In this document: piece after piece, positions 1-34,425 of the stretch
Layout: each line of letters begins with the position of its first letter
Numbering within the stretch: the stretch's first letter is position 1
From: a virus
Direction: 5' to 3' (one strand)
Length of the DNA: 34,425 bases
IMG/VR virus record: IMGVR_UViG_3300046004_002364
Span: 1-34,425 of that record
The notes under the pieces: generated by a model
Databases searched by the model: none
What the model was told of the DNA's origin: nothing
What the model saw: only the letters and a program-made list of their open reading frames with translations
Made by a program: the position numbers and the translations under genes

Positions 1-5
1 ATATA

Positions 6-761
6 ATGTCACAGCAACCAATATCAATTCATCAAATCCAAGCACAATTCGGCACAGACAGTGCAAATTACGAAGTACTCACCGATGCAGCCATTCGATC
101 GAAAGGTGTAGAAGGTGCAGCAGTTGAAGTTGGCGTGCGCCGCGGGGGAGGTTTACAATTTATTATCGACGGTCTTGTTGAGAGTAATCAAACTCCTGAG
201 AAGCCGGTCTTTGGTATCGATCCATACGGCAATATTGAATACTATCGCGATGAGATCTTTAAGGAAGGTCGCTGTGACTATACCAACGAGATGCGCGACA
301 TCTGCATGATCAATCTGTATCTGTATTGCCGTCAGAAGAACGTAAATTTCTACATGTTTAATCTCGAAGACACGGAGTTCTTTAATCGTTATGCAGACGG
401 TGTTCCTATCTATGCAGAGAATAAGAGCATTCTCAATAAGTACAGCGTAGTCCACTTCGATGGTCCTCACACGCTCAACGCGCTTGATACCGAGATTGCA
501 TTCTTCCTTGAACGGTCAGATCCTGGCGCTGTCTTCGTCTTCGATGACGTAGAGATGTACGAGCATGATGCGATACACAATCAGTTGCTCGAACATGGCA
601 TGGAAACGGCAATGGAAACTTCTCGTAAGTGGTCTTATGTAAAGCGTGAACATGTTGATAAGAAATGGGAAGCCACAGTTGGAACTCCTGGTTGGGAGCC
701 AAACGCAGAGCAATACACTCCAAAAAGCGGACCAATTTTTAATTATAAAATCGACCTATGA
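6..761 (+). CDS. Class I SAM-dependent methyltransferase-like protein (TylF/CmcI-like)
   Basis: 251 aa. The N-terminal third has a Rossmann SAM-binding loop, E41-V-G-V-R-R-G-G48, followed by a second acidic strand (F69-G-I-D72). Further on are D152-G-P-H155 and a strand ending in D180-D181. This order (ExGxxxGG, xxxD, DGxH, DD) is typical of metal-assisted O-methyltransferases of the TylF/CmcI type, which methylate hydroxyls on sugars or small molecules. The substrate cannot be read from the sequence; a sugar or modified base or surface glycan is inference. The ATG is only five bases from the window edge, so a ribosome site cannot be judged and a longer form is possible. It is followed directly by a promoter, so it belongs to an upstream operon. 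Confidence 0.6.
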   Translation: MSQQPISIHQIQAQFGTDSANYEVLTDAAIRSKGVEGAAVEVGVRRGGGLQFIIDGLVESNQTPEKPVFGIDPYGNIEYYRDEIFKEGRCDYTNEMRDICMINLYLYCRQKNVNFYMFNLEDTEFFNRYADGVPIYAENKSILNKYSVVHFDGPHTLNALDTEIAFFLERSDPGAVFVFDDVEMYEHDAIHNQLLEHGMETAMETSRKWSYVKREHVDKKWEATVGTPGWEPNAEQYTPKSGPIFNYKIDL

Positions 762-765
762 AAAT

Positions 766-799
766 AAACATGTACAAATTATCAAAACTGTAGTAGATT
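766..799 (+). promoter_or_regulatory. Phage sigma70-type promoter (AAACATGTACAA family), copy 1
   Basis: AAACATGTACAA at 766-777 contains a -35 box TGTACA (771-776). A 17-base spacer leads to TAGATT (794-799). It begins four bases after the stop of the methyltransferase gene and lies 34 bases before the next ATG (833). The same layout recurs at 5468, 5724, 6456, 6664 and 8689. Confidence 0.7.
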
Positions 800-832
800 G
801 AATAATGCAACAAGGAAACTACAGGGGTAAAT

Positions 833-1921
833 ATGGTCATTAAGGTAAAAGCAAAACCCAAACAGATCTCTCGCTCGGCAATCAAGTCGTTCGATGACAA
901 AGCCTATGGTTCCGAACCTATCGTAATCACGGGTTTTAGTCAAGCCTTAAACTGGTATAACTACATGACATCTGATGACCAGTCGCGTGACTGGTTTTTC
1001 ACCTATGCTAAGCGCAACTACACCAAAGACGAGCTTGCTTTGTTGCGTAAGCTTCCAAAGTGGAAGATTTCCCAAACTCTTGGTAACGTCGCTCGCATTC
1101 TCCTCAATGGTAATGTCTTGCCGCAGAAGAATCTTGACTACTTCAATGATAATGTCAAGAAGCTTCTTGTGGCAGCCAGTCAGATTGTCGAAGAAGTCGA
1201 AGATGCTCCAAAGCCTGTCGTCGACATTCAAGCTCGCATTCGTGAAAAGGCCAATTACATCATTACGAGTCTCGAAGAAGAACTCGATAATGTTATCGAT
1301 GGCAAAGAATTCTCGATGTACACCTTCTGCCAAGCGAACGAACTGAATGCTCAGATTCTTGGTATCGTGGCTGACTACTATCGTCCTCAATACGAAGAGA
1401 TCATGTCGAATGACGAGCAAGTTCAAGAAGCCTTTGGCAAGCGCCAAAAGTTTTGGATTAATTTTTGGCAGAGTTTCTTCGATGACATCGATCGTTATGT
1501 AAATAACAAGAAGGCTGTCAAGATTCGCAAGCCGCGCGAGAAGAAAGCAAAGTCCGCAGTTGATCTGGTCAAGAACCTTAAATACCAGAAGGAAGAGCCT
1601 TCACTCAAGATTGTCTCTGTTCATCCAGCCGAGATCGTAGGATGTACACAGCTATGGACTTACAATACCAAGTACAAGAAACTGAGTCGATATGATTCGG
1701 TCGGTCCAGCTGGAATCCAAGTAAAGGGTACTACGCTGATTGGTTATGATGTTGAAACCTCTGCAAGCAAAGGTTTACGCAAACCAGATGTTTCTATTCA
1801 AGCTTTGCTTGGAGCTGGTAAAGTTAGCCTACGTAAGTTTATGGACGAGATCAAAACCGTGGAATCAAAACCGAATGGCCGAATCAATCAAGACACCATT
1901 CTACTAAAGGTTATTAAATGA
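833..1921 (+). CDS. Conserved T4-superfamily phage protein, function unknown
   Basis: 362 aa, soluble, lysine-rich, no signal peptide or membrane segment. The middle (about residues 120-240) looks helical and charged. The C-terminal part (about 260-362) reads as a compact domain with the phrases VKGTTLIGYDVETS, LRKP and GRINQDTILLKVIK. I recognise this C-terminal pattern as common to uncharacterised proteins of T4-like cyanophages; no function is known to me. An AGGGG ribosome site lies eight bases before the ATG. It is the first gene after promoter copy 1 and its stop overlaps the next start (ATGA), so it is translationally coupled in the cluster with RNase H. Confidence 0.75.
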   Translation: MVIKVKAKPKQISRSAIKSFDDKAYGSEPIVITGFSQALNWYNYMTSDDQSRDWFFTYAKRNYTKDELALLRKLPKWKISQTLGNVARILLNGNVLPQKNLDYFNDNVKKLLVAASQIVEEVEDAPKPVVDIQARIREKANYIITSLEEELDNVIDGKEFSMYTFCQANELNAQILGIVADYYRPQYEEIMSNDEQVQEAFGKRQKFWINFWQSFFDDIDRYVNNKKAVKIRKPREKKAKSAVDLVKNLKYQKEEPSLKIVSVHPAEIVGCTQLWTYNTKYKKLSRYDSVGPAGIQVKGTTLIGYDVETSASKGLRKPDVSIQALLGAGKVSLRKFMDEIKTVESKPNGRINQDTILLKVIK

Positions 1922-2268
1922 CGGACAACGTAATCTTATTTCCAGGCTTTCGTCGAGAAGACGCGCCGCCTCAAAACATCGAGGAAATTCATGATAAGGT
2001 GACTCAGACTCGAAAAGAACATGTGGCTGGAGTCATGAATGACATGACTCCTGATGTAATTAATATGTTCGGAGCGTATGGTGTAGATATCAATGACGAT
2101 AAATATGTAAAAGATGTCGCCTTAGTCATGGAAGGCATCAAAGCTTTATTACACCGACAGTATAATCTTGAACATCCATTTCATAATATATCTGACAACA
2201 TATTTGAATTTAAATATAATGAAGACAATACAATCGAATATACATATAATTTACCCGATGAAGAGTGA
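1918..2268 (+). CDS. Conserved small phage protein, unknown
   Basis: 116 aa, acidic (C-terminus ends in DEE), predicted soluble. It starts inside the stop codon of the preceding gene (ATGA overlap), indicating translational coupling. The N-terminus TDNVILFPGF is a short hydrophobic strand of a kind often seen in T4-like phage proteins of unknown role. There is no catalytic motif I can name. Placed directly upstream of RNase H, it may be part of the replication/recombination cluster, but this is positional inference only. Confidence 0.7.
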   Translation: MTDNVILFPGFRREDAPPQNIEEIHDKVTQTRKEHVAGVMNDMTPDVINMFGAYGVDINDDKYVKDVALVMEGIKALLHRQYNLEHPFHNISDNIFEFKYNEDNTIEYTYNLPDEE

Positions 2269-2277
2269 GAAACTAAA

Positions 2278-3129
2278 ATGATTATTATGGACCTTTCACA
2301 GGTTATGATTTCCAATCTAATGATACAACTTGGAAACCACACGAATGCAGATATCGAAGAAGATCTTTTACGACATATGGTTCTCAATTCAGTGAGAGCT
2401 TATAACGTGAAGTTTAAGAATGAGTTCGGAGAGATGATTATTGCATGCGATGCTGGTAATAACTGGCGCCGCCAAGTATTTCCTTATTACAAAGCCAATC
2501 GTCGAAAGAATCGCGAAAAGTCCGAGATCAATTGGAATTCTGTATTCGAGACTCTGAATAAAGTTCGCGATGAACTCAAGGATTACTTTCCTTATCGAGT
2601 CATTCGTGTTGATGGCGCCGAAGCCGATGACATTATCGGCACTCTTGCACAAACCTATGGTAATACCAACGAGAAGATCTTGATTCTTTCTGGTGACAAG
2701 GACTTTGTGCAGCTTCAAGCTTATATGAACGTACAGCAGTTTGATCCTGTGCAGAAGAAGTGGCGCAAGACAAACGATGTCGATAAGTTCATGAAAGAAC
2801 ACATCATTCGCGGCGATGCTGGCGACGGTGTTCCCAACTTTTTGTCAGCAGATGACACGTTCGTTGTCGGTGCCAGACAGAAACCTATTAGTCAGAAAAA
2901 ATTAGATCAATGGCTCGACGCAGATCCGAAGGAATTCTGTGACGAGAAGATGCTGCGTGGCTATCTTCGCAATCAGCAGCTCGTTGATCTCAACTTCATT
3001 CCTCCTGATATTAAGAAGGAAGTGCTCGTGCAGTACGAGCAACAAGCTGGTAAAGGAAGAGATAAACTCTTCAACTACTTTATCGACCGTCGTCTCAAAC
3101 TTCTATTAGAAAGCATCAACGAGTTTTAA
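2278..3129 (+). CDS. rnh: T4 RNase H-like 5'-3' exonuclease / flap endonuclease
   Basis: 283 aa, close to T4 RNase H (305 aa). It belongs to the FEN-1/5' nuclease family, which removes RNA primers and flaps from lagging-strand fragments. Visible metal ligands are D5 near the N-terminus, D58 (ACDAG), E115/D117/D118 in the GAEADDIIGT block and D140/D142 in SGDKDF. The helical-arch basic patch (R64, R65, K72, R75, R76) and the helix-3-turn-helix DNA-binding loop (GDAGDGVPN, 179-187) are also present, so the enzyme looks intact. Met4 is an alternative start. In T4 this enzyme works with gp32, gp59 and the polymerase; gp59 and gp32 are encoded about 8 kb further on. Confidence 0.92.
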   Translation: MIIMDLSQVMISNLMIQLGNHTNADIEEDLLRHMVLNSVRAYNVKFKNEFGEMIIACDAGNNWRRQVFPYYKANRRKNREKSEINWNSVFETLNKVRDELKDYFPYRVIRVDGAEADDIIGTLAQTYGNTNEKILILSGDKDFVQLQAYMNVQQFDPVQKKWRKTNDVDKFMKEHIIRGDAGDGVPNFLSADDTFVVGARQKPISQKKLDQWLDADPKEFCDEKMLRGYLRNQQLVDLNFIPPDIKKEVLVQYEQQAGKGRDKLFNYFIDRRLKLLLESINEF

Positions 3130-3130
3130 T

Positions 3131-3559
3131 ATGCAAAGAACATTAGCGATCGCAGAGATCCTTGACTTGGTCAAGGAAGTAAAAGATGCACCGTCAAAGG
3201 TTTCTATCTTACGTCAGTATGACAATGAAACACTACGGTATATCCTTGAATTGGCATTCCATCCGAACGTAGGATGGTGGCTACCAGAAGGAGCTCCTCC
3301 TTATAAGCCGAGCGAAGTGCTCGACACTGAAGGACGACTCTATAAAGAGGCGCGTACACTGCCTCTCTACCTCTATGGTAATCGTCCTGATCTGATGCAG
3401 CATCAGCGCGAAAACCTTTTCATCGGTCTTCTCGAGTCTCTTCATCCGAAGGATGCAAGTCTTTTGATTGCAGTCAAAGATAAGAAAGTCGAAGGACTTA
3501 ACGTCGCAACAATCAACGAAGCTTTTCCAGGGTTAATTCCAAATGAGCAACACGGTTAA
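3131..3559 (+). CDS. Conserved T4-like phage protein (DUF6433-like)
   Basis: 142 aa, starting one base after the RNase H stop. Mixed alpha/beta and soluble. The segment NETLRYILELAFHPNVGWWL and the phrase RENLFIGLLESLHPKDASLL are characteristic of a family widespread in T4-like phages. I associate it with DUF6433, from memory and not confirmed. Its biochemical role is unknown. The tight spacing with RNase H suggests co-expression with the DNA metabolism genes. The last 17 bases overlap the start of the next small gene. Confidence 0.75.
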   Translation: MQRTLAIAEILDLVKEVKDAPSKVSILRQYDNETLRYILELAFHPNVGWWLPEGAPPYKPSEVLDTEGRLYKEARTLPLYLYGNRPDLMQHQRENLFIGLLESLHPKDASLLIAVKDKKVEGLNVATINEAFPGLIPNEQHG

Positions 3560-3710
3560 GCGTTTTAGAAAATATAATGAAGAATATGACGATTCGAAAA
3601 ATATATTACACGATCATCGTCATCACCTGAGTGAGAAGAGGCTTCGAGCTGCCCTTCGTTCTAAGACAAAAAGTACATTGTTAGATCTGATAGAAGATGA
3701 AGATTATTGA
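3543..3710 (+). CDS. Small basic phage protein, unknown
   Basis: 55 aa, beginning MSNTVKRFRKYNEE and ending LLDLIEDEDY. The ATG at 3543 lies within the end of the preceding gene (17-base overlap) and its stop TGA overlaps the next ATG (TGATG at 3708-3712), so it is held in a translationally coupled chain. The composition is charged, with an HDHRHH histidine cluster in the middle and an acidic tail. No homologue can be named. It is supported mainly by its position: it fills the gap between two coupled genes exactly. Confidence 0.65.
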   Translation: MSNTVKRFRKYNEEYDDSKNILHDHRHHLSEKRLRAALRSKTKSTLLDLIEDEDY

Positions 3711-4009
3711 TGCCTATATACGAATTTAGACTCAAAGAAACTGGAGAAGTTTTCGAGGAATTCTTTAACTATCAACAGAAAAGAGATTTCCTCGAAAACA
3801 ATTCGGGCATCGAAGAGATTATAGGCGCACCTCATTTTGTATCAGGAATAGCAGGAGTGACTCATAAGAATGACTCGGGCTTTAACGATCTACTCAATAG
3901 AATCGGTAATGCCAACCCTTACTCCCCGCTCGGTCAACAGCACGGTAACAAAGATATTAAAAGCACGAAGATTAGAGAGGCAGTCAGTAAAGCTCGCAAT
4001 AAAAAATAA
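3710..4009 (+). CDS. Small phage protein with FmdB-like N-terminus
   Basis: 99 aa from the ATG at 3710 (a TTG one codon upstream is less likely). It begins MPIYEFRLKETGEVFEEFF, resembling the opening strand of FmdB-type zinc-ribbon proteins (MPxYEY). The CxxC pairs of that family are absent, so zinc binding is not expected. Similar short proteins lie next to phoH in T4-like phages. The C-terminus is basic (KIREAVSKARNKK). Function unknown; a regulatory role is speculative. The start is coupled to the preceding stop by TGATG. Confidence 0.65.
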   Translation: MPIYEFRLKETGEVFEEFFNYQQKRDFLENNSGIEEIIGAPHFVSGIAGVTHKNDSGFNDLLNRIGNANPYSPLGQQHGNKDIKSTKIREAVSKARNKK

Positions 4010-4018
4010 GGATAGCCA

Positions 4019-4774
4019 GTGGAATATAACAACCAGGCACGTTTAACAAAAAGAGAAAAAAGAGTCGCTAGACAAAATGGTGACACGCAAGAAGGACTGA
4101 CATTTAAGACTCAAAATTTTAATTTAAAAACTGTCAATCCACTCACAGAAAATCAACGTATTGCGTTTGACGCTTTTGATGACGGAAAACACCTGATGTT
4201 ACACGGTATGGCTGGTACCGGCAAAACCTTCATCGCTCTTTCAAAAACTATTGATGCACTCATGTCAAATAAAGGTGTACAAAATAAGATTTACATTGTA
4301 AGATCGGTAGTACCGACACGAGATATGGGATTTCTTCCTGGCAATCAGAAAGAAAAGATGAAAGTTTATGAGGCACCTTATTACGCCATCTGTACCGAAC
4401 TGTTTGATCGGTCTGATGCGTATGAGATCCTCAAGCAGAAGAATGCGATCGAGTTTATTTCGACGTCATTTATTCGTGGCATTACCATGAATAATTGTTA
4501 CGTGATTGTAGATGAAGTGAATAACATGACTTTCCATGAACTGGATTCTGTGATCACTCGTATTGGTAAAGGTTGTAGAGTATTATTCTGTGGCGACTTT
4601 CGTCAATCAGATCTTACGAAAGAACAAGAACGTAACGGACTGAAGGATTTTATGAAAATCGTCGGTAAGTTAAATGACTTTGTACATGTTGATTTTCTCG
4701 AACAAGATATTGTTCGTTCGAAACTAGTGAAGGAATATATAATTGCTCGACAAAAACTCGGTCTCCAACCGTAA
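4019..4774 (+). CDS. phoH: PhoH-like P-loop ATPase
   Basis: 251 aa with a GTG start behind an AAGGA ribosome site. Walker A is G63-M-A-G-T-G-K-T70, Walker B is VIVDEVNNM (161-169), and GDFRQSDL (191-198) is the sensor segment of superfamily-1-like PhoH proteins. PhoH-like ATPases are very common in T4-like marine and soil phages. The cellular PhoH family is linked to phosphate starvation and RNA metabolism, but the phage role is unresolved. The basic N-terminus (TKREKRVARQ) could contact nucleic acid. The gene overlaps the following exonuclease by 32 bases, so the two are probably translated together. Confidence 0.88.
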   Translation: MEYNNQARLTKREKRVARQNGDTQEGLTFKTQNFNLKTVNPLTENQRIAFDAFDDGKHLMLHGMAGTGKTFIALSKTIDALMSNKGVQNKIYIVRSVVPTRDMGFLPGNQKEKMKVYEAPYYAICTELFDRSDAYEILKQKNAIEFISTSFIRGITMNNCYVIVDEVNNMTFHELDSVITRIGKGCRVLFCGDFRQSDLTKEQERNGLKDFMKIVGKLNDFVHVDFLEQDIVRSKLVKEYIIARQKLGLQP

Positions 4775-5432
4775 AGAATTCGAATACGAATTGCTAGAAT
4801 TTGCTGAATTGCAAAGGATAGATGGACCAACACGTTTCTATGAAACACCTAAAGGCAACCGATATCCGTCTGTGACGGCCGTTCTCGGCAAGATGACGGA
4901 TAAGTCTGCGCTCGAAGCTTGGAGGAAAAGAGACGGCGAGGATGAAGCTGCACGAGTTTCTGCTCGAGCCTCTACTCGCGGAACGAACATCCATACGATG
5001 TGTGAGAACTACGTGTTAGGTAATGACATCGATACGTCGATGCCTCATAACATGATGATGTTCAATCAGATTAAGAAGGTTCTGGATGAGAAGGTAGACA
5101 TGGTTCGTGCTACTGAATGTACTCTTTTCTCTGATCATCTGAAGCTAGCAGGTTCATGTGATCTGATAGCAGACTACGACGGTCGTCTGTCGATCATCGA
5201 TTATAAGACGTCTGCGAAGCTAAAGCGAAAGGATTGGATTGAAGGATATTTCCTACAAGCGAGCCTCTACTCTTACATGCTATGGGAGATGACAGGTATC
5301 TTAGTGAAGGATATCGTCATCATCATTGGAGTCGATGACTCCCTCGAGTCTCAGATCTTCGTTGAACGACCTCAACGATACCTTGAGAAAGCGGTGGATC
5401 TGGTTCGATCCTATCACAAAATGTACGGATAA
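4743..5432 (+). CDS. PD-(D/E)XK superfamily exonuclease (RecB/Cas4-like)
   Basis: 229 aa from a TTG start at 4743, preceded by GAAGGA at a suitable distance inside phoH; no in-frame ATG occurs before residue 51. The nuclease core is clear: H84-xxx-E88 (GTNIHTMCENY), D140 in GSCDLIADYD, D153-Y-K155 in IIDYKTS, and the Q172-xxx-Y176 helix (LQASLYSYML). This arrangement is that of RecB/lambda-exonuclease-like DNA exonucleases. It probably acts in recombination or degradation of DNA ends; the exact substrate is unknown. It is the last gene of the leftmost cluster and is followed by a strong terminator. Confidence 0.85.
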   Translation: MLDKNSVSNRKEFEYELLEFAELQRIDGPTRFYETPKGNRYPSVTAVLGKMTDKSALEAWRKRDGEDEAARVSARASTRGTNIHTMCENYVLGNDIDTSMPHNMMMFNQIKKVLDEKVDMVRATECTLFSDHLKLAGSCDLIADYDGRLSIIDYKTSAKLKRKDWIEGYFLQASLYSYMLWEMTGILVKDIVIIIGVDDSLESQIFVERPQRYLEKAVDLVRSYHKMYG

Positions 5433-5433
5433 G

Positions 5434-5461
5434 AAAATGCGGCTTCGGTCGCATTTTTTTT
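5434..5461 (+). terminator. Rho-independent terminator with cTTCGg loop
   Basis: AAAATGCG (5434-5441) pairs with CGCATTTT (5450-5457). The stem closes on a cTTCGg tetraloop and is followed by an unbroken T run to 5461. It sits directly after the exonuclease stop. Confidence 0.9.
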
Positions 5462-5467
5462 GACAAT

Positions 5468-5501
5468 AAACATGTACAAATTATGAAAACTTTGGTAGTA
5501 T
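5468..5501 (+). promoter_or_regulatory. Phage sigma70-type promoter, copy 2
   Basis: AAACATGTACAA (5468-5479), -35 TGTACA (5473-5478), 17-base spacer, -10 TAGTAT (5496-5501). It aligns base for base in spacing with copy 1 and shares the AATTAT-AAAACT spacer start and TGAATAAT after the -10. It lies between a terminator and a small gene. Confidence 0.8.
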
Positions 5502-5526
5502 GAATAATAAGCTAAGGAGAAAAAAC

Positions 5527-5712
5527 ATGACCAATACCATCACATTCGATTTCGACTATAACCACAACATTTTCGAAACCCTCACTCCTTACTATCCTCA
5601 CATCATCAACATTAACTATAACTCCGATACCCCTTCCGGAAATCCTACCATTACCATCACCTTCACTCTTCTCGAAATTCTCAACCGATTCAAAACCGAA
5701 AATTACCTCTAA
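5527..5712 (+). CDS. Small early-type phage protein, unknown
   Basis: 61 aa from the ATG at 5527, chosen because AAGGAG lies seven to eight bases upstream. A longer reading from 5500 would begin inside the promoter -10 region. The protein is rich in N, T, I, Y and F, with short beta-like stretches (NTITFDFDYNHN, PTITITFTLLEIL) and no cysteine. Nothing in it identifies a function. Expressed from its own promoter right after a terminator, it looks like one of the small early genes with which such phages modify the host, but that is inference. Confidence 0.65.
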   Translation: MTNTITFDFDYNHNIFETLTPYYPHIININYNSDTPSGNPTITITFTLLEILNRFKTENYL

Positions 5713-5718
5713 TTTTCG

Positions 5719-5778
5719 AAAATAAACATGTACAATATTTCGAAAACAATGTAAGGTGGACCTATAATGAAGAAGGAA
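5719..5778 (+). repeat. 60-bp perfect direct repeat, copy A (promoter plus leader)
   Basis: Sixty bases identical to 6451-6510, from AAAATAAACATG to GAAGAAGGAA. The block covers the -35, spacer, -10 and the translation-initiation leader of two unrelated small genes. Confidence 0.95.
5724..5757 (+). promoter_or_regulatory. Phage sigma70-type promoter, copy 3
   Basis: AAACATGTACAA (5724-5735), TGTACA (5729-5734), 17-base spacer, weak -10 TAAGGT (5752-5757). A TATAAT at 5763-5768 is too far downstream for the same -35. The initiation region is identical to copy 4. Confidence 0.6.
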
Positions 5779-5784
5779 ACGAAA

Positions 5785-6078
5785 ATGACTGCTCCAAAGA
5801 CTATCCTTATCGGTGACCGCGTTCGCTACGAGTCTGCTGCTGGTACCATCCGCGGTGAAGTTGTGAAGATCATGAAAGCTATGAACGCTGCTGGTAATAT
5901 GATCGACTGGATCTATATCGAGTACTACAACGAGAAGTCACCTTCTAACTACTCGATTACCCGTCTCGCCGACACTGCGCTTGAGATGATGAAGTTTAAG
6001 GTCACATTCCGTGACTGCACGTTGATTCACGACGCTCTTGCCGAGCGTTTTGCCTTTGAACGTATGATGGAGATGTGA
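5785..6078 (+). CDS. Small phage protein with N-terminal SH3-like barrel, unknown
   Basis: 97 aa from the second ATG (5785), preferred because transcription from copy 3 should start near 5764 and GAAGGAA then lies six bases before 5785. An in-frame ATG at 5767 would give 103 aa but an almost leaderless message. The N-terminal half (TILIGDRVRYESAAGTIRGEVVKI, then WIYIEYYNEK) looks like a short beta barrel of the kind seen in small phage proteins that control or bind other proteins. The C-terminal half is helical. No function is known. It is followed by two more coupled small genes. Confidence 0.65.
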   Translation: MTAPKTILIGDRVRYESAAGTIRGEVVKIMKAMNAAGNMIDWIYIEYYNEKSPSNYSITRLADTALEMMKFKVTFRDCTLIHDALAERFAFERMMEM

Positions 6079-6080
6079 TT

Positions 6081-6287
6081 ATGACTCAACTTTTTGAATA
6101 TATCCTTGCACAAGATGATCCTTTCGATTTCATCTATGAAGCCCTTGGTGGAACTCATGGTGTTGAAACTATGAAGACTTGCGCTGAAATGTATAGCGAT
6201 ATCTCTGCAGACTATATGCTGCATCCAGATGATGACTTCGAACGTATCATCGAGATTATGGTCGATCAGATGGAGAACGATGTATGA
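6081..6287 (+). CDS. Small acidic phage protein, unknown
   Basis: 68 aa from ATG 6081, two bases after the preceding stop (an in-frame GTG at 6075 is possible). Strongly acidic and predicted helical, e.g. DDPFDFIYEALGG and HPDDDFERIIEIMVDQMENDV. There is no cysteine pair that would suggest metal binding. The stop overlaps the next ATG by four bases (ATGTATGA region), so three small genes from 5785 to 6457 form one translational unit. Function not recognisable. Confidence 0.65.
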   Translation: MTQLFEYILAQDDPFDFIYEALGGTHGVETMKTCAEMYSDISADYMLHPDDDFERIIEIMVDQMENDV

Positions 6288-6457
6288 CAAAATCTCCTGT
6301 GATTGGATACTTTGGTATCGATACCGTTCAGCGATGCATCGCCGCATATTTTGCCAAGCATGGCATCACAGAAGATGTTCGTGACTATCTGATGGTCCTC
6401 GAGGACGAAAAGCCTGATGACTTTTTTCAGCTAGTTTCTGATTTTATCGAAAAATAA
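6284..6457 (+). CDS. Small acidic phage protein, unknown
   Basis: 57 aa, starting MTKSPVIGYFGIDTVQ and ending FFQLVSDFIEK. The ATG at 6284 overlaps the previous stop, implying coupled translation. Predicted alpha-helical and acidic (LMVLEDEKPDD). Its stop codon (6455-6457) lies within the second copy of the 60-bp promoter block, so the next promoter begins exactly where this gene ends. No family assignment is possible. Confidence 0.6.
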   Translation: MTKSPVIGYFGIDTVQRCIAAYFAKHGITEDVRDYLMVLEDEKPDDFFQLVSDFIEK

Positions 6458-6510
6458 ACATGTACAATATTTCGAAAACAATGTAAGGTGGACCTATAAT
6501 GAAGAAGGAA
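6451..6510 (+). repeat. 60-bp perfect direct repeat, copy B (promoter plus leader)
   Basis: Identical over 60 bases to 5719-5778. Downstream sequence diverges within a few bases (GCAAAC versus ACGAAA), as do the two genes, so only the expression cassette was duplicated or kept identical. Confidence 0.95.
6456..6489 (+). promoter_or_regulatory. Phage sigma70-type promoter, copy 4
   Basis: AAACATGTACAA at 6456-6467, TGTACA (6461-6466), 17-base spacer, TAAGGT (6484-6489). Same sequence as copy 3. Drives the small membrane-protein gene that follows. Confidence 0.6.
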
Positions 6511-6516
6511 GCAAAC

Positions 6517-6660
6517 ATGAACAAGATTATTCAAGTTATCACCGATATGAAGGCTACTATGACTCCTGCAGAGTTTCGCAACGAGATGCTTGCGAGCCTC
6601 GCTTTCCTCATTATGGCTCCAATCCTGTTCGCAGGTTTTTGGATTATTACTCCCGCGTAA
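6517..6660 (+). CDS. Small single-pass membrane protein, unknown
   Basis: 47 aa from ATG 6517, with GAAGGAA at a good distance; an in-frame ATG at 6499 would give 53 aa. An N-terminal charged segment (MNKIIQVITDMK...PAEFRNEM) is followed by one hydrophobic stretch, LASLAFLIMAPILFAGFWII, ending ITPA. This is a tail-anchored or single-pass inner-membrane topology. Small phage membrane proteins of this size can be superinfection-exclusion, lysis-timing or host-takeover factors; the sequence does not say which. It is expressed from its own copy of the repeated promoter. Confidence 0.6.
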   Translation: MNKIIQVITDMKATMTPAEFRNEMLASLAFLIMAPILFAGFWIITPA

Positions 6661-6663
6661 ATT

Positions 6664-6697
6664 AAACATGTACAAATATGCCATTCTATGGTAGAAT
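6664..6697 (+). promoter_or_regulatory. Phage sigma70-type promoter, copy 5
   Basis: AAACATGTACAA (6664-6675), TGTACA (6669-6674), 17-base spacer, TAGAAT (6692-6697) preceded by GG as in copy 2. It precedes the DUF932-like gene. Confidence 0.8.
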
Positions 6698-6729
6698 GGT
6701 TATACCAAATTGAAAAAGGAAACTATATT

Positions 6730-7677
6730 ATGGCTCATATGATTGAATTTCTCGACGGCAAGGCTTCGATGGCTTATGCAGGCGAAACACCATGGCATCA
6801 CCTCGGCACGAAGGTCTCGAACGACCTCACTCCTGCTCAGATGCTGAAGGCAGCAAACCTTGACTGGAAGGTCAATCCAGTTCCTGCTTACGCCGACATC
6901 GGTGGTAAGCAGGTTGATATTGGCCGCTCCGCTCTGGTTCGCGACGTCGACAACAAGATCCTCGACGTGATCACCAACGATTGGGTTCCGAATCAGAACG
7001 AATCGGCATTTGAATTCTTCAATGATTTCGTTGCGGCTGGTGAAATGGAAATGCACACCGCTGGTTCGCTTCGCGATGGTCAGCTTGTTTGGGCCTTGGC
7101 AAAGGTGAAGGATTCCTTCGAGTTGTTCAAAGGCGATCGCGTTGATTCCTATCTTCTCTTCACCAATCCACATAAGTATGGTTGGTCGATCGATGTTCGC
7201 TTCACTCCAGTTCGCGTTGTTTGCAACAACACTCTCACTCTCTCGCTGAACAGCCAGTCAAGCAAGATTGTCAAGGTTAGCCATCGCCGCGAGTTTGACG
7301 GTGACGTTGTCAAGGAAACACTCGGTGTCGCCAAGGAAAAGCTTGCCAAGTACAAGGAAATGGCTGCTTATCTTGGTTCGAAGCGTTACACTGACGAGAA
7401 CATCGTCGAGTATTTCCAGCGTGTGTTCCCTGTCACTGGTTCGAAGAAAGATCTCAGTAAGAATGCTGGTATCGCTCTCGAAATCATGGACCAACAGCCT
7501 GGTGCCGAATACGGCGAAGGCAGCTGGTGGCAGGCTTTCAACGCAGTCACCTTCATGACTGATCACATGATTGGTCGTAATGCAGATAATCGTATGACTT
7601 CTGCTTGGTACGGTTCAAACAAGAACCTGAAGACGAAGGCGTTGGAAACTGCGGTGGAGTTTGCAGACGCCGCATAA
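6730..7677 (+). CDS. DUF932 (phage/plasmid-like) protein
   Basis: 315 aa from ATG 6730, with an AAAGGAAAC ribosome site. An upstream ATG at 6688 lies inside promoter copy 5 and is rejected. The N-terminal phrases AYAGETPWHHLGTKVSNDLTP and AYADIGGKQ, then NDWVPNQNESAFEFF and VRFTPVRVVCNNTLTLSL, are hallmarks of the DUF932 family found in phages and plasmids. Its activity is not established; it has been discussed with plasmid replication and phage accessory functions. It is one of the most GC-rich stretches here and uses C-ending codons heavily, suggesting strong expression. A terminator follows at once. Confidence 0.85.
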   Translation: MAHMIEFLDGKASMAYAGETPWHHLGTKVSNDLTPAQMLKAANLDWKVNPVPAYADIGGKQVDIGRSALVRDVDNKILDVITNDWVPNQNESAFEFFNDFVAAGEMEMHTAGSLRDGQLVWALAKVKDSFELFKGDRVDSYLLFTNPHKYGWSIDVRFTPVRVVCNNTLTLSLNSQSSKIVKVSHRREFDGDVVKETLGVAKEKLAKYKEMAAYLGSKRYTDENIVEYFQRVFPVTGSKKDLSKNAGIALEIMDQQPGAEYGEGSWWQAFNAVTFMTDHMIGRNADNRMTSAWYGSNKNLKTKALETAVEFADAA

Positions 7678-7682
7678 TATGG

Positions 7683-7706
7683 TTGGGAGAGCTTCGGTTC
7701 TCCCAA
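7683..7706 (+). terminator. Terminator-like hairpin with cTTCGg loop
   Basis: TTGGGAGA (7683-7690) pairs with TCTCCCAA (7699-7706) around a gcTTCGgt loop. The following bases are TTATAAAT, so the T tract is weak. The hairpin separates the DUF932 gene from the late promoter that overlaps its 3' flank. Confidence 0.75.
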
Positions 7707-7707
7707 T

Positions 7708-7715
7708 TATAAATA
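7708..7715 (+). promoter_or_regulatory. T4-type late promoter TATAAATA
   Basis: Exact match to the T4 late promoter consensus. T4 late starts lie about six bases beyond the box, here about 7721, which is the ATG of the next gene, so that message would be leaderless. Confidence 0.6.
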
Positions 7716-7720
7716 CGTTT

Positions 7721-7903
7721 ATGGTAGAAGAAAACGGTACTTACTTTGTCGGAATAGCATTGGAAATCGAGGATGAAGAGATCATCTTTCCGGTAAAATT
7801 CCATACGAAAAATTATAAAGAAGCTCTTACACTCACTCGCTGCATTACCAATGGTGATCCAAAAAAACGAGTCATGTTTGCTGATATGAATGAAAGGTTC
7901 TAA
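7721..7903 (+). CDS. Small phage protein, unknown
   Basis: 60 aa from ATG 7721 (MVEENGTYFVGIALEIEDEEI). A longer in-frame reading starting within the DUF932 gene lacks a ribosome site and runs through the terminator hairpin. The protein is compact, mixed beta/alpha and slightly acidic, ending VMFADMNERF. No Shine-Dalgarno is visible before 7721, fitting a leaderless transcript from the TATAAATA box at 7708. Function unknown. It leads into two genes for secreted proteins. Confidence 0.55.
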   Translation: MVEENGTYFVGIALEIEDEEIIFPVKFHTKNYKEALTLTRCITNGDPKKRVMFADMNERF

Positions 7904-7904
7904 T

Positions 7905-8243
7905 ATGAAAAAGATTCTTACACTTGCAATTGTCAGCAGCATGCTCATCTCTGCTCCAGCGCTTGCACAAAACAATGATCGCAATGACCGCAGAGAGCAG
8001 CGCGATCAAAATCAGCGGCGCGGAGGAGGCTGTGGTTGGCTCTGTGGAGCTATCATCGGTGGTATCGTTGTAGGTGCACTCAGCTCAGACAATCGCGATC
8101 AGGGAAGAAACCAAAATCCTCGTGATGATAACCGCTACTATCCACCTGATTATCGATATGATAGACGCTATTGCGTTCGTGAACAAATCACCGAATGGTA
8201 TCGTGGCGAACGCTACGTTTACTGGGAAACCCGTTGTAACTAA
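7905..8243 (+). CDS. Secreted protein with glycine-zipper segment
   Basis: 112 aa from ATG 7905, behind GAAAGG. A textbook Sec signal peptide (MKKILTLAIVSSMLISAPALAQ) with an Ala-x-Ala cleavage site ends near residue 22. A charged N/D/R/Q stretch follows, then CGWLCGAIIGGIVVGALSS, a short glycine-zipper-like membrane or oligomerisation segment, then a Tyr/Arg/Pro-rich tail with a Cys pair (YCVREQ...ETRC). Proteins of this build are common in the Rhizobiales periplasm/outer membrane, so this may be host-derived cargo. A role in altering the envelope or lysis is inference. It is paired with a second secreted protein nine bases downstream. Confidence 0.7.
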   Translation: MKKILTLAIVSSMLISAPALAQNNDRNDRREQRDQNQRRGGGCGWLCGAIIGGIVVGALSSDNRDQGRNQNPRDDNRYYPPDYRYDRRYCVREQITEWYRGERYVYWETRCN

Positions 8244-8252
8244 GGAAAATAT

Positions 8253-8690
8253 ATGAAGAATTTTATTGCGCTAGCACTCATCATGCTGGCAACTCCAGCT
8301 ATCGCACAGAAGACTCCTGTCGGTGTGACATATGATACGAAGATTATCCGCGCCATTGATGGTGATACGATTGTCATTGCTGCGCCGTACTTGCCAGCTC
8401 CTTTGAAGCCTGAGCTTGGTGTTCGTATCTTTGGTGTCGATACACCTGAAAAAAGCTTTCGTGCAAAGTGTGAGAGCGAAAAAGTGCGCGGAGAACAGGC
8501 TTCTGTCTTTGTCAAAGATTTGATTTCTGCTACAAAGAAGCATCAGGTTGTTCTGTATGATTGGGACAAGTTCGGTGGTCGTGTCCTCGGAGACATGCTA
8601 TTTGATGGCATGAGCCTTCGCGAACTGCTTATCAAGAACGGTTTTGCGCGTGCATATTTTGGTGATGCAAAACAGTCTTGGTGCAATTAA
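8253..8690 (+). CDS. Secreted thermonuclease (SNase) family nuclease
   Basis: 145 aa. Signal peptide MKNFIALALIMLATPAIAQ, then a staphylococcal-nuclease OB fold. Catalytic and metal-binding positions of the family are present: IDGDT (D36, D38), VRIFGVDTPE (R58, D63, T64, E66) and DKFGGRVLGD (R110). The final LLIKNGFARAYFG matches the family's last helix. It should be an exported Ca2+-dependent DNA/RNA endonuclease, acting in the periplasm or outside. Phage uses could include degrading competing DNA or scavenging nucleotides; this is inference. Its stop lies within the promoter of the tmRNA gene. Confidence 0.88.
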   Translation: MKNFIALALIMLATPAIAQKTPVGVTYDTKIIRAIDGDTIVIAAPYLPAPLKPELGVRIFGVDTPEKSFRAKCESEKVRGEQASVFVKDLISATKKHQVVLYDWDKFGGRVLGDMLFDGMSLRELLIKNGFARAYFGDAKQSWCN

Positions 8691-8722
8691 GCATGTACAA
8701 TTAAAGCCCGTTAGGGTATAAA
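8689..8722 (+). promoter_or_regulatory. Promoter of the tmRNA gene: sigma70-type copy 6 overlapping a late box
   Basis: AAGCATGTACAA (8689-8700), TGTACA (8694-8699), exact 17-base spacer, TATAAA (8717-8722). The -10 continues as TATAAATA (8717-8724), the T4 late promoter consensus, so both host and late-modified polymerase might start near 8729. Confidence 0.8.
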
Positions 8723-8733
8723 TAGAATATCAG

Positions 8734-8750
8734 TTGTTGACAATCAACAA
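8734..8750 (+). other. Hairpin near the 5' end of the tmRNA acceptor piece
   Basis: TTGTTGA (8734-8740), loop CAA, TCAACAA (8744-8750): a perfect 7-bp stem. It could be a 5' processing or capping hairpin of the acceptor piece. An alternative pairing of ATCAGT (8729-8734) with ACTGAT (8885-8890) would join the two pieces. Confidence 0.5.
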
Positions 8751-8793
8751 TAAAGGCGGAAAGACCGGGGTTCGACTCCCCGCACCTCCACCA

Positions 8794-8838
8794 TAGACAC
8801 ACTGAGAAGTATGGTTGTGATGACAGTGTGTCTATGAT
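8794..8838 (+). other. tmRNA intervening segment with 11-bp perfect hairpin
   Basis: TAGACACACTG (8794-8804) pairs perfectly with CAGTGTGTCTA (8824-8834). It begins directly after the encoded CCA and almost continues the acceptor stem. It should be removed by RNase P at the 5' end of the coding piece and by 3' processing after CCA. Confidence 0.85.
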
Positions 8839-8919
8839 GGGGGTGACCTTGGAATTCGATTTTCGTGTAATAGGGCGGTTCGAGACTGATTGCTTGGCAA
8901 AGTGCCACAAAACATAAAT

Positions 8920-8964
8920 GCTAACGATAACGATAGCTTTGCAGATATCCGCCTAGCGGCATGA
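8920..8964 (+). CDS. tmRNA proteolysis-tag reading frame (ANDNDSFADIRLAA)
   Basis: Fourteen codons from resume codon GCT (8920-8922) to TGA (8962-8964), read on tmRNA without an initiator codon. The peptide begins ANDN and ends LAA, the two conserved ends of alphaproteobacterial tags; the terminal LAA is what ClpXP/ClpAP recognise. The middle (DSFADIR) is unusual and the tag is slightly longer than the usual rhizobial ones I recall. PK1-like TGGCA/TGCCA ends 12 bases before the resume codon, the usual distance. Confidence 0.88.
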   Translation, partial: ANDNDSFADIRLAA

Positions 8965-8977
8965 TCTACACGGGTTT

Positions 8978-9020
8978 CCTAGTTTCCCTTGGAACAGAAA
9001 AACTAGGGTTTGCATTTTTT
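8978..9020 (+). terminator. 3' hairpin and T run of the tmRNA gene, shared with convergent HNH gene
   Basis: CCTAGTTT (8978-8985) pairs with AAACTAGG (9000-9007). A 7-base gap precedes TTTTTT (9015-9020), so it is either an imperfect terminator or the last helix of the tmRNA coding piece followed by a terminator-like T run. The stop codon of the minus-strand HNH gene lies inside the stem. Confidence 0.55.
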
Positions 9021-9443
9021 ATGATGTTGTGTTAAAGCGTTTACTGGTAATTCTCTTTTGCATAAAGCACAAGATGCTCTGTTTTGTTTTTTACCTTGCA
9101 TAGGATTTTTACCAAGTCGACTCTGTTCTTTTCTTTTCTCAATGAGATACTCTCTCATTCCGGGTTTTGACCAGAGTGCTTTTCCACCAATAGATGGCAG
9201 ATTACGATTCATTCTTTGAACGTAACGACCACCTTCGGCTTGTTTTAAATATGCTAGTTCTTGTGAATCTATTGAATTAGTTAAACCGAGCCACGCAATT
9301 CGGTCATATTCATTTCCGAATTGTTCATATAATATTTTGTGGGCTTCGGCATGTTCTTCTATAGTAAGTTCTACTATATTACTTGGATCATCTGATCCAC
9401 CCATGTGTTTTGGGAAAATATGGTGCTTATGATAAATAGTCAT
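9003..9443 (-). CDS. HNH homing-type endonuclease
   Basis: 146 aa from the ATG at 9443, chosen because AGGAG (9451-9455) precedes it; an 18-residue extension to 9497 would start upstream of the expected transcript. The N-terminus IYHKHHIFPKHMGGSDDPSNIVEL...HAEAH is the HNH block of phage homing endonucleases (H7/H8, N22, H31/H35). The stretch SKPGMREYLIEKRKEQSRLGKNPMQGKK resembles a NUMOD-type DNA-binding repeat. C125-xx-C128...H140-xxx-C144 suggests a terminal zinc knuckle. It is a free-standing mobile gene on the strand opposite its neighbours, convergent with the tmRNA gene, and has its own late promoter at 9499. Confidence 0.87.
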   Translation of the reverse strand: MTIYHKHHIFPKHMGGSDDPSNIVELTIEEHAEAHKILYEQFGNEYDRIAWLGLTNSIDSQELAYLKQAEGGRYVQRMNRNLPSIGGKALWSKPGMREYLIEKRKEQSRLGKNPMQGKKQNRASCALCKRELPVNALTQHHKKCKP

Positions 9444-9466
9444 GCTGGTTCTCCTAACAGAATTAG

Positions 9467-9496
9467 TGGTAGTGGGACGGCCATCCGCGACTACCA
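9467..9496 (-). promoter_or_regulatory. Hairpin at the start of the HNH message
   Basis: TGGTAGT (9467-9473) and ACTACCA (9490-9496) form a perfect 7-bp stem with a 16-base loop. On the minus strand it sits at the expected transcript start, upstream of the AGGAG site. It may affect stability or translation. Confidence 0.45.
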
Positions 9497-9498
9497 TC

Positions 9499-9506
9499 TA
9501 TTTATA
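9499..9506 (-). promoter_or_regulatory. T4-type late promoter TATAAATA for the HNH gene
   Basis: TATTTATA on the plus strand reads TATAAATA on the minus strand. The predicted start is near 9493, with a 50-base leader to the HNH ATG. Confidence 0.6.
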
Positions 9507-9580
9507 AAAAACAGAACGGGCCACTTTACTACCAGTTGAATTGCTGGTGCTACGAGTCGCCAGAAAACCGCTGGGGATAG

Positions 9581-9588
9581 TATAAATA
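9581..9588 (+). promoter_or_regulatory. T4-type late promoter TATAAATA before the endolysin
   Basis: Exact TATAAATA. Transcription would begin near 9594, giving a leader of about 245 bases ahead of the endolysin gene. Confidence 0.6.
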
Positions 9589-9593
9589 AAATA

Positions 9594-9840
9594 TGACGGA
9601 GGTTGAAATCCTCCATTGACTCTTACAAAAACTTCAAGTCTTAGATGGCTAGAAAGCGGCATCATTCGGATGTCACCGACGAAAACACTAATGATTTTGC
9701 ATTTCCAGTAAGAGGGAAATGGATGGAAGATACTTCGTTATTCTCTTGTGTATCTTCTTATAGCGACAGAAAACTATATGGCTGAGATGCCTGGAAAGTA
9801 GTCTCTGTTTGCCAAAGTCATTGAGACTAAGAGGACAAAC
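9594..9840 (+). other. Gene-poor structured leader of the endolysin message
   Basis: No convincing gene; the weak 46-codon frame at 9645-9785 has no ribosome site. Several perfect short stems are present: GGAGG/CCTCC with a 7-base loop (9598-9614), GGCATC/GATGTC (9658-9674, one G:U), GAAGATAC/GTATCTTC (9726-9757), TAGTCTC/GAGACTA (9799-9829), and long-range CTCTTAC/GTAAGAG (9620-9626 with 9708-9714). The last hairpin abuts the AAGAGGA ribosome site of the endolysin and might time its translation. The whole could be a small RNA or regulatory leader. Confidence 0.4.
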
Positions 9841-10419
9841 ATGAAACTTTTCGAAAACAGAAAAGATTTCCCGTACCTACGCTGGGCAGAAGGCTTTGTC
9901 ATAGGTATTATCGCAGTCACAGGTGTGGCTTTGGCTACTCCAACTAAACAGCCTGAAATACAGATCGTAAAAGTTCCTGTGGTTCAGGTAATCGAAAAAA
10001 AGATTGTTGTCAAAGAAGCTGTGTATCTCAATCGGCATGACAGACAACAAATCAAATGCATGGCTGAGAATACATATTTCGAAGCAGGTCATGAGCCGAC
10101 GAAAGGCAAAATCGCGGTGAACAATGTAGTATTGAATCGCGTAAAAGACAAAAGATTCCCAAAGACACCATGCGCGGTCATTAATCAAAAGGCCAAAGGT
10201 GTATGCCAATTTTCATGGAAGTGTGAGGGAGGAAAGCGAATAGCTGATATGACAGCATATCGTAAGGCAACAGATGTTGCTGAAGACGTATATCTAGGTA
10301 ACTACACTGACGTTACAAAAGGCGCAAAATTTTACCACGCAGACTATGTAAGCCCATCATGGGGCAGAGTCTTTGATCGTACGACTAAAATTGGCGCACA
10401 CATTTTTTATAGAGGATAA
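9841..10419 (+). CDS. SleB-type cell wall hydrolase with N-terminal membrane anchor (endolysin)
   Basis: 192 aa, AAGAGGA ribosome site. Residues about 18-33 (FVIGIIAVTGVALA) form one weakly hydrophobic, Gly/Ala-containing segment without a clear cleavage site, like a signal-anchor-release sequence. A linker leads to the SleB/hydrolase-2 domain (about 65-192): AENTYFEAGHEPTKGKIAV with the candidate catalytic E81, VVLNRV, then GVCQFSW, GAKFYHADYVSPSW and IGAHIFYRG. SleB-family enzymes cleave the glycan strand of peptidoglycan. With a secretion anchor it would not strictly need a holin; no holin is evident next to it. Driven by the late promoter at 9581. Confidence 0.88.
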   Translation: MKLFENRKDFPYLRWAEGFVIGIIAVTGVALATPTKQPEIQIVKVPVVQVIEKKIVVKEAVYLNRHDRQQIKCMAENTYFEAGHEPTKGKIAVNNVVLNRVKDKRFPKTPCAVINQKAKGVCQFSWKCEGGKRIADMTAYRKATDVAEDVYLGNYTDVTKGAKFYHADYVSPSWGRVFDRTTKIGAHIFYRG

Positions 10420-10426
10420 TTATATC

Positions 10427-10672
10427 ATGATGGACGACGTCATTTCAACAAAAGCACTGACTTCTGAAAAGTTCATTAAAGAAATTGAACGATTGGTTAT
10501 CAATTATAATTTAGATTATATGGATGCCGTCGTCCACTATTGTGAAAAAAATAACATCGAGATCGAGGCTGCAGCGAGTATTATTCGTAGCAACATTCGT
10601 ATTAAGGCAAAGCTTCAAGACGAAGCAGAAGAACTCAACTTCATGCCAAAGAGGGCAAAGTTACCAGTATGA
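10427..10672 (+). CDS. 33: Late-transcription coactivator, T4 gp33-like
   Basis: 81 aa, with AGGAT upstream. The body, MDAVVHYCEKNNIEIEAAAS, then LQDEAEELNFMPKRAKLPV, matches the pattern of T4 gp33 and its cyanophage relatives (YxEAVxxYCExxxIExExVA and a short basic C-terminus). gp33 links the sliding clamp to RNA polymerase carrying the late sigma gp55 and so activates TATAAATA promoters; several such boxes occur in this window. The order 33-59-32 is the same as in T4. The stop overlaps the next start (ATGA). Confidence 0.82.
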   Translation: MMDDVISTKALTSEKFIKEIERLVINYNLDYMDAVVHYCEKNNIEIEAAASIIRSNIRIKAKLQDEAEELNFMPKRAKLPV

Positions 10673-11244
10673 CTCCATTCGAGAGCTACACTACCTTTCT
10701 TGCCCTTAAAAATCACTTCACAACAGATAGCTACGACTACATCAAATACAACGGCAGGATCGGAGCCAAGCCTTCGAGCTTTGATGTACGTAAGGACAAG
10801 TATCAATTCTATAAGTTGTCAAAACACAAAGATCCTCTCAAATATCTGGTCGCCAACTTTATTGATGGCGATTTAAAATGGATCGGCGATCTGTTTGATG
10901 ATGACTCAGAGAAAGTGTACAATGAATGGTTAAAGAGACAGCAATCTCTTTCTTATATTTTTGAAGAAGATGTAAAAAAACTATGTACAAATTTCAATGA
11001 TTGTGTTATTATAAAGAATGGGCAACATCCCTTTCTACTCAAAAAATATCTTCGTCGCGAGATTTCTATCGAGACGGTGATTATCCTCAATGATATCTTC
11101 GGGTTCTTCGGTCATTGGAACAAGAAGATTGAGGATGGTGTCCTATGGCCCAGCATCCACAAGAAGCTGCTGAAGTATAAGCCGTTCTTTCATTATGATG
11201 CATTTCGGTGCAGAAAAATTGTCAAGGACGTCTTTACTTCATGA
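10669..11244 (+). CDS. 59: Helicase loader, T4 gp59-like
   Basis: 191 aa (T4 gp59 is 217). It opens MTPFESYTTFLALKNHFTTDSYDYIKYNGRI..., and the segments FYKLSKHKDPLKYLVANFIDGDLKWIGDLF and HPFLLKKYLRREISIETVIILNDIFGFFGHWNKK are diagnostic of gp59. It loads the replicative helicase (gp41-type) onto gp32-covered forked DNA and recombination intermediates. It is basic overall, fitting DNA binding. The gene is coupled by ATGA to gp33 and contains, in its last third, a promoter-like sequence likely to feed gene 32. Confidence 0.9.
   Translation: MTPFESYTTFLALKNHFTTDSYDYIKYNGRIGAKPSSFDVRKDKYQFYKLSKHKDPLKYLVANFIDGDLKWIGDLFDDDSEKVYNEWLKRQQSLSYIFEEDVKKLCTNFNDCVIIKNGQHPFLLKKYLRREISIETVIILNDIFGFFGHWNKKIEDGVLWPSIHKKLLKYKPFFHYDAFRCRKIVKDVFTS
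10984..11012 (+). promoter_or_regulatory. Putative internal promoter in gene 59 for gene 32
   Basis: TGTACA (10984-10989), exactly 17 bases, TATTAT (11007-11012), with ACTATGTACAAATTT resembling the intergenic family. It lies about 310 bases upstream of gene 32, whose product is needed in large amounts. Confidence 0.45.
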
Positions 11245-11320
11245 TAAATACAATTGCAGTTCGCTGCAATCGAAATACATCGAAACATACCGTAAAAAAC
11301 CGACATATAGGAGATTAATT

Positions 11321-12220
11321 ATGTCATTTGCAGACCTCAAGCGTTCTTCCAATTCCTCGTTCGAGAAACTCACGAAAGAACTTGCTAAACAAAATACCAC
11401 CTATACAGATCCCGATGAGGGCAAATATTGGAAGCATACAGTCGATAAGGCTGGTAACGGCTACGCTGTCATTCGCTTCCTTCCTGCACCGAAGAACGAA
11501 GATATTCCTTTCGTTCGCATCTGGGACCATGGATTCCAAGGTCCAACCGGGCTTTGGTATATCGAGCGGTCGTTAACGACTATCGGTAAAGATGATCCCG
11601 TATCAGAACATAACAGCATTCTTTGGAATACTGGTCTTGACTCTGATAAGGAGATCGCGCGCAAGCAGAAGCGTCGCTTGGCATACCACAGCAACATCTA
11701 TGTTGTGAAGGATCCAGGCAATCCTGCAAACGAAGGCAAAGTCTTCTTGTACAAGTATGGCAAGAAGATCTTCGATAAGCTGAACGATCTGATGAACCCA
11801 GGTTTTGAGGACGAGAAGCCAGTAAATCCTTTCGATCTTTGGGCAGGTGCTAACTTCAAGCTCAAAATTCGTAAGGTTGAGGGTTACCCCAACTACGATA
11901 AGTCTGAATTCGATACTCCCGCACCACTGTTCGATGATGACAGTGAGCTTGAGCGGGTCTACAACGAGGAGCGTTCGCTCATTGAAATTGTAGATCTGAA
12001 GCAATTCAAGTCTTATGAAGATCTCAAGACTCGTTTAAATACAGTCCTTGCACTCTCTGCGGAGCCTGCAAAGATTCGTGGTGTTGATCTGGATGAAAAT
12101 GAATATCGTGCACCTGCACCGAAATTCAAGGAGGCTGCAGCAGTTTCTGCTCCTACCTCCACAGTCAGTGATGATGACGATGATCTCGATTTCTTTAAAC
12201 GGCTTGCCGAAGAAGATTGA
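11321..12220 (+). CDS. 32: Single-stranded DNA-binding protein, T4 gp32-like
   Basis: 299 aa from ATG 11321 behind TAGGAG; an upstream in-frame extension into gene 59 is not credible. The N-terminus carries a basic patch LKRSS (LAST-like, for cooperativity). The core AGNGYAVIRFLPAP...WYIE...NIYVVKDPGNPANEGKVFLYKYGKKIFDKL...GANFKLKIRKVEGYPNYDKSEF is gp32. The tail is acidic (DDDDDLDFF), the usual partner-binding C-terminus. There is no cysteine at all: where T4 has its His-Cys3 zinc site this protein has RSLTTIGKDDPVSEHN, as in cyanophage relatives. It coats ssDNA in replication, recombination and repair. Confidence 0.95.
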   Translation: MSFADLKRSSNSSFEKLTKELAKQNTTYTDPDEGKYWKHTVDKAGNGYAVIRFLPAPKNEDIPFVRIWDHGFQGPTGLWYIERSLTTIGKDDPVSEHNSILWNTGLDSDKEIARKQKRRLAYHSNIYVVKDPGNPANEGKVFLYKYGKKIFDKLNDLMNPGFEDEKPVNPFDLWAGANFKLKIRKVEGYPNYDKSEFDTPAPLFDDDSELERVYNEERSLIEIVDLKQFKSYEDLKTRLNTVLALSAEPAKIRGVDLDENEYRAPAPKFKEAAAVSAPTSTVSDDDDDLDFFKRLAEED

Positions 12221-12229
12221 TAAGGTGGG

Positions 12230-12258
12230 AAAGGGCGACTTCGGTCGCCCTTTCTTTT
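12230..12258 (+). terminator. Terminator after gene 32, probably bidirectional
   Basis: AAAGGGCGA (12230-12238) pairs with TCGCCCTTT (12245-12253) around a cTTCGg loop, followed by CTTTT. The convergent minus-strand tail operon ends at 12260, so the stem can serve both directions. Confidence 0.88.
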
Positions 12259-12259
12259 A

Positions 12260-14302
12260 TTACCTAAGCGTTGCTCCGCGAGATGTTTGAGTGTATATGA
12301 TCTTTGGAAATCCCATACGAGTCAAGTAGAATTCGACTCCGGCTTTATCAGAAGACGTAGGCATGTTCTGAATCGTAGAAGAACCGCTTGGCGCATTCAT
12401 GTTAACTGGATCTGATTTTGTTACAGCAACCGGTTTAGGAGTCTTCGTTGCAGCAACTGTAGCTGTTCTTTCTTTTGCGGCTCTTGCAATATTTCCTGAC
12501 ATCGTATCATTTACCGTTGAAAGCTGAGATCCACTTGTAGGTGTCATCTCACCTAATCCGGCACGTAGAATATTTCCAATGGCTTCGATTGCGCCTTTGC
12601 CTATATTTGCTCCAACCGTCGTAACTTGCTCGAGTATGCTCGAGCCACCTCCTCCTTCAATAGTTGATCCAGTACCAGGACCCACTACAGTTACGTGAAT
12701 ATGTCCGCCTGTTGCACCCGCAGATGCATCTTTATATTCGTCTAATATCTTCACTTTATATCCATTAGCATCTGCAGCTGCTTTTACTCTATCAGCAACA
12801 GCTGTTGATTGTGATGGATCTTTAATAGTAAAGTCGAAGGCAAGTCCTTCATTGTGTTTAGACGTGCGACCTTTATGATAACTATCGCTAAATGCTGTGA
12901 ATCTTGTCAGCTCTGGTATTTGTGCTTGGACTATCTTTGCGAATTCAATGGTTTTTGAAGCTGCTTGTCCGCCGCTGATTGCTTCTTGCGATTTAAGTCT
13001 CAATCCATCGTAATTCGAACCATCTGGAGTAGCATTTGGTGTTGCAGCAGAAGCGGGCGTTGCGTTTGGTGTTGCAGGTGCAGCAGAAGCGGGCGTTGCG
13101 TTTGGTGTTGGAGTCGGTGCAGAAACTTTTGATGGAGCAGCATTCGAAGAGGAAACCATGGGAGTCGGAGTAGCATTCGATCGAGTTGAACTTGGTGTTG
13201 CAGCTCTTGATCCTGAATTATTAGGCGCAGCAGAAGATGCATTAACACGCGAAGAACTGCTACTTGAAGACGGAGCCATAGTCGGCTGAGTAGAACCAGA
13301 ATTAGGTGCAATCGCTGGAGTTGTTGGAGCAACCGAAGAAGGAGTTATTGCACTCGGAACTGCTTCATTTGCTTCGCTTGGAACACTTAATTTTGTCTGA
13401 GGCGCTGTCTTAGGAGAAGATTGCGTATTACCTTGAGTAATATTTGGTGTTGCGGTTGAAGTTTCAACTTTTGAATCTGAAGCAGAAGAACCTCCAGTAA
13501 AAAAATCTAATCCGTCAGAAACAACACCAGCAACATCTTTTACAAAATTAAATACACTTTTAATGCCACTGGCGAGTGACTTAAATGCTTCTTGTACTGG
13601 TTCAAACTGTGCAGCTATTAATCCGCCCACGAGTAATGCTACGCCTATTCCAGTAGTATCAGATTTTTCGGCATCGGGTTTAGAATTTTGCTCGACAGGA
13701 GATGCATCTCCAGATTTCGCCTCGATGGCAGCTTCTTTAGTTGCTACTAAATTTCTGTTAGCTATTTTTTTTTGATTGTCTAAGCGTTGCTTCAGATAAC
13801 CATCAATCGTAGCCAGCTTCTCTATCATCTGAACGATAGGAGAATTGATTTTTATACTTGGCGCAGGGAGTTTTCCGCTTCCAGTACGAGTTTTTACTCT
13901 TTGCTTCGCAGCTTCTCCGGTTGCTCCCATATTATTTACGACAGAATTGGCAGCTTTACTCTTATCATATGATCGTTCTTCTGGAGTTACACCTTGTGTG
14001 ATGCCTTGATAGGCAGCTTCAATTAGTTTACTGAAAGTAGGGTTCGCCGCATTTTTTGTTTTTCGATCAATCCATACACCACTGTTAAGATCCCACACGT
14101 ATTCTGTTTTACCGAGTTTTACAATTGGTCGAGAAGTATCGATACGAACACGCTTCTTCTTTCCTTCAGAAGAATTTTCAACTTGAAGTTTATTTAAAAG
14201 TGAAAGCAATCCTTCTGGTGCTCTTATTTTTGATTTTTGATCTACCCAGCCGTCGCTTGTTTTAATGAAGGTTTGACCACCAATTGTAACTGGTTCAGCC
14301 AT
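12260..14302 (-). CDS. Tail protein with LAS/M15-type peptidase domain
   Basis: 680 aa. Order: N-terminal beta repeats that open alike (GGQTFIKTSDGWVDQKS and LGKTEYVWDLNSGVWIDRKT), a module at about 118-205 shared with the next gene upstream, a hydrophobic segment (GIGVALLVGGLIAAQF), a long Ser/Thr/Ala/Pro linker with tandem repeats, then a domain at about 430-540 holding SKHNEGLAFDF and GGHIHV. The H-x6-D...HxH set is that of zinc LAS/M15 D-Ala-D-Ala-type peptidases. A C-terminal module (LRAGLGEM...NDTMSGN) is also shared with the neighbour. It probably cuts peptide cross-links during tail penetration. Start coupled by TAATG. The enzymatic reading is from motifs only. Confidence 0.7.
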   Translation of the reverse strand: MAEPVTIGGQTFIKTSDGWVDQKSKIRAPEGLLSLLNKLQVENSSEGKKKRVRIDTSRPIVKLGKTEYVWDLNSGVWIDRKTKNAANPTFSKLIEAAYQGITQGVTPEERSYDKSKAANSVVNNMGATGEAAKQRVKTRTGSGKLPAPSIKINSPIVQMIEKLATIDGYLKQRLDNQKKIANRNLVATKEAAIEAKSGDASPVEQNSKPDAEKSDTTGIGVALLVGGLIAAQFEPVQEAFKSLASGIKSVFNFVKDVAGVVSDGLDFFTGGSSASDSKVETSTATPNITQGNTQSSPKTAPQTKLSVPSEANEAVPSAITPSSVAPTTPAIAPNSGSTQPTMAPSSSSSSSRVNASSAAPNNSGSRAATPSSTRSNATPTPMVSSSNAAPSKVSAPTPTPNATPASAAPATPNATPASAATPNATPDGSNYDGLRLKSQEAISGGQAASKTIEFAKIVQAQIPELTRFTAFSDSYHKGRTSKHNEGLAFDFTIKDPSQSTAVADRVKAAADANGYKVKILDEYKDASAGATGGHIHVTVVGPGTGSTIEGGGGSSILEQVTTVGANIGKGAIEAIGNILRAGLGEMTPTSGSQLSTVNDTMSGNIARAAKERTATVAATKTPKPVAVTKSDPVNMNAPSGSSTIQNMPTSSDKAGVEFYLTRMGFPKIIYTQTSRGATLR
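13044..13110 (-). repeat. 31-bp direct repeats in the Ala/Pro linker
   Basis: A 31-base unit occurs perfectly at 13044-13074 and 13080-13110, period 36. It encodes repeats of the ATPNATPASAA type in the linker of the tail peptidase. Prone to unequal recombination. Confidence 0.9.
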
Positions 14303-16602
14303 TATGCAGCCAATCTATGATATTGGAGATAAGCTTCAACTGAACCGTTTCCTGGAAAATTAGGATCAAGACATTCCAACTTGCCATCGTTCGAAGCATT
14401 AGCTTGGCGAATAGAAGATGCGCCTGCAGATTCTTTTTGAGTTGCAGCCTGAGCGGCGTCTGCATTTCCTAAATCAACTGCGTTTTGTATCTGTGCTGAA
14501 GTACGGGCTAATTGCGCAGTTGTTGTAGATTCTCCTTGAACTGGCGTAGCCGAGCTTGTATTGCCTCGCATAGTATCATTAAATCCGGACAATTGAGATC
14601 CAGTTGTAGGTTTCATCTCACCTAATCCAGCGCGTAGTACTGTACCGATAGCTTCCATTGCGCCTTTACCTAAACCAATAGCGCTTGATAGCAGGCCACT
14701 ATTTCCAAGCTCGGCAGAAGAAATTTTAGGACCAGAGCCTGCAGCATAAAAGCCTTCGACTTTTGCTAAAGCTTGCATGAATCTTACTTTTTCGTCGTGA
14801 GTAAAATCTGTATATTTTTTATTTGGATCAACTCTTGCGGTTCCAATAACTTTTGCTGGATGATCAGGATCAGTTGCCCAATTTTCTAACGTCTGTCCAA
14901 TAGGTCCGTTTGAATATTCGCTTTTAAGCAACGCGTCCATCGCAGCGAAGCCCGCTACGCGTGTAGGAAAGACTGCGACTGGTGGACCGTTTGTCGACGG
15001 TGATGAGCCTACGGAACCATAAGATCTTGCAAGTGATCCGTCCATAATATTACCAGGATTATTTGTGCGGGCTGGAAGAGTTCCTCCGCGTCTCTCTGTG
15101 GTACCATCTGCATACGTAACAGTTGTATATCCAGCGCCACCTTCAACAACACCCGTAATAGGTTTGTTTTGGCCAGCTGTTGCACTTGTCGTAGAAGTTA
15201 CTGGTGCAGCTGCTAAAGAATCTGTAGAAGCTGGAGAACTCGGTGTTGCCATCGCGTCAGATTTTGGTTTTAAACCAGCAGCGGGTTGAGCATCTTTTAG
15301 AGCATCTTCTTCTTCTGTCCAATCCCAATACGCAGATATAATATCATATATTAAAAATGCGCTCGAGGCGACAGTAATAAGAGTAAGTAGAGCTCCCGGT
15401 ATGACGCCAATTCCTGTTGCAGCAATCCCAATACCTACTAAAGCTCTTGCAAGTAAAGGCATAATCTTTTTTGCAAAGAATGTTTTACCAAAGCGCTTTT
15501 GCAAAAATGCTACCCATCTTTGACCCTTTGGTCCTGATAACCAGCCACCTCCACTTGTTACAGCAGCTCGCTTTGCCGCTCTTCCAGTGACAGGATCTCT
15601 GAAACCAGAACCTTTAAGAGAAGGAGCTACCTGTGGCGCCGCCCGAATTTTTGCAATATTAGCACGAGCATCTTTAATTTTTCCAAAGGTTTTTACACCT
15701 CGATATGCACCATAACCGGCCAAGCCACCTGCCATGGCATAATCATATGGTCCTGGTTTTTGAGGCGCTGACGCCTGAGTGCCATTCGCTTCTTCTCCAG
15801 TTCCAGTTATATTTTCAAATATACTCTTTCCAGTAAATCTTTTAACAAGATACTCTGCTACTAGCCCTGCAATTCCTCCACGAAGTCCTTTTAATAGGTA
15901 TCCAACAATTGAACCTGTGCTTGATACTCCTTCGGCGAGCGGACCAAGAAAATCAAATTTTTCGTTAAAGGCTTTATAACTATCTTTGAGTCGATCGAGT
16001 TCTTTCGTATCTAAATTACCTAAGGCTAAAAGACCGAGTCCTGCAATTCCTGCCGCGGCTAAGATAGTTTTTGTGAGTGTAATAGCTCTGCTTTTTACGG
16101 TGCTATCATCCGACTTACCGCTAAATTTTTCAGATAACTTAGTAAAGATGCTTTCTTTTTGGCCGCCGCTTTCAATAGAGCTTTCTCGTTCAGCTTGGGC
16201 TTGTTGAACGAATGCATCTCTTTCAAACTTAATTTGAGCCTGAAGAGTTTTGTCAATTGACGAAAGATAATTGACTGCAACAACTAAAAGCTTTTCAGTA
16301 GGCATATTCACATTGACAGCGGGAGCCGATGTTTTCTTCAGAGCAGGAAGTGTTCCTCCTCCAGTCACTTTGCCTTTCGCGGCCGATCCAGCGATACCAA
16401 AATTATTTACTATCGTTTTAGGCGCAGGAGTTAATGCTCCACCAACCGCTGCGCCGATGCCTTGACCGATACCACCGACAGCAGAACCCGCACCTTGTGC
16501 TAGACCGCCAACAGCAGCACCTGCACCAGAAAGAGCTCCGCCTAGCACGTTTCCTATCATGCCGCCGCCTAGAAAAAGCGCTCTGCCCAAAGCTGCTACC
16601 AT
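14302..16602 (-). CDS. Large tail protein with lysozyme-like (NNPGNI) domain; tape-measure/hub candidate
   Basis: 766 aa. The N-terminus is a long Gly/Ala zipper (about 10-60). The shared module (about 63-146) with the downstream gene follows, then hydrophobic helices (TILAAAGIAGLGLLAL; ALVGIGIAATGIGVIPGALLTLITVASSAFLIY). The domain at about 510-617 has TNNPGNIMDG, VFPTRVAGFAAMDALL and VRFMQALAKVEGF, the signature of phage-tail lysozyme-like glycosidases. The C-terminal module has LRAGLGEMKPTTGSQLS. It is likely a virion protein that degrades the glycan strand and spans the membrane on injection. It stands right after a gp26-family gene with a frameshift extension, the usual place of a tape measure; that role is inference. 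TAATG overlaps at both ends. Confidence 0.72.
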   Translation of the reverse strand: MVAALGRALFLGGGMIGNVLGGALSGAGAAVGGLAQGAGSAVGGIGQGIGAAVGGALTPAPKTIVNNFGIAGSAAKGKVTGGGTLPALKKTSAPAVNVNMPTEKLLVVAVNYLSSIDKTLQAQIKFERDAFVQQAQAERESSIESGGQKESIFTKLSEKFSGKSDDSTVKSRAITLTKTILAAAGIAGLGLLALGNLDTKELDRLKDSYKAFNEKFDFLGPLAEGVSSTGSIVGYLLKGLRGGIAGLVAEYLVKRFTGKSIFENITGTGEEANGTQASAPQKPGPYDYAMAGGLAGYGAYRGVKTFGKIKDARANIAKIRAAPQVAPSLKGSGFRDPVTGRAAKRAAVTSGGGWLSGPKGQRWVAFLQKRFGKTFFAKKIMPLLARALVGIGIAATGIGVIPGALLTLITVASSAFLIYDIISAYWDWTEEEDALKDAQPAAGLKPKSDAMATPSSPASTDSLAAAPVTSTTSATAGQNKPITGVVEGGAGYTTVTYADGTTERRGGTLPARTNNPGNIMDGSLARSYGSVGSSPSTNGPPVAVFPTRVAGFAAMDALLKSEYSNGPIGQTLENWATDPDHPAKVIGTARVDPNKKYTDFTHDEKVRFMQALAKVEGFYAAGSGPKISSAELGNSGLLSSAIGLGKGAMEAIGTVLRAGLGEMKPTTGSQLSGFNDTMRGNTSSATPVQGESTTTAQLARTSAQIQNAVDLGNADAAQAATQKESAGASSIRQANASNDGKLECLDPNFPGNGSVEAYLQYHRLAA

Positions 16603-16784
16603 TACTTTCTTCTACTCTCTATTTCTTGTTTCTGCTCTTCAAGGTGAGCCATTAACAAATCAACGTAAAGATCTCTTTCATAAGGTATCAAATTTTCAAT
16701 CTCAGTGATCGAATATTTGTGATGCTGAGCCAAAGCAAAGATCATACTATAGTAGTTTTGAAGCGAGTTGTGACTCAGCGCCAC
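16602..16784 (-). CDS. Frameshift extension of the gp26-family protein (tail assembly chaperone-like)
   Basis: 60 codons in the -1 frame relative to the preceding gene, overlapping its last 10 bases. The only start is a GTG at 16784 with no Shine-Dalgarno. The sequence MIFALAHHHKYS-like then IENLIPYERDLYVDLLMAHLEEQKQEI resembles the small downstream partner found with phage tail assembly chaperones (lambda T-like position). The upstream frame ends GAT TTT TTT ATG, an in-frame T-TTT-TTT slippery heptamer nine bases before its stop. A -1 slip would read on as TAT GTG GCG and give a 294-residue fusion. Independent translation by coupling is the alternative. Confidence 0.7.
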   Translation of the reverse strand: MALSHNSLQNYYSMIFALAQHHKYSITEIENLIPYERDLYVDLLMAHLEEQKQEIESRRK

Positions 16785-17485
16785 ATAAAAAAATCTTTGA
16801 GATTCGTTAACTCGATACTCCTATCATTACCAAGTTCATTCGTGTATACGATCTTATGATACAGTTTCGGCATCTTCTCAAAGAATTCGCGAATCTTTTC
16901 AAAAGAATTGACTGGCAACTGATCCAGAAACTCTTCGAGTTCTTCATCGCTATATTCAGAAGCAGGATAAATTTCTTCTTCTGTCATGATCGTATCGATA
17001 CAGTTAATAATGAAGAACGTCATCAGATCGACTTCGTTGTCAAACTGTGTAATCTTATCAGTGATGCTCGCACTCGGATACTTCATGATCATTGAAATAC
17101 TATCAGACAACTTAATCGTCGAATCGACACCTTCTGGCATTTCGACTTCGATCGAATCGAGATTCAGTTCAAAGTTATAAACATTATCGTCTTCGTTATC
17201 ACGATAAGATAGCTTAACGATGTTATTGACTGATTTCGCACGAAGCTTTAAGAACAAATATTCAAGATCGAAAGTTGTGAGCTTATCGACATTAAAGTCA
17301 TCGTCTTGCACGCATAGTCTTAAGATCTGCTTAATGGCTCTGATCACGTCGGTGTCTTCTCCACCTTGTTGTGAAATCAGTAAAATCTTTTCTTCTTTCA
17401 CCAAGAATGGTCGAAAGAGAATCTTTTTCTTCGAAGAGGGGATCGTCACGTCAAAGAGTGGTTGATCAATTTTTGGTAAAGGCAT
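16775..17485 (-). CDS. 26: Baseplate hub assembly protein, T4 gp26/gp51 family (T4_baseplate)
   Basis: 236 aa (T4 gp26 208 aa), with AGGAG upstream. The opening MPLPKIDQPLFDVTIPSSKKKILFRPFLVKEEKILLI and the segment LTTFDLEYLFLKLRAKSVNNIV are the clearest signatures of the T4 baseplate protein family (Pfam T4_baseplate). The C-terminal third is helical and acidic. The family acts in hub assembly; by gene position and the frameshift at its end it looks like a tail assembly chaperone feeding the large protein encoded next. Being first after a short gap in the minus operon, it has its own ribosome site. Confidence 0.83.
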   Translation of the reverse strand: MPLPKIDQPLFDVTIPSSKKKILFRPFLVKEEKILLISQQGGEDTDVIRAIKQILRLCVQDDDFNVDKLTTFDLEYLFLKLRAKSVNNIVKLSYRDNEDDNVYNFELNLDSIEVEMPEGVDSTIKLSDSISMIMKYPSASITDKITQFDNEVDLMTFFIINCIDTIMTEEEIYPASEYSDEELEEFLDQLPVNSFEKIREFFEKMPKLYHKIVYTNELGNDRSIELTNLKDFFMWR

Positions 17486-17508
17486 TATATATTCTCCTAG
17501 GTTTAAAA

Positions 17509-19227
17509 TTATGCAATTGTGAGCGTACGCAATGTAGGAATAGGAACATCTGTTACGATGGCTTTTTGAAATGTCTCTGGTGGAAGAGGAGAAACAGAGC
17601 CGCGAATTCGGCCAGGGAAATCTCCTATAATCGTAGTTTCATTTGTTAGATCTGTCAGTTCTAGACTTGAATTTAAAGTAGCCAATGTACTTCCAGCGCT
17701 GCCGGCAGTAAAAATTCCGTCTGAATTTCTTCCGGTATCTGTTACAATAATTTGATCTTTAAACGACTTATCATCTTTATTGTTTTTTGGCGGAATTCTA
17801 TTGATTCGAAGGTCTGTAAAAGAGAACGTGATGTTCAGCTTCATGAGAGTGTTTTCTTCGCTCCATGACATATTCATGCTTTGTATTCCAGTGGGAAACA
17901 CGTCATATATATTGTATGTCATGACTTGATTCTGAGATCTGTCATATACGAATACGTTTACATTCGGACACGAGTACGTATCTTTATATGCGATCTCGTA
18001 AGGTTTTCTTCCGTTGGTATCATTATTCATATTCGCGCCACCAAAAGAGTCGCGATTGACGATTAGATTTAACCACTCTTCGAAGTATTCTACAACTAAA
18101 GCCTCTTTATCGACGATAAATTGTAAAGTAAAGTCGCCGACGTTTACACCATATGCAACGTTCTCGACTGGACCAAATCCATATCTTCGAATGTTTTGCT
18201 CTTGTAAAAGATTTACAGAAGGAAGAACCACGTTATCGCATCTCATCGTAAGAAGAGAATCGAGATTCTGAGCACTAAATTTTGATCTTGTCCATAACAT
18301 CGGAGCAAAGACTACTAAGAAGCTATGAGTAGGAAGTACGCTATCAGCGCCAGAAACTTCGGCTCGGAATCTACCGATATTAAATGTGCCTTTAGTACGT
18401 TCACCTGTACTGAAGGCTGAATCAACAGTTATAGTATCTTGTTGTAAATTGTTATTAATACTCTTGTCAATTTCAACCTTCGCGCTTTTTGTTGTTTTGA
18501 TAGTATTTGTATTTTTATTCGTTTTACCATTTTTACCAGAACTTCCAATTCTGCCTTGTTCTTCAAGTCGTTGTAATCTTTCACTGCGATTCTTTATAGT
18601 TTCTTGAGTGTGTGGTGTAACACTATTGTATCTTCTAACATCCAGCGTATCATTAGCACGGCCCTGGGCCACAGCGGCACTTTTCTTCTGAGCTTCGTTT
18701 ATTTTCTTTTGTTTTTCTAGTGCTGTACCGCTGCCGGCCCTGATCTGACTGATCTCTGTCTTGAGAGCTGCTTGACGTTTTGCGGTAATTGCTGCTTCTT
18801 TAACGCGATCTGCCTCATTTAATCTAACAGCGCGCTGTCCTACTGTCTCTTGCTTAGCCGGCGCGGCTTGTTGTTGTTTAGTTGGAGCAGCAGGTTTTGC
18901 TGCGGCCGGTTTTGCGGTTGAGGGTGGTCGATTATTTTGTTCTTGTTTAGGAGAGACAGCTCGTTGTTGTCTAGTTGGAGCAGCAGGTTTTGCAGTTGGT
19001 GCTGCTGAAGTTGACAAAGAAGGTACAACCGAGCTGACTTCTTGACTAGGAGATATTGCGTTAGTTGTGCTACTAGGTGGGACAACAATAGTTCTCGATC
19101 CGCCGCTGCGGACAGTGGTACTATCTGATGTTGTTTCAGTTATTGACCTTGCATCTTGCGTTACGCTTCGATCAGATCTTTGAATTTCTTGAGTATAATT
19201 TGTACCTGTTACTATTGGAGATGCCAT
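17509..19227 (-). CDS. 54: Tail-tube-like baseplate protein (gp54/gp48 group) with long disordered N-terminus
   Basis: 572 aa. Residues 1-270 are low complexity (Ser/Thr, then Ala/Lys/Pro/Gln repeats and a charged coiled region), unlike T4 gp54 (320 aa). The C-terminal half, about 280-480, reads THSFLVVF..., NVVLPSVNLLQEQNIRRYGFGPVENVAYGVNVGDFTLQFIVD...VVEYFEEWLNLI...YDVFPTGIQSMNMSW...LMKLNITFSFTDL. This is the beta-barrel tail-tube fold shared by gp19, gp54 and gp48. It probably starts the tail tube on the baseplate (gp54 role) since a separate gp48 is encoded divergently. The gene symbol is a best guess. TAATG overlap with the gene upstream. Confidence 0.65.
   Translation of the reverse strand: MASPIVTGTNYTQEIQRSDRSVTQDARSITETTSDSTTVRSGGSRTIVVPPSSTTNAISPSQEVSSVVPSLSTSAAPTAKPAAPTRQQRAVSPKQEQNNRPPSTAKPAAAKPAAPTKQQQAAPAKQETVGQRAVRLNEADRVKEAAITAKRQAALKTEISQIRAGSGTALEKQKKINEAQKKSAAVAQGRANDTLDVRRYNSVTPHTQETIKNRSERLQRLEEQGRIGSSGKNGKTNKNTNTIKTTKSAKVEIDKSINNNLQQDTITVDSAFSTGERTKGTFNIGRFRAEVSGADSVLPTHSFLVVFAPMLWTRSKFSAQNLDSLLTMRCDNVVLPSVNLLQEQNIRRYGFGPVENVAYGVNVGDFTLQFIVDKEALVVEYFEEWLNLIVNRDSFGGANMNNDTNGRKPYEIAYKDTYSCPNVNVFVYDRSQNQVMTYNIYDVFPTGIQSMNMSWSEENTLMKLNITFSFTDLRINRIPPKNNKDDKSFKDQIIVTDTGRNSDGIFTAGSAGSTLATLNSSLELTDLTNETTIIGDFPGRIRGSVSPLPPETFQKAIVTDVPIPTLRTLTIA
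18871..18993 (-). repeat. Near-identical 30-bp repeats in the Ala/Lys/Pro-rich region
   Basis: A 30-base unit at 18871-18900 recurs at 18964-18993 with one mismatch, encoding the AKPAAPTKQQ / AKPAAPTRQQ repeats of the disordered N-terminus. Confidence 0.85.
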
Positions 19228-19826
19228 TACTTAGTAACTCCTAACATTTTTTTCGTATCCATCCAAACTTGATTCTTTCTTGCTTTGACGAAACGTTCTG
19301 TTGGTAAGAAGAGCGCGATATCCCATTCCGATGGATAGACGTACATAAACTTTGATTGCACATGAGAAGTCAAATAATGCTTAATGCACGGAGCATACCA
19401 TCTTAGCTTTGCTGCCTGAGTCATGAGTTGATAGCTGAGTTTCAGGCGAGTCGACTCGTCATAACGAGTGTTATTTGCAAAGTCATATAAGCCGTCCATC
19501 AACTTCGCTCTGAGTTGCAAAGGCAAATAGTGTAGATTCAATCCCATAAATCCGCCTTTAACTTTCTTATATGGAAAGATCAAAGGAAATCTATCGTAAT
19601 ATGGAAGCTCTTCTTTATGTTTTGGATCATAGTAGAACATGTACATCGAGCCAAGCAAAGGCTGAGTAGTCATACGACTGACGTCACCTTTCATCATCTC
19701 ACGCTCATTAATACGATTGATTTTACCAGCAGTATCTCGAAACCAGTCACGCGCAGAGTTCGTCCGCGCAGGAATTTGTCCTGAACGAACACCTTGTGTG
19801 ATGATGGTATCAAATACGATTGCCAT
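19227..19826 (-). CDS. Conserved T4-like structural/assembly protein, unknown role
   Basis: 199 aa, TAATG-coupled on both sides. Phrases such as GSMYMFYYDPKHKEELPYYDRFPLIFPYKK, GFMGLNLHYLPLQLRAKLMDGLYD and YLTSHVQSKFMYVYPSEWDIALFLPTERFVK are strongly conserved, by my recollection, in T4-like cyanophages and relatives, next to gene 4. In T4 the neighbours of gene 4 are genes 2 (DNA end protector) and 53. I cannot prove that this is gp2 and leave it unnamed. Lying between gp4 and the tail-tube-like protein in a late operon, a head/tail assembly role is likely. Confidence 0.72.
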   Translation of the reverse strand: MAIVFDTIITQGVRSGQIPARTNSARDWFRDTAGKINRINEREMMKGDVSRMTTQPLLGSMYMFYYDPKHKEELPYYDRFPLIFPYKKVKGGFMGLNLHYLPLQLRAKLMDGLYDFANNTRYDESTRLKLSYQLMTQAAKLRWYAPCIKHYLTSHVQSKFMYVYPSEWDIALFLPTERFVKARKNQVWMDTKKMLGVTK

Positions 19827-20266
19827 TAAAACTTAATTCCTAGTTCTTTTTCTGTAAGTATGTCGAACTTCCAACCACGGTCATTGCAGTATACTGCTGC
19901 AGCTCTCCACTTGGCTTCGTTGACACCCCATGTCATGACTTCATTAATATAACGCTTACTAGGCTTATTTATCACCACTGGAGGCCGCGTCTGCGCAAGA
20001 GGTTTTATTTCAACCACTACGGTATCGATCTTGCCTTCTGGCGTTTTCTTCTTGACAATGAAGTCTGGAAAGTATCGATGTACTCGATTATCAATCGGCG
20101 AGCGATAAGGAATCACTAACTCTTCGCTCCCCCACTGCACGACATTAGGATGCGAATCTAAGTACATCATGAACTTTAATTCCCATCGACTACGATATAC
20201 GATATTGTTCGAGTCTCCGATATACTTTTTAGTATTCTTTGGTCGAAACTTTCCCTTATAAGCCAT
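19826..20266 (-). CDS. 4: Head completion protein, T4 gp4 (gp50)-like
   Basis: 146 aa (T4 gp4 is 150). The opening MAYKGKFRPKNTKKYIGDSNNIVYRSRWELKFMMYLD, then WGSEELVIPY, HRYFPDFIV, VVEIKPLAQTRPP and INEVMTWGVNEAKWRAA match gp4 along its length. The motif RYFPDF...VVEIKP is a PD-(D/E)XK nuclease-like core, as noted for the gp4 family, which completes filled heads before tail joining. The ATG is six bases from the end of the minus-strand late box (20272-20279), so the message looks leaderless and no Shine-Dalgarno is seen. First gene of the minus tail operon. Confidence 0.92.
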   Translation of the reverse strand: MAYKGKFRPKNTKKYIGDSNNIVYRSRWELKFMMYLDSHPNVVQWGSEELVIPYRSPIDNRVHRYFPDFIVKKKTPEGKIDTVVVEIKPLAQTRPPVVINKPSKRYINEVMTWGVNEAKWRAAAVYCNDRGWKFDILTEKELGIKF

Positions 20267-20271
20267 AAATC

Positions 20272-20283
20272 TATTTATAAATA
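20272..20283. promoter_or_regulatory. Palindromic bidirectional late promoter TATTTATAAATA
   Basis: The 12-base sequence is its own reverse complement and holds one TATAAATA on each strand (plus 20276-20283; minus 20272-20279). It lies alone between gene 4 (minus) and gene 48 (plus) and should drive both tail cassettes. Confidence 0.8.
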
Positions 20284-20313
20284 AGATGATAGCCTTTTAA
20301 TTTGAGAGATAAC

Positions 20314-21609
20314 ATGGCACTTATTAGAGTAAATATCGACAGTTTCAAAAGAGATGCTGGTGGGCTTGTAAATAGAACGCTTCGAAATATTACTAATAAG
20401 CTCGAAGATAAACTTGAAAATGCTGTTGAAGATCTTTTTTCCAAAGCGTTAAAGAAGGTAGGTTTTTCTGATAGAATTGCTGCAGAGCTTTCCGCAAGAT
20501 TCGGAGATTCTTTGACTGTTGGTCTCGAAGACAAGTATTTTCAGACGTTTACAAGTGAAATGAAGCGGGCTTCTTGTGCCGACATTCGTAATAATTTCAA
20601 TCCTCAAGGTGGTGATCTTACCGGTGCTTCTCCTAACGCCGAAACATATGTTGATGCTATTCAACGCGCTTCGAATAAGATTGGTTTTGGCGATTTGCCT
20701 TCAATGCAGTTTCCTGATCATATCAGTGAAAAATATTATATGGCATTTAAATTTAAGCGCTATGCCCGGCCTTCTCCTCAAACCGTAGCAAAGCTTGATT
20801 TTGTACAAGCATTTGCTCTTCCTCTTCCAAAAGGCATAAGAGAAACTTTCAGTATTAGTGTTAGCGAAGGATCACAAGGACTGCTAGGTGGAGTCGCAGA
20901 TGTCGCGCAATTAGGACTCTCCGGAGGACTGACCGCTCAAAGAGCAACCGACGCTACAATGGCACTTGCTTATGGTGCGATGGTTCAGGCAGCAGGAGAT
21001 ATCGGTAGTGCTATATCACAAGGAATTGGAGCTGTTCCAAATCCTCATATTCAAGCATTGTTTAGCGGAGTTCCTCTTCGTGAGCACCGATTTGAATGGA
21101 CTTTTGCTCCTCGAAATCCGAATGAAAGCCAACAGTTGATGAATCTGTTGAAAGCAATGAAAGCTTATGCTTTACCATCATACAGCAGTCTAGGTACTGC
21201 GGCACTCGCTTATCCATTCTTATGTCAACCAGAACTCAAGATTGCTGGTACTGCACAGCTAATCAAATTTCAACCGTGTTTAATTCAATCAATCGAACTG
21301 AACTACTCTCCGCAAGGAATTCCTGCATTCTTCGAAGGCACAAGTCATCCTGCGTTTATCGAATGCTCGATGACAATGCTTGAAACACAAATTCAAACAT
21401 CTCGCGACTATGGTAGAGAAGGTGGAGATCGCTTAGCTGAGACACGTGAAACTGTATTAGATGGATTACAAAAAGGTATTGATAATATCACCGGCAAACC
21501 AGGCAATGAATTTCGAACTCTTTTAAATGACACCGGAAAAAACATCGACAAATTTATATCCAAACCAACGCCGACTACAGCTTCGCCTAAACAACAAACA
21601 GGAAGTTAA
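20314..21609 (+). CDS. 48: Baseplate tail-tube cap, T4 gp48-like
   Basis: 431 aa (T4 gp48 364). The start at ATG 20314 is chosen for GAGAG upstream; a TTG at 20302 is in frame but lacks a site. An N-terminal amphipathic helix region is followed by the conserved body: FPDHISEKYYMAFKFKRY, LPLPKGI, GVPLREHRFEWTFAPRNPNES, GTAALAYPFLCQPEL and FQPCLIQSIELNYSPQGIPAFFEGTSHPAFIECSM. This pattern is that of gp48-type proteins, which sit on the hub (gp27) and nucleate the tail tube with gp54. The C-terminal 50 residues are low complexity. First gene of the plus baseplate operon, from the palindromic late promoter. Confidence 0.87.
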   Translation: MALIRVNIDSFKRDAGGLVNRTLRNITNKLEDKLENAVEDLFSKALKKVGFSDRIAAELSARFGDSLTVGLEDKYFQTFTSEMKRASCADIRNNFNPQGGDLTGASPNAETYVDAIQRASNKIGFGDLPSMQFPDHISEKYYMAFKFKRYARPSPQTVAKLDFVQAFALPLPKGIRETFSISVSEGSQGLLGGVADVAQLGLSGGLTAQRATDATMALAYGAMVQAAGDIGSAISQGIGAVPNPHIQALFSGVPLREHRFEWTFAPRNPNESQQLMNLLKAMKAYALPSYSSLGTAALAYPFLCQPELKIAGTAQLIKFQPCLIQSIELNYSPQGIPAFFEGTSHPAFIECSMTMLETQIQTSRDYGREGGDRLAETRETVLDGLQKGIDNITGKPGNEFRTLLNDTGKNIDKFISKPTPTTASPKQQTGS

Positions 21610-21611
21610 AG

Positions 21612-22454
21612 ATGGCAAGATATTTTGATCGATTTCCAATTGTAGACTATGATGGAAACATTGCCAAGAATATCTTGGCGCGCGTCGATTTTACTGACAA
21701 AACGAAAAGAGACATCTATTCTACCTTTCAGTTTACTCTTGAAGAAGGGTTCGAGAGGCCGGATCTCTTGTCTTATAACTATTATGGATCTTCGAAGTTT
21801 GATTGGATGATCTATCTTACGAATAACATCGTCGATCCTTATTACGACTACTATAAATCTTCAGAAGATTTTAACAGTTACATTGCAACAAAATACGGAT
21901 CGAATTCAAATGCTCGATCGATTACTCTCTTCTATCGATTAAACTGGCATGAAGACGAAAGAACTATTACGACTCAACAGTATGATTCTCTTGTTGCAAA
22001 TGAAACATCGAACGCGCAAAAATATTGGAAGCCAAAACTTACAAATACTGGTGCAGTAATTGGTTACGAAAGACTCAAAGAAGAGTGGATAGTATCTACG
22101 AATAAAGTATTATCATTGTCTCTGACTGTTGCGCCATCAGAATTCGAAGTTGGAGATCGAGTATCTCAAACGAGCACCAGCGCATATGCTACCATCGACT
22201 ATATTGATCTTGAAAACAATCGCTTGACTGTAAAACATGTAAGCGGAACGTTTGCAGTGAATGCAGCAGAAGGAATAAGTGAAATAAAGGTATTAAGCCA
22301 AAATATACCTGAGGCCGAAGTTGAATACTGGTATGCAGTGAATGCATATGACGATGAGAAAGAAACAAACGAACTCAAGAGAAACGTAGTTGTTCTCAAG
22401 TCTTCTTACTTGGCAGAAGTAGAAAAACAATTCATACAACAAATAAGCACATAA
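21612..22454 (+). CDS. 53: Baseplate wedge protein, T4 gp53-like
   Basis: 280 aa (T4 gp53 196). The N-terminal 100 residues carry the gp53/LysM-associated wedge signature: RYFDRFPIVDYDG...NILARV, FTLEEGFERPDLLSYNYYGSSKFDWMIYLTNNIVDPYYDYYKS. The remaining part holds a beta-rich insert (SEFEVGDRVSQTSTSAYATIDYI...) and a coiled C-terminus (VEKQFIQQI). gp53 joins neighbouring wedges around the hub. It starts two bases after the gene 48 stop, with AGGAAG upstream. Confidence 0.9.
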   Translation: MARYFDRFPIVDYDGNIAKNILARVDFTDKTKRDIYSTFQFTLEEGFERPDLLSYNYYGSSKFDWMIYLTNNIVDPYYDYYKSSEDFNSYIATKYGSNSNARSITLFYRLNWHEDERTITTQQYDSLVANETSNAQKYWKPKLTNTGAVIGYERLKEEWIVSTNKVLSLSLTVAPSEFEVGDRVSQTSTSAYATIDYIDLENNRLTVKHVSGTFAVNAAEGISEIKVLSQNIPEAEVEYWYAVNAYDDEKETNELKRNVVVLKSSYLAEVEKQFIQQIST

Positions 22455-22455
22455 C

Positions 22456-23745
22456 ATGACTTCGATTAGAGACGGACAGTTTAAACTTAATGAATTCTTA
22501 TTAATTGATGCCACAGCCAAAACTGTTGAATGTGGTAAAGCACTTGATTTGACTCCTGTCTGCGTACAAGCAAACATCTATGAATCTGTACTCAATCCAA
22601 CTGTGCTCGCAGAGTTTGAATTCTATGACGCAAAAGGTATGTTTAATCATTTTGTTTTCACAGACAAAAGAATTATAATTGATTTTACGACAGACGAAGA
22701 GAATCAAAAATCTTCTATTCGATATGAATTTTATATCGTATCAGTTGACCCTGTTATTCCTACTAACGACGACAAAGCTGTTGTCTATAAACTTTCATGT
22801 GTGACATACGAAGTATGGAAGTCGGCTACTGTTCGTAACTTACCACTCGTCAGAAAAAAGATAGAATGTGAAAAGATGGTAAAAGCTTATCTTGAAGCAA
22901 TCGATTCTCAGAAACCTTTGTTCGCAGAAAAAACCCGCGGACTACATGCTTTCAACTTTACCGAAAAAACACCAATCGAATGCATCGATCAGATTCGATT
23001 GGAATACGCGATGTCTCAAGAATTTAAAGGTCATGCATTTTACTTCTTTGAAAACAAGTACGGGTTCGTTTTTAAGAGCATGGAAATGCTAATCAAAGAA
23101 GGCAAAGAGAATATTGGCGATAAGTGTTTCATGCAATCCGGATTAACAAATTTAAATATATCTGGCGCAAAGTGGAGAAACATTCTAGCTACGAAGCTTA
23201 TTCAAAACGGTAATCAAGGGCTTGCAAGAAGAATTGGAGCAGGGAGTAATTTAGTTAAACTCAAGAATAGTGTGACTGGCGAAATCGTTAATTTCCAAAC
23301 TAACCCCAAAAACCTAGAATTTCAAACATTGAATGAAAAATCTGTTTCTTCAAGCTTAAGAACCCAAGATGAAATAGGTAAAGACGAAGGAAATATTCAA
23401 ATTGTTCCCTTTGATCCAAGAATTGAAAACGCAGAACGAGCCGAAAAGAAAAACCAACTACCATATTATATGGCTCACTTCTTAACTACAGTTGCTCACG
23501 TTACGATTTACGGTGATAGCGCTATTTCTGCCGGTGATGTCATTAAGTGTCAATTTCCTGAACCGAGCGGTATTACAAGAGGAGAAACATCTCCAGTAAA
23601 TGAAGACAGTACGATGACGACTGGTAATTACATCATCGCAAAGTGTCGTCATATTCTGACTTTTAACGAAAAAGCAGAGTATATGCAAGCTTTCGAGCTT
23701 GTGAAAGATGGTATTGGTGGATTGCCACAAACACACGCAAATTAA
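22456..23745 (+). CDS. 27: Baseplate hub protein, T4 gp27-like
   Basis: 429 aa (T4 gp27 391). It begins SIRDGQFKLNEFLLIDATAKT...DLTPVCVQANIYESVLNPTVLAEFEFYDAKG, typical of the first tube-like domain of gp27. IRYEFYIVSVD, CEKMVKAYLEAID, FNFTEKTPIECIDQIRLEY, and a C-terminal beta domain (VTIYGDSAISAGDVIKCQFPEPSG...GNYIIAKCRHILTF) with the layout of hub/VgrG-like proteins follow. It forms the trimeric adaptor between spike (gp5) and tube. The gp5-like gene is eleven bases downstream, the usual 27-5 partnership although T4 does not place them together. Confidence 0.85.
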   Translation: MTSIRDGQFKLNEFLLIDATAKTVECGKALDLTPVCVQANIYESVLNPTVLAEFEFYDAKGMFNHFVFTDKRIIIDFTTDEENQKSSIRYEFYIVSVDPVIPTNDDKAVVYKLSCVTYEVWKSATVRNLPLVRKKIECEKMVKAYLEAIDSQKPLFAEKTRGLHAFNFTEKTPIECIDQIRLEYAMSQEFKGHAFYFFENKYGFVFKSMEMLIKEGKENIGDKCFMQSGLTNLNISGAKWRNILATKLIQNGNQGLARRIGAGSNLVKLKNSVTGEIVNFQTNPKNLEFQTLNEKSVSSSLRTQDEIGKDEGNIQIVPFDPRIENAERAEKKNQLPYYMAHFLTTVAHVTIYGDSAISAGDVIKCQFPEPSGITRGETSPVNEDSTMTTGNYIIAKCRHILTFNEKAEYMQAFELVKDGIGGLPQTHAN

Positions 23746-23755
23746 AGGATGATAG

Positions 23756-24565
23756 ATGCAAACCCCAAGATTCTTTGAAGGTATCGTAGCAGAAGATCCG
23801 ACTTCAGATCTCGGATTAGAAGCAGATGCGCCGCAGACAGGTAGAGTATTGGTCAGAGAAATTTTAGGACATTCCGATAGAGTGAACTCCGAAGATCTTT
23901 TGCCTGCTTATATTATGATGCCAACTACAAGTGCCGGTGTTTCAGGCATCGGACTTAGCCCGACAGGTCTCTTAAAGGGATCTCGAGTGATGTGTATGTC
24001 TCTTCCAGAACAAGCTGCAGCATATATTCTCGGCGTATTAAACTATGCTCCTGAAAATAATCATAGCGTATCTTCATATGCTCGAGGACAAGGCGAACCA
24101 GAATTGAAGACACAAAATCGTATTAAAGGAGAAGGCGCAACAGTTATTGAACCTGCTTCGAAGTATAAAGCGAGATATCCTTTCAATAATACAATGACTA
24201 CTCGTAGTGGCCATATCTTAGAATTTGATGATACTCCAGGATCAGAACGTGTACAAATCTTTCACAAGTCAGGATCTTATATCGAGATCTTACCAGATGG
24301 CACGATCGTCACAAAGTCTGTAAAAGATCATATTCAGTTGGCATTCGGTAACATTTCTATCTTCAATCAAGGCGATGAAAAAGGCGGTAAGGATATTGAA
24401 ATCACCTCGAACCAAGGCGGAATAGCCATTACAGCACAACAAGATGTCACTGTTTATGCCAATGAAGGCAACGTAGGAATTTTTGCAAACAACGGTACAG
24501 TTTCAATTACATCAAAATCTGGAGCGGTGGATATTCAGGCTGCAATTGTTGGAATCAATGCATGA
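23756..24565 (+). CDS. 5: Central spike protein, gp5/VgrG-like, without lysozyme domain
   Basis: 269 aa against 575 in T4. The N-terminal OB-fold (GRVLVREILGHSDRV..., about 1-110) is followed directly by a linker and the spike stem: TRSGHILEFDDTPGSERVQIFHKSGSYIEILPDG, then short repeated strands (ITSNQGGIAITAQQDVTVYANEGNVGIFANNGTVSITSKSG) typical of the triple-stranded beta-helix. No lysozyme domain lies between them, unlike T4. The tip would still be formed by a separate spike or by the C-terminus. Peptidoglycan cutting is probably supplied by the two minus-strand tail proteins. AAGGA ribosome site; ATGA overlap with the next gene. Confidence 0.86.
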   Translation: MQTPRFFEGIVAEDPTSDLGLEADAPQTGRVLVREILGHSDRVNSEDLLPAYIMMPTTSAGVSGIGLSPTGLLKGSRVMCMSLPEQAAAYILGVLNYAPENNHSVSSYARGQGEPELKTQNRIKGEGATVIEPASKYKARYPFNNTMTTRSGHILEFDDTPGSERVQIFHKSGSYIEILPDGTIVTKSVKDHIQLAFGNISIFNQGDEKGGKDIEITSNQGGIAITAQQDVTVYANEGNVGIFANNGTVSITSKSGAVDIQAAIVGINA

Positions 24566-25890
24566 AACCAATCGTCTACGTTCCTGAAGTTCCTAATTTA
24601 GAATGTGGTCCTAACGGGCAAATATCTTTCCGTCAAATGGAAGACTATTTCGTAGGCATTGCAAAGATCATTAGTCAACTCAAGTTACAGGCGAAGTTTA
24701 TTCAAGACGAGTGCGGAAAAGAACTCATCGAAGCTATTCGAGAAATAGAAAAGCTAGTCGATGATATTACTGGCATTCTGATGACTGACGTCTTTAAGAA
24801 GATCAAGTCAAAAGAACAAGAGATGAAATATAAGGTTCGCGAGTTTCTCAAAGAGATCGACGTCTTCTTTCAGAAGAAGATCGTTGAAGCTCTACTCAAA
24901 ATTGTTGATATTCTTGGAATTCCAAATCCACTCGAGATTCCAATTCCATTCATTACTGCTGTGACCTTATTAGATGAAGCCGGTAATCCGGTTCGTTATC
25001 AACCTGTGATCAAAGACTTCTTTACGAAAGAAGGTAAAGTCAAGATCAAAGCCGCCATGGCCGAAGACATCGAATCGATTCGAGCATTTTTTGGAGATGG
25101 CAAATATGACGGAACATTTGGAATTAAAAGCCCTGAGCATGAAGCCGAAGAATTTTGGCAGAAAGCTTTGGCATGGATGAAAGAACTTCTAAGCGATTTT
25201 ATTGCCGCGTGCATCAATGCGATGATTAAGTTGCTGACTAAGATTCCTATTATCGGTCCTATCATTGAACAACTTGGAACATTCATCGATCCGACGAAAC
25301 CCATTAAAGCACAATTAAAACTTGTGTATGAGAATTTTAAGAAGCGAATTAAAAAGGCCAAAGAAGACGTCTTATCGGGCAAAGCCGCGGAAGATTTTGG
25401 AGAGAAATTACTCCAAGAATTAATTGATTTTGTTTTAAATCTACCAATCCCACTCTTTGGAACTCTCGGTAATTTAATTGGATTTGATAAAGAATTGCGT
25501 AAAAGAAAAGAAACGATTCATTCAAAAGAAGAATTGTGGCATCGAATTGAAGATGCCTTTGAAGAAGCCATGGAGAAGATTAAGAAGTTCTTTCAGACAG
25601 ATTTTATTGCAAAGATACATGATATCATACTCAAAGCTCCAGCTTGGATTCTACAGCAGTTTCCGATCGTTGATAAGATCATCAAAGCAATTAAACTGAT
25701 TATCGATATCTGTCGCGGTAAAGTATCAATTTGTATGGTTTTAAATATTATTTTAAAACCGATATTTGGTATTCCAGATGCAATCTTAAAACTCATTCCG
25801 AATTGTATTGAGGTACGTCGAACAAAGTATGGGCTCGAGCCGAATCCAGACAATCTGCCAAAGTGGGCTCAACCCGCTTCTGCCGCGTGA
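24562..25890 (+). CDS. Large helical virion protein with hydrophobic helices, unknown
   Basis: 442 aa, almost all alpha-helical. Long charged helices (AIREIEKLVDDI, KSKEQEMKYKVREFLKEIDVFFQKK) alternate with hydrophobic ones (FIAACINAMIKLLTKIPIIGPIIEQL; LIDFVLNLPIPLFGTLGNLIGF; IILKAPAWILQQFPIVDKIIKAIKLIIDI; MVLNIILKPIFGIPDAILKLI). I do not recognise a named family. Coupled to gp5 by ATGA and inside the baseplate operon, it is very likely a virion component. The repeated amphipathic/hydrophobic segments suit a protein stored in the tube or hub that inserts into the host membrane; this is inference. Confidence 0.72.
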   Translation: MKPIVYVPEVPNLECGPNGQISFRQMEDYFVGIAKIISQLKLQAKFIQDECGKELIEAIREIEKLVDDITGILMTDVFKKIKSKEQEMKYKVREFLKEIDVFFQKKIVEALLKIVDILGIPNPLEIPIPFITAVTLLDEAGNPVRYQPVIKDFFTKEGKVKIKAAMAEDIESIRAFFGDGKYDGTFGIKSPEHEAEEFWQKALAWMKELLSDFIAACINAMIKLLTKIPIIGPIIEQLGTFIDPTKPIKAQLKLVYENFKKRIKKAKEDVLSGKAAEDFGEKLLQELIDFVLNLPIPLFGTLGNLIGFDKELRKRKETIHSKEELWHRIEDAFEEAMEKIKKFFQTDFIAKIHDIILKAPAWILQQFPIVDKIIKAIKLIIDICRGKVSICMVLNIILKPIFGIPDAILKLIPNCIEVRRTKYGLEPNPDNLPKWAQPASAA

Positions 25891-25906
25891 AGTGGATTAG
25901 GCTGTT

Positions 25907-26494
25907 ATGTTAGATCAATATTCAGTATCAGAAAATGGATATTTCTTTACGGATGTTAGCGCTCCGACAGTTGCTGATACTTCTTACGGGGATTTAAGTC
26001 CTCCAGTCGCAATACGCTTTACTGTGCAAGAACCGGGTGTGACTACGTTTGAAACCAGTGAAACTGTAATCGATGGTTGGTATATGCCAATATTCGTAAA
26101 CGAAGAGAATTGTATTGATGATTTTTTTCTGTGTGCAGTTTTTGTTTTCGTAGAAGCCCATGATATTGAAGTCGATAATTGGTATCCTTTTCGAGTTGAG
26201 AATATTAATAATTTTGAAGGTGGAAGAGTTATTGCATATGAAGATGCTGAAGTCATTTTCAATAATTTTGTGTATGATGCAAACGATAAGCTTGTTTCGT
26301 ATATTGAAACAAACAAAGCTACATCAGCTATGATACAGTATAGCTTTACTCGGTCGGCTGGTCCAGGATTAGATGCAATCGGTAGCAACGAAGATTATCA
26401 AACCTTTGCTTTTACAGGGCAAGTCGAGCTTCTCTCTGACGATGTTCCAAATGCTTCTATTGAAAACTACGAAGTAATACAAACAGTCGTATAA
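25907..26494 (+). CDS. Probable baseplate-associated beta protein, unknown
   Basis: 195 aa, acidic, mostly beta strand (e.g. PVAIRFTVQEPGVTTFETSETVIDGWYMPIF; FEGGRVIAYEDAEVIFNNFVYD), no cysteine pattern or catalytic motif, no signal peptide. Lies between the helical protein and gp25 in the same direction, so probably structural. No family recognised. Its end is followed after 4 bases by the late promoter that serves gp25. Confidence 0.65.
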   Translation: MLDQYSVSENGYFFTDVSAPTVADTSYGDLSPPVAIRFTVQEPGVTTFETSETVIDGWYMPIFVNEENCIDDFFLCAVFVFVEAHDIEVDNWYPFRVENINNFEGGRVIAYEDAEVIFNNFVYDANDKLVSYIETNKATSAMIQYSFTRSAGPGLDAIGSNEDYQTFAFTGQVELLSDDVPNASIENYEVIQTVV

Positions 26495-26498
26495 TCAT

Positions 26499-26506
26499 TA
26501 TAAATA
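26499..26506 (+). promoter_or_regulatory. T4-type late promoter TATAAATA before gene 25
   Basis: Exact consensus in the only gap of the baseplate operon. A start near 26512 would leave a short leader containing GTAGGG before ATG 26524. Confidence 0.65.
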
Positions 26507-26523
26507 AGATAAAGTAGGGTAAT

Positions 26524-26952
26524 ATGGTAGACAGAATCGACGCACTCACGACAAGGAAAACAACACAGCGTGATCCTGTGTTCACTGACTTCTATAACAA
26601 TTTCAATATTCATCCTCAGAATAAAAGACTCGCTCTTCATACTGACGAACAAGCCGTGAGAAGATCGATGCGTAACATCTTACAGACTAATACTAAAGAA
26701 CGTCTGTTTAATCCGGAATTTGGTGGAGGATTAAGAAAATTCTTATTTGAAGATATATCTGTCATGACATCGGATTTGATTAAAGATGCTGTGACGGATT
26801 CTATTACCAAACATGAACCTCGCGCAAGAATCATCGATGTCTTAGTAATATCAAATGAGTTTGCGCATTCTTATGAAGTATCAGTCTATTATGAGATAAT
26901 AAATAATGCTAATCCGCAGACACTTCAGCTAACCCTTTATAGAGTAAGATAA
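26524..26952 (+). CDS. 25: Baseplate wedge protein, T4 gp25-like (GpW/gp25 family)
   Basis: 142 aa (T4 gp25 132). The family core is unmistakable: DFYNNFNIHPQNKRLALHTDEQAVRRSMRNILQTNTKERLFNPEFGGGLRKFLFEDIS, then PRARIIDVLVISN and the terminal strand LTLYRVR. gp25 forms the wedge core with gp6 and gp53 and triggers sheath assembly. It has its own late promoter and a ribosome site GTAGGG. TAATG overlap with gene 6 makes the two translationally coupled. Confidence 0.95.
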   Translation: MVDRIDALTTRKTTQRDPVFTDFYNNFNIHPQNKRLALHTDEQAVRRSMRNILQTNTKERLFNPEFGGGLRKFLFEDISVMTSDLIKDAVTDSITKHEPRARIIDVLVISNEFAHSYEVSVYYEIINNANPQTLQLTLYRVR

Positions 26953-28832
26953 TGGCAGCAAATTCCAGTATAGTCCTTACACAGCTAGATTTCGATTCCT
27001 ATAAGGATTCGTTGAAGACATTTCTAAGATCTCAAGATAGATTTAAAGATTATGACTTCGACGGAAGCAACCTTTCTGTTCTTCTTGACGTGCTTTCGTA
27101 TAACACATATCAGAACGCTTTTTATCTGAACATGATCAGCAATGAAATGTTCCTCGATTCTGCGAAGTTGCGCGACAGTGTCATCTCTCACGCCAAAGAA
27201 TTAAACTATCTTCCGAGATCTTTTCGATCTTCATCGGCTGTCATTCAATTGGTAATTACTTCGACAAACACAGCGAAAAGATCGATCGTCATTCCAAAAG
27301 GCACATCTTTTACATCGCGTGTTGATGATTTCACTTACAATTTTAGTACTACTGAAAACTATGTGATTACGAACAGAACACCGTCAGGATCAAGTCTCGT
27401 ATATGAAAGCGAACCCATTCGAGTATACGAAGGCAGCTATTTAAGTGATACCTATACAGTAAACTATGATAGACCGCTTGTCTATAAGATTAGTAATAAA
27501 AGGGTCGATCTTGAAAGCGTATTAGTCACTGTCTTTGAAGATAATGGTACGACTGTTCAGACTTATAAAAGAGCGACGTCACTCTTCGGCCACGATGGAA
27601 ATGCAAAAGTCTTTTTCTTACAACCAGGAATTGGTGATGTATATGAAGTCGTTTTTGGTGATGGAGTTGTTGGAAGAAAACCAAAGAACAACTCTGCATG
27701 CATTATCGAGTATCGAACATGTAGCGGCGAACTTCCGAACGGAGCATTTAAGTTTATCAACACCGCAAGCATCGATGGAGAAACAAACATCGTAATTCAA
27801 ACTATTATTGCAGCTGCCGACGGTGCAGTTGCAGAAGATTTGAATTCTATTAAATATAATGCTCCTCGTGCATTCACTACACAAGAACGTGCTGTGACTT
27901 CTGAAGATTATGAGAACCTACTAAAAGCAAACTTTCCTGAAATCAATGCGGTGGTTGCATATGGTGGAGAAGATGCAACTCCTCCGCAATACGGCAGAAT
28001 CTTCTTATCAATCGATCTCGATGAAGTTGATGGTCTTCCAAAGATTAAAGAAGCAGAATATAAAAAGTTCTTAAGATCGAGATCTTCTGTTGCTATCGAA
28101 CCGCTCTTCGTTTCTCCTGATTATACGTATCTATATGTCAAAACGAATATCAAATACAATATTAACTTGACTGGTTTAAATCCAGAAGATATTCGTACTT
28201 TGGTGATTGACTCGATTCTGAATCACGCCTCTACCAATCTCAATAATTTTGGTCGTACTCTTCGTTACTCAAGATTTATTCGAGACGTTGATGCTGCAGA
28301 AAATAGTATTATTAGTAACGAAACAAAGATAGAGCTTGTGAAGTATTTGACACCTATATTGAGTACGACTGTCACTGGAAGTGCCACAACCACTTCAGGT
28401 TCTCTTGTATCATTGGCAACTTCAGGCGTAGTATCATCTGGCCAAAACGTAACGATCGACTTTAAAAACCCATTGCAAAATGATATTCCGGGCAAAGGTT
28501 CAGAGTATCTTACCGGTGATATTCATGTCGTAAGCTCTTCGACATTCACGTATAATGGTTTGTCAAATTGCCGTCTTGAAGATGATGGCGACGGCGCAAT
28601 GCGTATCGTCAATACTTCTGGAACGAATAATAGAACCATTTTGAAAATTGGAACTGTCGACTATGATACTGGTGTTATTCGAATCAATAACTTTAATATC
28701 ACGAATTATACCGGCACTTCTCTTAAAATCTATGCCAAACCACGCACGCTTGATATCACTTCTTCTCAGAACGTGATACTCAATATTCTTGAAAATGACG
28801 TCGACGTCTCAATTGAACAGATTAGAGAATAA
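26952..28832 (+). CDS. 6: Baseplate wedge protein, T4 gp6-like (gpJ family)
   Basis: 626 aa (T4 gp6 660). N-terminal helical part LDFDSYKDSLKTFLRSQDRFKDYDFDGSNLSVLLDVLSYNTYQNAFYLNMISNEMFLDSAKLRDSVISHAKELNYLPRSFRSS is the standard opening of gp6-type wedge proteins. The central part carries DVYEVVFGDGVVGRKPKNNS and FTTQERAVTSEDYENLLKANFPEINAVVAYGGED, the gpJ-like core. The C-terminal beta-rich part ends VDVSIEQIRE. It forms the inner wedge ring. Coupled to genes 25 and the next one by TAATG on both sides. Confidence 0.95.
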   Translation: MAANSSIVLTQLDFDSYKDSLKTFLRSQDRFKDYDFDGSNLSVLLDVLSYNTYQNAFYLNMISNEMFLDSAKLRDSVISHAKELNYLPRSFRSSSAVIQLVITSTNTAKRSIVIPKGTSFTSRVDDFTYNFSTTENYVITNRTPSGSSLVYESEPIRVYEGSYLSDTYTVNYDRPLVYKISNKRVDLESVLVTVFEDNGTTVQTYKRATSLFGHDGNAKVFFLQPGIGDVYEVVFGDGVVGRKPKNNSACIIEYRTCSGELPNGAFKFINTASIDGETNIVIQTIIAAADGAVAEDLNSIKYNAPRAFTTQERAVTSEDYENLLKANFPEINAVVAYGGEDATPPQYGRIFLSIDLDEVDGLPKIKEAEYKKFLRSRSSVAIEPLFVSPDYTYLYVKTNIKYNINLTGLNPEDIRTLVIDSILNHASTNLNNFGRTLRYSRFIRDVDAAENSIISNETKIELVKYLTPILSTTVTGSATTTSGSLVSLATSGVVSSGQNVTIDFKNPLQNDIPGKGSEYLTGDIHVVSSSTFTYNGLSNCRLEDDGDGAMRIVNTSGTNNRTILKIGTVDYDTGVIRINNFNITNYTGTSLKIYAKPRTLDITSSQNVILNILENDVDVSIEQIRE

Positions 28833-31800
28833 TGAAGAATATCGAAAAAAGAATATCTCCGTTAATTCAGAGCCAATTTCCTTCTTTTTACCAAGAAGAG
28901 GGAGAAAACTTTATTGCGTTTACAAAAGCATACTATGAGTGGCTAGAATCGACGAACAATCCTTTATATCATGCCCGTCGACTGCCAGATTATCGCGATA
29001 TTGATAGTACGACAGACGACTTTATTGTTCACTTCAAAGAGAAGTATCTGAAAAACATTCAGTTTGATACTGCTACGAATAAGAAGCTTCTTGTCAAAAA
29101 CTCGCTTGATCTGTATCGTGCCAAAGGTACAGAGCGCGCGGTTGATCTCTTCTTTAAACTTGTATATGGTACGGCAGCAGAAGTTCGATATCCTGCAGAG
29201 AAAATCTTTCGCTTATCAGACGGAGTATACGAAAAACCAGAGTATCTCGAGATTGGATACTCGATCTATAACGTTGATTACGTCGGTAAGCAAGTCGTTG
29301 GCCAACTTTCAGGCGCGAAAGCTTTCGTTGAGAAGTATATTCGGCGGCGCGCCGGTAGAGGTTTTGTTAATCTTCTTTATATTTCTGGAAGACAAGGTAA
29401 TTTCCGTAATGGAGAAGTTATCGGTCTCAACATTAATAATCAACCTATATTTGATATTACTAAAAGATCGAAGTTAATCGGTTCTGTCAAAAGAGTCACA
29501 GTTCAAACTCGAGGCAGAGATTTTGCTGTTGGGGATGTTGTAAGATTTACAAACAGTGATCGCGGTCTTGGTGGTTTGGCAAGAGTAGAATCTGTTGGCT
29601 CACAAACTGGACTGGTAGATTTTATCTTCGAAGATGGAGGATATGGATACACACTCAACGCCGAATCGATCGTCTCTGAAAAAGTATTAAACTTGAATGA
29701 AGTGATAGTAGATTTTACTTCGGAAAATTACTATCGTCTCTTCGAACGCGGCGTTCAACCGGTAGTCAATATCGGATATAGTTCGGCATCTTCAAATGTC
29801 GCTGTTGGAAACACCATATATCGCTACGCCGCAAATGGCATACTTGCTGCTGAAGGTCGAATTCTCGAAGTCGCGACTACTTCGAATACTGCTGGTTTTA
29901 TCTCGGTATCTCATACATCAGGAGTTTTTGTTCCATCTGCTAACTATAGCACAGGAAGTAATAGTACTACTGGAACGACGTTTACGGCAAATACACTGAC
30001 AGACAAGTCAATGTCTGGTAAGTTCATGAATACACCGACAGACTATGCTATTGTGATTACTGCGCCTTCTGCCACATTTAATGTAGGCGATGTGGTAAAA
30101 CAACAGAATGCAGGATATATTACTGCTTCTGGTACAGTGGCAAATGTCATTACGCTTGAAAGTGCAACACAACTTACTCTTACCAACGCTCGTGGTGCTT
30201 TTAAAAATAGTAAGCGCATGGCGGATTGGGATTACAAAGTTGGCACCGGAACAATCACTGCAGTGACTACTAGCACTGTGGTCACTGGAACCTCTACAGC
30301 TTTTAATAACAACTATATTAATTCGACTCTTTATATCACCAGTAACGTGGCAATTGGTAATGTGGCGAGCGTAACCAATTCAACTTCTTTGATACTGACT
30401 GCAAATGCAACAGAGGCCGCAACAGGAAACGCTCACAACTACGGTTTAACATATAAGCTTATCAATCAAACTAACAATCAAGTCTTCGCGAATGTCAGTT
30501 ACGTAAATCTAAACGCTGGTTTGTATGATATTAAAAAACAAGTTCATGTCATACAATTTGATGAATGCTCTTCGAATAACATTACCTTCGCAAATAATAT
30601 CTACATCTACAACAGTGCAAATGTAATCGTTGCCGAAGGTTCTGTGATTACTGCTAACTATGCTGCTGCATCAAATACAGGCACCTTGACTTTTATCTCG
30701 CGTAAGGGATATTGGAACGAAACAGATACAGTGTATACCGCTGCGAATGCAGACAACTTCAAGATCACATCTTATTCACTCGACATTACCGGCGGTGACT
30801 ATGTTCGTTCGTTCCCTTCAAAAATCATCGCGCCGCTTTCAAATACCACAGCAGACATCTCATCGATCAGTTTTGGCACAGGCGCCGGGTTTGGTGTAGG
30901 TACGATCGGCGAAACAGAAGTGATCTTTATTGGTACGGATCTCATTGCTGCGAATAGCCAAGATACACTCGACTATAGTCGTCTTCAACTTTCTGTGACT
31001 GCAAATACTGGATTCGATGAAGGCCAAAGAGTCTTTCAACAAATTCGTAAAGTTTCATTCAATCCTTCGACAGCTGTAAACGCATCAAACGGCTTTATTA
31101 CTGTCACAGATGCGAATACTTACTATATTGCAGGCGAGCGTATTATCTATGAGGTGGCCGCAGGTAATACAGTAATCACTGCACTCGAAAGTGGCAAACC
31201 TTATTATGTGGCATTTTCGAATACTACTGGATTAATTCTTTCGAGCCCTGCAAACAAGTACATTCATATTAATAGTACGAGTTTTCCTGGAGAAAGCTTT
31301 GTAAACACTTCGTTTAATATTCCAGCATTCGGCGCAACTTTAACGAATGAGTCTGGTCACTTCTTATATAAAACTGCACATGGTACACTCTATGATGTAA
31401 TAGGAACGAATCTTCTTATCAAAGATCCTATTCGCGACTTTGGTTTTACAAATACAACATCTGTTCCAGCGAACGGTAATATTATAGTATATAGCAATTC
31501 GGCTGTCAATACTGCAATTACTGCAGTAGCAGAATTACCAACTCTTGCTCAAGCAAATCAAGTATTCGCTTCACAGTTTATCTCTTCAGACGCATATGGA
31601 TTTCCTAAAAATCCTGAAGGTAATCACTTAGATATACTATATTCGTGTTTGACATTCGGCAGATTTGAGATTGGTATCATTGGATCACTCAATCAAATCA
31701 ATCCAGGAGAAGACTATAATGTCGATCCTTTCGTGCTCGCGCACCAACCATATGTTGCAGGATTCGATCGTAAAGACTTTGTGATTACGTTTGAAAATGC

Positions 31801-34425
31801 AACAAGAAACTTTGTTGTCGGAGAAATAGTCAATCAATCGCAAGCAAATTTGAAGTTTTTTGATCTGCAAGTTTCTTCTGGTGCATATAGTAATACGTAT
31901 GATGCCAAGACATTTACTGTACAATCTTCGCATGAAGTAGAAACCGCTGCAAATGCCATTTTCTATCGTAACATCACATCATCGTTTAATCCTACAGATG
32001 AAGTCAACTCAAACACAGATTTTATTACGATCACTGGTAATGAGTTCGTAGCGAATGATCTTGTTCGTTACTTTACTGATAATGCGAATACGGCTGTGAC
32101 AGGTCTATCGAATAACAGTTTCTACTATGTTCTTACTTCTAATACTACGGGCGTTACTCTTACAACTGAAGCAGCAAATACACTTGCAAAAGTGAATATT
32201 ACGCAAAGCTCGAATGTAGCAGAGTTTAACTCAAATACTCAAGTAGAAAATAGTAATGATTTTATTCAGATTGCGACTGCGAATACCTTATTTGCAAATG
32301 GTGGTCAAGTCAGATATGTTGTGACAGCCGGTGTTGCAGCTGTTGATGGTCTTGAAGCAAACTCTCTTTATTATGTTCGCTACGCGAATAGTACTGGCTT
32401 AGCACTTTCAGTGACAGCCGGCGGAGCCAATGTAGATTTAACAGCAGCAAATCCTGGTGGAACGGGTCACTTCCTCAGAAATTATAATCCTGACTTAATT
32501 GGTCATCAGTTACGTAGCTACCAAAATGAGTTCGCCAATGGACAAATTGTCCAATATAGAATTCCAAACAGTAACACCGCCATCAGCGGTTTGACAGCAA
32601 ATGCTGTTTACTATGTTGTTGCTGCCAACACTGTTGCATTCAAATTATCTTCTACATTAGGCGGAGCTGTAATCGATATTAATGCCAACTCGACAGGTGG
32701 AGAGTCACATACAATTGCAACTCTTCCAGGATATCTGCCAAAAGATAAATTGTTCCAAAATGTAGTTTCAACTTTTAACTCAAATACACAAGTTCAAAAT
32801 AGCAACGATTTTATTCTAATTGCATCAGCAAATAGCAAATTTGCAAATGGTCAACAGATTACATATTCGACTGCAGCTGGAAATACCGCTGTTACTGGAC
32901 TTTCAAATAATTCTTTATATTTTATAAGATATGCAAATAGTACTGGACTTGCTCTTTCAGCCACATCGACCGGTGCTAATATTGATATTACAGCTACGAG
33001 TGTATCAGAAACTGGGCACTTCCTTACTGCAAATATAGTTAATGTTTTCGTCTCTTCGGTATTTTCCAATACTATTGGAGATTATATCAGAGTGTCTGGA
33101 AATACTGCTCCGATTGTAAATAATCAAATTATCTTTTCATACACTGTACCTACGGCGAATGGCCTCGTTTCAAACGTCAGTCTCTTTGAAATTGTATCGA
33201 CTGCCAAAGCCATCGTCAAGTCAAGTAATAATAGTCATATGCTTGCAAAAAGAATTACATTTGAAAACACTTGGTTGCCAAGCGATACAATGATTGGAGA
33301 AGTTTCAGGCTCCGAAGCAAATGTAATAGGAGTAACTGAAGATTTGTCAGTATTATATCCGATCGGATTAAATGCAGATATTACAGCAAACGTTGTGACA
33401 GCCAGCGGAGAAGTCACCGCGCTACAAGTAATCGATTCAGGGTTTGCATATTCAAATGCAGAAATTGTCGACTTTGTTTCAGAAGATAATCTGAGAGCTG
33501 GTACTGCAAAGATGGTTCTCGATGGCCATGGTATCGGTATCGGATACTATCGAAGCTCGAAAGGCTTCTTGTCTGATGATATCTACGTTCATGATAACGA
33601 CTATTACCAAGAGTATTCTTATGAGATCCTTTCGAAGATCTCAGTAGACAGATACTCTGATATGTTTAAGAAAGTGATGCACGTCGCTGGAACAAAGTTC
33701 TTTGGATCTGCATTAATCGTAGAAGAAGCAAATGCTGCACTCGCTTTGACGAGTATTTCGACTGCTCAAGAAGTACAGTTCAATTCGAATGACGATGTTT
33801 CTACATTGAATGATACAATTGAAACAGATATTGAAGATGTCAGTTTCAAATTTAAGGTAATGGATATCAATAATGATAGTGATATAATATCGTTAGGGAC
33901 TAATCCTTATTATACCACACTTCCATTAAATGTACATGATTATTTACAATATACGACTTTAGAAGCAAATGTTATTGGTGTAGGAACTTCTTCGAACTTA
34001 TCGAATAACGCATACTATTACGTAGTGCTTGCGAATACAACAGGTATCAAGATCTCTGAAACACAGGGCGGAGATGCTCTGAATCTCAACACCGTGTCTA
34101 TGGGTAATACTCTTGCATTGCATACGCTGACGAAGGTTATTAATCCGTTCGCAAACGGCGACTTAGTGCTTTATACTACTTCGAACGTTGCGGTTGAAGC
34201 GAGTATTACAGGTACGTTTACTACAAATACTGGCAGAGTAATCGATTCGTTCATCACAGTTGCAAACAATAAGTTTAGAAACAGCGACTATGTCAATGCC
34301 ACGTTTGATTCTACGACATGTAATACACAAAGCTTTAATGCAAATACTGCTGTGGATGTTGATTCTGCAAATGCTGCTAACGTCTTTATTACCATTAGTT
34401 CTCACCCATTCGCCAATGATCAATC
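28832..34425 (+). CDS. Giant baseplate/fibre-like structural protein (gene 7 position), 3' end beyond window
   Basis: Frame open from ATG 28832 (TAATG overlap with gene 6) to the window end: at least 1864 residues, no stop. The N-terminus (ISPLIQSQFPSFYQEEGENFIAFTKAYYEWLES...LDLYRAKGTERAVDLFFKLVYG) matches large structural proteins that follow gp6 in T4-like cyanophages, where T4 has gp7. A second landmark at about 1569-1632 (GYYRSSKGFLSDDIYVHDNDYYQEYSYEI...VMHVAGTKFFG) also occurs there. The middle is Asn/Thr/Ala-rich beta sequence with at least six copies of a repeat of about 65-70 residues (NTAVTGLSNNSLYYVRYANSTGLALS...GTGHFL). Likely wedge-to-fibre or host-contact protein; exact role unknown. 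Confidence 0.85.
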   Translation, partial: MKNIEKRISPLIQSQFPSFYQEEGENFIAFTKAYYEWLESTNNPLYHARRLPDYRDIDSTTDDFIVHFKEKYLKNIQFDTATNKKLLVKNSLDLYRAKGTERAVDLFFKLVYGTAAEVRYPAEKIFRLSDGVYEKPEYLEIGYSIYNVDYVGKQVVGQLSGAKAFVEKYIRRRAGRGFVNLLYISGRQGNFRNGEVIGLNINNQPIFDITKRSKLIGSVKRVTVQTRGRDFAVGDVVRFTNSDRGLGGLARVESVGSQTGLVDFIFEDGGYGYTLNAESIVSEKVLNLNEVIVDFTSENYYRLFERGVQPVVNIGYSSASSNVAVGNTIYRYAANGILAAEGRILEVATTSNTAGFISVSHTSGVFVPSANYSTGSNSTTGTTFTANTLTDKSMSGKFMNTPTDYAIVITAPSATFNVGDVVKQQNAGYITASGTVANVITLESATQLTLTNARGAFKNSKRMADWDYKVGTGTITAVTTSTVVTGTSTAFNNNYINSTLYITSNVAIGNVASVTNSTSLILTANATEAATGNAHNYGLTYKLINQTNNQVFANVSYVNLNAGLYDIKKQVHVIQFDECSSNNITFANNIYIYNSANVIVAEGSVITANYAAASNTGTLTFISRKGYWNETDTVYTAANADNFKITSYSLDITGGDYVRSFPSKIIAPLSNTTADISSISFGTGAGFGVGTIGETEVIFIGTDLIAANSQDTLDYSRLQLSVTANTGFDEGQRVFQQIRKVSFNPSTAVNASNGFITVTDANTYYIAGERIIYEVAAGNTVITALESGKPYYVAFSNTTGLILSSPANKYIHINSTSFPGESFVNTSFNIPAFGATLTNESGHFLYKTAHGTLYDVIGTNLLIKDPIRDFGFTNTTSVPANGNIIVYSNSAVNTAITAVAELPTLAQANQVFASQFISSDAYGFPKNPEGNHLDILYSCLTFGRFEIGIIGSLNQINPGEDYNVDPFVLAHQPYVAGFDRKDFVITFENATRNFVVGEIVNQSQANLKFFDLQVSSGAYSNTYDAKTFTVQSSHEVETAANAIFYRNITSSFNPTDEVNSNTDFITITGNEFVANDLVRYFTDNANTAVTGLSNNSFYYVLTSNTTGVTLTTEAANTLAKVNITQSSNVAEFNSNTQVENSNDFIQIATANTLFANGGQVRYVVTAGVAAVDGLEANSLYYVRYANSTGLALSVTAGGANVDLTAANPGGTGHFLRNYNPDLIGHQLRSYQNEFANGQIVQYRIPNSNTAISGLTANAVYYVVAANTVAFKLSSTLGGAVIDINANSTGGESHTIATLPGYLPKDKLFQNVVSTFNSNTQVQNSNDFILIASANSKFANGQQITYSTAAGNTAVTGLSNNSLYFIRYANSTGLALSATSTGANIDITATSVSETGHFLTANIVNVFVSSVFSNTIGDYIRVSGNTAPIVNNQIIFSYTVPTANGLVSNVSLFEIVSTAKAIVKSSNNSHMLAKRITFENTWLPSDTMIGEVSGSEANVIGVTEDLSVLYPIGLNADITANVVTASGEVTALQVIDSGFAYSNAEIVDFVSEDNLRAGTAKMVLDGHGIGIGYYRSSKGFLSDDIYVHDNDYYQEYSYEILSKISVDRYSDMFKKVMHVAGTKFFGSALIVEEANAALALTSISTAQEVQFNSNDDVSTLNDTIETDIEDVSFKFKVMDINNDSDIISLGTNPYYTTLPLNVHDYLQYTTLEANVIGVGTSSNLSNNAYYYVVLANTTGIKISETQGGDALNLNTVSMGNTLALHTLTKVINPFANGDLVLYTTSNVAVEASITGTFTTNTGRVIDSFITVANNKFRNSDYVNATFDSTTCNTQSFNANTAVDVDSANAANVFITISSHPFANDQ
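31087..34125 (+). repeat. Degenerate repeats of about 65-70 residues in the giant structural protein
   Basis: Copies lie at roughly 31087-31370, 32017-32215, 32257-32478, 32524-32718, 32806-33030 and 33928-34125. The shared order is NxFxNGxxVxY, NTAVTGLSNNSxYYV, ANSTGLALS, GANIDITA, GHFL. The 32257 and 32806 copies are the closest. Further partial units start near 34246 and 34381, so the array continues past the window. Confidence 0.8.

Follow-up and report, generated by a model that had tools for sequence, protein, structure and literature searches.

A circularly permuted two-piece tmRNA gene in a T4-like phage and the cassette-like exchange of its intervening segment among related phages

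The stretch of DNA analysed here, hereafter the window, is the complete 34,425-base IMG/VR record and comes from a T4-like myophage, of whose genome it is a linear fragment. PHROG matches within it include gp32, the helicase loader, a DNA end protector, head closure and baseplate genes, and, judged by the baseplate wedge protein, the nearest cultured relatives are Caulobacter phage Cr30 (39% identity), Sinorhizobium phages of the phiM12 group, Melnitz and HTVC008M. The tmRNA gene described below is flanked by phoH and an exonuclease gene on one side and by the helicase loader and gp32 on the other, a neighbourhood that matches the gene order PhoH, PDDEXK nuclease, SsrA, coactivator and gp59 in Melnitz. 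When GTDB species genomes were scanned twice with exact patterns for host candidates, no match was returned. Further along the window, two large proteins on the minus strand (12260-14302 and 14302-16602) have no PHROG or Pfam match, and the region encoding them (12260-16602) is far more diverged in locus L107 than in L018. The features of the tmRNA locus are listed in Table 1.

Table 1. Features of the tmRNA locus in the window and, in the last row, of an open reading frame in related loci. IS, intervening segment.
Feature	Position	Strand	Basis
Upstream neighbour, staphylococcal-nuclease-like protein	8253..8690	+	Pfam SNase 8e-10; PHROG 452 endonuclease
Putative sigma70-type early promoter	8694..8722	+	-35 TGTACA 8694-8699, 17-bp spacer, -10 TATAAA 8717-8722
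Acceptor piece (3' half of the tRNA-like domain)	8731..8793	+	Rfam RF04321, ARAGORN, alignment of relatives
IS, presumably excised	8794..8838	+	closing-stem pairing in relatives; 28 IS families
Coding piece (end probable)	8839..9008	+	Rfam, ARAGORN, relatives
Tag reading frame, ANDNDSFADIRLAA plus TGA	8920..8964	+	ARAGORN; tag recurs in relatives
3'-terminal hairpin, CCTAGTTT / loop CCCTTGGAACAGAA / AAACTAGG	8978..9007	+	compensatory replacement across lineages, AACAGAA loop conserved
510-bp insertion carrying the HNH gene	9000..9509		BLAST alignments of relatives jump from 8999 to 9510
HNH homing endonuclease gene, likely start ATG 9443	9003..9443	-	PHROG 655 homing endonuclease 4.9e-16; weak Pfam HNH
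Left-over ancestral tmRNA 3' end, AACAGAACGGGCCA	9510..9523	+	closes the tmRNA in 44 relatives
Further TGTACA-N17-TAnnnT sites	771-799, 4276-4304, 5473-5501, 5729-5757, 6461-6489, 6669-6697, 10984-11012	+	
Cys-rich ORF in related loci (L117, L035, L213, L224-L226, others)	IS of the tmRNA		

The region 8731-9010 is a circularly permuted two-piece tmRNA gene of the alphaproteobacterial type. The Rfam model RF04321 (tmRNA_permuted) matches positions 8732-8964 over its full length (1-213) with 95.1 bits, well above the cut-off of 47 (E 1.9e-17), and ARAGORN independently reports one permuted tmRNA (tmRNA*, 8698-9055) carrying the tag ANDNDSFADIRLAA, which bears out the phage-encoded, permuted gene and the complete tag frame proposed in a first-pass annotation of the sequence. 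The same annotation had expected a high score with the alpha_tmRNA model; the match of RF01849 to 8690-9009 does exceed the cut-off, but only marginally (50.4 bits against 50), and close relatives score between 41.0 and 61.4. A 290-nt stretch covering the gene folds better than all of 200 shuffled sequences (z -3.73). The acceptor half precedes the coding half, and the acceptor stem is continuous between 8839-8845 and 8783-8789 (GGGGGTG/CACCTCC) and includes G3:U70. In order, the acceptor piece comprises a 5' hairpin, the strand 8757-8762 of the helix joining the two pieces, the T-arm with the T-loop TTCGACT, the 3' strand of the acceptor stem, A73 and an encoded CCA (8791-8793), whereas the coding piece comprises the acceptor 5' strand, the partner strand 8860-8865 of the joining helix, the PK1 region, the tag frame and the 3' hairpin. 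Acceptor stem, CCA end, T-loop and the P2-like joining helix all lie where they had been placed at first sight, and the end of the tmRNA, put at 9020, was roughly right, as the coding piece probably stops near 9008.

The dedicated promoter upstream, also noted at first pass, belongs to a family within the window: the motif TGTACA-N17-TAnnnT occurs at seven further sites, against 0.26 expected. Several copies of this motif fall in intergenic repeats. Relatives carry TTGACA-N17-TATATA or TTGACA-N17-TATACA at the same position. The longer word TATAAATA at 8717-8724, which spans the -10 box, is also the word of T4 late promoters.

Pattern scans recovered 110 related loci besides the window (111 in total); as IMG/VR loci from different samples may derive from one phage species, locus counts are not counts of independent events, and distinct sequences were used where independence mattered. 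All 111 loci retain the acceptor stem, 109 of them with CACCTCC/GGGGGTG and two with the paired change CGCCTCC/GGGGGCG. The tag of the window recurs in 50 of the 111 loci, and other alleles retain the LAA end through synonymous changes (CTA or TTA, and GCT, GCC or GCG) followed by TAA or TGA. In the 3' hairpin the AACAGAA loop is constant while the stem is wholly different between lineages, examples being TGGCTC/GGGCCA, GGTGGGA/TCCCACC, TGATAGTTTT/AAAACTATC and GGCGGTTT/AAACCGCC.

In the window, a 510-bp insertion sits in the AACAGAA loop of the ancestral hairpin and divides it. The end of the HNH gene carried by the insertion overlaps the 3' arm of the tmRNA on the opposite strand; among the fetched loci, this gene was seen only in the window and in L131. 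Relatives without the insertion have the stem TGGCTC/GGGCCA, whereas in the window both stem arms differ from theirs and yet pair perfectly, the 5' arm (8978-8985) with the insertion-borne bases 9000-9007, which leaves the 3' hairpin whole. This is explained most simply if the endonuclease came in by recombination together with a matching tmRNA end of its own, the insertion being accompanied by a new matching stem. The endonuclease may cut tmRNA genes. The first-pass annotation had included neither the HNH gene beginning inside the tmRNA 3' end nor the closing stem of the IS.

The IS of the window is a 45-base hairpin between the CCA end and the coding piece, with the closing stem TAGACACACTG/CAGTGTGTCTA and the bases TGAT directly before the acceptor 5' strand. 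In related loci the IS falls into 28 families of 5 to 134 bases. Across 30 distinct IS sequences, 262 of the 270 cells of the 9-bp closing stem are paired (97%), compared to 61% when the ends were shuffled among segments. Among loci that share the commonest tag and have different IS, the median identity is 98.6% for the acceptor piece and 96.8% for the coding piece against 52% for the IS, a value near the 47% obtained with shuffled sequences. Conversely, the same IS (98-100% identity) is found inside tmRNA genes with different tags, the coding pieces of which are 78-85% alike (L130/L020, L230/L124, L174/L147, L165/L051, L227/L164 and L210/L163), while L020 and L035 agree at 99% in the coding piece and at 100% in the 3' end around unrelated IS. 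When two IS modules were searched across IMG/VR, seven out of seven further contigs carried them, except for a few bases, in the IS slot of diverged tmRNA genes. Taken together, these alignments indicate that the IS is exchanged as a cassette through its conserved flanks.

Some of the exchanged segments have content of their own. One IS family (17 loci) begins with AGAGGAAATTATG immediately after the CCA and encodes a Cys-rich peptide, MVICSCRDIRDSQYTN-(L/R)-E-(D/E)-LR...DDFCCGTC..., whose reading frame continues into the coding piece. The pN/pS of this ORF is about 0.1, with mostly 0.07-0.21 for diverged pairs of its six alleles, which indicates that a small Cys-rich ORF nested between the tmRNA halves is under purifying selection. 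In IMG/VR the peptide occurred only within tmRNA genes at the stringency used, and no profile library names it; a ferredoxin (Bfd-like) identity, suggested by the Cys pattern, found no support. L128 has part of the coding piece a second time, located after the tmRNA gene and beyond an ORF-containing stretch. The IS of Melnitz holds a candidate ORF as well (54 aa), with a Shine-Dalgarno-like GGAG. In L118 and L162, the IS forms a weakly tRNA-like cloverleaf resembling tRNA-Ile(aat); with scores below the ARAGORN default threshold, these elements are tRNA-like at most, and a full tRNA was rejected. Permissive Rfam scans of the IS found no known RNA families.

Structure, tag conservation, promoter motif, closing stem and 3' hairpin are each supported by comparisons of sequences, and we consider it very probable that the locus encodes a working phage two-piece tmRNA, transcribed early, processed, charged with alanine and acting with host SmpB in ribosome rescue. 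For expression, processing, charging and rescue we infer the following course. Host RNA polymerase would transcribe the gene early, as a single precursor, from which RNase P and the tRNA 3'-end enzymes would remove the IS. This would leave an acceptor piece with its CCA end at 8793 and, from 8839 onwards, a coding piece; the two would reassemble via base pairing. The tmRNA, in which the identity elements are present, would then be charged with alanine and bound by SmpB; as SmpB (PF01668) was not found in 14 phage records (ten large relatives and four tmRNA-bearing isolates), the protein would have to come from the host. During infection, the tmRNA may thus rescue ribosomes stalled on broken mRNA and add a normal LAA-ending proteolysis tag. 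The earlier idea that tagging is redirected finds no support, since the LAA end of the tag is that of ordinary proteolysis tags.

Early transcription by the host polymerase is the better reading of the promoter because the -35 box of relatives lies exactly 17 bp upstream and TGTACA is common to the promoter family of the window. Yet TATAAATA would fit a late promoter too: the match to the T4-type word is exact, and the word occurs 7 times in the window where 1.8 copies are expected, among other places before structural genes at 20276 and 26499. A tmRNA expressed as a late gene from 8717-8724 nevertheless seems unlikely to us, considering that relatives carry TATATATA or TATACATA instead, that TTGACA or TGTACA is always located 17 bp upstream in those inspected, and that the tmRNA of Melnitz has also been assigned an early promoter (PMC9004378). 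Early and late use of the same site are both possible. A different role is conceivable if the tRNA-like part acted as a decoy that titrates host SmpB and alanyl-tRNA synthetase and thereby shuts down host trans-translation, a role that others have proposed for a tag-less tmRNA, that of mycobacteriophage DS6A; a phage form reduced to the TLD does occur, and expression of a similar molecule inhibits tmRNA (PMC4131195, PMC11915505). We regard this as highly improbable here, since a decoy would need neither the tag frame nor the LAA end nor the 3' hairpin of the coding piece, all of which have been maintained in different lineages through synonymous and compensatory changes. Finally, the locus might be a captured or decaying fragment of a host ssrA gene without function, left for example by imprecise excision. 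Phage integration at ssrA is frequent, and the authors of the Melnitz study suggested prophage gene exchange as the source of the tmRNA (PMC9004378), but such a fragment is barely credible for a complete gene that many T4-like phages retain at the same syntenic position, and the strong covariation in closing stem, acceptor stem and 3' hairpin already disfavours it. Moreover, an exact 20-base search with the coding piece gave no match in GTDB species genomes; the gene was therefore not copied recently from a host.

Within a functional tmRNA gene, processing would require nothing of the IS beyond its closing stem. The segment would therefore be free to be replaced, and may have been turned by recombination in the conserved flanks into an exchange site for unrelated RNA or coding cargo. 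How much of this variety is of use to the phage can be read in two ways. There is about an even chance that the segments are neutral spacers whose stem holds the ends together for processing and whose variety stems from drift and recombination. The closing stem is the only feature common to nearly all IS, and at least seven loci have an IS of 5 nt, which means that long cargo is dispensable; the cassette exchange could then be a by-product of ordinary phage recombination, with the IS being mostly neutral filler kept by its stem. The low pN/pS of the Cys-rich ORF, the recurrence of both searched modules in the IS of diverged tmRNA genes, and the paired changes in an internal hairpin by which L137 and L176 differ all argue against pure filler. 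They leave room for the more tentative proposal that the IS is a dedicated cargo site, at which flank recombination swaps modules, such as structured or tRNA-like RNAs and the gene for the Cys-rich protein, that would be made early. If this proposal holds, one transcript would yield both the rescue RNA and an exchangeable effector that is cut out with the tmRNA precursor.

Two-piece tmRNAs of phages are known yet uncharacterised, and the more than 100 natural alleles collected here, in which the tmRNA stays constant while the excised segment is replaced, make the choice between spacer and cargo directly testable. The group also includes tmRNA genes that harbour a conserved protein gene, and a tmRNA 3' hairpin that has received a homing-endonuclease insertion together with a changed, fully pairing stem. 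The exchange of the IS like a cassette among related phages, together with the small protein encoded in some of them, looks new.

The gene itself is a member of a known group and not the first permuted phage tmRNA. The statement at first pass that none had been characterised in a T4-like phage is contradicted by the two-piece tmRNA of the T4-like Methylophilales phage Melnitz, published in 2022. The same study lists 53 two-piece tmRNAs in phage genomes, of which 50 are of marine or aquatic origin, and reports that 17 of 47 related contigs carry a permuted tmRNA (PMC9004378). In our scans, RF04321 scored above its cut-off in Melnitz, in the Pelagibacter phages HTVC008M and Mosig and in Ruegeria phage RpAliso, and not in Cr30 or phiM12. 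The permuted tmRNA of RpAliso (L205, OR257569.1; tag ANENFAPVEMAVAA) is missing from the annotation of that record and is followed by two sub-threshold Y-RNA-like (YrlA) matches. In Melnitz (L206), a glutamine riboswitch (1886-1934) sits after the tmRNA (1461-1878); the control of the tmRNA that has been ascribed to this element was rejected on account of that position, and it more likely regulates something downstream.

The one-piece tmRNAs of mycobacteriophages such as Bxz1 and Wildcat are not permuted and belong to an unrelated lineage. What they have in common with the window gene is that they are encoded by phages (PMC4131195). The bacterial alpha_tmRNA (RF01849) of Alphaproteobacteria such as Caulobacter and Sinorhizobium shares the order acceptor, IS and coding piece, the tag frame and the 3' AACAGAA hairpin, and in S. 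meliloti two stable mature pieces are known (PMC2873474); in contrast, the window gene barely passes the cut-off of that model, is phage-borne and belongs to alleles that exchange their IS. Free-standing HNH genes next to conserved RNA genes are likewise familiar from homing endonucleases beside phage tRNA or intron sites, whereas here the insertion point lies inside the tmRNA 3' hairpin and comes with a new pairing stem. The tmRNAs of Melnitz, HTVC008M and Mosig are permuted, of the alpha type and end in a hairpin with the AACAGAA loop; in Melnitz the gene is also located near phoH, a nuclease gene and gp59 (the helicase loader), and its promoter, TTGACA-N17-TATAAA, resembles that of the window. 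They differ from the window gene in their tags (ANDNYVPVDYALAA, ANFNEYALAA and GEDNFALAA), in having no HNH insertion and in the IS, which in Melnitz measures 142 nt.
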